Below, piece after piece: positions 1 through 64,000 of a stretch of 64,000 nucleotides of DNA. Made by a program: the position numbers and the translations under genes. Every line of letters begins with the position of its first letter. Positions within the stretch are counted from its first letter, which is position 1. The notes beneath the pieces are model-generated. The model saw only the letters and a program-made list of their open reading frames with translations, was not told the origin of the DNA and did no database searches. Source of the DNA: Verrucomicrobiota bacterium (lineage in GTDB: Bacteria; Verrucomicrobiota; Verrucomicrobiia; Palsa-1439); assembly GCA_003164675.1 (NCBI GenBank), contig PLTX01000020.1:1-64000 (forward strand). Reading direction: 5' to 3'.

Positions 1-65
1 GTCCAGTCAACGGGTGCAGGTCAATACGATTCCGCCGTGGCCGCTGTTCTCTCCCCAAACGACAC

Positions 66-85
66 GGTCGCGCGGGAGCGCGACC
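66..85. repeat. Perfect 8-bp stem hairpin GGTCGCGC-GGGA-GCGCGACC, followed by CTCC
   Basis: Read directly; related copy at 36028-36047 (GGTCGTGC-GGGA-GCCCGACCCTCC). Confidence 0.7.
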
Positions 86-121
86 CTCCATCCAGTCTTT
101 CAAATCAACTTTGGCGAACCA

Positions 122-1045
122 CTAGCCGACTTCTTCCAATACCCAGTGATTGGGCCGGGCTTCGCGACGGGACAGCTTCTTCTCCTGCAGCGACGCGCGA
201 GCTTGTTCGGGCGTCGTGCCCTCGGGAGGCCAAATCACCCGCGGCGGCCTTGTCGTCGGGTCAATGGTCGGGACGGCCGACAGTAGAGCCTTCGTGTAGG
301 GATGGATCGGATTGCTGTAGATGTCGGTGGCGCTGGCTTCCTCGACGATCTTGCCATAATACATTACCAGCACCCGGTCGCTGATGTGCTCCACCACCGC
401 GAGATCGTGGGCGATGAACAGGTACGTCAGATTCAGCTTCTCCTGAAGTTCCTGCAGGAGATTGATGATCTGGGCCTGAACGCTCACGTCGAGTGCGCTG
501 ACCGGTTCGTCGCAGACAATAAAGCGCGGTTGCACGGCCAGCGCGCGCGCGATGCCGATCCGCTGGCGTTGGCCCCCGCTGAACTCGTGCGGGTAACGCC
601 GTCGGTGTTCCGGCGCGAGACCGACCGCGCGCAGCAATTCGGCGACACGGTCGCGTTCCTCACTTCTCGTGGCGCACAGTTTGTGGATGCGTAACGGCTC
701 GGCGATGATGTTGCCGACGGTCATGCGCGGGTTCAGCGAGCCGTACGGGTCCTGGAAGATCATCTGAGCTTTGCGACGGAAGGGCTTGGCGTCCGCGCCA
801 TCAAGCGTCGTGATGTCTTGGCCATCAAACCGAATCTCACCGGCCGTTGGTTCGATCAGGCGCAAGATGGTTCGGCCGAGCGTGGTTTTGCCGCAGCCGC
901 TTTCGCCGACGAGGCCGACCGTTTCGCCCTCGTTAATGGCGAAACTCACGCCATCGACCGCGCGCACCCAGCCGACGGGACGTTGCAGTACGCCGGCACG
1001 GATCGGGAAATGCGTTTTGAGATCTTTGATTTCGAGAAGGCTCAC
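122..1045 (-). CDS. oppF: Oligopeptide/dipeptide ABC transporter ATP-binding protein (OppF-like)
   Basis: Walker [13 protein letters not shown], signature [15 protein letters not shown], Opp C-terminal extension. Start moved to GTG at 1045 ([13 protein letters not shown]); the longer ORF overlaps oppD. Confidence 0.9.
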
Positions 1046-2043
1046 GGGATGGCTCTCTTCAAATCGGGTTTGTCCCAGTACGGGCAGCGGACATGGCGCG
1101 TGTTGCCATTCGCTTCCGCCAGGGACGGCTCGGGATCCTGCGTGCAGTCGTCTTGGGCACGGTCGCAACGCGCGGCAAACTTGCAGCCCGACGGCAGGCG
1201 CGCGGGATTGGGCACGGAACCGGGAATCGCCTGGAGCCGTTCGGCGTGCGCGCCGAGCAGTGGAATTGAGCGCATCAGGGCGATCGTGTACGGATGCAGC
1301 GGTCTCTTCAGGAGCGCGGTCGCCGGGGAGTACTCGACGATGCGTCCGGCGTACATGACGGCGACGTTGTCGGCGAGATCGCCGACGATGCCGAGGTTAT
1401 GCGTGATCAGCAGAATGCTCATGCCGAGTTTCTTCTTGAGGTCCTTCAACAGATCGAGGATCTGCGCCTGAATCGTCACATCAAGGGCCGTCGTCGGTTC
1501 GTCCGCGACCAGCAGCGCGGGATTGCAGGCCAGCGCCATCGCGATCATCATACGCTGTTGCATGCCGCCGCTGAGCTGGTGCGGATAATCGCGCATCCGA
1601 CGTTCAGGATCGGAAATGTTCACGAGCTTGAGCAGGCGCGCGACTTCAGTGTCGTTGGCGTCTTGCGGCCGGTGCAGTTGGAGCACCTCTTTAATTTGAT
1701 AGCCGACGCGGAAGACTGGATTCAACGACGTGGCCGGCTCCTGAAAAACGTAGGAAATCTTCGCGCCGCGGATGGACCGCAACGTCTCCTTGTCCATTTT
1801 CAGGACGTCTTCGCCTTCGAGAAGAATCTCGCCGCCCTTGTAAACGCCCGGTGGTGTTGCGACGAGCTTGGCAAGCGAAAGCGCTGTGACACTTTTCCCG
1901 CAACCGCTTTCGCCGACCAGCGCGAGCGTCTCCCCGCGCTGAATCGTAAAACTCACGCCGTCGACCGCATGCACTTCACCTTCATCGGTGAAGAAGCTCA
2001 CGCGAAGATCGCGGACATCCAGCAAGGGCGCGTTGGTGGTCAT
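1042..2043 (-). CDS. oppD: Oligopeptide/dipeptide ABC transporter ATP-binding protein (OppD-like)
   Basis: Walker [14 protein letters not shown], signature [16 protein letters not shown]-terminal Cys-rich CKFAARC...C. Confidence 0.9.
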
Positions 2044-3050
2044 GCGGTCTTACCCTCCGCAATTCGGAGCTTCGGATCAAGAGCATCTCGCAGGGCGTCG
2101 CCGAAGAGATTGAGCGCGAGAACGAGGAAGAACATCGCGATGGTGGCGCCGGCGAGTTCCCACCAATTGCCGAGCCAGAGGCGCTGCTTGGCGTCGTTGA
2201 TGATCGTGCCCCAACTGGGTTCAGCGGCGATGCCGATGCCAAGGTAGCTGAGGACGACCTCGGTGAGAATGAGACCTGGGAATCGCAGTGAGAAATTGAT
2301 GATCACGAGGTGGGAGACGTTCGGCATGATGTGACGGAATATGATCGAGGCGTTGCTGGCGCCGAGCGCGCGCGCCGCGAGGACGTATTGGCGTTCCCGA
2401 TGTTTGAAGTATTCGCCGCGAATGATGCGGCACAAGCCGACCCAGCCGGTGAATCCCATGCCGACGCAAATTGACAGTAGACCAGCGTCGATGTAGCGGG
2501 TGACGGATTGCATGGCCGCGCTGCGTTCCACGGCGGCGCGGGTAACGTAGGTAATGGACATGATCAGGAGAATGTCCGGCACGGAGGCGACGACGGAGTA
2601 GAGGTAGACGATCACGCTATCCAGTTTGCCGCCAAAATACCCAGCCAACGCGCCCAGGGCGAAGCCGAGTGGAATTACGATCAACGACGTAAGCAGGCCG
2701 AGCTCGAAGGCGATGCGGGTGCCTTGAATCAACTGCTTGAGGTTGTCGCGGCCGGCGAAATTGGTGCCAAGTGGATGCGGCAAGCTGGGCGGCTGGTTGC
2801 GATTTTCGTAGTGCGAGATCTTGTAATCGGGGACGGCGCCGCGAATCTTGGCGGACCAGTAGACGCCTTCGGCATAGACCCAGGTGGCGGTATAGACACA
2901 CAGGATGGTCAGGCAAATCATGGCCAGCCGGTTGCGGCGCAACTGGCGCCACGCGATGGTCCACAATCCCTCCGGTGAGGCGGAAGCCGTGACCGTTTGG
3001 GGTTGCTCGGGGGCCGTGCTCATTTGAGTCGAATCCTCGGGTCGGCCCAC
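2040..3050 (-). CDS. oppC: Peptide ABC transporter permease (OppC-like)
   Basis: BPD transporter EAA-type loop (VLAARALGASNASIIFRHIMPN), multi-TM, operon context. Confidence 0.88.
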   Translation of the reverse strand: MGRPEDSTQMSTAPEQPQTVTASASPEGLWTIAWRQLRRNRLAMICLTILCVYTATWVYAEGVYWSAKIRGAVPDYKISHYENRNQPPSLPHPLGTNFAGRDNLKQLIQGTRIAFELGLLTSLIVIPLGFALGALAGYFGGKLDSVIVYLYSVVASVPDILLIMSITYVTRAAVERSAAMQSVTRYIDAGLLSICVGMGFTGWVGLCRIIRGEYFKHRERQYVLAARALGASNASIIFRHIMPNVSHLVIINFSLRFPGLILTEVVLSYLGIGIAAEPSWGTIINDAKQRLWLGNWWELAGATIAMFFLVLALNLFGDALRDALDPKLRIAEGKTA

Positions 3051-3976
3051 GTGTAGGCGATGTCGGTCAGGGCATTGAACAGCACGAACATGATCGACCC
3101 GATGAACGTCGTAGCGAAGACGACATCGTCATCAAAATTAAAGAGGGCCATAACCGTCAAACGGCCCAAGCCGGGAATGCCGAAGAAATTCTCCAGCAGC
3201 AGGGCGCCCGTATAGAGAAAGGGGATCGCGATGATGACGTTGGTGAGGATGGGAATGAGCGCATTGCGAAGGACGTGGTGGAAGAGAATGCCGCGGGAAG
3301 AGACGCCTTTGGCGCGCGCGGTGCGGACGTAGTCCTGATACATTTCATCGAGCATGACCGTGCGATAGAACCGCAGTTCGCCACCGACGCCGGCAATCAC
3401 ACCGACCAACACCGGCAAGATCAGGTAACGCGGGCTCTCGAAGCCCCAGACTGGAAACAAACGCCACACGCTGGCCAGCCAGTACTGCGCGAGCATGATG
3501 TACACCAGCGAGCTGATACTCATGCCCATGACGGACAACAGCACCAGGCTGCGGTCGATCCACGTGTTGCGGTAATAGGCAGCCAGCAGAGCCAGTCCGA
3601 CACCGAGAAACAACTCGATAAAAAACAGCGGCGTCGTCACGCAGAGCGACGGCCCCACGCCTTCGCGCAACATGGTGCTCACTCGTTGCTTCGTGACGAA
3701 CGATCGGCCGAAATCGAGGCGCAGAAGGTTTGAGCAGAGTTGTGGGAATTGCGCATCGAGGAGTTGGGTTGGGAACTGGCGGAAATTCAGGAACAACGGT
3801 TTATCGTAGCCACGCTCATGGCTGATCTGGGCGATACGCGCCGGCGTGGCATTTTTGCCCGCGATGCGGTAAGCGGGATTTCCACCGACGACGCGAAAGA
3901 CAAAGAACGTGATCAACATCACGCCGATCGTGATCGGGACGACCGAGAGCAGTCGGCGTATGACGTAGGCAGACAT
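3020..3976 (-). CDS. oppB: Peptide ABC transporter permease (OppB-like)
   Basis: MSAYVIRRLLSVVPITIGVMLITFFVFRV N-terminus, RTARAKGVSSRGILFHHVLRNALIP. Confidence 0.9.
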   Translation of the reverse strand: MSAYVIRRLLSVVPITIGVMLITFFVFRVVGGNPAYRIAGKNATPARIAQISHERGYDKPLFLNFRQFPTQLLDAQFPQLCSNLLRLDFGRSFVTKQRVSTMLREGVGPSLCVTTPLFFIELFLGVGLALLAAYYRNTWIDRSLVLLSVMGMSISSLVYIMLAQYWLASVWRLFPVWGFESPRYLILPVLVGVIAGVGGELRFYRTVMLDEMYQDYVRTARAKGVSSRGILFHHVLRNALIPILTNVIIAIPFLYTGALLLENFFGIPGLGRLTVMALFNFDDDVVFATTFIGSIMFVLFNALTDIAYTWADPRIRLK

Positions 3977-3979
3977 GGG

Positions 3980-5779
3980 TCAATGCGGCAGCACTTTGTA
4001 GTACTTGCCGTTTGGGTAGGGAAACCCGTGGGGTTTGTAATTTTGAAACCAGGGTTGGTAGAGTCCGTATTCCAGTCGATAATCCAGCAGCGCCCAGACG
4101 CAGTCGGTGGTGGTCATGTCGGCCATCTGTTCGTACAAAGCCGTGCGCTCGGGTGAATCGGCCATGGTGAGGATGCGTTCGTACTGGCGGTCAAAGGCCG
4201 GGTTCTGATAATTGCAGGCGTTGATGCCGGGACACTTGTTCGGGCCGTAGAACAGTTGCAGGAAGTTCTGCGCATCGGGATAATCGATGATCCAAGCGCC
4301 CCAGAAGACTTGCGTCTCGCCGTCGTGTTCGCGCCGCAGATATTCCGCGAAACTTAGTTGCTGAACGATGAGCTCGACGCCGATGGCGCGCAATGCCTCT
4401 TCGTAAAAGTCCGCCTCCTGCCGCGCGCCGGTGCTTCCTGCACCCGGCAGGATCATTGTCAGCCGCAAGGCGTTTCCATGCTCGTCGCGGCCACCTGGGA
4501 ATCCGGCTTCGGCGATCAACTGTTTGGCGCGCTCGAGATTGAACTCGTAGGCATACGGTTTGTCCGTATGCCCGGCAACGCCGGGCGGGATAAACGAATT
4601 GGCAGGCATATAGCGGTTGTTGAAAATGACCTCCACGTATTTCTTCACATCAATAGCTGAGGCAAATGCCTGCCGCAGCTTCCGGTGACGTTCATTGATG
4701 ACCGGGTCCGTCGAGACCCCAACTGCCGAATCCAGCATGTTGAAGCCAATGTAGTCCGTGCTCGGCTCGGGCACTTTATAGAGACGGATGCCGCGTCTCA
4801 CCAAATCGGGTGAGAGCGAGAGATCAGGAGCGATTGCCTTTTCGAAATAGTCCTTGCTAAGGCCGGAACTGAAGATGCGTCCTCCCAGAAACATCTGCCA
4901 GACCGTGTAGAACTCGCGGATATCGTACTCGACAATGCGATCGACGAGCGGCAATGGTTTGCCAGCGTCATCGAGCAATCCGGCGGCGCGGTCGCCCGGC
5001 TCGCCCGTGCTGGGGTAGGTTTGGCCGTTAAATGTCGGGTTGCGTTCGTATTCGAGGCGATAATTGGGCCGCCAACTCTTCAGCCGAAACGGCCCGGTGC
5101 CGACCGGATGCCGGCGGAACTGCTGGCCGTAGAACTCGACCGCCTCGTGCGGCACCACAAACGCATAGCACATCGTCAGGACGTACAGGAGCTGCGGGTA
5201 GGGCTTGGCCAGCTGAATTTGCAGCGTGTATTTATCCGTGGCTTGAAAACCGGGTAAAGGCACGGAGTAATCGACCGGGCCGTTAATCGCGCCGATTTCT
5301 TTCACCCAATCGTCTGCTCCCAAGACATGGCCGGCAAAAATCCAATCGCCTTGCGATTCGAGATGCGGATCGAGGACGCGCTTGAAGGAATACACGAAGT
5401 CGGCCGCGACGACTTCACGGCCTTTGCCGCCGGGAAAACAGGGATCATCAATGAAGCGAACGCCGGGCTTTATTTTGAAGGTGTAAGTGAGTCCATCCGA
5501 GGAAATGTCCGGCATTCCCTGGGTAAGGCGCGGAATTGGGTGATAGGGGCGATCCAAATAGGCATATTCCAACAAACCTTCGTAAACGTAAGAGACCTCC
5601 CTGGCGGACTCGACATCGACGGCGTCAACGGGGTCGAATCCCTTGAAATCGCCGCCGACACGGCAGAGCGTATTCCCCTTGTCCGCCGAATCGGATGTAA
5701 AAACCGGGCCACAGGAAATCGCTGTCGCGATAATCGCTCCTGCGCTAAGGAGGGCGAGCAATCGCGACGAGGGCATCAT
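3980..5779 (-). CDS. oppA: Peptide ABC transporter substrate-binding lipoprotein (OppA-like, SBP family 5)
   Basis: Lipobox ATAISC; SBP_bac_5 features (FDPVDAVDVESAREVSYVYEGLLEY, GTGPFRLKSW). Confidence 0.88.
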   Translation of the reverse strand: MMPSSRLLALLSAGAIIATAISCGPVFTSDSADKGNTLCRVGGDFKGFDPVDAVDVESAREVSYVYEGLLEYAYLDRPYHPIPRLTQGMPDISSDGLTYTFKIKPGVRFIDDPCFPGGKGREVVAADFVYSFKRVLDPHLESQGDWIFAGHVLGADDWVKEIGAINGPVDYSVPLPGFQATDKYTLQIQLAKPYPQLLYVLTMCYAFVVPHEAVEFYGQQFRRHPVGTGPFRLKSWRPNYRLEYERNPTFNGQTYPSTGEPGDRAAGLLDDAGKPLPLVDRIVEYDIREFYTVWQMFLGGRIFSSGLSKDYFEKAIAPDLSLSPDLVRRGIRLYKVPEPSTDYIGFNMLDSAVGVSTDPVINERHRKLRQAFASAIDVKKYVEVIFNNRYMPANSFIPPGVAGHTDKPYAYEFNLERAKQLIAEAGFPGGRDEHGNALRLTMILPGAGSTGARQEADFYEEALRAIGVELIVQQLSFAEYLRREHDGETQVFWGAWIIDYPDAQNFLQLFYGPNKCPGINACNYQNPAFDRQYERILTMADSPERTALYEQMADMTTTDCVWALLDYRLEYGLYQPWFQNYKPHGFPYPNGKYYKVLPH

Positions 5780-5795
5780 GCCGCTTGGGGAACGG

Positions 5796-6260
5796 TTACG
5801 GGCTCTTGGGCGCTGAGTTGGGTTGCGAAGTTGCGGGTGCCTGCTGGGACGGAGCCGACGGGGCCGGGGCGACGGTTGACGGTGTTGTCGTCCCGGTGTT
5901 GGGCGTAGCGGGTGCAGGCGGCTGAGACGCGAACGGGAATGCGGGCTGTTCGGACGCCGGGCTTGTGGGCGCGGCAGGCATCGTTGCCAGCGTGCGGCGC
6001 ATCAATGAGCCGCCCGTTTTCGTCCGGTGCGAATGCAGCACGGCCAGGGCTAACGTCGTAATCAATAGCAGGCCGGCGCACCAGATCGTCATGCGCACCA
6101 ACGCGGTGGTCGTGCCCGCGCCGAACACCGTTTCGGTCATGCCGCCGCCGAACGCCGCGCCAACGCCCTGGTCCGAAGATTTTTGCATCAGCACCAACAA
6201 AATCACAAACAGCGCGACCAATACGTGGACCGCTGTCAAAAGCCCGATCAGAATGCTCAT
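5796..6260 (-). CDS. secG: Preprotein translocase subunit SecG with Pro/Ala/Thr-rich C-terminal tail
   Basis: LLVLMQKSSDQGVGAAFGGGMTETVFGAGTTTALVRMT. Confidence 0.92.
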   Translation of the reverse strand: MSILIGLLTAVHVLVALFVILLVLMQKSSDQGVGAAFGGGMTETVFGAGTTTALVRMTIWCAGLLLITTLALAVLHSHRTKTGGSLMRRTLATMPAAPTSPASEQPAFPFASQPPAPATPNTGTTTPSTVAPAPSAPSQQAPATSQPNSAPKSP

Positions 6261-6296
6261 CTCAATTACCTCGATTCCTTCCGTGCGATTGCTTCT

Positions 6297-7073
6297 CTAC
6301 AACGCCGCCTTCACAATGCCCGCGAAACCCTTCGCTTCCAGACTCGCGCCACCGACCAGCGCGCCATCAATGTCGTGCTGACCGAGCAACTCTTTCGCAT
6401 TCGCCGGTTTCACGCTGCCACCGTATTGAATGCGAACCTTGTCGGCCACCGTCGAATCATACATCGCCGCGAGCAACTCGCGGATGAACGCGTGCACTTC
6501 TTGCGCCTGTGCGGGCGTGGCCGTCTTGCCGGTCCCGATGGCCCACACGGGCTCATACGCGATGACCGTGTCGAGCATAGCATCTTTGGTGAAACCTGCA
6601 AGCGCGCCCGCTACATGGTCGCGCACAACGATTTCCGTATGGCCGGCCTCGCGTTGGGCAAGGGTTTCACCGACGCAAACGATGGGGCGGATGCCATTGG
6701 CCAGGGCGGCTCTGGCGCGCTTATTGACACCCTCGTTCGTTTCGCCGAAGTACTGACGGCGCTCGCTGTGGCCGACAATGGCGTATTGGACGCCCGATTC
6801 CTTCAACATCGGACCCGCAATCTCGCCAGTGAACGCGCCTTCTTTTTCCCAGTGGACGTTCTGCGCGCCGAGCTTGATGCTCTCGCCTTGAAGCATGGTC
6901 GCCACAACATACAGAGCCGTAAATGGCGGACAGACAACAACTTCGACATCGGCGTCCTTCACGCCAACGAGCTCCTTCTTCAATTCGGAAACCAACGCCA
7001 GCGCGTCGGCCGCCGTTTTGTACATCTTCCAGTTTCCAGCGATGATTGGTTTGCGATTGGAATTCATGTTCAC
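6297..7073 (-). CDS. tpiA: Triosephosphate isomerase
   Basis: [47 protein letters not shown]. Confidence 0.97.
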
Positions 7074-8269
7074 TTGTCGCTGAGCGCGGCGACGCCCGGC
7101 AACTCCTTTCCTTCCAGGAACTCGAGTGATGCACCGCCGCCTGTGCTGACGAACGTGACCTGCTTGTCGACGCCGGCCTGCTTCACCGCCTTCGCGCTGT
7201 CACCGCCACCAATGATTGAGATCGCGGCCTTGTTGGCAGCCACGGCTTTCGCCACCTCGAACGTACCCTTGGAGAATTCCGGAACCTCGAAGATGCCCAT
7301 CGGCCCGTTCCACACGATGGTTCTTGCCCCTGCTATCTCCTTGTTGTATCGCGCGATTGTTTGCGGCCCGATATCCACGCCATACCAACCATCTTCGATG
7401 CTGGGACCATCGGTGATGCGGGTCGTCGCGCCGGCTTCTGGTTTGGTTGCTTGCAGATGGTCGCTTGGCAATAGAAACTTCTTTCCTTTTGCCTTTTCCA
7501 GCAACGACTTGGCCAGATCGAGCTTGTCATTCTCCACGAGGGATTTTCCCACCCCGAATCCCTGGGTTTTCAGAAATGTGTAAGCCATTGCGCCGCCGAT
7601 GAGAATTGCATCGGCCCGTGTGAGCAGATTCTCGATGACGGCAATCTTGTCGGAAACCTTGGCTCCGCCGAGGATGCAAACAAACGGTCGAGCGGGGGAA
7701 CTGAGTGCCCCACCCAAATACTTCAATTCTTTTTCCATCAGGAAGCCGGCGGCGCATTTGCCGCCGCGTTTCTTGATGATCTGCGCCACGCCTTCGGTCG
7801 AAGCATGTGCGCGATGGGCGGAGCCAAAGGCGTCATTCACGTACAAATCGGCGTTTTTGGCAAGTTTCTCAGCGAATGCGGGATCGTTCTTCTCTTCCGC
7901 GGCATAAAAGCGGAGGTTTTCGAGCAACAGGACGTCTCCGGGCTGCATGATGCCGATGGTTTGGTCGACCTTTTCACCGATGGAGTCATCGACGAACGCG
8001 ACAGGTCGGCCGAGTATTTCCGCGAGGCGTTCGGCGACGGGCCGCAGACTCTGTTTCGGGTCGCGCTTGCCCTTCGGGCGGCCCAGATGGGAGCACAGGA
8101 TGACCTTGGCGCCACCTTTGACCAGATAATCGAGGGTCGGCACGGTGGCCCTGATGCGCTTGTCGTCGGTAATCGCGCCGGTCTCGTCGAGCGGGACGTT
8201 GTAATCCACGCGCACCAGCGCGCGCTGGTTGCGGAAATCTTTCAAATCGGTGATAGAAAGTTTCGACAT
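7070..8269 (-). CDS. pgk: Phosphoglycerate kinase
   Basis: [38 protein letters not shown]. Start trimmed to [12 protein letters not shown]. Confidence 0.96.
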
Positions 8270-8398
8270 TATCCTCAAGTCTCCGCAGAACAAACTCTCA
8301 CGACCCCAAAGCAGAGTAACGAATCATGGCGGTGAGTCAAACCAAAAGGCAGTGGCGGAGCGTTGTCAGCTTCGTTGCCTTCCATTACACTCATGCGC

Positions 8399-9622
8399 AT
8401 GACGGCGAAGATTTCTCTCCAATCGATCCAGCGGGCGCGGGAGCGAATCGGTAAATTCATTGCGCGGACGCCATGCGAACTGTCGGTCGGCCTGAGTGAG
8501 ATGGTCGGCGCGCGCGTGTTTGTGAAACTCGACAACCAGCAGGCGACGGGCTCGTTCAAGGAGCGTGGCGCGGCCAATAAGCTCTTGCAGCTTACGGCTG
8601 ACGAGAAGAAGCGCGGGGTTGTGACCCCGAGCGCGGGCAACCACGGGCTGGGGGTTGCGTACCAAGCGAAGAAGCTCGGGATTCCCGCGACCATCGTGAT
8701 GCCGAAGGGCGCGCCGCTCATCAAGCAATCGAACGTCCGCCGGTTGGGCGCGATCGTTGTGCTGTATGGCGATTACTACGCGGATGCATTGACGAAGGCG
8801 CGCGAGATTGAAAAGGAGAAGGGGCAGGTGTTCGTGCACGGGTTTGACGACCCTGTGGTGATCGAGGGACAAGGAACGCTCGGGCTGGAAATCGTCGAGG
8901 CGGTGCCCGATGTGGATGCGGTGATTGTGCCCGTGGGTGGCGGCGGATTGATTGCCGGCGTAGGGACGGCGGTGAAGGCGTTGCGGCCACAGGCGAAGAT
9001 CATCGGCGTCGAGCCGGAACGGTACGCATCCATGGCGGCGGCGTTGCGGGCGCACAAGCCCGTGACGATTGAGGCATCGCCGACGATCGCCGACGGCCTG
9101 GCGGTGAATTGTGTCGGCGGGAACGCGCTGGAGATTGCGGCGAAGGTGATCGACCAAATGCTGACGGTCACGGAAGACGAGATTGCGAAGGCGATCCTGG
9201 TGTTGCTGGAGGTGGAGAAAACCGTTGTCGAAGGCGCCGGCGCGGCGCCTCTGGCGGCCATGTTCACAGGCAAGGCGGATTTGCGCGGGAAGACCGTTGT
9301 GCTGCCGCTGTGCGGCGGCAATATCGATGTGAACATGATGGCCAATATCATCGAGCGCGGGTTGGTGAAAGACGGGCGGCTGGCGTGGCTGCGGACGTTT
9401 GTCAGCGACAAGCCGGGGCAACTCGCGGCCATCGCGCGCATTATTGCCGATGCCGGCGCCAGCGTGAAGGACGTGCACCACAATCGCGCGTTTGGCCGGG
9501 TCGAGCCCGGGGGCGTGGAGATCGATTGGGTTCTCGAAACGCGCGGGCACGATCATCTTGCGGAGTTGGTGCTGAAGCTGCGCGAGAAGAAGATCCGCGT
9601 GCTGACGTTTGAAAATGTATAG
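8399..9622 (+). CDS. ilvA: Threonine ammonia-lyase with C-terminal ACT domain
   Basis: PLP motif GSFKERGAANKL, PVGGGGLIAGV, C-terminal ACT region; start approximate. Confidence 0.9.
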   Translation: MTAKISLQSIQRARERIGKFIARTPCELSVGLSEMVGARVFVKLDNQQATGSFKERGAANKLLQLTADEKKRGVVTPSAGNHGLGVAYQAKKLGIPATIVMPKGAPLIKQSNVRRLGAIVVLYGDYYADALTKAREIEKEKGQVFVHGFDDPVVIEGQGTLGLEIVEAVPDVDAVIVPVGGGGLIAGVGTAVKALRPQAKIIGVEPERYASMAAALRAHKPVTIEASPTIADGLAVNCVGGNALEIAAKVIDQMLTVTEDEIAKAILVLLEVEKTVVEGAGAAPLAAMFTGKADLRGKTVVLPLCGGNIDVNMMANIIERGLVKDGRLAWLRTFVSDKPGQLAAIARIIADAGASVKDVHHNRAFGRVEPGGVEIDWVLETRGHDHLAELVLKLREKKIRVLTFENV

Positions 9623-9702
9623 CCCCTGGCGCACAATCAGTTCCCAATCCGGCGCGACGCCAGGGCGCACACGCCGCGTGAGGGCACGCGGCCCACAACA
9701 AT

Positions 9703-10980
9703 TCAGGACAGGATCTTCGCCTTCCTAAGCAGGGAGCGGATGCGGTCGTCGAGGGCTTTTTGGTCGGTGGCGAAGGAGTAGAGCGCGCTGAGGTTCATGA
9801 GGGCGTCGAGTCCGACTTTGCCGGAGGCGAGTCGGTCCTTCCAGGTCGCATACACGGGGATCTTGCCGTCCTTGATCGCGGTCTGAATATCGGCGGCGGA
9901 CCAACGCGGCAGGAAATCGCCGAATCCGGCTTTCTCGAAATGTGTCTGGAGATCGCCGGGTTTGAGGGTGTCAAGGTTCTTGCGAAGCAGGTCTTCGACC
10001 GCATCCTTGAACTTCTGCGGGACGGTCCAGAGTGTTTCCCCGTTGAACTGTGCGAGCGTGACCCCGGGCGCCAGTGGCACATCGGGGTCGTTGGCGACCT
10101 GGGAGGTGACCTTCGCGCGCGGGTTGGCGCGGTATTCGGCGGCAGCCTTGGTCGGTATCGTGTGGACGTCAACCCCGGCGAGATCGGCAATTTGCGGGCC
10201 GGAGCGGATACTGGCGGCGATGAGTTTTGTTTTCGTGCGGCCCGATTTGCGCAAGTCGAGCAATGCGCGTTGCGTGGCCAGCGTGGCCTTCTCGCCGACA
10301 TTGCGGCCGTCGCCCAGCTTGTTGTCGGCCACGACAGAGTTCAGGCGGCCGAGGAACACGTTTACAAAGTCGGGCTTGGTCAGCAACGACGCGACGTAGT
10401 TATGTCGAGCGGAGAATCCGAGCGTGAAATTGAGCGGGACGCCGGCCTGCGCCAGCTTGCGCGCGCTCAGATAACCGGCGGGTGTCAGCGGCACCTTGAC
10501 GTAGAAGCGTTCGGGACAAATCGCGAAGTAGCGTTTGCCGTAGGCGATTGTGCGTTCGACGTCGGCGGCCAGATCGGTGTGCAATTCGACGCTGACGTTG
10601 GCGTCGAACCGGTCGACGAGGCGCAGGGCGTGATGGGCGTTGAGGATGAACGCGATTTCGAGGATGAGATCCTGTTCGCCGATCCCGGGCGCGGCATCGA
10701 GAACAACGCGGGCGGCTTTCGCGACGAGATCGTCGTAGATGCCTTTTTGGATTTCCTTATTGAGCAGGGTGTTGTTGGTCGTCAACGCATCGAACGAAGA
10801 GTTCCACAACTTGCCGGCTTCGTCGATGTCGCCGGTATCGAGCCAGAGGCGGGTGCCGGTGTCGCGCACCTTGCGCCATTCCGGATCGTCCTTGACCGCG
10901 ACGGCCGGTTTGCCGAACTGGTGGACAAACCCCTCGCAGGCGAATGCGTGCACGCTGGATTCCAAATTCATCATGGCCAA
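9703..10980 (-). CDS. tal: Transaldolase family protein
   Basis: RLWLDTGDIDEAGKL, ERFYVKVPLTPAGYLSARKLAQAGVPLNFTLGFS. Confidence 0.85.
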   Translation of the reverse strand: MAMMNLESSVHAFACEGFVHQFGKPAVAVKDDPEWRKVRDTGTRLWLDTGDIDEAGKLWNSSFDALTTNNTLLNKEIQKGIYDDLVAKAARVVLDAAPGIGEQDLILEIAFILNAHHALRLVDRFDANVSVELHTDLAADVERTIAYGKRYFAICPERFYVKVPLTPAGYLSARKLAQAGVPLNFTLGFSARHNYVASLLTKPDFVNVFLGRLNSVVADNKLGDGRNVGEKATLATQRALLDLRKSGRTKTKLIAASIRSGPQIADLAGVDVHTIPTKAAAEYRANPRAKVTSQVANDPDVPLAPGVTLAQFNGETLWTVPQKFKDAVEDLLRKNLDTLKPGDLQTHFEKAGFGDFLPRWSAADIQTAIKDGKIPVYATWKDRLASGKVGLDALMNLSALYSFATDQKALDDRIRSLLRKAKILS

Positions 10981-11221
10981 TGCCTCCGTAAAACCGAGAA
11001 TGTTCTGTGACCTTCGAGAACGCCACTCGGTATTTGTCGCCGGAATTCACCCGCGCGTCAAGCTGCGAGGAGTCGATGGGGATCGGACGGCGCGACCGAC
11101 AGGTGCGCGCGATCGATCAACAGCGCAGCCTCAAACGTCCGAGCCGACGGTATCCAGCGTCAGCAGGTGAAGCCGTCGCGGCGAGTGATTCGTCAACGGG
11201 CTTCCCTTTCGAATCCAGCCC

Positions 11222-12676
11222 CTACCACACGCCGGTGCGGAGATACTCATCAATCGCGGCTGCGGCCTTGCGGCCGGCGCCCATGGCCAGGATCACGGTG
11301 GCGGCGCCGGTGACAATGTCGCCCGCGCCGAACACGCCCACCTTTGAGGTTTTGAGCGTTTCGGGGTCGGCTTCGATATAGCCTCCCTTGCGCGTCTTGA
11401 GATCGGGTGTGGTGGATTGCACGAGCGGGTTGCTGCTGGTGCCGACGGCGATGATCACCACGTCCAGCGGCAACTCGTATTCCGAACCTCGAATCGGCAC
11501 GGGCCGACGACGGCCGGACTCGTCGGCGAGGCCAAGCTCCATCTTGATGCACCGCGCAGCTCGCAGCCAGCCCTTGTCGTTGCCGAGGAATTCGACGGGA
11601 TTGTTCAGCAACAGAAACTGGATGCCTTCTTCCCGGGCGTGCTTGACTTCCTCGGCGCGGGCCGGCATTTCGGCTTCGGAACGGCGATAAATGACGTAGG
11701 CGTTCTTCGCGCCGAGCCGCAACGCGCTGCGGATGGCGTCCATCGCCGTGTTGCCGCCGCCGACCACGGCCACGTTCCTGCCGCGGCAATCGTATATCGG
11801 CTCATCGTACTCGGGGAATTTGTAGGCCTTCATCAGGTTGACGCGCGTCAGGAACTCATTGGCCGAATAGACCCCGCACAGGTTTTCGCCGGGCACGCCG
11901 AGGAACTGCGGCAATCCCGCGCCGGTGGCGACGAGCACCGCGTGGTAGCCCTCTTCGCCAAGCAGTTCGTCCACCGTGACCGTTTTGCCGACGACGATGT
12001 TGGTCTGAAATTCGACGCCCATCCGCTTCATGTTCTCGACTTCCTGTCGCACGATCTCTTTCGGAAGCCGAAACTCGGGAATGCCGTAGATCAGCACGCC
12101 GCCGATCTCGTGCAGCGCTTCAAATACCGTGACCTGATGCCCTTTCTGGATAAGATCGCCCGCCGCGCTCAAGCCCGCCGGGCCGCTGCCGACAATGGCG
12201 ACTTTCTTACCCGTGGGCGGCGCGATGGGTGGCAGGCCGATCTGGCCGGTCTCGCGTTCGTAATCCGCCACGAACCTCTCGAGATACCCGATGCCCACCG
12301 CCCCGAACTTCTTGTTCATGATGCACGTGCCTTCGCACTGGTCTTCTTGCGGGCAGACCCGGCCGGTGATCGCGGGCAGAATGTCGTCCTCGCGAATCTT
12401 GGCGGCCGCCGCGAGATAATCGCCCGCGAGCACCAACGCGATGAAGTCCTTGACCTTTACGCCGACGGGGCAGCCGTCGACGCACTTCGGGTGGGCGCAT
12501 TCGAGGCAGCGCATCGCCTCTTGCGTGGCCAGATGAAAATTGAGGCCAAGGTTGACCTCCGCAAAATTCTGCCGTCGATGCTCCGGTTCCTGCTCGGGCA
12601 TTTTCTGGCGGGGAATCTTGGTCCGATCTTTGGGTGTCAGGGGGTTGGCCATAACAAAGTCAACGCGGCGTGACAT
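11222..12676 (-). CDS. gltA: NADPH-dependent glutamate synthase small subunit-like / NfnB-SudA-like flavoprotein
   Basis: CxxC Fe-S N-terminus (CLECAHPKCVDGCPVGV), GSGPAGLSAAGDL and VVGGGNTAMDA dinucleotide folds. Confidence 0.88.
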   Translation of the reverse strand: MSRRVDFVMANPLTPKDRTKIPRQKMPEQEPEHRRQNFAEVNLGLNFHLATQEAMRCLECAHPKCVDGCPVGVKVKDFIALVLAGDYLAAAAKIREDDILPAITGRVCPQEDQCEGTCIMNKKFGAVGIGYLERFVADYERETGQIGLPPIAPPTGKKVAIVGSGPAGLSAAGDLIQKGHQVTVFEALHEIGGVLIYGIPEFRLPKEIVRQEVENMKRMGVEFQTNIVVGKTVTVDELLGEEGYHAVLVATGAGLPQFLGVPGENLCGVYSANEFLTRVNLMKAYKFPEYDEPIYDCRGRNVAVVGGGNTAMDAIRSALRLGAKNAYVIYRRSEAEMPARAEEVKHAREEGIQFLLLNNPVEFLGNDKGWLRAARCIKMELGLADESGRRRPVPIRGSEYELPLDVVIIAVGTSSNPLVQSTTPDLKTRKGGYIEADPETLKTSKVGVFGAGDIVTGAATVILAMGAGRKAAAAIDEYLRTGVW

Positions 12677-13586
12677 CCTCGAGTTTGCATCGGTGGCGTA
12701 TCAGATCCAGGTCAGGTTTCGGGTCGCTGACAAACCGCTCCAGCGCCTGGCGCTCGGCTTCGCGGTACATGGCGTTGCGTTTGGCCAGGCCGTCGAAGTC
12801 CACCTCGTGCGCATCGAATTCCGGGCCGTCCACGCAGGCAAACTGGCTGCGGCCCGCCACCTGCACGCGACAACCGCCGCACATGCCGGTGCCGTCCACC
12901 ATGATCGGGTTGAGGCTGACGAGCGTTTTGATACCGTGTGGACGAGTCGTCTCGGCGACGGCGCGCATCATCGGGATCGGGCCAATGGCCAGCACCAGAT
13001 CGATCTTCCTCTCGCCGGCGATCAACGCCTTCAGCTTGTCCGTGACCAACCCTTTCTCGCCGTAGCTGCCGTCGTCCGTGGTCACAAACACCTCGTCGCT
13101 GATGGCACGAGCCTCGTTCTCCAGGACGAGGAGGTCTTTGGTGCGGGCGCCGAGGACGGTGATGACGTGGTTGCCGGCCCCTCGAAGCGCCTTGGCGGTC
13201 GGATAGGCGATCGCGGTCCCCACGCCGCCGCCGATGACCACCACCGTCCCGAATAAACGAATGTCCGACGGGCGACCGAGCGGCCCGACCACGTCAGGGA
13301 TGATATCGCCCGCGTCGAATCGGTTCAGCAACTTGGTCGTCTTGCCAATGCCTTGGACGATGAGCGTAATCGTGCCGTCCGTCGGATTGGACTCCGCGAC
13401 GGTCAACGGGATGCGTTCGCCGTGCTCGTGAATGCGAACGATGACGAACTGCCCGGGCTGCTGTTTTCGCGCAATGCGCGGAGCCACGATACGGAACAAT
13501 TTGACGTCCGGTGCCAGGAAGCGCGCTTCCGCGATGCTAAATCCGTCGGTTCCCATGATACAACCCAGGTACTTGTAATGCTCCAA
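12660..13586 (-). CDS. Sulfide/dihydroorotate dehydrogenase-like FAD/NAD-binding protein (NfnA/SudB-like)
   Basis: FNR fold (GGGVGTAIAYPTAKAL), C-terminal [2Fe-2S]-type GTGMCGGCRV...FACVDGPEFDA. Confidence 0.88.
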   Translation of the reverse strand: MEHYKYLGCIMGTDGFSIAEARFLAPDVKLFRIVAPRIARKQQPGQFVIVRIHEHGERIPLTVAESNPTDGTITLIVQGIGKTTKLLNRFDAGDIIPDVVGPLGRPSDIRLFGTVVVIGGGVGTAIAYPTAKALRGAGNHVITVLGARTKDLLVLENEARAISDEVFVTTDDGSYGEKGLVTDKLKALIAGERKIDLVLAIGPIPMMRAVAETTRPHGIKTLVSLNPIMVDGTGMCGGCRVQVAGRSQFACVDGPEFDAHEVDFDGLAKRNAMYREAERQALERFVSDPKPDLDLIRHRCKLEDVTPR

Positions 13587-13790
13587 CAGGTTCCCCGCAA
13601 GCGCAGACGTTCACGTACTGCTACGCGTCCAGGGGGAGATCGGTGGTGGCAGGTATGGCAGGAACCGGCTTCGCAGGAATAATCCGGTGGATTCAGGCAG
13701 GTGAATTTCCGATCCCGCACCGCGACCTCGCGGGTGCCTCATCTCACGGTCTCTGTCCGGTGTTGATCGGTCTCGGACTGCGTCAATGCG

Positions 13791-16532
13791 TCAAAACGGG
13801 TTTTTCAGTCCCTTGGGAAGATGGGATTTCTTCGTGCTGATCTTGATTTTGTCCTGGCCCTCGAACGTGCTTCCATCAACGAAAGTCCCGTTCACGGTCA
13901 GTACCCGGACCTTGCCATTCTTGACGGTTCCCAAGCTGGCGATCAGATCATTCACGTTGAACTCGACAACCAGATCCGGAATTCCATCCTTCTTTTTCTT
14001 GGGGCAACCGCGCGTGTACACGAACGGAGCCGCCACGTCTTCAATCACGGAGTTGGTGTTCGCCAACACGCCGTTCAACGTCACGCTGGCGGGGACGATG
14101 TTGGTTACGTGCATCGACTCGGTTCCCACGATGGCCACCTGGATCACGCCACCGGCATTGGTGTTGACCACGACCGGGCAGAAACCCGGGGCGATGTCCA
14201 CAATGACCTGCTGTGGGGCCGTGACCGTGACGCTAAACGTGCACGAGGTGGTGTTCCCGGCGGGGTCGACGGCGGTGCAGACCACCGGTGTTGTTCCCAG
14301 CGGGAAGATCGAGCCCGAGGCCGGCACGCAGGTAACGGTCGCTGTAACCGAGCAATTATCGACGGCCGTCGGCGTGGAAAATGTCACCACCGCCGATGAC
14401 TGCGATATGCTCACGTTGTTGGTGATGTTGGACTGGCAGGTGATCTGCGGCAGCATGGTATCCGCGACGATGAAGCTGGTCGTGCAGTTGGTGGTGTTGC
14501 CCGCCTGGTCCGCGACGGTGATCGTCACCGTGTTCGTCCCCGCAAACGCGATGGTTCCATTGGTGGGTGACTGGGTGATGACCAGATCGTTGGAGGGCGT
14601 GCAATTGTCGGTTGCGACCACCGCGCCGGTGAAATCCGGCACGACGGCCTCGCAATTGGTATTGGCCGAAGCAACGATCGAGGTGGCGCACTGCGAGATG
14701 GTCGGCGGTTGATTGGCAACGACCGGGACGCACTCGGAAAACTCGGAGGTGTTGGAACTGCTGTCGCTGGCCGTGGCTGTGATGAACTCGCCCACGAGAT
14801 CGGAGTTTGTAAAGGCGGCGCTGAATGAGGCCCCACCACTCAGGTCGGAGGTGACATCGGCGGACCCAAGGAATACCTGGCCTTGCCCAAAGCCGGACGG
14901 ATCACAGTTGACGTTGGCAAAGAACTCGAGATGCGCGGTCGTGGCGCTGCCGGAATTGGCGATGGAGCCTTGGATCAGCACGCCGCTGTTGGAGCAAACG
15001 GCGGAGGTGAGCACGGGGAAGTTCTGGAAATTGTTCGGACCCGAGGGGAAGACGCCGAAGGCATGGTTTGAAGTGACGCCATCGGCGCCCAGGTCGATGC
15101 CCAGCACGGCGTTGGAGAAAATCGAATTCCCAAAGATCGCGTTGTCAACGGCGTTGCTGACCACGGTCACGCCGTTGCTGCCATTGAACGCGATGATGTT
15201 GCCCTCACCGGACGATGTTCCTCCGATCAGATTGGTCGAGGCCTCCGCGAGGGTCCCGTCGATCAGAACGCCCGATTGGCTGTTGCCCAAATTGTTCGTG
15301 CCCGTGGCATCCGTTCCGATGAAGTTCCCCTGTACGACGTTGGCGTCGGCCGGGAAGAAGCTCGGCCCATTAGAGCCCGCGACAGCGATCCCGTTGCCCG
15401 TATTCTGAATGATGACGTTACCGGCGCCCGAGGCCGCGCCGACGATGTTGGCCGTCCCGGAAACAATCACTCCGTCGCCTGTGTTGCTGGATATTGTGCT
15501 GGCGACGAGACGGTTGGTGCTGCCGTCCAGAATCAACCCGCCGGTGCCATTGGCCGACAGGGTGACGCTGGAGAGAATGTTGTTGTTGTTCGTGCTTCCC
15601 GCGAAGGCGCCGACGTTCACCCCGACGTGGAGATTGGCGGATATCGTGCTGTTGACCAGGTCGTTACTGGACCCCCCGATATCCACGCCGTCTGCGCCGT
15701 TGGCGTATATGGTGTCGTTGGAGAAGTTGTTGTTGTCGCCATCCATCAGCACACCGGCTTGGCTGTTGGACGAGATAATGGTGCTCACGAAGCTATTGGT
15801 GCCGCCGGCGAGGTCCACCCCGACGCCGTTGTTGGACGATATCAGGCTGCCGATGACGCTGTTGTTTCCGCCAAGGATGGCGACCCCGTCCCCGTTATTG
15901 TTCGTGACCACATTTGCTGTCAATGTGTTGAAGGAACCCAGAAGCTGGATCGCCGTACTGTTGAGAACGAAGACGTTGCCGGTAAAGGAATTGGTGTCGC
16001 CGCTGCATTCGACACCAACGAGGTTGTTGCTAATCGCGTTTTCCGAGAGCGTCACGCCGTTCGTGACGGACATGCCGACCCCGTTGAAGTTCTGGACGGT
16101 CAGGCCTTGAACCGACCCGGCAACAGTAAACGTCAACCCGGTGGCGACCCCTGCGCCGAGGAGGCTCCCATCCAACGCGATCAGCAGCACGGGGTTGTTC
16201 GTCAGCGTACCCGGATTCTCGCCAAGGCTGGAACCAGACTGGCTGAACCCATTGATGGTGAAAGAGTTCGAGATCGTCGGCAAAGTCGACTGGGGAGCGA
16301 TTGTTTTCACCGTGCCATCGAAGGGCTGAATGGCGAAATTGATGGTGACGGGCGGAGAGCTGGTGTTGCCGTCGATGATGGCCTGGCGCAGGGACCCGGC
16401 GCCGCTGTCAGCAGTGTTGACCACCGTGATTATTGTGGTGGCGAGCGCGCTGGAACGATCAGACCCGGAGTCGAAAACAATCAACGCGGTGGTCAGTAGT
16501 ACGCCGCAACAGAATCGCACAGGGGTTTTCAT
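13791..16532 (-). CDS. Secreted right-handed beta-helix repeat protein with HYR-like domains
   Basis: Signal peptide, many N-rich beta-helix rungs (NNNGDGVAILGGNNSV), HYR-type Cys motifs (ATDNCTPS..., VDNCSVTATVTCVPASGSIFPLGTT). Confidence 0.8.
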   Translation of the reverse strand: MKTPVRFCCGVLLTTALIVFDSGSDRSSALATTIITVVNTADSGAGSLRQAIIDGNTSSPPVTINFAIQPFDGTVKTIAPQSTLPTISNSFTINGFSQSGSSLGENPGTLTNNPVLLIALDGSLLGAGVATGLTFTVAGSVQGLTVQNFNGVGMSVTNGVTLSENAISNNLVGVECSGDTNSFTGNVFVLNSTAIQLLGSFNTLTANVVTNNNGDGVAILGGNNSVIGSLISSNNGVGVDLAGGTNSFVSTIISSNSQAGVLMDGDNNNFSNDTIYANGADGVDIGGSSNDLVNSTISANLHVGVNVGAFAGSTNNNNILSSVTLSANGTGGLILDGSTNRLVASTISSNTGDGVIVSGTANIVGAASGAGNVIIQNTGNGIAVAGSNGPSFFPADANVVQGNFIGTDATGTNNLGNSQSGVLIDGTLAEASTNLIGGTSSGEGNIIAFNGSNGVTVVSNAVDNAIFGNSIFSNAVLGIDLGADGVTSNHAFGVFPSGPNNFQNFPVLTSAVCSNSGVLIQGSIANSGSATTAHLEFFANVNCDPSGFGQGQVFLGSADVTSDLSGGASFSAAFTNSDLVGEFITATASDSSSNTSEFSECVPVVANQPPTISQCATSIVASANTNCEAVVPDFTGAVVATDNCTPSNDLVITQSPTNGTIAFAGTNTVTITVADQAGNTTNCTTSFIVADTMLPQITCQSNITNNVSISQSSAVVTFSTPTAVDNCSVTATVTCVPASGSIFPLGTTPVVCTAVDPAGNTTSCTFSVTVTAPQQVIVDIAPGFCPVVVNTNAGGVIQVAIVGTESMHVTNIVPASVTLNGVLANTNSVIEDVAAPFVYTRGCPKKKKDGIPDLVVEFNVNDLIASLGTVKNGKVRVLTVNGTFVDGSTFEGQDKIKISTKKSHLPKGLKNPF

Positions 16533-16848
16533 GGCGCTCTTTTCCGTAATTCCCAGTCTTCTCCAAATCCATTCCGCAACCAGCTCGACCCTTGACGATC
16601 AAACACCGCCGGCATCGAAAGTGAATCGTAACCGAACGACGGGATCAAACGCCAGAGGAATCGCGCCAGCGAAAATGGCGCGGGTCGATCACCAACTCGG
16701 TTCACCGCTTCTTCCCGAAAACCGCACCACGTGGTTTCCGGCAAAAAACAAATGCCCCGGTGATTGTCAAACGACTTTCGGGTGGTTTAGTGTTGACTCC
16801 GCAACCCAGCTATAATAGCAACGGGGTTGAGGACTCGAGACCCACTGC

Positions 16849-17751
16849 ATGAATCGATGGCGAGGCTCGTTTTTTTTGGTTGGCGCCCTGATCACCTTCC
16901 CGCTGCTGCCCGCGGCGAATGGATCTCCGACTGCTTTGGAGAGCGCCACCGTCAGCGAGATCAAGAACGAGGTGAGCTATCAGGCCGCCGACGGGTCGGA
17001 ACACGCCGCCAAGGTGGAGGATGTAGTCCAGGGGCGGGACGTGGTCAAGACCGGCAGCAATTCCATGGCCGAGTTGGAATTTCCGGACGGGACATTGACC
17101 CGCCTGGGGTCGCATAGCGCCTTCACATTTGCCGCCGAGAGCCGCGAGGTGCAGACGCACGGTGGTCTGAGCGTGTTTTTCATCCCGAAGGGCATGGGGG
17201 GTCTCCGCGTCGTGTCCCACGCCGTGGTGGGCACGGTCGAAGGCTGCACGGTGGTTGTGGAGGAGATCGAGCGACGCCAGGGAGGTACGACCCAGCATTG
17301 GACGAAGTTTCTTCTGGTGGAAGGCTCGCGGGCCAGCGTGTCGCTCCCAAACGGGAAGCAAACGTCGTCCTTGCGTGCCGGCCGGGGAATTTTTCAACGC
17401 GAGGGGGCGTCGACACTCAGTCCGCCGTTCGATTTCGATGTCAAGGCGCTCACGGAGAACGCCACCATCTTAACGAAGTTCCAGCGCTCGTGGCCGGGCC
17501 TGGACGACATCAACGCCGTCATTGAAAAGCAATTCAGGCAGTTGAAAAGCGGGAGGATGGTGCATACTTCCTTCTACTGGACCGGCCGGGGCACGCAACA
17601 AGGGACGCTGCCCGCCCAATTTCCCGTTCCCGAGATTCCCGGTATGCAAACGCCGCCATACAACGACTCGGGATCGCGGGACGGCTTGTTGCTTTACGAG
17701 TTCGACAACATCGCCGGAGCCAACCAGCCGACACCGAGTTCAATCAAGTGA
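16849..17751 (+). CDS. FecR-domain secreted protein
   Basis: GRDVVKTGSNSMAELEFPDGTLTRLGSHSAFTF typical of FecR domains; signal peptide. Confidence 0.75.
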   Translation: MNRWRGSFFLVGALITFPLLPAANGSPTALESATVSEIKNEVSYQAADGSEHAAKVEDVVQGRDVVKTGSNSMAELEFPDGTLTRLGSHSAFTFAAESREVQTHGGLSVFFIPKGMGGLRVVSHAVVGTVEGCTVVVEEIERRQGGTTQHWTKFLLVEGSRASVSLPNGKQTSSLRAGRGIFQREGASTLSPPFDFDVKALTENATILTKFQRSWPGLDDINAVIEKQFRQLKSGRMVHTSFYWTGRGTQQGTLPAQFPVPEIPGMQTPPYNDSGSRDGLLLYEFDNIAGANQPTPSSIK

Positions 17752-18746
17752 GAGCTGCTAAAGGAAATCCATGGTCTCGCGGACTAAGCGGCAGCGTGAA
17801 ACTTTTCTGGTGTTCGCTTTTCTTCGCAGCGTCGATGGCGCCTGCGCAAGAGCCGCAGTTGTTCCTGACCGACCAGCGTGCGTTTGGTAATCTGGGTCCC
17901 GCGCCATCCACTGAGTCGCAGCCGCAGGAGGAGGAATATCGGGACGAGTTGGGCCCGCTCCACCCCTTGTTGAGTTTGCGGTATACCGCGTTTCAGGCCT
18001 ATAGCGACACGTCGTACCTCTACGACTCCAACATCTTGCTGACGTTTCACAAACCGGTCGAGGACATGGTGCTCGACCAGGTTTTCGGGGCGTCTTATGC
18101 GCCGAGGGTTTTCGATGATCTGAAGACCGTGGTTTACTACCAGCATTACATCGATCGTTACGATTCCAACGGCGCATTCGATTTTGACGGCGACCAAGCC
18201 GGCGTGGACCTGGCGTACACCCTCGTAAAACCCGCGATTCCCCATCATGAAGAACAGACCTCATCGGTTTGGACCCTGTACGGCGACGGCTCGTACGAGC
18301 GGCTCACGTCGACGCCGGATGACGTGCGGATCTTCGAGATGGTGGATACGAGGATTGGCCTGCGTTGCGACTACCATGATGTGTTGCCCTGGTGGGGAGG
18401 ATCTGTAAAGCATATCGCGCCGTTTTACGGTTATCAGTTTGACTGGCGGGTTTCGGACCCGGCCGTTCTGACCCGGGCCGACAACACGTTTTTCCTGGGG
18501 GTGAGTCTGGACCTGATGCGGAATGTGTACGTGCAATTCCTTGGGCAGGCGCAGTGGCAGGATTACCTCAACGAAAACCGCAGCGACGTTACCGAGACGC
18601 TCTCGGCGTCGTTGATCTGGCGCATCAACAAGTATGCATCGTTGAACGCCAGCGCACTGTTTGCCAACAACAACTCCAGCATGAATGCGTTGTCTTATAG
18701 AGTTATTAGTGCCGGCCCGAACGTGACGCTGCAAATCCGCTTCTGA
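17748..18746 (+). CDS. Predicted outer-membrane beta-barrel protein
   Basis: Signal peptide, alternating aromatic strands, C-terminal ...NVTLQIRF; 4-nt overlap (GTGA) with the FecR gene. Confidence 0.55.
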   Translation: MRAAKGNPWSRGLSGSVKLFWCSLFFAASMAPAQEPQLFLTDQRAFGNLGPAPSTESQPQEEEYRDELGPLHPLLSLRYTAFQAYSDTSYLYDSNILLTFHKPVEDMVLDQVFGASYAPRVFDDLKTVVYYQHYIDRYDSNGAFDFDGDQAGVDLAYTLVKPAIPHHEEQTSSVWTLYGDGSYERLTSTPDDVRIFEMVDTRIGLRCDYHDVLPWWGGSVKHIAPFYGYQFDWRVSDPAVLTRADNTFFLGVSLDLMRNVYVQFLGQAQWQDYLNENRSDVTETLSASLIWRINKYASLNASALFANNNSSMNALSYRVISAGPNVTLQIRF

Positions 18747-18761
18747 TGTCCGCCTGTTCTC

Positions 18762-19496
18762 TCAGATGACAAAACGCTCACCGTCGCGGGCGATGTGGAG
18801 TCGAACCCTGGCGCGGTTCCTGAGCAGATCGTCACCGACGTGCGTGAGCACGATCCGTTTCGCGCCGATCTCCGCCTGATGCTCCCGGAGTTGTGTGTAA
18901 CTCAAATGTACCGGCGTACGCTGGTCAAAATCGGTGCATTCGGTCAACAGCAGATTGGCGCCTCGTGACATCGCGGGAATGGAATCGCACCAGGTTGTGT
19001 CACCGGTGAAGGCCACGGCGTTGCGGCGGTGTTCGATGCGATAGCCGAGGCAGGGAAACCGGTCCGTGTGCTGCATGCGGTACGCGTGGATGCGCATTCC
19101 GCGAATGGAAATCGGACGGCCGGGGCGGATGATCTTGTATACGACCGGGAAGCGGCGGCGATCCTTTGCCAGTTCGCCGTACATTAGATTCGTCAGCGCT
19201 TCGAGTCGCTCGGCACACAATGCGGAGCCGATCACCACGAGCGGACGGGTTCGCCGTGAGCGGTACTGGTAATCCAGAAGCAACATCGGCACGCCGCCGA
19301 TGTGATCGCCATGCAGGTGGGTGACCAAGATGAGATCGATTTCGTCCGCGGCGATTTTCGACCGATGCAACGCTTGCAGGATGGTCGGGCCGCAATCTAT
19401 CAGTGCCGTGGTGTTGCCAGCCTGCATGACGATAGCCGAATGAAACTGGCCCGCCGCGCCGAATGCATCTCCAGTCCCAAGAGTGGTCACGCGCAT
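18762..19496 (-). CDS. MBL-fold metallo-hydrolase (RNase Z-like)
   Basis: HLHGDHIGG motif, FTGDTTWC, LTHVGDD. Confidence 0.85.
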   Translation of the reverse strand: MRVTTLGTGDAFGAAGQFHSAIVMQAGNTTALIDCGPTILQALHRSKIAADEIDLILVTHLHGDHIGGVPMLLLDYQYRSRRTRPLVVIGSALCAERLEALTNLMYGELAKDRRRFPVVYKIIRPGRPISIRGMRIHAYRMQHTDRFPCLGYRIEHRRNAVAFTGDTTWCDSIPAMSRGANLLLTECTDFDQRTPVHLSYTQLREHQAEIGAKRIVLTHVGDDLLRNRARVRLHIARDGERFVI

Positions 19497-19510
19497 GGGA
19501 TACGTGAGAC

Positions 19511-19669
19511 AACTGTTATTCGAGTTACACCGCGGATGTCAACAGGCACGTTTGGGCCAACTTGGGAGGTCAGATTGCAGGCACCGGCGGCTCGAATACG
19601 GTGTTCGACCCGTTTGGGGGCAGCCCGAACAAATTCTACCAGGTCTTGCAGGTGCCATGGGCAGGATGA
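19511..19669 (+). pseudogene. Orphan C-terminal fragment of a secreted surface protein
   Basis: Open frame without start: NCYSSYTADVNRHVWANLGGQIAGTGGSNTVFDPFGGSPNKFYQVLQVPWAG*; resembles the generic C-termini of verrucomicrobial secreted proteins (W.NLG..I.GTG...V.D......KFYRV). Confidence 0.5.
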
Positions 19670-19861
19670 GGGTCGAGAATCAGGTGGTCCTGCTGGCTGA
19701 AGAAGAGCTCCGGCCCGTTCTCAGGCTTACTTGACGGTCATTTCTGCCCGTGCTGACTCAAAACATTCTCTTGTGATCGCAATTGCGAGCCTGACCATGT
19801 TCTCCATCGAATTCTTTTGGAAATTCGCAAAACGCTACAAGTTCAAGCATGGGATCCACCT

Positions 19862-22123
19862 TTAAAGCGAAGGCCCTGCCAACAGCGAAGCTGAGAATTG
19901 CTCGCTGTGACCCCAAATGGGCACGAGCAGATCTCGTTTTGTCGCACGCACCTGCCGCACGCCCCAAGCCGTGTACCACGCCGCCGACGCAACAAACGCT
20001 CCGCCGCAGTCCGTCCACTCCAGCGGCGCCGCGAAGCCATGACGAGCGTGCAGTTCGGTTTCCAAGTGCTCCCACAACGTACCCGTGGCGGTCCGGCAGA
20101 CATTACGGACACCGGGGAACTGCGCGAACAAATCTTCCGCTGCCGCTCGCGCCTGGACCTTGCTGTGGTGGGTAAGACCCTCGGCCAACGCGACAATCCG
20201 CACCGGATCGCCGGCGCGCGCCCGCCGCAGCACCACCGCTCCCGCTCCTTCGGCGGGAACAAACGCTCCACCACGCCGCAGCCAGCGGACGGCGGCATAG
20301 GCGTCGAGCGCCATCGGATCCAACTCCTCTCCGCTGACGACCAGCACATTTTCGACCAGCCCGTTGGCCAACCAGGTAGCCGCAACATTGAGCGCGCTGA
20401 CCCACGCCGTGTCGTCGGCAACAACCGTGTAGCTCGGTCCCACGACGCCAAGTACGGCCGCAAGGTGGCTCGTCGGTGAGTTGAAAACGGTTTCTGGAAA
20501 GACATTCGGACTGGCGAACCGCTGCCCGTGTTTCACAACGCCTTGATAAAACCTGCCCGTTGGCACCAGCACCCCGGTATGGAACGCGGCCACAATGCCA
20601 AGCGTCGCGGGATTCACACCACCGGCGGCGCCCACCGCCTGTTGAGCGGCGGCCAGCATGAAGACCGTCAACCCGCTGGCCCGACGTAACCGCGGCTCGT
20701 TCTGCCAGCGCGCCAACTCCGGTCGGTTCAAGTCCACGCGCCGTACCGGCCACTCGCGGCCGGCGAGACTCGCCATCCCGCGCGGCTCGCGCTCGGGAAC
20801 CACCATGCCGACTCCGCAAACCGCCATGGGCGGCGGCTTTCGTCCTTCCGAGCTATGCCGATGGGCCGGTGGTCGCTTGGACGCGTAATCTTCGTACCGG
20901 GTCAAGATCAACGCTGTGTTGGAGCCGCCAAAACCGAGATTCACGCTGATTGTCGCCTGCAGCGAGTGACCGCGTTCGCCGCGGGTCACAAGCCGAGCCG
21001 CAACTGCAGGCTCCGCTTGACGGACGTTCAAGTTCGGCGGCAGTTCTCCCGTGCGCAAGACTTGCAGCGCAAACACCGCCTCTGCGGCCCCCGCCGCACC
21101 GAGCGTGTGGCCGATGGCGGCTTTTGTCGAACTGAGCCGTAGTGGCGCGCTGTTACCGAAGACCTCGGCGAACGCTGCGCACTCGCTGGCGTCGTTGAGC
21201 AATGTGCCTGTGCCGTGGGCGTTCAGGTAACCGATGTCGCCCGGCGTGAGTTGCGCCTGATCGAGTGCCCGCCGAATCGCGGCGACCAAAGGCGCGCCCC
21301 CTGGATGGGGCTGGGTCAGGTGATGCACGTCCGTGCTGTGGCCGTAGCCCGCGACCACACCGAGAATGTTCGCGCCGCGTTCGCGGGCGTGGTGCTCCGA
21401 TTCCAACACCAGAAAGGCTGCGGCCTCGCCGAGCATGAGACCCGTCCGCGCCGTATCGAACGGCCGGCACTTGTCGGCACTCATCGCCTGCAGACAATCG
21501 AAACCGACGTAAATCAACTCGGTCAACGGTTCGTAGCCGCCGGTAACTACCAATTCAGCGCGGCCGGAGCGAATCAGGTCGGCGCCATGACCGATGGCGT
21601 TGGCGCCACTTGCACACGCATTGGCAATGATAGCGATGGGGCCGCGAAAGCCGAACTGATCTTGCAGGTCGAGGATTTGACGGTGCGCCTGGTAGTGCGC
21701 CACCTCAAAGACGCGCCCCGGTCCCCGTCGCCCCGCCAGCAACCCACGAACGTAACGCTCCCCCAGCGCCATCGCGCCGCCGGTGGTGCTGACCGAAAGT
21801 GTAAGCTGCGGGAACCGTGAGCGACCGTCGGCGTCCAGCAACCCTGCCGTGGCCAACGCCTCGCGGAAGGCCGGAACTGCAAGCCGCGTCGCCCGCGACC
21901 ATCGCCGCAGGCGGCGCGCGTTGACTTCAGCGAAATCGGGCAACTCGGCCTGCGCGCCGCTCTGGCAGCGGCAACCGGAGACGTCAAAGAGGGTAATCGG
22001 AGCTTGCGCCTCGGCTCCCGCAACGAGGTGTTGCCAGGTGCTCATCACGTCCATGCCGAGCGGCGTGAGAGCGCCGATTCCGGTGACGACGACGGTGGTG
22101 GTGCCCGAGTTACTCATTTCCAT
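19862..22123 (-). CDS. Fused tandem beta-ketoacyl synthase: N-terminal active KS plus C-terminal Cys-less CLF-like KS
   Basis: N half: NACASGANAIGHG, NAHGTGTLLNDASE, KAAIGHTLGAAGA. C half: GPSYTVVADDTAWVSALNVAATWL...VLVVSGEELD without the Cys. Confidence 0.8.
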   Translation of the reverse strand: MEMSNSGTTTVVVTGIGALTPLGMDVMSTWQHLVAGAEAQAPITLFDVSGCRCQSGAQAELPDFAEVNARRLRRWSRATRLAVPAFREALATAGLLDADGRSRFPQLTLSVSTTGGAMALGERYVRGLLAGRRGPGRVFEVAHYQAHRQILDLQDQFGFRGPIAIIANACASGANAIGHGADLIRSGRAELVVTGGYEPLTELIYVGFDCLQAMSADKCRPFDTARTGLMLGEAAAFLVLESEHHARERGANILGVVAGYGHSTDVHHLTQPHPGGAPLVAAIRRALDQAQLTPGDIGYLNAHGTGTLLNDASECAAFAEVFGNSAPLRLSSTKAAIGHTLGAAGAAEAVFALQVLRTGELPPNLNVRQAEPAVAARLVTRGERGHSLQATISVNLGFGGSNTALILTRYEDYASKRPPAHRHSSEGRKPPPMAVCGVGMVVPEREPRGMASLAGREWPVRRVDLNRPELARWQNEPRLRRASGLTVFMLAAAQQAVGAAGGVNPATLGIVAAFHTGVLVPTGRFYQGVVKHGQRFASPNVFPETVFNSPTSHLAAVLGVVGPSYTVVADDTAWVSALNVAATWLANGLVENVLVVSGEELDPMALDAYAAVRWLRRGGAFVPAEGAGAVVLRRARAGDPVRIVALAEGLTHHSKVQARAAAEDLFAQFPGVRNVCRTATGTLWEHLETELHARHGFAAPLEWTDCGGAFVASAAWYTAWGVRQVRATKRDLLVPIWGHSEQFSASLLAGPSL

Positions 22124-22126
22124 GAC

Positions 22127-23506
22127 TCAACGCATCCGCCACAGCGTCCCGAAATATTCCCACAACGGACCGACGATGCCACGTTGGCGCAGCCGCTCCG
22201 CAATGCGAGAGAAGTTCGCCGGCAAGGGACCGGTGATCCAGTTTGGGGCGCGCTCGCCGAATTCGGCCAGTTGTTGCAGCAGTTCCTCTTCGCGTAGCGA
22301 CGGCGAGATATAGTAAACCGGATCGAGCAGATCAGTGTCAGCGGACAGCATCCCTTCGCGTTGGGCGCGGACGAACAACGCTGTACCGGGATAAACGCGC
22401 ATGCCCGCGAAAGCGAAGATGACCGTGCCGGTCAGACGCTGCGAGTTGGCGAAGCCGGTCCGCAACGTCTCCGTCGTCTCGCCCGGCCCGCCGCAGATGA
22501 CGAAGTGGCTGTAATGGACGCGCGCGGCGCGGGCCAGTTCGGACGAGTGGAGGATGTCGGCAAAGGTGAACGTCTTGCCGTACTCGGCGAGCACTTCGTC
22601 GCAGAAACTGTCCGTGCCAAACTCGATGTGCGTTAGCCCGGCCCGCGCCATCAGCGTCATCAGCCCGGCGGTCAGGTTTTTCGGGCGAAGGAAGCAACTC
22701 CACGTGAGATTAACGCGGCGGCGGAGGATGGCGTCGCAGATGTCGGAGACATGGTCGTTGGTGAGATTGAACACCGCGTCGACAATGAACACATGCTTCG
22801 CTCCCTGCCGTTGGATGGCCGCCAATTCTTCGGCGACCGCTTCGGGCGGGCGGCGGTGGTTCTCGCGGCCTTCGATCAGCGGATACGTGCAGAAACAACA
22901 CGGCAGGCCGCAACCGCGTTGGGTCGAGATGTTCAACATCGAACTGTGGCGGAGATAATATTCCACCAAGTGCGGTGGGCGTTCCGCCGGGTCCAAAAAC
23001 GTTGAGCCGTTCGTGTCGCGCGGATTGATGACAATTTGTTCGCCGCGCCGGTACACCAGTCCGGGAATCCCGGCGGGATCGGCACCCGCGGCAAGTGCAG
23101 CGATCAGGCGTTTGAACGCGACTTCGCCCGGGCCGTGGATGCCGTAGTCGGCGCCCGTCAAAGCAAGCAGCCGGTCGGGGAAAATGGAAAATGCAGAACC
23201 ACCGAGGACGATCGGGCGGTTCCACACTTGACGGACCGCCTGGCAAACGTTGACGGCATCGCCGAAATACGTTTGTCGGCTCACGAGTTGGACATCATCT
23301 ACGTTACGCAGTGAGACCCCGACGACGTCCGGCCGGAATTCAACGAGAATGTCTTCAATTGGTTCATCCGGGACCTGACAATCCAGCAGGCGGGTGGCGT
23401 GGCCGGCGCGGCGCAGAGCCGTGTCGAGGTGGGCCAATCCGAGTGGAAAGACCGGGTACGGCTGGTCGCAGCAGTTGTTGCTGATTAACAATACCCGGCT
23501 CGACAT
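22127..23506 (-). CDS. B12-binding domain radical SAM protein
   Basis: MSSRVLLISNNCCDQPYPVFPLGLAHLDTALR..., radical SAM motif CGLPCCFC; start trimmed to ATG 23506. Confidence 0.88.
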   Translation of the reverse strand: MSSRVLLISNNCCDQPYPVFPLGLAHLDTALRRAGHATRLLDCQVPDEPIEDILVEFRPDVVGVSLRNVDDVQLVSRQTYFGDAVNVCQAVRQVWNRPIVLGGSAFSIFPDRLLALTGADYGIHGPGEVAFKRLIAALAAGADPAGIPGLVYRRGEQIVINPRDTNGSTFLDPAERPPHLVEYYLRHSSMLNISTQRGCGLPCCFCTYPLIEGRENHRRPPEAVAEELAAIQRQGAKHVFIVDAVFNLTNDHVSDICDAILRRRVNLTWSCFLRPKNLTAGLMTLMARAGLTHIEFGTDSFCDEVLAEYGKTFTFADILHSSELARAARVHYSHFVICGGPGETTETLRTGFANSQRLTGTVIFAFAGMRVYPGTALFVRAQREGMLSADTDLLDPVYYISPSLREEELLQQLAEFGERAPNWITGPLPANFSRIAERLRQRGIVGPLWEYFGTLWRMR

Positions 23507-23646
23507 GCGCCTTCTTCCTCCCTCACCATCGCATTTTAGAAACTGAACAATAGAAAGCAACACCGAACCCATGGCAGCCGGTGTTCGATAATCCGATTGC
23601 CTCGATTTTGAGCGCGCCCTAGTCTGCAAACCGAGTAAGGTGAGTC

Positions 23647-24684
23647 ATGCGTGCCCTGCTGGTATCACCGCAGTTTCCTAAAAACATGTGGACTTACGAA
23701 CGGGCGCTGGCGTTGATCAAACGCAAGTCGGCGCTGCCGCCGCTGAGTCTGGTCACCGTAGCCGCGCTCTTGCCCGAGGACTGGGAATTCAAGCTGATCG
23801 ATCGCAACGTGCGTCCGGCGACGGAGGCGGAATGGGACTGGGCAGAAATCGTATTAATCAGTGCGATGACCACGCAGAAACAGCATGGGTATCCATTCTG
23901 CTTTCAAACCGAGGCGTCGGTGGATTTGGCCGACGACCCGGAACTCCTTGATCTGATGTCCGTTTGCAACTTCAACAGCGTGTTCCTCGGCGTGGAGACG
24001 CCCGACCAGGCCAGTCTTACGGCGGCCCACAAGACTCAGAACACACGCCGATCGCTTGACGAAGCGGTCGAAAAGATCACACGCGCCGGGCTCTGTGTCA
24101 TGGGCGGATTCATCATCGGTTTCGACGGCGAACAACCCGGCACGGGCGAACGCATCTACGATTTTGTCGAGCGAAACTCAATCCCGACCACGCTGTTTTC
24201 CATGCTGCAAGCGCTGCCACACACGGCGTTGTGGCACCGGCTGCGGCGGGAAGGTCGGCTAATCGGGGAAGACGGGCGGCTGAACCAGGACACGCTCATG
24301 AATTTCATTCCCACCCGGCCAATCCAGGAAGTCGCCAGCGAATACGTCGAAACCACGTGGAAGCTTTACGATCCGTGTCGCTTTATGGACCGCACATACC
24401 GGCACTTCTTGATGTTGGGTCTCCCACGCTGGCACCCCTCAGAACGGATCAAGGTCAAGCACAGTTGGAGCGACATTCGCGCGTTATTGACGATGTGTTG
24501 GAGGCAGGGCGTGAAACGCAAGACCCGCTGGAAGTATTGGCACCACCTTTTCAGTCTTCTGCGGCGAAATCCCCGCGTGGCGGGCCATTACATCTGCGTC
24601 TCCGCTCACATCGAGCACTTCCTCTGGTATCGGCAGCAAACGCGTCATAAAATCGGGGCGCTGGTCGCGGCCGGCCCCGTGTGA
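23647..24684 (+). pseudogene. B12-binding/radical SAM protein (DUF4070-type C-terminus) with in-frame internal deletion of the radical SAM core
   Basis: N-terminal MRALLVSPQFPKNMWTYERALALIKRKSALPPLSLVTVAALLP...VLISAMTTQKQ runs directly into GYPFCFQTEASVDLADDPELLDLM; no CxxxCxxC anywhere. Confidence 0.7.
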
Positions 24685-24741
24685 TCAAAAAACTCGTCCT
24701 TGCTGAGTTTCCTCAGGCAGTATCGCGGCGAAGAACATCCC

Positions 24742-24915
24742 ATGCCCTGGAAGCGAATGCCGGCCTACATCACCGGCAGCGTCAACGTAGACCGGTTACG
24801 GAGAATCGAGTACCCGCTCGAGAAGAACCGCGTCCTGCATAGCGATGAGATTGTGCCAGCCGCGTCAATAGCAGCAGGTTCCCGAACTGCCAGAGGAAAA
24901 GGTCAGGCAACATGA
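24742..24915 (+). pseudogene. Possible N-terminal remnant of an IS-associated integrase-core protein
   Basis: MPWKRMPAYITGSVNVDRLRRIEYPLEKNRVLHSDEI resembles the N-termini (ITGSVN..LL.R.EYL..ENR.LR.QI) of rve-domain proteins; ends shortly after. Confidence 0.4.
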
Positions 24916-25138
24916 TGTGACTGACGTCTGAGTTGTCAGGGTTTCCCGCAAAAAACATCTTGCCTTCCACGACTGCGCAGACGTATAAGCCAAATGTTAC
25001 CCCGTTTGTGGGGCTCACGTCTTGGCCCCTACATGGCGTTCCGTCTGCGCGAGGCTAGGAATTCGTTGCAAAGCGGAATGCGAGGCACCGCGTAATGGAG
25101 GCGTTCAAATCTCGGAAATGGCCTAACCATCATGGCAG

Positions 25139-25366
25139 ATGTCACTTTTTGGGCTTCTGTTGCTGGCCGTGGCATTATCCGGCCGGGCAGCACCCGCCAC
25201 ATCTTTCGCGGCTTCGTCTATCGCCGTAATTGCCAGCGAAGGGACCCACACTCTCGCATTGAAATTGGACGGCACGGTTTGGGCGTAGGGATACAATTAC
25301 CACGGTCAATTGGGCGATGGAACGCATATCGAGCGCAAAACTTCAGGTGAGTGCTCGTCCGAATGA
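25139..25366 (+). pseudogene. RCC1-repeat protein remnant: signal peptide plus one RCC1 repeat with in-frame TAG
   Basis: MSLFGLLLLAVALSGRAAPATSFAASSIAVIASEGTHTLALKLDGTVWA*GYNYHGQLGDGTHIERKTSGECSSE*; stop at 25286-25288 replaces the expected Trp. Confidence 0.75.
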
Positions 25367-25486
25367 ATGGTCCGCGATGGTCGCGGGGCCCAAGTCATAT
25401 GGGAAATGTCGGTTGAAGACCCGAACACGGTGTGAATGGCAACTGATTAAGGACGAAGCGACAGCACCGGACCAGAGAGAGAAAAC

Positions 25487-27004
25487 ATGAACCCACTGAT
25501 TTATTCCGCACTGATCGTTTTGTATGTCGTGGCGATGTTGGCCGTTGGGTATTGGTGCATGAAACGCACCAAGAACGTCGGCGACTTCTTTCTGGGGGGG
25601 CGCACGCTCGGACCCTGGATGAGCGCGTTCGCTTATGGCACCACCTATTTCTCGGCAGTGCTCTTCATCGGCTACGCCGGCCGGCTGGGCTGGGGTTTCG
25701 GCATCCAGACGATGTGGATCGTGCTCGGCAACACGTTCGTCGGCACGCTGTTGGCGTGGTTCGTCCTCGCCGGGCGCACCCGTGACATGACCGTCCGGCT
25801 CAAAGCGCTGACCATGCCCGAATTCCTCCGGGCGCGGTACCAGAGCATGCCGCTGCAGATCATGGGTGCGCTTGTGGTCTTTGTGTTTCTGGTACCGTAT
25901 TCGGCATCGGTGTACATGGGCCTGAGTTATCTTTTCCAGAAAACGCTCGGGCTACAGTACAATCAGGCGCTCGTCTTTCTTGCCGCATTGACGGGCGTTT
26001 ACCTCGTCATGGGCGGCTATTTTGCCGTCGCGGTCAGCGACTTTATCCGGGGCATCGTCGAGTTCCTGGGTGTTGCCATCATGGTCTTTTTGCTGGTGGG
26101 AATGAAGGGGGGACTCGGGGCCAGCTTTGCCGCATTGCTGGATCCGAAATACATGCCCGCCCTCCACGCGCCGCCGCCGCCCACGGGACCTCCCTTCCCC
26201 GGCTGGGTGACGCTGTGGTCGCTCGTGTTGATCACCAGCTTCGGCCCGTGGGCGCTGCCGCAGATGGTGCAGAAGTTCTATTCCATCCGGAGCAAGGCGG
26301 ACGTAAAACGCGCCATGCTCATTGCCACGATCTTTGCGCTGTTCATGTCCTTTGGCGCCTACTACAGCGGCGCGCTGACGCATCTGTTCTTCACCAACCC
26401 CAAGACCGACCTGGCGCCGATTGTCGATGCCGCCACCAAGAAGCCGAACCTCGACCTGCTGATGCCATTCTTCATCACGACCTACGTCCCGTCATGGCTC
26501 GTGCTGGTCATCCTGTTGATGGTGTTTTCGGCGTCGATGTCGAGCCTGTCGTCGCTGGTGCTGGTGAGCAGTTCGGCCATCGCCATCGATATCTACGGCG
26601 CCTTCGGCAAGCGCGATGAGAAGCAAAGGCAGACCATGCTGCTGCTGCGCGCGCTCTGCGCCGTGTTCGTGATCCTGTCGCTTCTCATTGCGCTGAGCAG
26701 GGTGGATGTGATCGTGAACCTGATGGTGATCGCCTGGGGCGCATTGAGCGGTGCGTTTCTGGCGCCGTATCTGTACGGCCTTTTCTGGCGGCGCGCGACC
26801 AAAGCCGGCGCCTATGCCGGCATGATTTCGGGAGTCGGCACGGCTGTCGGTTTGTTCTGCTATTGGGGCAAGCCTCACATTCCCGTGTCGGCCGCGATTG
26901 CGATGCTTGTGCCGCTGCTGGTAATGCCTGTTGTCAGCCTTCTCACATCGCCGCCCGACGGGGCACATCTGGCGAAGTGTTTTCCCGCTGTGAAAGGGAA
27001 GTAA
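25487..27004 (+). CDS. Sodium:solute symporter family protein
   Basis: SSS signature (KRTKNVGDFFLGGRTLGPWMSAFAYGTTYFSAVLFIGYAG), about 13 TM segments. Confidence 0.92.
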   Translation: MNPLIYSALIVLYVVAMLAVGYWCMKRTKNVGDFFLGGRTLGPWMSAFAYGTTYFSAVLFIGYAGRLGWGFGIQTMWIVLGNTFVGTLLAWFVLAGRTRDMTVRLKALTMPEFLRARYQSMPLQIMGALVVFVFLVPYSASVYMGLSYLFQKTLGLQYNQALVFLAALTGVYLVMGGYFAVAVSDFIRGIVEFLGVAIMVFLLVGMKGGLGASFAALLDPKYMPALHAPPPPTGPPFPGWVTLWSLVLITSFGPWALPQMVQKFYSIRSKADVKRAMLIATIFALFMSFGAYYSGALTHLFFTNPKTDLAPIVDAATKKPNLDLLMPFFITTYVPSWLVLVILLMVFSASMSSLSSLVLVSSSAIAIDIYGAFGKRDEKQRQTMLLLRALCAVFVILSLLIALSRVDVIVNLMVIAWGALSGAFLAPYLYGLFWRRATKAGAYAGMISGVGTAVGLFCYWGKPHIPVSAAIAMLVPLLVMPVVSLLTSPPDGAHLAKCFPAVKGK

Positions 27005-27061
27005 TCAACCAACCCGGAACCCTGAAGCAAAGTTTCAAACCAACGAAAGGATGAACCTGCG

Positions 27062-28600
27062 ATGAGAACCACAACACTCCCGTTAGCGGCGGCTTTGCTG
27101 GCGTTCGCGTTTGTCGCGACCACCGCGCCGGCCCAAACAACGGCTGCAATAAAGGCGCCGGACACGTCCAGCACGGGGCCGGCGGCGGCGAAGCCCGGCA
27201 CGTTTGATGACATCGTCAAACAGATCAAGAACCCCACCGACTGGCTATCTTGGGGCGGCGATATCCGCGTCCGCAACGAGTACTACAACAACATCGTCAG
27301 TCTGAGCTCAGCCAGTGCGATTAGTGAACAAGACGTCGTCCGGTATCGCGGACGGGTTTGGACTTCCCTCACTCCGGTGACGAACGTCACCTTCAACAGT
27401 CGGGTTACGGCGGAACCATGGTTGTCGATCAAGCCATCCTTTACCACAGCCGACACCGGGAATAGCGGGATGGAATGGCGCTATGGCATCGTGGACAACC
27501 TGAACATGAAGTTGAACAACATGTTCAACCTGCCGCTGACACTCATCGCCGGGCGCCAGGACATCATGCTGGGTGATTACTACGACTGGTGGCTGGTGTC
27601 GGACGGCACCCCGGGCGATGGGTCCAAGACGTTCTTTCTGGACAGTATCCGTCTGAGCGGCGAGGCCAAGGGGATCAAGACCAAGTTCGACCTGATCTAC
27701 ATCTACCAGAACGCCAAACCGGACGGTATGCTGCCGATCATCGGCAGTTCCAGTTATGTGCACCCTGACCTCAATGTCCGCACCGACTACCAACTGACCG
27801 AGCAGAACGAGCAGGGCGTCGTTGCTTATGTTTCTAACACCTCGATCAAGAACACCCAGCTCGACGGCTACTTTATTTACAAGCGGGATGACCGGCAAAC
27901 CTTCGAGAGATTGGGCGCCGATAGGGTCTACGGCGACAACGCCAACATCTACACGCTCGGCGGCAAGGTCACCGGCACGCCAGAGGAGCACTGGCAGTAT
28001 TCGGCCGAAGGCGCCTACCAGCTCGGCAACAAACAGGACACCATCCTCGGAACCTTCGCCGACCGCGACATTGAGGCCTATGCCGGCAAAGGCAAACTCA
28101 CCTATCTGTTCAAGGATCAGTTCAATTGCCAACTCGCCTTGAACGGCGAGTATCTTTCCGGTGACAATCCCAAGACCACCGGCCACGACGAGATGTTCGA
28201 TATCCTCTGGGGACGCTGGCCCCGCTGGAGCGAACTCTACATCTACTCTTACATCGAGGAAACCGGCGGCAAGATCGCCCAGATGAACAACCTGATCCGT
28301 TTCGGACCAAGCTGGACTTGCACCCCGATCAAGGGTCTGACCGCGAGCCTCATGTACAACGCGCTGTTTGCTCCCGAGGACACGCCGACGCGCGACATAA
28401 CCGGCACCAGCAGCTCGAACCCCGAAGAGTTCAGCAAGGATGGCAATTTCCGCGGTCACTATCTGCAAGCCGTGTTGAAGCATAAATTCAACGACCACGT
28501 CAGTGCTCACCTGTGGGGTGAGTGGATCTGGGAAGGCAATTATTACGCGCAACGCAATTTGATGACTTTTCTGCGTGCGGAAGTGATGTTCACCTTCTAA
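27062..28600 (+). CDS. Outer-membrane porin-like protein (alginate-export-like)
   Basis: Signal peptide, WLSWGGDIRVRNEYYNN, beta-strand periodicity, terminal ...AEVMFTF. Confidence 0.65.
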   Translation: MRTTTLPLAAALLAFAFVATTAPAQTTAAIKAPDTSSTGPAAAKPGTFDDIVKQIKNPTDWLSWGGDIRVRNEYYNNIVSLSSASAISEQDVVRYRGRVWTSLTPVTNVTFNSRVTAEPWLSIKPSFTTADTGNSGMEWRYGIVDNLNMKLNNMFNLPLTLIAGRQDIMLGDYYDWWLVSDGTPGDGSKTFFLDSIRLSGEAKGIKTKFDLIYIYQNAKPDGMLPIIGSSSYVHPDLNVRTDYQLTEQNEQGVVAYVSNTSIKNTQLDGYFIYKRDDRQTFERLGADRVYGDNANIYTLGGKVTGTPEEHWQYSAEGAYQLGNKQDTILGTFADRDIEAYAGKGKLTYLFKDQFNCQLALNGEYLSGDNPKTTGHDEMFDILWGRWPRWSELYIYSYIEETGGKIAQMNNLIRFGPSWTCTPIKGLTASLMYNALFAPEDTPTRDITGTSSSNPEEFSKDGNFRGHYLQAVLKHKFNDHVSAHLWGEWIWEGNYYAQRNLMTFLRAEVMFTF

Positions 28601-28615
28601 AGTCGTCCCGACACA

Positions 28616-29911
28616 ATGACGTACTGGGATCAGAAAACCGAAACCATCGAACGCGCCGCCCTGGAGGCGCTTCAGTTGAAGCGCCTCCAGGCGATCGTGC
28701 GCCGCGTGGCCCGCAAGGTGCCGTTCTATCAGCGGAAACTTGCTGATTGCGGCGTCCAGCCGCGCGACATCCGTTCGCTGGCCGACTTGCGGCGGCTGCC
28801 GTTCACCACCAACACCGACTTGCGGGACACCTATCCCACCGGCTTGCTGGCCATCCCGTCCGAGGACGTGTTGCGGCTGCACACGTCCAGCGGCACCACG
28901 GGCAAACCGAAGGCGCTGTTTTTCTCGCGCCGGGACGTGGACAACGCCGCCGAGTTGATGGCGCGCTGCCTGGTCATGACCGGCGTGACCCATCGAGACG
29001 TGCTCCAAAACATGATGACCTACGGCCTGTTTACCGGCGCATTGGTCATGCACTACGGCGCGGAAAAAGTCGGTTGCCTGGTGATTCCGGCCGGACCGGG
29101 CAACTCCGAGAAACAACTGCTATTGATGCAGGATTTCCGCACGACGGTCATTCACGTTACGCCGAGCTACGCGCTGTACCTCGCCGACTTCATGGAGAAG
29201 AAAGGCGTCGATCCGCGCCGCGACCTGGCGTTGCGCAAGGCATTTGTCGGCGCGGAATCGTACACGGAGGAAACGCGGCGCAAAATCGAACAGGCGCTGG
29301 GGATCGACGTATATAATTCCTACGGGCTGTCGGAGATGAACGGTCCCGGCATCGCCTTCGAGTGCGAACACAAGTGCGGGATGCACATTTGGGAAGACAA
29401 TTTCCTCATCGAGATTATTGACCCGCGGACCGGCGAACCGCTGCCGGACGGACAAACGGGGGAGTTGGTGCTGACCGCCCTGTGCCGGGAAGCGATGCCG
29501 TTGTTGCGGTACCGCACACGCGACATCACGTCGATCATTCCCGGACCCTGTTCGTGCGGCCGCACTCACCGGCGCCTCCACCGCATGACGGGCCGCTCCG
29601 ACGACATGCTGATCGTGCGCGGCGTGAACATCTACCCGCAACAGATTGAACGCGTGTTGATGAGCCTGCCCAGCGTGGGACGAAACTATCAGATCGTGCT
29701 CGAAGGGCTGGACGAAATGACAATCAATGTCGAACTGGCCGAAGCCGGGTTCGATGGCCACGTCGAACACCTGACCCGCCTCCAATCTGAGATTGTGGAT
29801 CGGTTGCGGGCGGAGATTTTGACCAAACCCAAAGTGCATCTTGTGCCACCGGGCACGTTGCCGGTCAGCGAAGGCAAGGCCAAACGGGTCATCGACAACC
29901 GGTCGCTCTAG
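28616..29911 (+). CDS. paaK: Phenylacetate-CoA ligase family (copy 1)
   Basis: [53 protein letters not shown]. Confidence 0.92.
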   Translation: MTYWDQKTETIERAALEALQLKRLQAIVRRVARKVPFYQRKLADCGVQPRDIRSLADLRRLPFTTNTDLRDTYPTGLLAIPSEDVLRLHTSSGTTGKPKALFFSRRDVDNAAELMARCLVMTGVTHRDVLQNMMTYGLFTGALVMHYGAEKVGCLVIPAGPGNSEKQLLLMQDFRTTVIHVTPSYALYLADFMEKKGVDPRRDLALRKAFVGAESYTEETRRKIEQALGIDVYNSYGLSEMNGPGIAFECEHKCGMHIWEDNFLIEIIDPRTGEPLPDGQTGELVLTALCREAMPLLRYRTRDITSIIPGPCSCGRTHRRLHRMTGRSDDMLIVRGVNIYPQQIERVLMSLPSVGRNYQIVLEGLDEMTINVELAEAGFDGHVEHLTRLQSEIVDRLRAEILTKPKVHLVPPGTLPVSEGKAKRVIDNRSL

Positions 29912-29932
29912 CACCGGAAAGGAAACCACACC

Positions 29933-30361
29933 ATGAGCGCCGTCAATCTCATCGCCGTGTTTGCCGAGAACCAACTGGGGCAGATGGGGCGCATTACCCA
30001 GGTGCTGGCCGACGCGGGCGTCAACATCCGCTGGGTGACCATCGCCACCAACGAGAGGCTGGGCGTCATCAAGTTCCTGGTGGACAAGTGCGACCTCGCC
30101 TACGAAAGCCTGCATCAGAAGGGCTGGACGGCATCGCTCGTCGAGGTGCTGGCCATCGAAGTGGAAGATAAACCCGGCGGGCTGCACACCGTCGCGGACT
30201 GCCTTGCCCGCAACAAGATCAACGTCGAGAACTCTTCCGGTTTCGTTTCCAACAACCGTGCCGTGTTGCTCATCGAGGTCCAGGACGTTGCCGCTGCCCG
30301 CCAGATTCTGACCAAACAAACCCTGCGGTTGCTGTCGCAAGAGGAGATATTGACGCTGTAG
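29933..30361 (+). CDS. Tandem ACT-domain protein (copy 1)
   Basis: NLIAVFAENQLGQMGRITQVLADAGVNIRW...VEDKPGGLHTVADCLARNKINVE. Confidence 0.88.
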   Translation: MSAVNLIAVFAENQLGQMGRITQVLADAGVNIRWVTIATNERLGVIKFLVDKCDLAYESLHQKGWTASLVEVLAIEVEDKPGGLHTVADCLARNKINVENSSGFVSNNRAVLLIEVQDVAAARQILTKQTLRLLSQEEILTL

Positions 30362-30420
30362 ACGGTGCGGCGCTACTGTTGTTTTTTATCAAACGGTCAG
30401 GAATTGTTACAAACCGGGGT

Positions 30421-32055
30421 ATGTTGTTGGATATGAGCGATTCGAAGCGGGTATTATTGAGCGGCGATGAAGCGGTGGCGCTGGCGGCGTTGCACGCCGG
30501 CGTGGCGCTGGGCACGGGGTATCCCGGCACGCCGTCCACGGAAATCCTCGAGAGTTTCTCGGAGATCGGCGGCCGGGCGCAATGGGCGCCCAACGAGAAG
30601 GTCGCCCTCGAAGTGGCACTGGGCGTGGCGTTCGCGGGGGCGCGGGCCATGGCCACGATGAAACACGTCGGCCTGAACGTCGCGGCCGACCCGTTGTTCA
30701 CCGCGGCGTACACGGGCGTGACGGGCGCCTTGATCGTGGTGTCGGCGGACGATCCCGGCATGGCATCCAGCCAGAACGAGCAGGACAACCGCCATTACGC
30801 CGTGGCCGCCGGCGTGCCGATGCTCGAGCCGTCGGATTCGCAGGAGGCTTACGACTTCGCTCTCCGGGCGGTGGAGATTTCGGAACGCTGGAGAATTCCG
30901 GTTTTGCTCCGGCTGACCACGCGGGTCTGCCACAGCCGCACCGTCGTCCATCCACGCCCGGCCAATCCGCCGCCGCGGACCCCGTTTTTCGAGCGGGATA
31001 TTCGGGGGCGGGTGATGATTCCGGCCTATGCGCGACTGGCGGGCCGCCGGCTGCGGCAGAAGTTGTCGGAGATCCAGGCGTGGAACGAGACGTGTCCGCT
31101 GAACCGGGTCGTGGCCGGGAACGGGTCTCTCGGCATCATTACTTCCGGCATTGCCTACATGCACGTCCGCGAGGCCGCGCCCGAAGCGAGTGTCCTCAAG
31201 CTGGGGATGACCTATCCGCTGCCAGTGGAGAAAATCCGGGCGTTCGCCGCGGGGGTGAATCGCTGTCTCGTGATCGAGGAAGGCGATCCGTATCTGGCCG
31301 ACGCGATCCGTGCCGCCGGCATAAAGGTCGAGAGCCAGCCGGAGATGTACCGGTTCGGCGAACTCAGCGTGGCGCGCGTGCGCCGGATATTGGCGGGCGA
31401 CACCTCGCCGGAACCGTCTCCCATCCCCGGAAAACCGCCGCAGCTTTGTCCGGGCTGTTCCCATCGGAACGTGTTCGAGGCGTTGCACAAACTCGATTGC
31501 ATCGTCGCGGGAGACATCGGCTGCTACACGTTGGGTGTGTTGCCTCCGTTCGAAGCGATGGACAGTTGCGTCTGCATGGGGGCGAGCATCGGTGTCGGTC
31601 TGGGGCTGCGCCACGTTTTGCCGCCCGAACAGGCGCGCCGGGTCGTCAGCGTGATCGGCGACAGCACGTTCGTGCACAGCGGCATTACCGGTCTCGTGGA
31701 GATGGTGTATAACCCGCCGCCGACCGGCCACGTCATCCTCATTCTCGACAACAGCACCACGGCCATGACCGGCCACCAGGAACATCCCGGCACGGGCCGG
31801 ACCCTGGAACACGAGCCGACGGGCAAGGTGTCGTTCGAGGAACTGGGGCGGTCACTCGGCCTCGAGAACGTGTTCGTCTCCGATCCGTCGGCCGACCCCG
31901 GCAAGTTCGAACGACTGCTACAGGATTGCCTGGCGAACAACCAACTCAATCTCATCATTGCCCGGCGGCCGTGCCTGCTCATTGCCGGTAAGATCAAGGA
32001 ATACGAACGCGCCGCCAACCAGACATGTACGGCGGCATTGGGCGAGCCAGAATGA
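30421..32055 (+). CDS. iorA: Indolepyruvate ferredoxin oxidoreductase alpha subunit, lacking the C-terminal 4Fe-4S domain
   Basis: GTGYPGTPSTEILE, LCPGCSHRNVFEAL, ThDP motif GDSTFVHSGITGLVEMVYNPPPTGHVILILDNSTTAMTG; ends about 20 aa after ARRPCLL. Confidence 0.9.
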   Translation: MLLDMSDSKRVLLSGDEAVALAALHAGVALGTGYPGTPSTEILESFSEIGGRAQWAPNEKVALEVALGVAFAGARAMATMKHVGLNVAADPLFTAAYTGVTGALIVVSADDPGMASSQNEQDNRHYAVAAGVPMLEPSDSQEAYDFALRAVEISERWRIPVLLRLTTRVCHSRTVVHPRPANPPPRTPFFERDIRGRVMIPAYARLAGRRLRQKLSEIQAWNETCPLNRVVAGNGSLGIITSGIAYMHVREAAPEASVLKLGMTYPLPVEKIRAFAAGVNRCLVIEEGDPYLADAIRAAGIKVESQPEMYRFGELSVARVRRILAGDTSPEPSPIPGKPPQLCPGCSHRNVFEALHKLDCIVAGDIGCYTLGVLPPFEAMDSCVCMGASIGVGLGLRHVLPPEQARRVVSVIGDSTFVHSGITGLVEMVYNPPPTGHVILILDNSTTAMTGHQEHPGTGRTLEHEPTGKVSFEELGRSLGLENVFVSDPSADPGKFERLLQDCLANNQLNLIIARRPCLLIAGKIKEYERAANQTCTAALGEPE

Positions 32056-32528
32056 ACGACGGCGTCATCAACATCGTCACCGCCGGCCTCGGTGGGCAGG
32101 GGGTGCTCAAGGCATCGGACATCGTCGCGGACGTGGCGTTCCGGAGCGGGCTGGACGTGAAACAGAGCGAACTGCACGGGATGAGCCAGCGCGGCGGTTC
32201 GGTCAGCAGCGACGTGCGGTTCGGCCGCGAGGTATTCAGTCCGATGGTGCCGAGCGGCGTCGCGGATTACCTCGTGGTGATCGCACCCGACCAGATCGAG
32301 GTCAACCGTCATCAACTGCGACCCGGAGGCATGTTGATCGCGCCCGACGCCGTGGACCCGGCGAAGCTGACCAACAAAAAGAGTTTCAACGTCGCCTTGC
32401 TCGGCGTTTTGAGCCGGCATCTTGACTTCCCAGAAGCGGTCTGGCTGGAGGCCATCCGCGCGGCCTTTCCCGACAAGCTGCGCGCCGCCAATGTCCAGGC
32501 GTTTGCGCTGGGGCGAAAGGCAGTGTGA
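32052..32528 (+). CDS. iorB: Indolepyruvate oxidoreductase beta subunit
   Basis: NIVTAGLGGQGVLKASDIVADVAF...SELHGMSQRGGSVSSDVRFG; 4-nt overlap with iorA. Confidence 0.92.
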   Translation: MNDGVINIVTAGLGGQGVLKASDIVADVAFRSGLDVKQSELHGMSQRGGSVSSDVRFGREVFSPMVPSGVADYLVVIAPDQIEVNRHQLRPGGMLIAPDAVDPAKLTNKKSFNVALLGVLSRHLDFPEAVWLEAIRAAFPDKLRAANVQAFALGRKAV

Positions 32529-32531
32529 TCC

Positions 32532-33845
32532 ATGAACATGACCGAACATCATCCAATCAGCGCGCCCGATTTCATGCCGGTCAACGAGTTGCGCGCCACG
32601 CAACTGTCCCGGCTCCAGCGGACGGTCCAACAGGCCTACGACCACGTGCCTCTGTTCCATCGGCGGCTGGACGAGCGCGGCTTGAAGCCCGCCGACGTGC
32701 GGTCGCTGGAGGACGTGCGGCGGTTGCCGTTCACCGTGAAAGCCGATTTGCGCGATACGTACCCGTACGGGTTGTTTGCCGCGCCGATGAAAGAGATCGT
32801 GCGACTGCACGCCTCGAGCGGCACGACCGGCAAGCCGATTGTCGTCGCCTATACGCAGGACGATATTCGGGTGTGGACGGAGACGATAATGCGCAGTCTT
32901 GTCTCGTGCGGACTGCACGCCGGCGACATTGTGCAGAACGCCTACGGCTACGGCCTGTTTACCGGCGGCCTCGGCGCGCATTACGGGGCGGAAGCGCTGG
33001 GCGCGACCGTGATTCCGATTTCGGGCGGCAACACCGAGCGGCAGTTGATGGTGATGAAGGATTTCGGGGTGACGGCGATCTGTTGCACCCCGAGCTACTT
33101 CCTGCATCTGATCGATCAATCGCAGCAGATGGGCGTCGACCTCAAGAAACTGCCGTTGCGCGCGGGCGTGTTCGGCGCCGAGCCGTGGACGGAGAACATG
33201 CGCGAGCGGATCGAAGCCCAGAGCAACATCAAAGCGTACGACATTTACGGCCTGACGGAGATCATCGGTCCCGGCGTCGGGATCGAGTGCGCGCATCAGG
33301 CCGGGCTGCACATTTTCGAAGACCATTTTCTGGCCGAGATCATCGATCCGGAGACATTGGAACCTCTTCCGATCGGCAGCGAAGGCGAACTGGTGTTGAC
33401 GACGCTCAGCAAGCAGGCGATGCCGATGATTCGCTATCGGACGCGGGACATCACGGCGTTCTACACCGAGCCGTGCGCTTGCGGCCGGAGCATCCGGCGC
33501 ATCCGCCGCATCGGCCGCCGCAGCGACGACATGCTCATCATTCGCGGGATCAACGTTTTCCCGTCGCAAATTGAGGCGGGTCTGTTGCGCATCGAGGGAA
33601 CCCTGCCGCATTACCAGATTGTGCTGACACGCGAAAAGGATCTCGACCAGATGGAAGTGCAGGTCGAGGTGACGCCGGAAGTGTTCAGCGACGAGGTGCG
33701 CGGGCTGGAGGAGCTGCGAAAGAAGATCGTTCGTTCCATTGAAACGATTACCGGTATCCGCGTCGCCTTGCGGCTGGTGGAACCCCACACCATCCAACGC
33801 AGCGAAGGCAAGGCCAAACGCGTCATCGACAAACGCAACATGTGA
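32532..33845 (+). CDS. paaK: Phenylacetate-CoA ligase family (copy 2)
   Basis: [63 protein letters not shown]. Confidence 0.93.
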
Positions 33846-33859
33846 TGAGGAACAGTGCC

Positions 33860-34294
33860 ATGAAAATCCACCAACTTTCAGTATTTCTGGAAAACAAGCC
33901 CGGCCAGTTGCGGACGGCCTGCGAGGTGTTGGCCAAGGCGCGGATCAACCTGGTGACGTTGTCCCTGGCCGATACCGTGCAGTTCGGCATACTCCGGCTG
34001 GTCATTGAGGACTGGCAGAAGGCGAAGACCGTGCTGGAGACGGCTGGCTGCGTGGTGAAAGTCACCGAAGTGCTCGCCATCGAGGTGGCGGACCAGCCCG
34101 GCGGTCTGGCGCAAATCCTCGAGATCGTCGATCACGCGGGCTTGAACATCGAGTACATGTACGCCTTCACCGAAAAGCGCGGCGGCAAGGCCGCGTTGGT
34201 GTTCCGGTTTGAAAACGCCGACACGGCGGAACAAGCCCTGAAGGCCAACGGCATCAATATGCTGGGAGACGTTGAGCTGTTCCGTCGTGCGTAA
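33860..34294 (+). CDS. Tandem ACT-domain protein (copy 2)
   Basis: MKIHQLSVFLENKPGQLRTACEVLAKARINLVTLSLADT...VADQPGGLAQILEIVDHAGLNIEYMYAF. Confidence 0.9.
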   Translation: MKIHQLSVFLENKPGQLRTACEVLAKARINLVTLSLADTVQFGILRLVIEDWQKAKTVLETAGCVVKVTEVLAIEVADQPGGLAQILEIVDHAGLNIEYMYAFTEKRGGKAALVFRFENADTAEQALKANGINMLGDVELFRRA

Positions 34295-34345
34295 GAAAAC
34301 AGAATCCAGAATCCAGAATTCGGGAGTCAGAATTCTCTCACGCAG

Positions 34346-34459
34346 CCCCGACCTCGGAATCGGGGTAAAAGGCGCTGGGAACACAGAGGTTAGAATCTCT
34401 GTGTTGCATCGTTGAGGGGGACGATGCGACACGAGGGCACCCCGATCTCGAAATCGGGG
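34346..34459. repeat. Array of four short perfect hairpins
   Basis: CCCCGA-cctcggaa-TCGGGG (34346-34365), ACACAGAG-gttagaat-CTCTGTGT (34381-34404), GCATCGT-tgaggggg-ACGATGC (34406-34427), CCCCGAT-ctcgaa-ATCGGGG (34440-34459). Confidence 0.85.
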
Positions 34460-34648
34460 TAAATTGCAACCTGGGATACTACGTGGTTGCGTCTCGATGA
34501 CTCGGCTCCAGAGCGAAAGGGGTGTGACGGCGATCCTATGTGGCCATGGCGAGACCGGAACCCGGGTACACTCCGGCGGCCTGCTCGGCCAAAATGTACT
34601 TGTTTCAACCATGAGCCATTGTTACCGTTCCGATCGAGAGGCGAAGTT

Positions 34649-35863
34649 ATGATCGATTTCGTGTGCCCATCCTGCAATCGGTCTTTGGAGGTTGAAGACG
34701 ATGCCGCCGGTTCAACTGCGCCGTGTCCCGCCTGCAATACTTCGCTCGCCATTCCAGCCAAACCCGCTCCCAAACTGATTAATGACACTCCTACGCGTGT
34801 GACACCGCGATTCTTGCGCGATGAACCTCAGGGCAAAGTTAATGCGAAGGCCGGACCCACCGGCCCGCAAGCGCAAAACACCTATTCATTGAGTGCGCGA
34901 CAGAAAAGAGCAGTTGAGCGTCAGAAGAAGAATATTGCTCTCTTTTGGTTCTTCGCTTCACTCACAATTCTATTTCTCGGAATGGTAAGTGGCAACAGTT
35001 CGGCGGCGGTCTTCGGCTTCATCAGCCTAGTCGCAGCTGGGATTTATATCGCCCCGGAAATTAGAAGATATGCAGCCAACGCAGCCAAAGAGGCGGCGGA
35101 GCGACAAAGGCAACTGCAAGCTGAGGTGGATGCACTCATACAGAAACACGCTGACGCTCTTCGTATCAAGCGATTGCAAAAAAGGAGACCCGACGGCTAT
35201 GGCAATGTAGTTGACGAGGAGTGGAATCGCGAAATGGAGTATTTCTGTCAAAAGGTGTTGCGTCCAGCTTTTCCGCAAATTTGCGATTGGTCACTCCTCG
35301 ACCGCTTCCCCCGCGCAGCCAAACAACCGCTCAACGCACGCGCCCCCGGCGTGCTCGACGCAGTATTTCTCTCAGACCGACAACTCAAGAAAGCCCGGAT
35401 GCAAGCAGACACCGCCAGAGCCGCACTCAACGCCGATAATATTCGGCAGGCCCTCTTCCGAAGAATTGACGCACAGGTTGACGCACACTCGGAGAGCAAG
35501 CCCATCGAAGCACTAGATGTGTCTACACTCTCTCCTGCGGGCTATGAAGCCTACTGCGCGCAAGTCCTTATGGACGACGGTTGGGACGCCACAACGACAC
35601 AAACATCCGGTGACCAGGGTGTAGACATCCTCGCGACACGAAATGGCAAGAAGGCTGTTTTTCAGTGTAAGTTCTACACATCACTTGTGGGCAATGCAGC
35701 CGTGCAGGAAGCCATTGCTGGCAGAGCATGGGCATCCGCAGACTATGCCTTTGTAGTTTCTAACGCAGACTTCACACCATCAGCCAGGGCTCTCGCTGCA
35801 AAAGCGGGCGTACACCTCATTCATCACTCCAGCCTCAGCAACCTTGATCCTTATCTGAACTGA
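34649..35863 (+). CDS. Zinc ribbon - two TM helices - Mrr-like restriction endonuclease domain protein
   Basis: FVCPSCNRSL...APCPACNTSL; hydrophobic NIALFWFFASLTILFLGMVSGNSSAAVFGFISLVAAGIYI; Mrr core YEAYCAQVLMDDGWDATTTQTSGDQGVDILATRNGKKAVFQCKFY. Confidence 0.82.
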   Translation: MIDFVCPSCNRSLEVEDDAAGSTAPCPACNTSLAIPAKPAPKLINDTPTRVTPRFLRDEPQGKVNAKAGPTGPQAQNTYSLSARQKRAVERQKKNIALFWFFASLTILFLGMVSGNSSAAVFGFISLVAAGIYIAPEIRRYAANAAKEAAERQRQLQAEVDALIQKHADALRIKRLQKRRPDGYGNVVDEEWNREMEYFCQKVLRPAFPQICDWSLLDRFPRAAKQPLNARAPGVLDAVFLSDRQLKKARMQADTARAALNADNIRQALFRRIDAQVDAHSESKPIEALDVSTLSPAGYEAYCAQVLMDDGWDATTTQTSGDQGVDILATRNGKKAVFQCKFYTSLVGNAAVQEAIAGRAWASADYAFVVSNADFTPSARALAAKAGVHLIHHSSLSNLDPYLN

Positions 35864-35954
35864 GCGCGAATTGTTCACGAAGTGCCAACAATAAGAGATT
35901 GTTCGCGCGGCTACTGCTGGCTGGCGCGCAAAAATGATCGGTTTACACCCTCAC

Positions 35955-36330
35955 CTTGGTCCTCTCCTCTTCCTCTCAGGGGTGAGGGAGACAGGAGGCG
36001 GAAGGCGGGGGCACCGCTAGAGCCAACGGTCGTGCGGGAGCCCGACCCTCCGAGCGGAAGCGGCGGCAAGCAGGGAGGAGACGGCACGGGGATGCGGCTC
36101 GCCGGGAGGCTCGCCCTCCCATGCAGAAAGCGCCGCGTCGGGGGGCGCGGCCTACAACAGCAAAGGCGGCGGGACCGCGCTTTGCCGCCAAGGCACAACG
36201 AGGCGGCGGGTTGGCGGGGTCTACAATCACGCGCAAGAGAACGTGAGATTTAGGACGAGGCACGGCGACAGAGCGCCGTGGCTACAGTACGGCGGCGGGT
36301 CCGCGCTTATCAAGCGCGGCCACAGGTGAC
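35955..36330. repeat. Cluster of dispersed palindromic repeats (REP/BIME-like)
   Basis: Stem pairs: GGTCGTGC/GCCCGACC (36028-36047), GCCGCG/CGCGGC (36132-36151), CACGGCG/CGCCGTG (36261-36280), CCGCGCTT/AAGCGCGG (36301-36319); most followed by ggYcYacaR tails. Confidence 0.7.
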
Positions 36331-36881
36331 CCCGCCACAACATCGCGCCCACCGCTCACCCCTGCTGCGTGACGCGCGACACCACTTTCTGTTTTTCTGA
36401 CCGGCCATCAGAAAGGACTGGACAGTCTGTATGCGATGGTGTATGGTCGGCACGGTTGTATTTTGATCTTTGATATAGGGGTTTGGGGACTGCTGGAAAA
36501 CCCCTCACCTTGATCCTTTGCCGCCTCAGCACTGCCAGCGGCTTCTCGTCTGACTCGATTCCCCCCGAGGGGCGAGGAAACGGGAAGGGTGGCGGGTTTG
36601 GCCGCCGGGTGCGGCTGGAGGGGAACCCCTTCGACCAGCCTTCGCTAAAGCTACGGCTGGCAGGCTGGCTCAGGGTAGACAGGGGAAAGGGGGCAGCGCG
36701 AAAACACGCTTTCTGCCAAACGAAGCCAATTGTTTGAGGTGCTAGCGGTTGTGGATTGGCTTGATGGATAAGGCGTTAGAAGCCCAAGTGCGCCATTTTG
36801 TCACATGGCTTCGTTTTGCCGGAAATGGCTTCGTTTGGGGGTGTTTGATGGGCGCCGGAAGCAGGTTTTGGGGCCGAAACC

Positions 36882-37292
36882 TCATCCTTTGGCGGCCCAC
36901 GGGAGCGTTTGTTCCTTGCGATAGACCAGACCTTGGAAGACGGCGATCAGCGTGTTGTGTTCGTCGGTGATGTTCACGGTATAGCTGCCGAGCTTGGGAT
37001 TTGTTGAGAGCTCTCGGGCTTCGGCCCGTAACGTGCCGGAACTTGCGGCCTTCATGTAGGTGATGCTGACGTTGATCGCCACGGCCACCTTGCCGTGAGC
37101 GTTGGAGGCGGCGGCGAACGCGAGGTCCGCCAGCGTGAAAATGGCACCTCCCTGCACGCTGCCCACCGCGTTCAGGTGGTGGGGCTGGATCGGCATCTGC
37201 GCGACGGCATGGCCCGGCGAGACGGACACCAGCTCGATGCCGGAGAGTTTCGCGTAACGGTCCTGGGTGAAGAATTGTTTGATGTTGTTCAT
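36882..37292 (-). CDS. PaaI-family hotdog thioesterase
   Basis: HHLNAVGSVQGGAIFTLADLAFAAASNAHGKVAVAINVSITYMKAA; start trimmed to MNNIKQFF. Confidence 0.85.
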   Translation of the reverse strand: MNNIKQFFTQDRYAKLSGIELVSVSPGHAVAQMPIQPHHLNAVGSVQGGAIFTLADLAFAAASNAHGKVAVAINVSITYMKAASSGTLRAEARELSTNPKLGSYTVNITDEHNTLIAVFQGLVYRKEQTLPWAAKG

Positions 37293-37558
37293 GGAAGCTC
37301 CTTCGATGGGCGGCGCTTGCGACAACGCTTCTGCCGTCGAATCGCTCGGTTGGTTGAAATTACGCGACTCGTCCGAAGATACGCAAGAGAATTGACAGGG
37401 TCCGGCGGCCGTGGCGCAAAAGCCGTATCGCCTGATACAATCACTTGCTATTCCTGTGATTGGGCTTACGGTGCTGTGGAGAGTCGAAGTTGCAGGGGAC
37501 CTGGCTTCACTTTCTGTCGTTCCGAATTGACCATCGTCAACGCAATGGAGATGAATCT

Positions 37559-37786
37559 ATGAACAAGCAAGCCGCAGAGATGGCCGGCCGCATCCAGCGT
37601 GCCGTCAAATCAGGCAAGCTGACAGTCGAGGGAAGCTACACAATTCCCGCACTGGCGGCCGCCATCGGCATGACGCGGGCGCAATTGCGTCAGGCGGTCA
37701 ATCGGGAGTTTGGATCGGTCGCAAGCTTCTGCGCGGACCTTGGATTCGGTCATATGATCACCGAGGCAGTCGCAGCGGTCCAATAG
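37559..37786 (+). CDS. Small hypothetical protein with possible HTH
   Basis: YTIPALAAAIGMTRAQLRQAVNREFGS resembles an HTH; followed by a terminator hairpin. Confidence 0.55.
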   Translation: MNKQAAEMAGRIQRAVKSGKLTVEGSYTIPALAAAIGMTRAQLRQAVNREFGSVASFCADLGFGHMITEAVAAVQ

Positions 37787-37821
37787 CGGGGGCCGCGCCT
37801 CGACATTTCTCGACTCAAAAG

Positions 37822-37855
37822 AAACAGCGATAGCTAAGTTCGGCTATCGCTGTTT
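37822..37855 (+). terminator. Strong stem-loop, likely rho-independent terminator
   Basis: AAACAGCGATAGC-taagttcg-GCTATCGCTGTTT, 13-bp perfect stem. Confidence 0.75.
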
Positions 37856-38181
37856 CCCGCTTCGGCATCCCTGGTTCTGATGAACATCTTGGCAGAGCCA
37901 TACGAGCGATGCTTCAGCAATATAAGCCTGATTTGGGAATAACCTAATTATTCCGTGAAGTAAGTTTCCGATGAAAATAGACAAGGTCTTCTTTTGACAC
38001 GAGGATGCATTGATTATCGGACCCATTAGACTCAACTCTCACTGAGCGATACCTCCGTCGTCCCGTCCCGCATGTGGATTGACTCCTGATCATCATCCAC
38101 GCACGCCACCGCCTGAGCATATTTGTCCCAAAGATTGGTTATGACAAACAAACCAGTCCTGGTTGCGGCGAGGCTCGCGAA

Positions 38182-38574
38182 TCAGTAGGCGAGCTTCAAC
38201 TCGTAGCGCAAGACGTTGTGGCAATGGATCGTGTCGATCGTGGTCTTGTTTTGCCAGCCCTGGCAGGACAGTTCGCCGCTGACAGTGGTGCGCTTTTGGG
38301 CGACCGCGCTGGCGAGTTCCTTGGTCAGATCAAAATCGCCGCGGATGCATTCATCGTTGGGACATCGGAAACGGAACACAGACTTGGCGTTCTCGAGGTT
38401 GACGACGTATTTGAGCTGACCGTTCTGGGCAACACCTTTTGGGTTGTAGTACCCCACCTTCACGATCAGAGACTTCAACTTTTGGAATTTGTCCGCAAGA
38501 CTGGGTGAGGCTTTCACCCGCTCGCCTTCCTGATCGCGGTATTCCGCTCGTAGACCTATTTTTTGTCGATACAT
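38182..38574 (-). CDS. Conserved-looking hypothetical protein with Cys motifs
   Basis: MYRQKIGLRAEYRDQEGER...FRFRCPNDECIRGDFDLT...CQGWQ...IHCHNVLRYELKLAY. Confidence 0.65.
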   Translation of the reverse strand: MYRQKIGLRAEYRDQEGERVKASPSLADKFQKLKSLIVKVGYYNPKGVAQNGQLKYVVNLENAKSVFRFRCPNDECIRGDFDLTKELASAVAQKRTTVSGELSCQGWQNKTTIDTIHCHNVLRYELKLAY

Positions 38575-38734
38575 AATGGCAACTTTCCAGACTGAGTATT
38601 GGTGGCAACTGAAGTTCCACAGCTAAACGGAGAGTCGAGGAACAAACACGGCAACGCCGCCGCATTCCACATTAGGCACTAGCTTACGCCCAATCGGTAG
38701 AATAGCAATCTATTCCTGCCTATCAGAGCATGGG

Positions 38735-39166
38735 GTGTTCACCCCATTGCGGTTGTTGCCGAACAGGGCATATGTTGCTGCAGCTTCACAAGATATGGAT
38801 TTTCACTACGGTTTGGCTGGCCATATGTGGCGATGCCGAAGTCTGGATGAACGACACATGGCGCTTAATAACATAGGCAGTATTACCAGCAAGAGAGACC
38901 TGGCAATTTTGGGGGTGTTCGCCTGCTCGTTCGCGGCATTGCTCCTGTTTCGCATGAATGTTTGGGGCATTCTTGTCATTTCGGCGTTGTTTGTAGGCTA
39001 CCTATCCTGGGCTGCCACCCAGTTTCTCGTAAGGCAGCACACCTTTAACAGCAGAAGCATTACGGCGTGGGCCTTGCCGGTGGGCATGGCGGTTTTTAAA
39101 GTCCTCTTCTGCCTGGGCTTGGTTTGGCTGGTCGTGTGGCTCGCGCGCCGCTTGTTTGGATTTTAA
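38735..39166 (+). CDS. Small membrane protein, hypothetical
   Basis: Several hydrophobic segments; true start uncertain (perhaps MALNNIGSITSKRDLAIL), since the 5' part overlaps a repeated intergenic element. Confidence 0.45.
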   Translation: MFTPLRLLPNRAYVAAASQDMDFHYGLAGHMWRCRSLDERHMALNNIGSITSKRDLAILGVFACSFAALLLFRMNVWGILVISALFVGYLSWAATQFLVRQHTFNSRSITAWALPVGMAVFKVLFCLGLVWLVVWLARRLFGF

Positions 39167-39618
39167 CTTTCGGGGTAGGCGGGAACCCGTACAACCTCAA
39201 TGAGGCACGGTCGAAATGGGGCGGACCGCCTTTGGCGCGGCTTGGGAGATCTTACTACGAAAACGGAAAACACTCTCACAGTCAACGAACTCCGCATTCT
39301 TCAGGCTGTGGCGGGGCAAGCTCACAGGAATCTGAGGATTCAGGGGCCTAATTCGCCCCCCGCGGGAATGCATGAGACTGCGTTGGTTGAAAAAACAGGG
39401 ATACCGCTCGACGAACTTATGACGCTTCGTCGCGACGAGTATGACAGAATCAGGCGAAGCGGCATTGTCCAAAATGTTATGCGCGAAGCTACTGGTTGGT
39501 TTGACCGATGGCGATCGAAAGGACCGCTTCGGCTATGTGTGGATCACGCCTGCGGGATTGCAGGCATCCCACCCGGTGCAGTAATCCAAACGGGGCAAGA
39601 AACCTAAAAACGCCGCGG

Positions 39619-39945
39619 ATGTACGAAACAAACGTGATGATCAAGAGCATATCGAAGGTAGAAATGGGCCAGTTTCTTCCACGTCGATTTTACATCGATC
39701 GATTCATTGGGGCGGAAGCGGAATGGTTCTCGGATGCGGTGGGAAACATCATCGGCACCATCGCCAAGGGAACGACGAACCTGCCCTGGGGTTACGTCAT
39801 ATTGAGACGCGATGACGGGGGCCGGTATCAATTCTGGGACATGGAGACGAGGATCGAAAGTTGCGATGCCGCGCGGATCCAGATTGTCCGGACCATGGAA
39901 GCAACCCAGAAGGACGGCCAGAACTGTTCCCCTGTGGTGGGCTGA
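39619..39945 (+). CDS. Hypothetical, triplicated EWF...GNIIGTIA family (copy 1)
   Basis: EAEWFSDAVGNIIGTIAKGTTNLPWGYVILRRDDGGRYQFWDMETRIESCDAARIQIVRTME. Confidence 0.65.
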   Translation: MYETNVMIKSISKVEMGQFLPRRFYIDRFIGAEAEWFSDAVGNIIGTIAKGTTNLPWGYVILRRDDGGRYQFWDMETRIESCDAARIQIVRTMEATQKDGQNCSPVVG

Positions 39946-39964
39946 GACTCCGGTGTAAGGACCT

Positions 39965-40279
39965 ATGCGAATCAAGAACATATGCCGACCGAAATTTGAA
40001 CGGTTCCTGCAGTTTCATGCCATTCTGGAGACGGCCATCGGCAAGGAGGTCGAATGGTTTAGTGATCCCGTGGAGAATACGATTGGCACGATCGCCTTCT
40101 GTCAGGGCCAACGGGGCTGGAACTATGCCGTTCTGAGGCGGGATTGGACGGGTGACTTTCAAGTCTGCGACCTGGGAGCGAACCTGTATAGCCTTGACGC
40201 TGCCAGAGTTGACTTTCGACGAGCGATGGCAGGGGCGGAAAACACCGAACCTTCAATCTTTCCACGCAACTCGGAATAA
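39965..40279 (+). CDS. Hypothetical, triplicated family (copy 2)
   Basis: EVEWFSDPVENTIGTIAFCQGQRGWNYAVLRRDWTGDFQVCDLGANLYSLDAARVDFRRAM. Confidence 0.7.
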   Translation: MRIKNICRPKFERFLQFHAILETAIGKEVEWFSDPVENTIGTIAFCQGQRGWNYAVLRRDWTGDFQVCDLGANLYSLDAARVDFRRAMAGAENTEPSIFPRNSE

Positions 40280-40405
40280 GGGGTCATCGGTTGAACGATT
40301 GCCGAATATACTTTGCGAAACAACTCGCTATTCGCGGAATGAGGCTTACGCTGAACCCGGGTCTCAGCGAGCTGTCACACTCCGACCACATTCTACAGCG
40401 ACACG

Positions 40406-40795
40406 ATGCAGCCAGACGGCGCAACCCAACCTCAACCGTCGCTGCTGAGAAAGGCACTTATGCCATTTGAAAGCATCAGCCGGCAAAGATTCGATGCGTT
40501 CCAACCGCCCCATCTGATTTTGCAAAGACTAACGGTGGAACAGGTCGAATGGTTCACCAACACGGTGGGAAATATCATCGGCACCATTGCCGGGAAGGTG
40601 GACAACGGCTGGAGTTACGCCGTCTTGAAAGGCGACCGAAACGGCAATTATCGAGTCTGCACTCTGGGAGGAGACACCTTCAGTTTGAGGGCCGCGCGCT
40701 CTCGGTTCCTGCTGGATATGGAAGCGGCTGAGAAAGCTGAGGAGGAACTGGCGCGCCTGGAGAGAAGAAAGACGGTGGCGAACCCACGACCATGA
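40406..40795 (+). CDS. Hypothetical, triplicated family (copy 3)
   Basis: QVEWFTNTVGNIIGTIAGKVDNGWSYAVLKGDRNGNYRVCTLGGDTFSLRAARSRFLLDME; start may be MPFESIS. Confidence 0.7.
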   Translation: MQPDGATQPQPSLLRKALMPFESISRQRFDAFQPPHLILQRLTVEQVEWFTNTVGNIIGTIAGKVDNGWSYAVLKGDRNGNYRVCTLGGDTFSLRAARSRFLLDMEAAEKAEEELARLERRKTVANPRP

Positions 40796-41019
40796 AGCAA
40801 AAAACAGAACAGGTGAAACCGCTCAGCGAACGAGAAGTTCAAGCGTTCCTCAATGATGACCGTGAGTTGTCGGAGCAAGGCAGTATCCAGTGGCGGAGAG
40901 ACGGCATATGGCGTTGGGTCAGTTCCGACGGGTTGGCGTTCGCTGCTTCAGACGGCAGAACCGTCGACATCAGCCGAACCGCCAATGCGGAAACGGTAAC
41001 GGTTTTGCTCCCCCATTGA
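40792..41019 (+). CDS. Small hypothetical protein
   Basis: ATGA overlap with the preceding gene; VQAFLNDDRELSEQGSIQWRRDGIWRWVSSDG. Confidence 0.5.
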   Translation: MKQKTEQVKPLSEREVQAFLNDDRELSEQGSIQWRRDGIWRWVSSDGLAFAASDGRTVDISRTANAETVTVLLPH

Positions 41020-41173
41020 ACATGACGGACAGACAGCTGTCAAAGACGACCGGGTACGGCACGACCGCGCTTCGAATCGAATCCAGCCCGGTTGCATCCA
41101 AAATACGTGACGGGTCGCGGACGCCGTTTTCCCAATTGACGTGGGTCTGACTCAGGCTCCGAAGGAACATTTT

Positions 41174-42028
41174 ATGGTTACGGATCGATACAACGAAAGC
41201 AGCGATACCATCCAGCTCTACATGCGGGAGATTGGAAGGACGCCGTTGTTGACGCGCGCGGAGGAGATGAAACTGGCTTCGCGAGTCCGTCGAGGCGACA
41301 AGCAGGCGCGCGAACGGATGATCAAAGCCAATCTGCGCCTCGTCGTAAAAATCTCCTATGACTACGCCAATTTCGGAATGCCGCTGCTCGACTTGATCAA
41401 CGAAGGCAACATCGGCCTGATGAAAGCCGTCGAGCGATTTAATCCAAAGAAAGGCGCCAAGCTTTCCACGTATGCCGCGTTGTGGATCAAGCAGTCCATC
41501 CGCCGCGCCCTGTCGAACCAGTCCAAGACGATCCGCCTGCCCGTTCACGTTGTGGATAAGGTTCACAAATTGCATCGCGCGAGTGTCGAACTCACCGAGA
41601 CGCTTGGCCGCGAGCCAAGCGATGCCGAGTTGGCCAAGCGGCTGGGCCTGTCGCCGGCCAAGGTGGCCCAGCTTCGCGCGTGCGGCGTAAGCCCCGTTAG
41701 CCTCGATGCTGCGATCGGGGATGAGGACGACAATCGATTCAGCGACATTGTCGAGGACGAGGGCGCGATGACTCCGTACGAGCTGCTTCGGGTCAAGACG
41801 ATGCGGCAGGAAATCCGCCAGCACGTCAAGTACCTGACGCCGCGCGAGGCAGAAATCATCACCATGCGTTTCGGACTGGACGGGAAGGAATCGCGTACAC
41901 TGGACGAAGTGGGGAGGAAATTCAAGGTGACCCGCGAACGCATCCGCCAGATCCAGGGAATCGCGCTTGGCAAACTTCGCCGCCGGGTTGAGGCACTCGA
42001 CAAGGGCGACCTCATTGGCAAATCGTGA
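41174..42028 (+). CDS. Small sigma-70 family RNA polymerase sigma factor
   Basis: YMREIGRTPLLTRAEEMKLASRVRRGD, region 2 DLINEGNIGLMKAVERFNPKKGAKLSTYAALWIKQSIRRAL, region 4 EVGRKFKVTRERIRQIQGIALGKLRRR. Confidence 0.95.
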   Translation: MVTDRYNESSDTIQLYMREIGRTPLLTRAEEMKLASRVRRGDKQARERMIKANLRLVVKISYDYANFGMPLLDLINEGNIGLMKAVERFNPKKGAKLSTYAALWIKQSIRRALSNQSKTIRLPVHVVDKVHKLHRASVELTETLGREPSDAELAKRLGLSPAKVAQLRACGVSPVSLDAAIGDEDDNRFSDIVEDEGAMTPYELLRVKTMRQEIRQHVKYLTPREAEIITMRFGLDGKESRTLDEVGRKFKVTRERIRQIQGIALGKLRRRVEALDKGDLIGKS

Positions 42029-42401
42029 CCGCCTTGGCCGGGCGCAGTGATTCCGAAGCCGGGGTCAAACGCGATTCATACTCCCACGATGCTCGTCTCC
42101 TGGTTGCGGCAAACCTTGCCATAGAGTGAACCGGTTGCTTCCTTCGCCATGTCGGGAGCGTAGTCAGTCAGTGCCGCTTCGACGAGCGCGGCATCTCATG
42201 CGAGGAATCAAAGCTGGACATCACTCTTCTCCGACGGGCGGGCAGAAGAGATTGTTTGAGAAATCGCTAGGTTATTCCGTCGTTGGGGGTATGGTGGATC
42301 AGTTTCAGCGAGCTGCTTCACTCCGACCAGACCTCGCAGCACTGCGGTGCAGGAAGGCAGCACGGCGCAACAACAAACATCGCTGCCAGAGGAGATTCTT
42401 G

Positions 42402-42799
42402 TGGCCATCAGCCAGATCAGCAGAGAGGACTTTAATCGGTTCTTCAACGAGAAGTATACGCTCGCATGTGGATTACTGGATTGCGAGGCATTCAAATCGT
42501 GGCACACGCCGTCCAGGAGCGAGTGGCGTGATGTGTTGACCACGATCACCAAGATGCTCAAAAAGTGCGACTGGCCGTTGTACGAAGTCAGACGCGAGGG
42601 CGATGACGCGTCGTCCATGTATGTCACGAACACCGGCTTGATGATGAACGCCGTCCACAACCTGCTGGATGCATTGAACGGTTACAATGTGGCATCCGTG
42701 CCGTCGCCGGGACAGTGGGGTGACATCATGCGGGTGGTGGATGAAACCACCGAGCGTCGCGACGTGATTGACCGGGCGGGATCGGAAGGAATGAAATGA
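42402..42799 (+). CDS. Hypothetical protein
   Basis: ORF with SD-like gaggag upstream; ATGA overlap with the next gene; GTG start assumed. Confidence 0.5.
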
Positions 42800-43017
42800 C
42801 CAACGAAACCAATGTCAGCGTCAGTGAACCAGTTGTCCGTGAAACGGTCTTCCGCTTTACGGCCACCGGTGGCGGCCTGCTGATTCATCGAATTGCGGAG
42901 ATTGAAAAGCTGGCACTGAGCAATCTGCAAGGCGGGAAATCGCTCGACCGTGTCGTCACCGGGGCGTTGGCGTCGTTGCAAGATGCTTGTCGGGACGCGC
43001 GGGCTGCTATCTCGTAG
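42796..43017 (+). CDS. Small hypothetical protein
   Basis: Overlapping ATGA start. Confidence 0.5.
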   Translation: MTNETNVSVSEPVVRETVFRFTATGGGLLIHRIAEIEKLALSNLQGGKSLDRVVTGALASLQDACRDARAAIS

Positions 43018-43234
43018 GCAAGGGGAGCCCGAGCCGAAACGTCTTGAACGCAGAAGCATTATGATCGAGCGCGCGCTTTGCCGATTGCGTCTTACTGTGC
43101 CAGTCCACGCCACCCTCAACAGCCGAGGTGGGAGTTCTGAAGAATGCTATTTCTTTTGGGTCTTGAGTTTGATCATAGAGGGAAACTCGTAGACGATCCC
43201 CATCGCCCAACTGCACAACCTGTTTCTGTGCCAT
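43007..43234 (-). CDS. Small hypothetical protein
   Basis: Strong SD on the minus strand (AAGGAGGTTGT-ATG), MAQKQVVQLGDGDRLRVSLYDQTQDPKEIAFF. Confidence 0.5.
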   Translation of the reverse strand: MAQKQVVQLGDGDRLRVSLYDQTQDPKEIAFFRTPTSAVEGGVDWHSKTQSAKRALDHNASAFKTFRLGLPLPTR

Positions 43235-43285
43235 ACAACCTCCTTGGTCGTCGCCAGAGTGCCTCACTTCACTCTTGCATTCAAG

Positions 43286-43548
43286 TTTGACGGACTACTA
43301 GTGTACGACGAAACAAAGGTCGTCAGCGCGATCAACGCAACGTTGTGCACATTCGACTACCTTGATATCGACCGACTATATTTCAGTTCGTATGGGGGTC
43401 AAGCCGTCGGATTTGGCCAAGGTGGTGGTGGTGGGGATTCGTCATGGACGATTTCATGTTCGAATTCATTCCCGAGCCATCGTCGCTGCTGCTCACTACC
43501 CTCGGCGTGGTGACCCTCTGGGCCTCCGTCAAGCGCAAGCGAACGTAA
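43286..43548 (+). pseudogene. Frameshifted PEP-CTERM protein C-terminal remnant
   Basis: Frame 1 VYDETKVVSAINATLCTFDYLDIDRLYFSSYGGQAVGFGQGGGGGDSSW, then frame 2 MDDFMFEFIPEPSSLLLTTLGVVTLWASVKRKRT* (PEP motif, TM, basic tail). Confidence 0.75.
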
Positions 43549-43734
43549 CCTGATCTATGGTTGCCAGTGCTGCCCCACCGCCTCCGCACACATTGATCAG
43601 GCCAGCAGACTGATAAGCAAAGCTCGACGGGCTGGGCCTGCACATTCATAGAAGGGCCGCCCCTTGACTCTTGACAGCGAAGCGGCATCGCGGAAACGGG
43701 GCCGGGTCTCAACCTCAAACATGCCGCCTGCGAC

Positions 43735-45300
43735 TCACTCGGGCTTGCGCGCGTAGATGGCGGTAACGTCATCGGCATAGGCCAGGGTCCAATCCTTCCG
43801 TAACGAGAACAGCACATTCAGCGGATGCGCGCGCGGAAGAATCGTCCAGCCGACATCGTATTTGTGCAGGACCGTTTCCCAATTGGTTCCAACCGTGTTC
43901 ACGCTGCTGAACTCGCGGACGAGATCGGGGCCGTAGAAGTCGTTGCGACCATCCACGAAAACCCGGTGGGCCGGCATCGTCAGCATGAGGTAGCCTCCCC
44001 AACCGTAGTCGTTGAACATTTCGCCACGGACGGCTTGAGGATGGGCCGTCACGAACTGGACTGCGGCGACGGGGAAGCGGTTGGAAAGCACGTCGGTGGT
44101 GATCGCGGGCTTGCCGCCAACCAGATTTGGTTTGGCCAGGACCGCCACGAGCGCAAGGAGTGCCACCGCGACCGTCGCCCGGCCATCTGCGGTGCGATTC
44201 CGCGTGGTCACGTTCTCCGAGAGTCGGCGATAGAAATTGAGCAAGCGGCCGGGCCTGGCGTTTGCGAGGCCGTCCTGCCATTGCTTTGCGAGGATGGGGG
44301 TGACGACCAGCGCGAAGATCGGTATATTGCGCGCAGCCAAAAGGGCCAGCAATCCCCACGTGCCCATGACAACGACGTCGGTTGGGCGCATCACCGGCCG
44401 CAGAAACACCAACGTCAGCCCGATCACCGCGAACTCGATCAGGAGTCCGTGCGCGGCAGCGGAGTGGAAATCCGGGGAGCGAAACTCGTTCGTGTAGTGG
44501 GCGAGCACGGGGTTTAGGAGGAATTCGACAACATGCGCCGGGAGCTGCCAACCGTTCGGATTGAGAAGTGTGACCAGCGCGCAACAGATCAGCAGTAACC
44601 CGAGGCCAATGAGCTTGCTTCGGATTGCGGGCCGGGCATCGGCCCGGGCTGTGATCAATGTGATGGCATTGCCGACAACGAACGTGGTGGTGATGACGAA
44701 ACCCGTGAAGAACGCGCCGTGCAGATTCACCCACAACGCCATCAGCGGCACGAGCCGCCAAAGCAACGAGCGCGTTCCCAGTTGTCCCCGGTCAAAACGC
44801 CGCAGATAGCCGGAGAAAATGACGGTGAGCAAGAGCGTAAACAGGTGCGGTCGGGCCAACCAATGCACCGTGCCGGCCATTGCCGCGACCAATGTCAGCG
44901 CGGTGGCGGGCAAGAGGCCAATTCCTTCTGATAGTAGTTGTCGGTGCAAGAGCCACAGACAGGTTGCGATCAGCACCGCGGCCAACAGCGCAATGCCGTT
45001 CCACCCCAACGCGTCACCGGCGGCGGCAAACAACACCTCGCTCAACCACTCTTTGGAGATCAGTGGCGCGTTGGCCCGCGTATGGGAAAACACGTCGGCG
45101 CGAATCACGGCGTGGTGTTCGATCATCCAGTTGCCAATGCGCCAATGCAGGCACGCGTCGCCATCGGAGTTGATCATCACCACGCGCCACTGTGACAACA
45201 TCAGCCCCAGCACGAAGATCAGCCACAACGACAACCCGATGGTTGGCAGCCACCGAGAGCGTGGCGGGGACGATTGATCCTGGAGGGGGGCGTCGGTCAT
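43735..45300 (-). CDS. Polytopic membrane protein, glycosyltransferase-like (paralog 1)
   Basis: Multi-TM; motifs HWRIGNWMIEHHAVIRADVFSHTRANAPLISKEWLSEVLFA and MFNDYGWGGYLMLTMPAHRVFVDGRNDFYG shared with the next two genes. Confidence 0.75.
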   Translation of the reverse strand: MTDAPLQDQSSPPRSRWLPTIGLSLWLIFVLGLMLSQWRVVMINSDGDACLHWRIGNWMIEHHAVIRADVFSHTRANAPLISKEWLSEVLFAAAGDALGWNGIALLAAVLIATCLWLLHRQLLSEGIGLLPATALTLVAAMAGTVHWLARPHLFTLLLTVIFSGYLRRFDRGQLGTRSLLWRLVPLMALWVNLHGAFFTGFVITTTFVVGNAITLITARADARPAIRSKLIGLGLLLICCALVTLLNPNGWQLPAHVVEFLLNPVLAHYTNEFRSPDFHSAAAHGLLIEFAVIGLTLVFLRPVMRPTDVVVMGTWGLLALLAARNIPIFALVVTPILAKQWQDGLANARPGRLLNFYRRLSENVTTRNRTADGRATVAVALLALVAVLAKPNLVGGKPAITTDVLSNRFPVAAVQFVTAHPQAVRGEMFNDYGWGGYLMLTMPAHRVFVDGRNDFYGPDLVREFSSVNTVGTNWETVLHKYDVGWTILPRAHPLNVLFSLRKDWTLAYADDVTAIYARKPE

Positions 45301-46832
45301 GACACACGCGAGAAAACGAGCGTCAATTGGTTCGAGTACACCAGCGTCCATTGCGGGCTGAATTCCAGAATTCGATTCAGCGGATGTTGCACGGGCAGGA
45401 TCGTCCAGCCGACGTCATACTTCCCGAACACGGCTTCCCATCCCAGCTTCGGCTCGTCAGCGGTGCGAAATTCGTGGAACAGATCAATGCCGTAGGAATA
45501 GTTGCGGCTGTCGATGAAGGGTTTTCGTTGCGGAAGGGCGAACTCGATGTAGCCACCCCAAAGGAAGTAGTTGAACATTTCTCCGCGGACCACGTCGGGG
45601 TGCATGCGCACGTAATCAAGGGCGGCAACCGGGTAACGGTCGGGCGGAAAACCAGTCGGAAACAGGGGCGCGCCACCGGCGATCCCGGGTTTGGCCAGCA
45701 CCAACAGCACACCAACTGCAGCAATCGCGATGACGGTGGCATCGGCCTTGTGGCCGGTATTGGGTATCCCAACGGTCCAATCACGGTATCGTCGAACCCA
45801 CGCGGAGTCCTGATTGGCCCGCGTGAACTCCGTAAACCATTGTGCGAGTATCGGGGTCACGACCAGTGCGAAAATGGGCACGTTGCGCGCCGAGAGCAGG
45901 GCAAAATAACCCCACCCGCCAATGACCAGGACATCCGTCGCATTCAGTTTCGGACGACTAATGATCAACCCGGTTGCCAGCAATAACAGCAATAGCAGAA
46001 ACCCGTGCATGCCCGTGGTGTGGAAGTTGGGCGAACCAAATTCAGTGGTCACGGTTGAAAGCTCGCGCGATCCCAGGAAGCTCACAATCTGCGCAGGCAA
46101 CCTCCAACCGACCGGGTTTATCAAACAAGCGGCGCCGCAAATCGCAAACAGTGCGGCAAGCTGTTTGAGTTTGGCCTGCGAAGCAGATTGACGCCATGCA
46201 TCAATCGCGCTGCCGACCGCGTACATGGCGATCAACACCAGACCCGTCGGAAACGCACCATGCAAGTTCGCCCACAGCACCATCAGCGGCGGAAGAAGCA
46301 CGAACAATCGACGCGCGGGAATGCGCCCCTGCTGAAACCATCGCAATTGCCAGGCGAATACCAGGGTCAGGAGATGCGTGAACAAGAGCGGTCGCGCCAG
46401 CCAGTGCATCGAGCAGGCGAACATCGCCGCCAATACCAGGACAGTTGCGAGCGCCGCGCGGCAGCCTTCCGCCAGCAGTTGGCGATGGAGCAACCAGAAG
46501 CAGGTGGCGATGAGCGATGCCGCCAGCAACACGACACCGTTCCAGCCGAACCATTGGCCGGCAGCGGCCACGAGCACCTCACTGAGCCATTCCTTGGCCA
46601 TGGATGGCCCGTGGTACGTGTGCAGCAGATTGTCTTCGCGTACGATGGCGTGGTGTTGGATCATCCAGTCGCCGAGCCGTTGATGCAGCGCGGGGTCGCT
46701 GTCCCCGCTGATGAGCACGATTCGGGCGCTGGTGAAATTCAGACCCAGAAACAGAATCACCCAGAGCAAAGCGCTGAGGGAAGGAAGCCACCAGCGCCGT
46801 TGCGCATCGGGATGGGGTGAAGCTGGGTTCAC
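45297..46832 (-). CDS. Polytopic membrane protein, glycosyltransferase-like (paralog 2)
   Basis: LHQRLGDWMIQHHAIVREDNLLHTYHGPSMAKEWLSEVLVA; MFNYFLWGGYIEFALPQRKPFIDSRNYSYG; GTGA overlap with the upstream gene. Confidence 0.75.
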   Translation of the reverse strand: MNPASPHPDAQRRWWLPSLSALLWVILFLGLNFTSARIVLISGDSDPALHQRLGDWMIQHHAIVREDNLLHTYHGPSMAKEWLSEVLVAAAGQWFGWNGVVLLAASLIATCFWLLHRQLLAEGCRAALATVLVLAAMFACSMHWLARPLLFTHLLTLVFAWQLRWFQQGRIPARRLFVLLPPLMVLWANLHGAFPTGLVLIAMYAVGSAIDAWRQSASQAKLKQLAALFAICGAACLINPVGWRLPAQIVSFLGSRELSTVTTEFGSPNFHTTGMHGFLLLLLLLATGLIISRPKLNATDVLVIGGWGYFALLSARNVPIFALVVTPILAQWFTEFTRANQDSAWVRRYRDWTVGIPNTGHKADATVIAIAAVGVLLVLAKPGIAGGAPLFPTGFPPDRYPVAALDYVRMHPDVVRGEMFNYFLWGGYIEFALPQRKPFIDSRNYSYGIDLFHEFRTADEPKLGWEAVFGKYDVGWTILPVQHPLNRILEFSPQWTLVYSNQLTLVFSRVS

Positions 46833-48415
46833 GGTTGTTTGTGAAACACGGCGGCCACTTCGTTGGAATATGCGCAATGCCAGCCGGGCAACAGCGCCAG
46901 CGCGAGGTTGAGGCGATGATCGGCGGGCATCAGCGTCCAATCCACGTGGTACTGTTCGAGGGCCTGCTGCCAATTCGTGTGCAGAAGGGACGTATCGTCG
47001 TACTGGCGAATCAGCGATTCGCCGTAGAAATCAGTGCGGCCATCCACAAACACGCGGTGTTCGGGTAACGCGTACATCAGATAGCCGCCCCACACGTAGT
47101 AGTTGAACATGTTTCCCGTGAACAGGTCGGGGTGTTGGTGGATGTAGGCCACCGCGTCGACCGGCCATTTCTTCGCGGGGATTTCCGTCGGGTGACGAAA
47201 CACCACGATCGCCACGATGGCCACCACGCCGACCAGCAACCATGCCCGTGACATCTCGTAAATGTCACGCAGCCGTCCCGACATTCCCCGCACCCACAAG
47301 GGCGCGGCGTCGGCGAGTGCGGTCGCGAGGACCGGGGCCACAAAGATGACCGCCAGCGGAATATTGCGCACGGAATAGAGAGCAAGATACGTCCACGCAA
47401 TCAACAGCACCGCCGACGTCGGTGACAGGCGCGGTCGTGCCAACGCCAGCGTCAGAAACGTCAGCGCCAGCCAGGCGAGGAACCCGTGCGAATCGAACGC
47501 GTGAAAATCCGACGAGGCGTACTCAGCCAGCCAGTTCGTCAGGTAGTCCGAGCGAAGGAAGTGAAGGTTGTGGACGTGGAGATGATAGCCGCTCGGATTG
47601 AGGAGCGAGACGACTCCGCAAAGTGCGATGGCGCCGGTGAACACCTTCAGCTTTTGTCGCACGGCGCCCGATCGAGTTTGGTCGGCGCGAGCCAATACCA
47701 ATTCGATCACTGAGCCGAGCCAGTAGATGCCCAGCGTGATGAAACCAGCCAGATAGCCACCATGTAGATTGACCCACAGAAGTGTCAACACCCCCAGAGT
47801 GATGAGCAGACGACGGGCGGATTCACCGTGTTCGAAGCGGCGGAGCGCGTCCGACCACAACACCGCCAACAGGAAACTGAATGCGTGTGGGCGCGCCAAC
47901 CAATGCGTGCAGGCTGCCCACGCGGCGATGAATGCAACCAGGATCGCGACTGCGTGATTGCCGGTTTCCCGCGCCAAGTGACGGTGTAACAGGGCGAACG
48001 TCGTGGCGATCAACAGCGCGGTCACGACGCACAAGCCGTAGAGTCCCCACATCCGGCCCGCCAGCGCAAAGATGATTTCCGAAAGCCATTCCTTGGAGAT
48101 GATCGGCTCGCCGAGGCGCGTATGTGAAAACACGTCGGCGCGGATGATGTGGCCGGTTTGCAGCATGTATTTCCCGACGCGCCAATGCATGCAGGTATCG
48201 CCATCGCTGGAGGCCATCATCGTGCGCCACGGTTGCGCGAGAAGGATTAGTAAGATAACGAGCCACAACCATTGCGTGAGTGACGGCATCAGCCACGGCA
48301 GGATGCCGCCATACGACACCGGGCCGGAGTTTGGTTGTGGACGGGTCCCTGTCTCGGGAGCATTTGCGTTCGCCGCCATTTGCGGCAGCTTACGGAGCCA
48401 CGCCGCAATGTTCAA
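46829..48415 (-). CDS. Polytopic membrane protein, glycosyltransferase-like (paralog 3)
   Basis: MHWRVGKYMLQTGHIIRADVFSHTRLGEPIISKEWLSEIIFA; MFNYYVWGGYLMYALPEHRVFVDGRTDFYG. Confidence 0.75.
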   Translation of the reverse strand: MNIAAWLRKLPQMAANANAPETGTRPQPNSGPVSYGGILPWLMPSLTQWLWLVILLILLAQPWRTMMASSDGDTCMHWRVGKYMLQTGHIIRADVFSHTRLGEPIISKEWLSEIIFALAGRMWGLYGLCVVTALLIATTFALLHRHLARETGNHAVAILVAFIAAWAACTHWLARPHAFSFLLAVLWSDALRRFEHGESARRLLITLGVLTLLWVNLHGGYLAGFITLGIYWLGSVIELVLARADQTRSGAVRQKLKVFTGAIALCGVVSLLNPSGYHLHVHNLHFLRSDYLTNWLAEYASSDFHAFDSHGFLAWLALTFLTLALARPRLSPTSAVLLIAWTYLALYSVRNIPLAVIFVAPVLATALADAAPLWVRGMSGRLRDIYEMSRAWLLVGVVAIVAIVVFRHPTEIPAKKWPVDAVAYIHQHPDLFTGNMFNYYVWGGYLMYALPEHRVFVDGRTDFYGESLIRQYDDTSLLHTNWQQALEQYHVDWTLMPADHRLNLALALLPGWHCAYSNEVAAVFHKQP

Positions 48416-50631
48416 CGTCGAACTGCGGCCGGCCGACGCAGAATCGCAATCAAGTAGAAAGCCCCGACGAGAATGACGAGCGCGCGGATCCCGGTCACAA
48501 ACGACAACGATTCCAGCAATCCGCCAGCCAGTGCCCCGATGAGGTTCGAGCCGAGCGCACGGGCTTTATCCGCACACACAGCGAAGGAGCGAATAAAGAT
48601 CAGGCCCGCGAAGAACGCCGGTGCGGTCAGGAACCCGCTGGCGGCGATCAGCTTGGTCGCGCCCGTTAACGAGTTGAACGAGTCGAGTGGCACGAGCGCC
48701 AGTACCATGACAGTGGCAGCCAGTCCGGTGATAACCACCCACTGCGGCAGGCGTGGCCAGCGCCAAGCGACGAGATTAGCCAGCAAAATTATCACCAACA
48801 CGGCGGAGATGACGATGGCGTTGACCACCCATGTCATGCCGAATAACAGCGTCGCACGGCTGACGGTCTGTACTTCCAGCAATAGGAACGCCGCGCCCAG
48901 CGCGAAGAAATGCCAATCGGCTCGCGTGTTCCTTTGCAGCGCGCGACGCCCCGCCGTCATCACTGCCAAGAGAATGCATCCCGAGACGATCAGATGCAGT
49001 TTGGGGATTTCTGCCCGCTTGAGATACAAGTACGGCCAATCATCGGTCGTGGGTCGGGTCGTGCCAGGCGGATGCAACTGGCAGGCGGTAACAAACTCGC
49101 GCAAGGCGGGGTCCTGAATCACCGTCGGTGTCACCGGGTGTTCACCGGTGACCAGGGTGACCGTTGGCAGGTGTTTCGACGTTCCGGAAGCCAATTCTTC
49201 GGAGTAGACAAATGGATCGTGTCCGAACGCTTGCCGGAGCACGGTGAACAAACGGTCGGCGATCCACGCTCGCTGGGCCCCGAAGTCGACGACCAGCAAA
49301 CCATCCGGTGCCAGCAGCCTTCTGGCTTCAGCGAAACTCTCCAACGTGTACACGTAGTGGTCGAGGCGCATGTTGTTATACGATGACCCAATGGTGTGGG
49401 AGTCAAGCAAGCCGAACCAAATCAGGTCATACGGTCCGGTGGATTGCTTGAGGAATGCGCGCGCGTCATTCACAATCATGCGCACCGACGGAGAGCTGTA
49501 CGGTCGCTCGGGGTGGATTCGCTGGCCGAGGGCGTAGATTTGGGGATCAATTTCGACACAGTCCACCTGGCGAGCACCGTGACGAAGAGCCGCGGCCGCA
49601 TTGTTGCCGGCGCCGGCGCCGACAATCAGTATGCGGCGCGCATCCGGTTTGAAGCTGAAGGGGACATTATAGTGGTTGCGATCCAGTGGCTCCTTGGAGA
49701 ACAATTCCGGGTGCGCCGCCACGAAACGGTCTGACAAATCGAGCGCGGCCTGGTAGGTGGTCCCGTTAACCTGCACGAGATAGCCCCGCTGCACCCGATT
49801 GGTTCCAAACGTCGAGATGAGCGGTGAAATGGAAAGCTTCTGATAGGGCGACCAAATCGTGACACTGGATGAGCGTCCGCCCGCCCACATCGCCGCTGCT
49901 CCCGCGAGCGTGAGGATGACGGGTAGCCAGGGTCGCACTCGCCCCGCCAGGAGGGTCATGGTCAGCAGCGCCGTCACAACCAGCATCCAGGCCGTCGGCG
50001 GAGTGGACGCCCAACTCAGGCCGTTAAACAGCCATGCTCCGGCGAGACTGCCTCCGATATTGATTGAGTAGGCCCGGATCACCTGCGGGGCGTCCTGCAT
50101 GGATCGCCCAAGAATCTGCCCCAACGGCACGAATATCAAGGCAAGCAGATACAAGAGAATCCCGATCAGGATGATGCCCGCCACGAAATCCAAGCCGCCC
50201 GCGCCCGCCATTTCCTGCCAGATCGGGGCGTCTTCGGAACCGCTAAACAAGTACGTCACGAACCTGAATTCGAGCGGTTCCCAATGCAGCGGGTTGGCGA
50301 CAAGCGTGACCAACAGGAAGAGGTTCAATCCCATCCGCCCGAAAGACGCTGGTCGGCTGGACCAATAACACCCGAGGCCGACTCCGAAGAAGCAAACGAC
50401 CAGAACCAGGTTGCCAAGGTAGGCGAAGATACGGATCTCCGTGCCGATCCAGCGGATCATGACCAGTTCCAGAAACAGAATCAGAGCGCTGACGATGAGG
50501 ATCGTCGCGTCACATCGAACAAGGGAACTGTGGAGCGCGCCGGGGTTTGGTTGTGGACGAGACTCCGTCTCGGGAACATTTCCGTTCGCCACCATTTGCG
50601 GGAGCTTACGGAGCCACGCCGCAATGTTCAA
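48412..50631 (-). CDS. Membrane protein with embedded spermidine synthase-like SAM methyltransferase fold
   Basis: Multi-TM ends; ILIVGAGAGNNAAAALRHGARQVDCVEIDPQIYALGQRIHPERPY...VNDARAFL. Confidence 0.75.
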   Translation of the reverse strand: MNIAAWLRKLPQMVANGNVPETESRPQPNPGALHSSLVRCDATILIVSALILFLELVMIRWIGTEIRIFAYLGNLVLVVCFFGVGLGCYWSSRPASFGRMGLNLFLLVTLVANPLHWEPLEFRFVTYLFSGSEDAPIWQEMAGAGGLDFVAGIILIGILLYLLALIFVPLGQILGRSMQDAPQVIRAYSINIGGSLAGAWLFNGLSWASTPPTAWMLVVTALLTMTLLAGRVRPWLPVILTLAGAAAMWAGGRSSSVTIWSPYQKLSISPLISTFGTNRVQRGYLVQVNGTTYQAALDLSDRFVAAHPELFSKEPLDRNHYNVPFSFKPDARRILIVGAGAGNNAAAALRHGARQVDCVEIDPQIYALGQRIHPERPYSSPSVRMIVNDARAFLKQSTGPYDLIWFGLLDSHTIGSSYNNMRLDHYVYTLESFAEARRLLAPDGLLVVDFGAQRAWIADRLFTVLRQAFGHDPFVYSEELASGTSKHLPTVTLVTGEHPVTPTVIQDPALREFVTACQLHPPGTTRPTTDDWPYLYLKRAEIPKLHLIVSGCILLAVMTAGRRALQRNTRADWHFFALGAAFLLLEVQTVSRATLLFGMTWVVNAIVISAVLVIILLANLVAWRWPRLPQWVVITGLAATVMVLALVPLDSFNSLTGATKLIAASGFLTAPAFFAGLIFIRSFAVCADKARALGSNLIGALAGGLLESLSFVTGIRALVILVGAFYLIAILRRPAAVRR

Positions 50632-50683
50632 CGTCGAACTGGACGGGGAGATGTGCTAATGGGGACAGCATGCGGAGCGGACG

Positions 50684-51949
50684 ATGAACTGGTGGCGGCG
50701 GCTGGCGACGTACCGAATACTCGATGTCGGGGCCGTTGCGCTTACGGTGTCGGTTCTTGTCTGGTGGTCCGTGGTACTTCCGCCGCGCTGGAATGATTAC
50801 GATTTCAATCATTATTACGTCAGCGGCCGGATGCTATTGAACGGGCAGAATCCGTATACGACGTCGTTGGAGGCGGTCAGCCATGCATTGGGTTTCCACT
50901 TTGCGGCGGACCTGCCGATCGCCACCTATCCCCCGTTGTTTCTCTGGATGTTCGCAGCGTTGGCCGCGCTACCGCCTAAGGTGACGTTCGCCGCATGGGT
51001 GGCGTTGGAAATCATTTGCCTTGTGATCATCCTCTGGCTGATCCGCCGGGTGCTCGGAGAAAGATTGCCGACACGGGGTTGGCTGTTCGTGGTGGCGCTG
51101 ACGATCATTTCGCGACCACTAAGCTACAACCTGTATTACTCGCAGCCACAACTACTGTTGGCGGCTTTGGTCCTGGGCGGCTACGCCGCGCACCTCACTG
51201 GTCGGCATGGATGGGCATGCGTCGCGGTGTCGGTGGCGGGAATGCTCAAACTTTATCCGTTCATCTTGCTGCCATGGTTCATATGGTCTGGCAGCGGGGG
51301 TGTGCGTGGTCGATGCCGTCGGCTGGTCGGTGTTCTGGGGCTTATCGTGGCCGTGGTCGCCGCCACTGGACCCGGCCTCTGGCGGGATTTTTTCCAGTAT
51401 GGAATGCCGGCGATTACCGTGTGGGAACAGGCCGGGCGAACGTTTCACTTTTCTCTGCCGGCCTTGGTCACCGACCTGGGATACATCCATGACAATTTCA
51501 ATCCGTCTGCGGTAGCCAGACAATGCTGGTGGCTTGCGGGGACCCTGACGGGTTTTGGGGTCTTCGTTGCCGCCTACCGTATGTGTGCGACATCACGGCC
51601 CGATCCGGAAGCGCAATTCTGCCTGTTATGCACCGCGATGTTGATCGGGACGGTCACGGTGCAAGGCCATTATTTTGTGTTCTTGGCATTTCCACTAACG
51701 GTCGCGGCGCTTCGCATTGCGGCAAGGCCGACCGGGGGGCAGGTCATTTACTTGATCCTGTTGCTGCTGGCTTTCAATTGTGTTGATCCGCCAAATTCGC
51801 CGTTCTTCGAAAGGCATGTGCTCTTGTATCTGCTGGCTGGCAATGTGCCACTCTATGGGCTTTTCGCATTGGCGATTTTTTTCTGGTTGGAACTGCGCGG
51901 TCATCAAGCGGCGACCCCCAGCTCAGCCATCGGATGCAACCAACGGTAG
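50684..51949 (+). CDS. GT87/DUF2029-type membrane glycosyltransferase-like protein (copy 1)
   Basis: RWNDYDFNHYYVSGRMLLNGQNPYTTSLEA...YPPLFLWMFAALAALPP; multi-TM. Confidence 0.8.
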   Translation: MNWWRRLATYRILDVGAVALTVSVLVWWSVVLPPRWNDYDFNHYYVSGRMLLNGQNPYTTSLEAVSHALGFHFAADLPIATYPPLFLWMFAALAALPPKVTFAAWVALEIICLVIILWLIRRVLGERLPTRGWLFVVALTIISRPLSYNLYYSQPQLLLAALVLGGYAAHLTGRHGWACVAVSVAGMLKLYPFILLPWFIWSGSGGVRGRCRRLVGVLGLIVAVVAATGPGLWRDFFQYGMPAITVWEQAGRTFHFSLPALVTDLGYIHDNFNPSAVARQCWWLAGTLTGFGVFVAAYRMCATSRPDPEAQFCLLCTAMLIGTVTVQGHYFVFLAFPLTVAALRIAARPTGGQVIYLILLLLAFNCVDPPNSPFFERHVLLYLLAGNVPLYGLFALAIFFWLELRGHQAATPSSAIGCNQR

Positions 51950-52039
51950 CGCGGCTGTCTTCCGGTGCCGGGCTGGCGATGTTTGGGCTGGAGGCTTCGG
52001 ACAAATTCTGCTAGTGGACGGAACCGTGTGACAAAAGAG

Positions 52040-53281
52040 ATGAACAAGTTGCGGCGGCTGGCTCGGAACCGCCTGCTGGATGCGGGGGCAGCCGTGCTCA
52101 TACCATTGTTCCTCTACAAGTGGGCCGTGATTCTTCCGTCACGCTGGTCGGGCTTCGATTTCAATCACTTCTACGTAAGTGGCTGGATGTTGCTGAAGGG
52201 ACAAAATCCTTACACGACCTCGGTTGAGGCGCTGAGCCATGCGATGGGGTTCGAATTTGCTACGTACCTGCCAATCGCCACGTATCCACCAGCGTTTCTT
52301 TGGATATTTGCGGCACTGGCGGCGCTACCGCCGCGCGCGGCATTTGCCATCTGGGTGGCGCTGGAACTGATTAGTCTGGCTGCTGTCTTGTGGTTGACGT
52401 GTTGGTTGCTGGGAGAACGATTGTCGTCGCGGGGCCGGCTATTTGTGGTGGCGCTGACGGTTATGTCGCAGTGTGTGATGTATCATCTTCTGTTCTCACA
52501 GGCACAACTGTTATTGGCCGCGCTGGTCTTGGCTGGGTACGCTGCGCAACGTGCCGGACGGCATGGTTGGGCGTGCATGGCGGTTGCCACGGCCGGGATT
52601 CTCAAATGTTATCCATTCGTCTTGCTGCCATGGTTCGTGTGGTCCGGCAACGGTGGTGCGCGCGGTCGATGTCGTCGGTTGATCGGAGTAACCGTGTTTG
52701 TCCTGGCGGGGGTTGCCTTGACGGGCTCTGCCCTCTGGCGAGATTTTCTTCGGTACGGGCTACCTCTTGCTCTTCAGGACGAAGCCGGGAGAACATTTCA
52801 CTTTTCGCTGCCGGCGCTGGTGATCAATCTCGGCTATTTGCAGTACAACCTACACCCCCCTGAGCAAGCCAGACACTGGTGGTGGATCGCCGGCACCCTG
52901 GTGAGCGTTGGAGTTCTTGCGTTTGGATATGCCGTGTGTGTGGCGTCGCGGCGTGATCCGGAAGCGCAATTCTGCCTGCTGTGCACCATGATGTTAATCG
53001 GGACGGTCGCCGTGCAAGGGCACTACTTTGTCTTTCTCGTGTTTCCACTGACGGTAATGGCAGTGCGCATCGCAGCGAAACCCTCCCCGTCAGGGGTGAT
53101 CAGTTTGATGCTGCTGGTACTGGCCTTCAATTGTCTCCAACCACCCGGTTCGGCCTTTTTCGGGGGGCATCAATTCTTGTATCTACTGGTTAGCGATCTG
53201 CCATTGTATGGGCTTCTGGCGTTGGCTGCATTCTTCTGGCGGGAGCTCGGCAACATCCAAACTGAGGCAGGCGTAGCTTGA
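52040..53281 (+). CDS. GT87/DUF2029-type membrane glycosyltransferase-like protein (copy 2)
   Basis: RWSGFDFNHFYVSGWMLLKGQNPYTTSVEA...YPPAFLWIFAALAALPP; tandem paralog of the previous gene; start GTG 52028 or ATG 52040. Confidence 0.8.
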   Translation: MNKLRRLARNRLLDAGAAVLIPLFLYKWAVILPSRWSGFDFNHFYVSGWMLLKGQNPYTTSVEALSHAMGFEFATYLPIATYPPAFLWIFAALAALPPRAAFAIWVALELISLAAVLWLTCWLLGERLSSRGRLFVVALTVMSQCVMYHLLFSQAQLLLAALVLAGYAAQRAGRHGWACMAVATAGILKCYPFVLLPWFVWSGNGGARGRCRRLIGVTVFVLAGVALTGSALWRDFLRYGLPLALQDEAGRTFHFSLPALVINLGYLQYNLHPPEQARHWWWIAGTLVSVGVLAFGYAVCVASRRDPEAQFCLLCTMMLIGTVAVQGHYFVFLVFPLTVMAVRIAAKPSPSGVISLMLLVLAFNCLQPPGSAFFGGHQFLYLLVSDLPLYGLLALAAFFWRELGNIQTEAGVA

Positions 53282-53337
53282 GTAGATTCGTAAAGAAAAC
53301 CGTAATTCCAGTATAGCCTTAACGCGGTAGCTTTGTT

Positions 53338-54840
53338 ATGCGGCAGCCTGTGGAACAAGCACGAGGGACGGTTTCGCTTGGGAGTATGCAGAGGTGGATT
53401 GGCATCCTGCTGGTTGTGTTGCTGGTGTTGACCGTGTTGCGGCAGGGGCAATTGATCGTGCAGATTTGGTTCGACGGAGAGAATTCACCGACCGAAAGTG
53501 AATCATTGTTTGCCTTGAGCCGCGTGTGCGCGGGCGAGACATTGTATTTGGATTACTCACACCCGCCGCATGCGATTACCGCGTACATGCCGTTGTTCTA
53601 CTGGACGGCGGAAGCGATTGCCAAGACAGCGAGAACGTGGCGGGAAATGGTGGTCCTGGCACGGTGGAGCGTCTATGTCCATTGGCTTGGGATTGGCCTG
53701 TTGATCTTCGCCGCAGCGCGACAGATGGACTGCACAAGGCGCGTCGCGCTGCTGGCGGCGCTACTGTGGGGGAGCACCGAATTGGGATGCGAATGGGCGA
53801 ATTCGTTTCGACCGGACGCCGCCGCTCTGTCTTTCTCGCTGGCGGCGTTGTGGGTTTACCAGCGCCGGCACGCGGCGCCGAACCTCACGGCCAGCATCGC
53901 GCTACTGGTGGTGGCAGCGTTGTTCAAACATACGGCACTGGCCCCATTAGTGATCATTCTGTGGGAAGAAGTCATGGAGCGACGGCTGCGACGGGCTGTG
54001 ATGGCGGCAGTGGCGTGGGGCGCGTCGCTGGGGGCGGTCGTGATCGCAGCGCAGGTGATGACGGGGGGCCGGTTTGCGCTCAACGTATTCAGTGGTCTGG
54101 CTGAAGCCGGACCATGGTCATGGACGTGGGCGTTGCTGGTGACGGCGCTGGCGATGGGGGTCGCCGCGTTTTGGGGGGCAATCCTGACGTGCGTTGGGAT
54201 GGCTCGGCAGCCTGGGGTCACCTTCTGGAAGCGCTACTTTATCATTAGCCTGGCGCTGGCAGTAACACGGTCGCGAATCTTTGGCGCATCAACCAATCAC
54301 TATCTTGAACCGTTTGCCGCAGCATGTGTGTTAACGGGAGCGCTGGTTCAAAACCTGTTGGCGCAAGCCCCGGAAGACATTCTGCGGTGCGCACATGTCT
54401 GCTGGCTGGCAACGGTGTTGGGACTCTCGGTCGCGCTTTCGTCCGAGCAAGGATGGAGCATATTCCAATCGCTGCGTGATGACACGCCGTGGCAGCAATT
54501 TGTGGCGCGCCTCGGGGAATTTAATGACCCGGTGTTGTCCGAGGACCCGTACGTGACGGTGCGATCCGGACGCACACCTTACATGGTCGATGCGAACAAG
54601 TTCGCCCATATGCAGCACGATGGAAAGTTTAATGACACCGAGTTGTTGCGCAGAATCGAGAACGGCGAATTTGCCGCCATCATCACCCGGTTCCCGATCG
54701 ACGCTGATTTGCGGCCCGTGTGGGCGTTTCCCGCGCGCTGGCTGATGCCGATGCGCCACCAGTACTATCTGGATGCCAAGTATGTGGTACCGGAACGGCG
54801 CACAACCATCTATGTGTATCGACCGGAGCCGAAATTGTGA
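53338..54840 (+). CDS. Polytopic membrane protein, glycosyltransferase-family-39-like
   Basis: Multi-TM with SESLFALSRVCAGETLYLDYSHPPHAITAYMPLFYW (acidic first-loop type). Confidence 0.65.
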   Translation: MRQPVEQARGTVSLGSMQRWIGILLVVLLVLTVLRQGQLIVQIWFDGENSPTESESLFALSRVCAGETLYLDYSHPPHAITAYMPLFYWTAEAIAKTARTWREMVVLARWSVYVHWLGIGLLIFAAARQMDCTRRVALLAALLWGSTELGCEWANSFRPDAAALSFSLAALWVYQRRHAAPNLTASIALLVVAALFKHTALAPLVIILWEEVMERRLRRAVMAAVAWGASLGAVVIAAQVMTGGRFALNVFSGLAEAGPWSWTWALLVTALAMGVAAFWGAILTCVGMARQPGVTFWKRYFIISLALAVTRSRIFGASTNHYLEPFAAACVLTGALVQNLLAQAPEDILRCAHVCWLATVLGLSVALSSEQGWSIFQSLRDDTPWQQFVARLGEFNDPVLSEDPYVTVRSGRTPYMVDANKFAHMQHDGKFNDTELLRRIENGEFAAIITRFPIDADLRPVWAFPARWLMPMRHQYYLDAKYVVPERRTTIYVYRPEPKL

Positions 54841-56441
54841 ACCAGAACTGCGAGAACCACCACATCGATGGAATGACCAGCGAGAGTTGGGACGTGCGGC
54901 GGCTTGCGTCGCGAGATTGGGGGATTGTAGTTGTTCTGTTTCTCATCGCGCTGGCGATGCGGCTCCCATTTCGCAGCCACTTTGCGTACCACTGGGACAG
55001 TGCCCAGTTCGCGTTGGCGGTCCGGGAATTCGATATCCGGCTGAGCCAGCCGCACGCGCCGGGCTATTTCCTGTACGTGATGTTGGGACGGCTCGTGAAC
55101 CATTTTGTGGGCGACCCGCATGCGAGTCTGGTATGGATTAGTGTCATGTTTGGCAGCGCGTTACCATCGTTGCTTTATCTGCTGGGAACGATGATGTTCG
55201 GACGCAGGGCCGGCGCGGCCGCGGCTGCGATGGCCTTGACGAGTCCGCAAATCTGGTTTCATAGCTGCGTGGCATTGACGTACATCGTGGACAGTTTTTT
55301 GGTCTGCGCCGTCGTGCTGGTATTGTGGTTGGCCATACAGCGTGGGGGCCGGTGGTGGGACGCTGTTGCGGTCGGGGCACTGTTGGCGGTATTGGGCGGT
55401 GTCCGGCAACAGAGCGTGCTGGAATTGGCGCCGCTCGTTCTGTTCGGGTTTTGGCGGTTCCAACGCGCGCGGGCGGTCAAGCTGGCAATGACAGCAATTG
55501 TCGCCGGTGGGCTGGGGCTCTTGTGGTTCATGCCGATGGTACGCATGTCCGGCGGCCTGAAGGCATATCTCTCGATTGCGCGTCTCCACGCGTCGTTTAA
55601 CGCGTCGGCGACCGTTTGGGGGAATGGTTGGGATGCGCTCCTGCAGAATGTGGCGAATATGACGGGATTCTGCCTAAACGGTCTGATGTTCGCCACGGTG
55701 GTATTGGTAGCGGCGCTTCTTCATCGCGCGATTCGAATGACTGACGAACAGAAGCGCGCATGGGACAGCCAGAACGCGCTAGCGCTGCAAGTGTTGGCGA
55801 TATGGATTGTCCCCATGATGGTCTTCGGGACGGTGGTCGGGTTCACGAAGCAGCCGGGCTACGTGTTGAGCTATCTGCCGGCAATGTTTTTATTGACAGC
55901 AGTCGTGGTCGCCAGTCTGAAGAAGCCCAGACACAGGTCGGCAACGATCATGGCCATTTGCATCGTGAACGTGGTTTCATTTGTCGCCTGGCCGGCACTG
56001 TGGGACCGGGTCTTCTTCGAAATGGCGCGAACTGCTCATGAGATTGCCACCCATGACGCCGACATCTCGCGCATTGATGCGGCAATCCGAAAATCGTACC
56101 CTCCCAGCGAAATCGTCATTGGCCATGCACAGGAGTTCTATCTATACGGCATCAGAATATTCCAGCTTCACCTGCCCGAGTATGAGCAATACCAGATGGC
56201 GACGGATTCCACAGTTTTCACCCCACCAGACAAACGAATGTGGCGCGTGCGGGATGGTCGGCTCGATTTCGTGGAGAAGCCGGATCTGAAGGGTAAGAAG
56301 GGGATGCTCCTCCTTGTGCCACCTGCTGAGAAGGTCGAGATCTTCGCCCCGTACCTTTCTGCAAAAAGCATGAAAGCCGCGATAGGTGGTGAGTGTGGCC
56401 TTTATTTCATTCCATCAGCAGAAGTCGAGATCCGACGCTAA
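54837..56441 (+). CDS. Polytopic membrane protein, glycosyltransferase-family-39-like
   Basis: FAYHWDSAQFALAVREFDIRLSQPHAPGYFLYVMLGRL; GTGA overlap with the previous gene. Confidence 0.7.
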   Translation: MNQNCENHHIDGMTSESWDVRRLASRDWGIVVVLFLIALAMRLPFRSHFAYHWDSAQFALAVREFDIRLSQPHAPGYFLYVMLGRLVNHFVGDPHASLVWISVMFGSALPSLLYLLGTMMFGRRAGAAAAAMALTSPQIWFHSCVALTYIVDSFLVCAVVLVLWLAIQRGGRWWDAVAVGALLAVLGGVRQQSVLELAPLVLFGFWRFQRARAVKLAMTAIVAGGLGLLWFMPMVRMSGGLKAYLSIARLHASFNASATVWGNGWDALLQNVANMTGFCLNGLMFATVVLVAALLHRAIRMTDEQKRAWDSQNALALQVLAIWIVPMMVFGTVVGFTKQPGYVLSYLPAMFLLTAVVVASLKKPRHRSATIMAICIVNVVSFVAWPALWDRVFFEMARTAHEIATHDADISRIDAAIRKSYPPSEIVIGHAQEFYLYGIRIFQLHLPEYEQYQMATDSTVFTPPDKRMWRVRDGRLDFVEKPDLKGKKGMLLLVPPAEKVEIFAPYLSAKSMKAAIGGECGLYFIPSAEVEIRR

Positions 56442-56705
56442 CCTACAGCTGTTTGCGCGGGAGGGACGTGAATTCGCGTGTGTGAGAACGAGGAGACAAG
56501 ACGTTTAAGAAAAATGTCCAGAAACTGAACACTCTGTCGTGACATGTTCAGACCATTGGTCAGGAATGCGAATTCACCAGAATATCCATTTAGTTTGCAC
56601 CTGATGGATGGTAATTACCACGTGTATCTTAACATATTGACGAACAAGATATTGCATAAATATCCACGCGCATCTCTTCTGCGCAGTCTCGCGCTACCAA
56701 GTCCG

Positions 56706-56721
56706 TGGCACGCATGCTGCT
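56706..56721 (+). promoter_or_regulatory. Sigma-54 (-24/-12) promoter-like sequence upstream of flp
   Basis: TGGCACGcatgCTGCT against TGGCACGnnnnTTGCW: one consensus mismatch, correct GG-GC spacing. Confidence 0.65.
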
Positions 56722-56796
56722 GGCATAAATGGGCGTAAACGCAAGTCTGTCGGGTCGGTAGATGAAGAAGAGAATCAGATGAAGGAGGTGAATGTG

Positions 56797-56970
56797 ATGA
56801 AGAATACTCTCCGAAAACTGTACGTCGGTTTGAAGTCGCGCAAGGGCCAGAGCTTGGTTGAATACGCGCTGATTCTGGCGCTCATTGCTGTCGTGGCGGT
56901 GTTGGTGCTGAGGGGCCTCGGTGCCCACATCAATAACACGCTGTCAACTGTGAATGCGAACTTGCCGTAA
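56797..56970 (+). CDS. flp: Flp/Fap-type pilin
   Basis: RKGQSLVEYALILALIAVVAVLVLRGLG; SD AAGGAGGTG before ATG 56797. Confidence 0.93.
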   Translation: MKNTLRKLYVGLKSRKGQSLVEYALILALIAVVAVLVLRGLGAHINNTLSTVNANLP

Positions 56971-56996
56971 CTTGGCAACTAAAACATGCCCAAGAT

Positions 56997-57028
56997 GGGG
57001 GTGAAGAGGCAGCAACCTCTTCACCCCC
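56997..57028 (+). terminator. Strong terminator hairpin after the flp pilin gene
   Basis: GGGGGTGAAGAGG-cagcaa-CCTCTTCACCCCC then gttggctttt. Confidence 0.85.
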
Positions 57029-57414
57029 GTTGGCTTTTCTATCCCTCTCTTGTTGCCTTCTGACTTGGCACATCCATGAGCCTGAAGTGGTGATCCAATC
57101 CGCGCATCGCGTTGACTCTCTGGACCGTTCTCTTTGCACTGACTACCATGGCCACATGGGGTTCAATTTCTGCAAGGTGCATAACACGCTCGGCACGACA
57201 CCGGCTCATGGGACTGGTATCGCTGACGGGTCGTGGACAATCGAGAAACTGATTGAGGGGGCAACAACTTGTGGACACTAGCAACAATCTGTTAGCCCAC
57301 GACCCACGCTCTCTCTCGTTTCTCAATTTTGATATTGCATTTTGTTCATTAAAGGCACAGCATTTGCTTGCCTTAGCTCAATTAAAGTCGAACACGTCGA
57401 ACAAGGAGGACTCA

Positions 57415-58248
57415 ATGGCTAAGAAACCAGGTGCTGGCGGTATTATACTGGCGGCAGTGATCCTAGGACTCATCGCGGCCTACATGATCTACCGGCTCGA
57501 AAGCAATCGAGAAAAACAGGCCAAAGAGCACTGGATTCCGATCGTGGTTGCTCGTGAGGACATCCCCGCGCGCACCAAGGTCACCAGCGACATGGTTACA
57601 TTGATGCCCTACCCCAAAGACCTTCTCACGTCTGGAGCCGTGCAGGACCGCAAGGAAGTGGAGGGGCGCGTTACCCTGGTGCGACTCAAGGCCAAAGAGC
57701 AGATTCGATCCTCAGATCTTCTGGCGGAGGGCCAGACACCGAGTCTCTCCTATGACATCCCGGACGGCATGAGGGCCATCGCCATTGCGGCCAGCGAAAT
57801 CAGCGCGGCCGGCAACGCCGTCAAGCCCGGTGACCACGTAGACATTTTAGCGACATACTCTGAACCCAACACGCATCAAGAGACAACACGGCTGGTGCTG
57901 CAGAATGTTCCCGTACTGGCAGTCAACCAGGCCGAAACGAATACCCAGGGGCCAACGGGCGCCAAGAGCTCGATGACGCTTGCGGTCAAGCCCGAAGAAG
58001 CCGAGCTCCTGATGGCAGCTGACCGCGCGGGCGTGTTGCGCGTGATGCTTCGCGCTCCTACGGACAAGAAGACCATTGACAGCCAGGGTGTGACTGTCCG
58101 TGACATTCAGGGATCGAAGACATTTGAAGTGGCCCCACGCGCTCCGGATGCACAATCCACCCCGATCATTATTTCGCCGTCAAATCGTCAGCGGTCGGAA
58201 ATCATAGTTTTCCGAGGCACACAAGAGCAGACGGTGGGGACACAATAG
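57415..58248 (+). CDS. cpaB: Flp pilus assembly protein CpaB/RcpC
   Basis: VVAREDIPARTKVTSDMVTLMPYP (SAF domain), VKPGDHVDILATY; AAGGAGG before ATG 57415. Confidence 0.93.
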   Translation: MAKKPGAGGIILAAVILGLIAAYMIYRLESNREKQAKEHWIPIVVAREDIPARTKVTSDMVTLMPYPKDLLTSGAVQDRKEVEGRVTLVRLKAKEQIRSSDLLAEGQTPSLSYDIPDGMRAIAIAASEISAAGNAVKPGDHVDILATYSEPNTHQETTRLVLQNVPVLAVNQAETNTQGPTGAKSSMTLAVKPEEAELLMAADRAGVLRVMLRAPTDKKTIDSQGVTVRDIQGSKTFEVAPRAPDAQSTPIIISPSNRQRSEIIVFRGTQEQTVGTQ

Positions 58249-58302
58249 GAACCGCCAGCAAGAGTTTCGAAACAAAAGGACACATCGAAAGGACACATAA
58301 AG

Positions 58303-59769
58303 ATGAAGATGAACCAATGGAGCGCGGTAACGGGGATAATCGTGGTAGTGTTGGCTCTCGGACTGTTCTCGGCTCCGTACGCCCATGCTCAGCAGAGCAT
58401 TCAGGTCGGCGTTGGCGAGGCGGTCACGATTCCTGGCGAGAATATCGCGAAGGTCGCCATTGCCGACCCCCTGTGCGCGGATGTGGTGCCCCTTTCTGAC
58501 AAGGAAATCAGCATCATCGGCAAGAAGGCCGGCGTCACCAGCTTGACGATCGTCAAAAACGACGGCTCGCCGACCCAGTTGACCCGCATCGAAGTGGTCA
58601 ACGATGCCGCAGCGCTGACCATTCGTGAGATGATCGGGAACTCGAACATTACCGTGCGGGCCATTGGCGATTCGTTGGTGCTCGACGGCAAGGTGGACGA
58701 CGAGCTCGTCGCGCAACGCGCTGTGCAGGTCGCCACCGCCTTCAAACCCCAGGTTGTGAATCTGCTCGAGATCGCGAAACCCCGCCAAATCAGGGTGCGC
58801 ACCCGCATTGCGGAAGTGAATACGGAAGCCATCAAGAACATCGGACTCCAGTGGTTTGGGCCTCAAGGTCAGGTGCAGTACGCCATGCAGTACATGGGCG
58901 GTGGTTCCATTATCAGTGGTTTTATTCCCACCTCGAGCGAATTCGGAACGCCCGGAACCACGATTCAGGCCAATACCGTCACCATGGACGTGCTCCTGGA
59001 TGTGTTGATTTCCAAGAGTTACGCGAGACTGCTCTCCGAGCCTACGTTGGTGACGTTCAGCGGCAAAGAAGCGAGCTTTCTTGTTGGGTCGGAGATCCCG
59101 ATTGTCGAACAGTTGCCGCAATCGTTCACCGTGGAATTCAAAGAGGTCGGCGTACGGATGAAGATCAAGCCGGTGGCCGACAGCGAAAACCGCATCAACA
59201 CGACCATTCATGCGGAAGTCAGTCAGCTCTCGGGGACCAGTGTCAGTGGGCTGCCCGTCATCAGTTCCAAATCGGCGGACACGGTCCTGCAGGTCAACAA
59301 CGGACAGACGATCGTCATCGGCGGCTTGCTGGAGAACAACATCAACAAGGACGTTCTGCGGAAGTTGCCCTGGCTGGGTGACATTCCGGTGATTGGCGCG
59401 CTGTTTCGCGACAAGCAGTTCGACCAGGCCAAGCGTGAAGTTCTGTTCTTCATGACACCGGAAGTGCTGAGAGACTCCCAAGACGGTCTCGTGGCCACCG
59501 GGGTGCAGACGCCCGCAATGAGGGACTGGGTGACCACGTGGCGCAAGGGAGGTCTGATTAACCGTCGTGATGAGGCCAAGAAGGACGACTGGGGTCTGCA
59601 CAACGCTGATCACCTCGGGTTTCCCTATCACGATTCATCTGACGAACCGCATGCCAAATCTAGACTGAAGAACGCAAAGCCGGCGGGCGGTGATTCGAAG
59701 GCTGCGGCGACCGCAGCTTCAGGACCGGATACATCAACGAACTTCTCTCCGGCCCGGCCGGCGGAGTAG
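58303..59769 (+). CDS. cpaC: Flp pilus secretin CpaC/RcpA
   Basis: BON-like N-terminal domain; secretin LLSEPTLVTFSGKEASFLVGSEIPI, GLPVISSKSADTVLQVNNGQTIVIGGLL. Confidence 0.94.
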   Translation: MKMNQWSAVTGIIVVVLALGLFSAPYAHAQQSIQVGVGEAVTIPGENIAKVAIADPLCADVVPLSDKEISIIGKKAGVTSLTIVKNDGSPTQLTRIEVVNDAAALTIREMIGNSNITVRAIGDSLVLDGKVDDELVAQRAVQVATAFKPQVVNLLEIAKPRQIRVRTRIAEVNTEAIKNIGLQWFGPQGQVQYAMQYMGGGSIISGFIPTSSEFGTPGTTIQANTVTMDVLLDVLISKSYARLLSEPTLVTFSGKEASFLVGSEIPIVEQLPQSFTVEFKEVGVRMKIKPVADSENRINTTIHAEVSQLSGTSVSGLPVISSKSADTVLQVNNGQTIVIGGLLENNINKDVLRKLPWLGDIPVIGALFRDKQFDQAKREVLFFMTPEVLRDSQDGLVATGVQTPAMRDWVTTWRKGGLINRRDEAKKDDWGLHNADHLGFPYHDSSDEPHAKSRLKNAKPAGGDSKAAATAASGPDTSTNFSPARPAE

Positions 59770-59852
59770 AATCAGGGACAGTGATGAAGGAGGATTGCCG
59801 GTATCGAACGTGCTGGGTTGCCGGCAGGGGGATGTAGGCCATAGACATAGAC

Positions 59853-61070
59853 ATGGATCACATCAACGTCATCATCGCCGAAAATGAGTTGGGCGAACGG
59901 GAAAAGCTGAAGAGCCAGCTGGCTGGCGAATCGGATATTCAGGTCGTTGGTGAAGCGCGGGACGGCAAGGAGTGTTTGGATCTCGTCAGCCGCCACCGGC
60001 CGGATGTCGTCCTCATCAAGGAGGATTTGCCGGTGGTCAACGGACTGGCAGCCGCCGAACAGATCAGCACGGATCTGCCCGACGTGGGTGTTATCCTCAT
60101 TCTCACGGGTTCGGAAGGTCAGGAAGTCTGGCATAAGATGTTGCGTGCGGGCATCAAGGAATTCATTACCCGCCCGGTCACAGCCGACCGTCTGCTCGAA
60201 GAAGTCCGCAAAGTGGCGGCCATTCAGGCCAAAGCGTTCAAGCGGGCCGGCACGACTCCCCCCACGCCAACAGCAGCACAACCCGAAGCCCCGAAGCATC
60301 GCGTCGTCACCATCACCGGTCCGCGTGGCGGTTGTGGGAAGACCGTGATTGCCACCAATCTCGCTGTCGCCCTCGCCAGGGCCAGTGAGAAGGTGGCGCT
60401 GGTGGACCTGAACCTTTGGGGCGGCGATGTCGCCATGCTGTTGGATGTGTCACCGAAACGAACACTCGGCGACCTCCTTCCCGGCTTCGGGGGCATCGAC
60501 TACGATGTCGTGGACAGTGTCATGTCGAAACACCCGACCGGCGTATCGGTCTTGGCCGCGCCATTGACCGGGACATTTGATGGGTCGACGCTTTCCCGCT
60601 ACATGGTGCAAAGCATCCTGGAAGCGCTTCGGGAACATTACGAATATATTATCGTCGATACGGGCTACGCCAATTTGGAATCGACTCTCGCCGCAATGGA
60701 TTACTCGGACCTGATCCTCGTTGTGGTGGGCATGGATTTGCCGCGACTGCGCGATGGCAAGCTGTATTTGAAGAACCTGCTGGCCGCCAACTACCCGAAA
60801 GAGAAGATCCGTGTCATTGTCAATCGGGCAACCAACTCGAAGGAAATCTCTTCGACGGAGGTCGAGACAATCCTGGAGTTTCCGGTGACGGTTCAAATCC
60901 CGAGCGATGACGCGCTCGTGGGTTCCTCGGTGAACCTGGGACAGACCTTCGTCAGCTCGAGCCCAAACAAGCCGGTGACCAGGGCGCTGTTGGAGCTGGC
61001 AGAGGCCATGGCGCCGGGCGCCTCCCTCGAGAAGAAGCGGACCGGACGATGGTTTTCGTTCCTGCAATGA
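59853..61070 (+). CDS. cpaE: CpaE/TadZ-like protein: receiver-like domain plus MinD/ParA-type ATPase
   Basis: Receiver-like N-terminus (MDHINVIIAENELGEREKLKSQL), ATPase GPRGGCGKTVIATNLAVAL. Confidence 0.9.
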   Translation: MDHINVIIAENELGEREKLKSQLAGESDIQVVGEARDGKECLDLVSRHRPDVVLIKEDLPVVNGLAAAEQISTDLPDVGVILILTGSEGQEVWHKMLRAGIKEFITRPVTADRLLEEVRKVAAIQAKAFKRAGTTPPTPTAAQPEAPKHRVVTITGPRGGCGKTVIATNLAVALARASEKVALVDLNLWGGDVAMLLDVSPKRTLGDLLPGFGGIDYDVVDSVMSKHPTGVSVLAAPLTGTFDGSTLSRYMVQSILEALREHYEYIIVDTGYANLESTLAAMDYSDLILVVVGMDLPRLRDGKLYLKNLLAANYPKEKIRVIVNRATNSKEISSTEVETILEFPVTVQIPSDDALVGSSVNLGQTFVSSSPNKPVTRALLELAEAMAPGASLEKKRTGRWFSFLQ

Positions 61071-61099
61071 ATGTAAGCTAGAACAGAGCGTGGCATATT

Positions 61100-62398
61100 A
61101 TGGCGACTACCCCTGAAATCAGTGCGCAGTTATATTCGGAGTCCAAGAACGCAATTCTGGCGTATCTGGTCCAAAATATCGACCAGAAGCTGCTCGAAAA
61201 AGGGGATGAAGCACTGTTACGCCGCCGGGTCGAAGAGCTCGTCGAGGAAAAACTTCGCTCGGAGAAATTGCCGTTCTCGCGTCAGATGCGCAACCGGCTC
61301 GTCTCGGACATGGCCGACGAAATCCTCGGCTTTGGCCCCATTGAGCCGCTTCTGCGCGATCCGACCGTCACCGAAGTCATGGTCAACCGACCCGACCAGG
61401 TGTACTGCGAGCGTTTTGGCAAACTGGAATTGACGGACATTCAGTTTCGAGACTTCGAACATATCCGTCACGTCATCGATAAGATCGTCACCCCGCTCGG
61501 CCGTCGCGTGGACGAGTCCAGCCCGATGGTCGACGCCCGCCTCCCCGATGGCTCCCGTGTCAACGCCATCATCTCGCCGCTCTCGCTCAACGGCCCGGTG
61601 CTGACGATCCGTAAATTCTCGGTTGACCCCTACACCGTCGAAGACCTCATCGGCTTCGGCACGATGACCCAGGGCATGGCGGCGTTTCTGGCGGCGTGTG
61701 TGAAAATCAAACTGAACATCTTGGTTTCCGGCGGTTCGGGCGCCGGCAAAACGACGCTGTTGAACGTGCTTTCCTCCTTCATTCCCGAGGGCGAGCGCGT
61801 GGTCACCGTCGAGGACGCCGCGGAATTGAAGCTGCACCAACCACACGTCGTGCGGCTGGAGGCGCGCCCGCCCAACATCGAAGGCAAAGGTGAAGTCAGG
61901 ATTCGCGACCTCGTCCGCAACTGTCTGCGTATGCGCCCCGATCGTATCGTGGTTGGCGAAGTGCGTGGCGGCGAGGCGCTGGACATGTTGCAGGCCATGA
62001 ACACCGGCCACGAAGGTTCCATTTCCACAATTCACGCCAACACGCCCCGCGACGCGCTGGCCCGTATCGAGACCATGGTGATGATGGCGGGGATGGAGCT
62101 GCCCTCACGCGCGATCCGCGAGCAGGTGGCCGCAGCCATTCACCTGATCGTGCAGGTGGGTCGTTTGAGCGACGGCAGCCGCAAAATCATTAGTGTGAGC
62201 GAAGTCCAGGGCATGGAAGGCAACGTCATTGTGTTGCAGGACTTGTTTACGTACCAGCAAAAGGGCATTGGCGAAGGGGGCAAGGTCTTGGGAACAATGC
62301 AGGCCACCGGCATGGTTCCGAAGTTCATTGAACGCTTCAATGCTTCCGGAATGCATTTGCCACCGGAAATTTTCAAGAGAACAAGTGAGATTCGGTAG
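61100..62398 (+). CDS. cpaF: Secretion ATPase CpaF/TadA
   Basis: Walker [54 protein letters not shown]. Confidence 0.96.
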
Positions 62399-62399
62399 T

Positions 62400-63395
62400 A
62401 TGGACAACAACCTCCTGATCATTGTGGTCCTCGCCGTGGCCGCCTGCGGGTTGCTCGGCTACGGCCTGTATTTGCGGGTGACCCGTCGCCAGGCCATCCT
62501 CCAGGAACGGTTGGAGACATACACCACAATCGAGGAAGAAGCTGCCCGAACGACCCAGACTGAGCTGCGGCATACCAATCAGGTCCCCCGGCTGTTTCGC
62601 ATGCTCCTAGGGTCGGGCTACATGACCCACCTGGAAGACGAACTCGCGCGCGCGGACATTCCGATGCGTCCATCCGAATATCTGTTGTTGCGGATGGTTC
62701 TGGCGGCTTTCGGGTTCTTGGTTGGTCGTTACACCTTCGGCTACCTGCACAGCGGTATCATCCTCGCGGTTGCCGGCTTTCTGGTCCCGGTGTTCGTGGT
62801 TCGCTCCCATCAAAACCGCCGGCGCGCCAAGTTCGTCAAACAACTGGCCGACGCGCTCATGCTGCTCACAAATTCCTTGCGGTCGGGCTACGGGTTTGTC
62901 AAGGGTCTGGAACTCGTTGCCAAGGAAATGAGCGATCCAATCTCGAAGGAATTGAACCGCATGTTGCGAGAGGTTAACCTCGGCGTGACTATCGATGACG
63001 CGCTCTTGAACCTCGGTCGGCGTGTGAACAGCCAGGATCTGGACATCGTCATCGGCGCGTATCTGGTTCAGAAAGATGTCGGTGGCAACCTGACCGAGAT
63101 CATGGAAAAGGTCGCAGAGACGATCCGTGAGCGATTGCGCATCCAGGGGGATGTACGTGTGTTAACCACACAGGGCAAGCTCTCGGGATTAGTTGTTGGG
63201 TTGTTGCCGTTTGCGGTGGTGGGGATTCTGTTGCTGTATGCACCGGACTATTTCAGCTCCATGTTCGGTCCCCCCATTATAGGACACCTTGGCAAATACA
63301 ACATCTCGCTGGGTGAGGTGTTACTGGCCGCGGGCGTGTGCCTGCAACTCATCGGTGCCTACATCATCTACAGGGTGATTAACATCAAGGTGTAG
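62400..63395 (+). CDS. tadB: Tad platform protein TadB
   Basis: T2SSF domain (QLADALMLLTNSLRSGYGFVKGLELVAKEMSDPISKELNRMLREVNLGV). Confidence 0.93.
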   Translation: MDNNLLIIVVLAVAACGLLGYGLYLRVTRRQAILQERLETYTTIEEEAARTTQTELRHTNQVPRLFRMLLGSGYMTHLEDELARADIPMRPSEYLLLRMVLAAFGFLVGRYTFGYLHSGIILAVAGFLVPVFVVRSHQNRRRAKFVKQLADALMLLTNSLRSGYGFVKGLELVAKEMSDPISKELNRMLREVNLGVTIDDALLNLGRRVNSQDLDIVIGAYLVQKDVGGNLTEIMEKVAETIRERLRIQGDVRVLTTQGKLSGLVVGLLPFAVVGILLLYAPDYFSSMFGPPIIGHLGKYNISLGEVLLAAGVCLQLIGAYIIYRVINIKV

Positions 63396-63398
63396 CCC

Positions 63399-64000
63399 AT
63401 GCTTATCTTTGCCATTTTCACAATCTTCGTTGCCGTCATTCTGGGCGCTGTCGGTTTTTACCGTACCTCCTCTCAGTTCGCCGTCGAGAAGCGTATCGAA
63501 CGAATCATGACGGCCGATGCGGAGACGCCCGAGGAGGAACTGGCGAAGCCGTTTGTCCAGCGCGTGCTCTTGCCTCTCGGCGATTCCGTGGCGAAATTGT
63601 TCCGTGGATATACGCCGACAGAAGTGGCCGAACGCACGCAAAAGAAGCTCGTCATGGCGGGCCTGTATCCCCGCGTGACGTCCGTGCAATTGATCGGGCT
63701 GTGCTGGTTCAGCGCGGCGGGCTGCATGATCCTGATGTTCCTGATGATTCTGGCGCTGGGCACGGCGCCTGGAGGCGATTTCAAATATGCTGATCCGTGG
63801 AACATTGCCTACCTGTTGATTGGTGCGTTTGGCGGGTACATCCTGCCACAGTTCGTGCTCGGCCGAAAAGTGCGGCTCCGTCAGGAACAGATACTGGTGA
63901 ATCTGCCCTACTCGATCGACATCCTCTCGATCAGCGTCGAGGCGGGCATGGGTTTTGACGCCGCCGTCGGATACACGATGCGCAAAATCAAAGGGCCCCT
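63399..64000 (+). CDS. tadC: Tad platform protein TadC, truncated by window end
   Basis: MLIFAIFTIFVAVILGAVGFYRTSSQFAVEKRIERIM...ILVNLPYSIDILSISVEAGMGFDAAVGYTMRK; open to the end. Confidence 0.9.
   Translation, partial: MLIFAIFTIFVAVILGAVGFYRTSSQFAVEKRIERIMTADAETPEEELAKPFVQRVLLPLGDSVAKLFRGYTPTEVAERTQKKLVMAGLYPRVTSVQLIGLCWFSAAGCMILMFLMILALGTAPGGDFKYADPWNIAYLLIGAFGGYILPQFVLGRKVRLRQEQILVNLPYSIDILSISVEAGMGFDAAVGYTMRKIKGP

Follow-up and report, generated by a model that had tools for sequence, protein, structure and literature searches.

An array of small genes and repeats

The window, i.e., the whole 64 kb stretch of DNA analysed here, belongs to contig C113 of genome G000 and holds a series of small ORFan genes interspersed with copies of a short repeat on both strands (Table 1). 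Judged from their sequence, these features are mainly predicted promoters that, with a 5′ leader, precede small ORFan genes, together with one candidate small RNA (sRNA) and one relic of an sRNA terminal helix. No single gene was found to recur as the neighbour of the repeat; the small ORF families W1 to W6 do recur.

Table 1. Features of the array on contig C113, with bit scores from a 38-nt weight matrix and from an independent profile
Feature	Position	Strand	Details
Predicted type 1 promoter, best copy in the window	37440..37477	+	45.0 bits (matrix), 31.6 bits (profile); −35 TTGCTA 37445-37450; −10 TACGGT 37467-37472; predicted +1 at 37478 on GGAGAGTCGAAG
Predicted leader starting GGAGAGTCGAAG and ORF W6	37478..37786	+	ATG 37559, 75 aa, weakly HTH-like
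Predicted promoter copy	37914..37951	−	Variant −35 TAGGTT, −10 TATATT; 12.2 bits (matrix), 12.4 bits (profile)
Candidate sRNA, about 100 nt	37811..37913	−	Ends in a 14-bp terminator hairpin (37821-37856), then TTTT
Predicted promoter copy	38676..38713	−	−35 TTGCTA, −10 TAAGCT; 16.2 bits (matrix), 14.3 bits (profile); upstream of W5
Relic 3′ arm of sRNA terminal helix in W5 leader	38627..38641	−	CCTCGACTCTCCGTT; 5′ arm lost
ORF W5	38182..38574	−	130 aa, no family
Weak partial promoter-like copy	38762..38780	+	5.8 bits (profile only); below the 4-bit cut with the full-length matrix
Predicted promoter copy	40320..40357	+	−35 TCGCTA, −10 TACGCT; 16.5 bits (matrix)
Second leader family CAGCGAGCTGNNNCNCTCCGACCA and small ORF W1	40358..40795	+	W1 ATG 40460
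Short RpoD-like sigma factor within the array	41174..42028	+	Sigma-70 regions 1.2-4
Divergent predicted promoter copy, second leader and small ORF W2	42259..42799	+	W2 start 42401

The small genes have relatives near the repeat in other places. W6 matches a GntR-type HTH domain at a sub-threshold score, and its homologue in another genus (54%; G009:C18), behind which comes a W5 homologue, is located 54 nt 3′ of the same promoter and a 47-nt helix RNA. W5, for which no Pfam match was found, has homologues that adjoin sRNA genes at G000:C31 (62% identity) and at G009:C18 (57%), and its own leader contains an exact match to GGAGAGTCGAG at 38629-38639 with the 3′ arm CCTCGACTCTCC retained. The candidate sRNA on the reverse strand would start from the copy at 37951; it contains no ORF of at least 50 aa and has a folding z-score of −3.1, with 1 of 200 shuffled sequences equally stable. 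A small membrane ORF starts at 38858, 3′ of the weak copy at 38762. Paralogues of W1 lie at about 39637 and 39965; the second leader family occurs at five loci in front of two unrelated ORF families, and the W2 unit aligns over 809 nt with G002:C3:7355-8162 (72% identity).

The repeat was assessed with a 38-nt weight matrix trained on 25 promoters, all of them from outside the window. The four copies scored by the matrix in Table 1 are the sole sites above 4 bits in the 64 kb, and 200 shuffles of the same search gave on average 0.21 sites above 8 bits and 0.08 above 11 bits, with a top score of 17.8. The copy at 37440 is genuine beyond doubt, and its promoter is 94% identical over 48 nt to that of an sRNA gene on contig C63; the scores of the copies at 40320 (+), 38713 (−) and 37951 (−) are moderate singly and collectively unexpected. 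All window copies except that at 37440 are degenerate, and some of these may have decayed. The core CTATTCNNNNGATTGGGCTTACG, with up to three mismatches, matched the window three times (37448+, 38683−, 40328+) against 0.01 matches expected from shuffling, and the 3.6-Mb genome ten times against none for the reversed control. One of these ten matches, on C52, falls in an apparent coding stretch and is probably due to chance.

A first-pass annotation of this DNA had described an unreported element, dispersed in both orientations between small ORFan genes. Its consensus, strands and coordinates were correct to within a few bases, the element exceeds shuffled controls and has copies across the genome, and no match to it was found in the libraries searched. 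The divergent copy that had been placed at 38749-38790 was recovered by the second, independent profile search as a weak fifth site (38762+) beside the four matrix sites, all of which the annotation had listed, but it falls below the cut of the matrix. The copy at 42259 has diverged too far to be detected by itself; it is through the leader GGTCTCAGCGAGCTGCYTCTCTCCGACCA that it aligns with the copy at 40321 and three more loci, in agreement with the downstream extension that the annotation had noticed in the 40.3 and 42.3 kb copies.

Promoter-like repeats and the associated predicted RNA genes

In other parts of the genome, as well as in six related ones, copies of the repeat stand directly 5′ of predicted small RNA genes. 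Their consensus comprises a −35 element TTGCWA, a 16-nt spacer, a −10 element TAYRTT, the sequence GCAGT and a G as +1 on GGAGAGUCGAG. Among 25 copies, TTGC (−33 to −30), TA (−11, −10) and the T at −6 are invariant with a spacing of 16 bp, and the predicted +1 is the first base of the helix described below, after a gap of 5 nt. All 25 copies have the hallmarks of sigma-70-type promoters (TTGnnn and TAnnnT separated by 16-18 bp, with a purine 5-8 nt further on). Because the invariant positions match this pattern, we infer that the repeat is a sigma-70-type promoter whose +1 marks where a structured RNA or an mRNA leader begins, and its occurrence in both orientations would then be transcription from both strands. 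Spacer and discriminator are conserved beyond what a plain sigma-70 promoter has, so an additional activator or sigma factor may be required. The common promoter with a GGAGAG leader is also present 5′ of ORF W4 at three loci, where the W4 genes start with GGAGAGTCGAGG. Transcription of these units, the exact ends of the RNAs, and their regulation, targets and function are predictions from DNA sequence here and in what follows.

In the copies on C63, C93, C104, C13 and others, the core of the repeat continues into GGAGAGTCGAG and, further downstream, CTCGACTCTCC and a T-rich run. The genome has 22 matches to GGAGAGTCGAG against none for the control, most of them arranged as inverted pairs that span 47-110 nt. 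The predicted RNA genes are 47-110 nt long with the 3′ end CUCGACUCUCC. T-rich DNA follows (T fraction of 0.52 against a background of 0.20 over the 12 nt beyond the 3′ arm; TTT in 22 of 27), which together with the terminal helix has the form of the gene's own predicted terminator. The ends GGAGAGUCGAG and CUCGACUCUCC pair as an invariant 11-bp terminal helix around about eight classes of core, such as class A (CGACCCUCUC...), class B (ACGCUYUCUCGC...), class C (GGGGUUCUC...GGCUUGAACG), the short class S (GUUGAAGUUGC...) and classes D, E and F, and a longer RNA that has a terminator of its own occurs in two copies (C93:8832 and C85:20351).

Folding z-scores range from −2.6 to −6.7 in 11 of 12 bodies, owing in part to the helix itself, but the class C body scored just −0.85. 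Covariation is weak. Because its sequence does not vary, the outer helix is uninformative; two compensatory pairs were seen in one class, and the inner hairpins show little. The RNA genes are regarded as free-standing because for most bodies the gene that follows lies on the other strand, and free-standing bodies are more conserved than their flanks. No Rfam family matched at its gathering score or at an E value of at most 1, tRNAs excepted, and a literature search returned no mention of this RNA family.

Distribution and exchange of promoters and bodies

A covariance model of the RNA identified about 20 copies or relics in G000, 5-6 in G001, 9-11 in G002, four in G007, three in G010 and one each in G009 and G004, so that the family is present in 7 of the 11 genomes of the order; no copy was found with this model in the four remaining genomes of the order or in any of 275 others from the class. 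Individual genomes carry several related, free-standing predicted RNA genes, and copies with both promoter and helix number 12 in G000, with more in G001, G002, G007, G009 and G010. An apparent spread across phyla was rejected: the pattern GGAGAGTCGAG...CTCGRCTCTCC in Thiobacillus, Planctomycetes and others represents low-complexity GAGAGTCGAGAGT repeats without the promoter. Phage and plasmid records gave no match indicating carriage, and the lone viral match to the pattern is a simple GAGAGTCGAGAGT repeat.

Promoters and bodies are combined in several ways. Class B bodies stand behind promoters of type 1 (G002:C3b, G001:C22c), type 2 (C2, C35) and type 3 (C117, G001:C22a), class C bodies behind types 4 and 1, and class A bodies behind types 1 and 2, with one class A copy lacking a recognisable promoter. 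The bodies of G002:C3b and G001:C22a are 95% identical and their promoters 37%, while the promoters of G002:C3b (class B) and G002:C56 (class A) are 87% identical in front of different body classes. Similarity between units shifts abruptly at +1. Selection on the body only could sharpen such edges, yet it leaves one promoter type on several bodies unexplained. Body B of G001 is 95% identical to a non-orthologous copy and 90% to the syntenic one, which is suggestive of conversion but not decisive.

At the tRNA-Gly(CCC)/clpS locus of three species, synteny ends at the 3′ end of the tRNA, beyond which the sRNA and small-ORF content differs and is reordered among the species. The region of the window from the PaaI-like gene to 43.0 kb is absent at the syntenic place in the congener G002, which carries the W2 unit at another locus. 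This makes the array a presence/absence region, as the first-pass annotation had considered for units bounded by the repeat.

Competing explanations and known small RNA families

We consider it likely that the element is the conserved sigma-70-type promoter of lineage-specific multicopy units, both sRNA genes and small ORFan genes, that have spread by duplication and exchange. Most units outside the window would be free-standing sRNA genes with one of about eight cores within the 11-bp helix, the transcription of which would end in the T-rich stretch after the 3′ arm. Units would multiply by tandem duplication and by homologous exchange at the shared promoter or +1 sequence, and such exchange would pair one promoter type with several bodies and one body with promoters of several types. 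The set would consist of genes for small RNAs and small proteins that are co-regulated under one promoter design, and base pairing is the probable mode of action of the RNAs. Their C-rich 3′ arm CUCGACUCUCC exactly complements the leader, with its GGAG, of the W4 mRNAs predicted from the same promoter, and pairing of the two in trans could tune translation. This pairing is put forward only as a hypothesis: the two are complementary by necessity, since one conserved sequence is present on both strands.

The cassette-like array envisaged in the first-pass annotation was borne out in that the copies are dispersed and mark a presence/absence region, but the repeat itself resembles a promoter and not a cassette recombination site. 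Small ORFans, dispersed copies and variable content would suit an integron-like array, yet the invariant positions are promoter-like, the orientation of copies is independent of any array, and attC core ends (RYYYAAC/GTTRRRY) are lacking, as the annotation had remarked, with GGAGAGTCGAG/CTCGACTCTCC in their place. The nearby recombinase or integrase that had been suggested was not found either, as none of the 18 tyrosine recombinases of G000 lies on the window contig, which is incomplete, and we regard an integron-like origin as highly improbable. Insertion of the RNA body behind promoters as a non-autonomous transposon or cassette, with the promoter forming part of some copies, has several observations in its favour: the point where homology begins is often precisely the end of the helix, one body (G000:C117:32343) has no promoter, and both the reordered tRNA-Gly/clpS locus and the missing array in G002 fit mobile DNA, although this empty-site evidence consists of an island-level absence in G002 only. 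The body does have 11-bp terminal inverted repeats, as a MITE would, which equally form the closing helix of the RNA. However, the ends enclose about eight kinds of core, no inverted cores were found between them, no carrier element was seen, the absence of a recombinase from the contig and of phage or plasmid matches applies here too, and the most conserved part, the promoter, lies outside the inverted ends. We therefore judge mobile DNA an unlikely explanation.

It is also improbable that small genes carry the helix RNA as a terminator-bearing regulatory leader on their 5′ side, with the free-standing copies as relics of such leaders. Such an attenuator would accord with the helix RNA that precedes W6-W5 on the same strand at G009:C18, with the 3′ arm retained in the W5 leader of the window and with the GGAGAGTCGAGG start of the W4 genes, but downstream of most bodies the next gene is read from the other strand, and the supposed relics are better conserved than their flanks. 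A further reading, which we hold to be doubtful, is that the invariant GGAGAGTCGAG/CTCGACTCTCC ends are themselves exchange points of a combinatorial system, with promoters, RNA cores and small ORFs as modules that recombine at +1, perhaps with a dedicated helix-recognising protein; if true, new small RNAs would be assembled from interchangeable parts.

With regard to known RNAs, a retron ncRNA was discarded as a candidate since RVT_1 is found neither in G001 (5-6 copies) nor in G002 (9-11 copies). Y RNAs, which are bound by Ro60, have conserved paired ends and a variable interior, and the family described here is similar in its paired conserved ends around a variable core; this identity was likewise rejected, as there is no Rfam match and Ro60/TROVE is absent from G000 and eight family relatives in a search whose positive control worked. 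LhrC-type sRNAs have C-rich pairing segments, a feature that the present family has in common with them. The csRNAs, LhrC and Qrr have few copies and one body type, and are not known to have a shared terminal helix over diverse cores or small-ORF units on their promoter. The Cia-dependent csRNAs of Streptococcus, LhrC1-5 of Listeria and Qrr of Vibrio have been named as sibling sRNAs (PMC11697453, PMC5880928). The present family would resemble them as sibling sRNAs with one regulator and a shared promoter design. Cuckoo RNAs belong to alphaproteobacteria, carry CCUCCUCCC loops and go with another protein family, and thus differ from the present RNAs in motif and protein family. The likeness lies in the clustering of related sRNAs beside a small protein gene, which in Rhodobacter encodes the DUF1127 protein CcaF1 (PMC10253847).

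Similar behaviour is also seen in FopS of Bacteroides thetaiotaomicron, a family of paralogous sRNAs whose genes, about 14 in each genome, are dispersed, are confined to one bacterial family, are mostly expressed from the canonical promoter of the lineage and are suspected to have spread with mobile DNA (PMC11697453). Both are multicopy, dispersed and lineage-restricted paralogous sRNAs, but FopS members share a seed sequence, whereas here the ends and the promoter are shared, the cores belong to several unrelated classes and the promoters are swapped. Essentially no sRNA families described for the phylum Verrucomicrobia emerged from the literature search, and the present one appears to be a previously undescribed, lineage-specific family of a small group of uncultured Verrucomicrobia. 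It would provide a natural case of sRNA gene origin, in which promoter and body are exchanged at the transcription start and small ORFans join the same promoter, with start sites, RNA ends and a regulon predicted for this group, and repeats of this kind could be re-read as promoters rather than cassette sites.

The RpoD-like sigma factor encoded within the array was considered as the cognate sigma of these promoters and rejected, as every relative has an orthologue, whether or not it carries the sRNAs. Its place inside the array is probably incidental; in G001 and G002, the orthologues are located on contigs other than those that bear the sRNAs.

The tRNA-Gly(CCC)/clpS boundary

Synteny stops sharply at the tRNA-Gly(CCC) gene beside clpS in the genome of the window (G000) and in two related genomes (G001 and G002), and past this boundary the small RNA and small ORF content is different and its order changed in all three species. 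The boundary is likely an island hot spot.

Small ORF families and the second leader

The second conserved mRNA leader (GGTCTCAGCGAGCTGCYTCTCTCCGACCA) was found in five copies among the loci compared, upstream of two small ORF families that are unrelated to each other. Members of the small ORF family W3, which had no Pfam match, occur recurrently near genes of the multicopy small RNA (sRNA) family, in five loci. Three members of a further family, W4, have GGAGAGTYGAGG leaders and a promoter of type 1 or type 2 upstream; judged by eye, W4 is possibly a ribbon-helix-helix protein.

Features of the window and of extracted loci (L; local coordinates)
Feature	Position	Remark
Second leader	window 40356-40459, 42295-42400; L095; L012; L086	
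W3 (SNQRRLPDPE.CRTR...)	L012:2832-3050; L086:6719-6901; L087:5834-6026; L101:6273-6469; L102:6671-6860	~73 aa
W4 (MNRHVLEISTHVFRLLRRRALL...)	L012:441-757; L099:6605-6930; L086:8300-8625; L051:1157-1369	~84 aa
tRNA-Gly(CCC)	G002:C3 (L086:8661); G001:C22 (L091:5789); G000:C117 (L097:10489)	adjoins clpS; synteny boundary
Dispersed repeat	window 36259-36332, 36711-36842; L096:5464-5595, 5682-5758	~87% over 132 nt
Three tandem paralogous large membrane proteins	window 43735-48415	minus strand

Repeats and array flanks

Simple tandem repeats of GAGAGTCGAGAGT, common in intergenic DNA of Thiobacillus, Rhodocyclaceae and Planctomycetes (L107, L110, L118, L121 and others), were rejected as members of the sRNA family, to which they are unrelated. 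A dispersed repeat other than the promoter element lies immediately left of the window array and close to the sRNA gene of contig C24, and the membrane protein genes come after the array.
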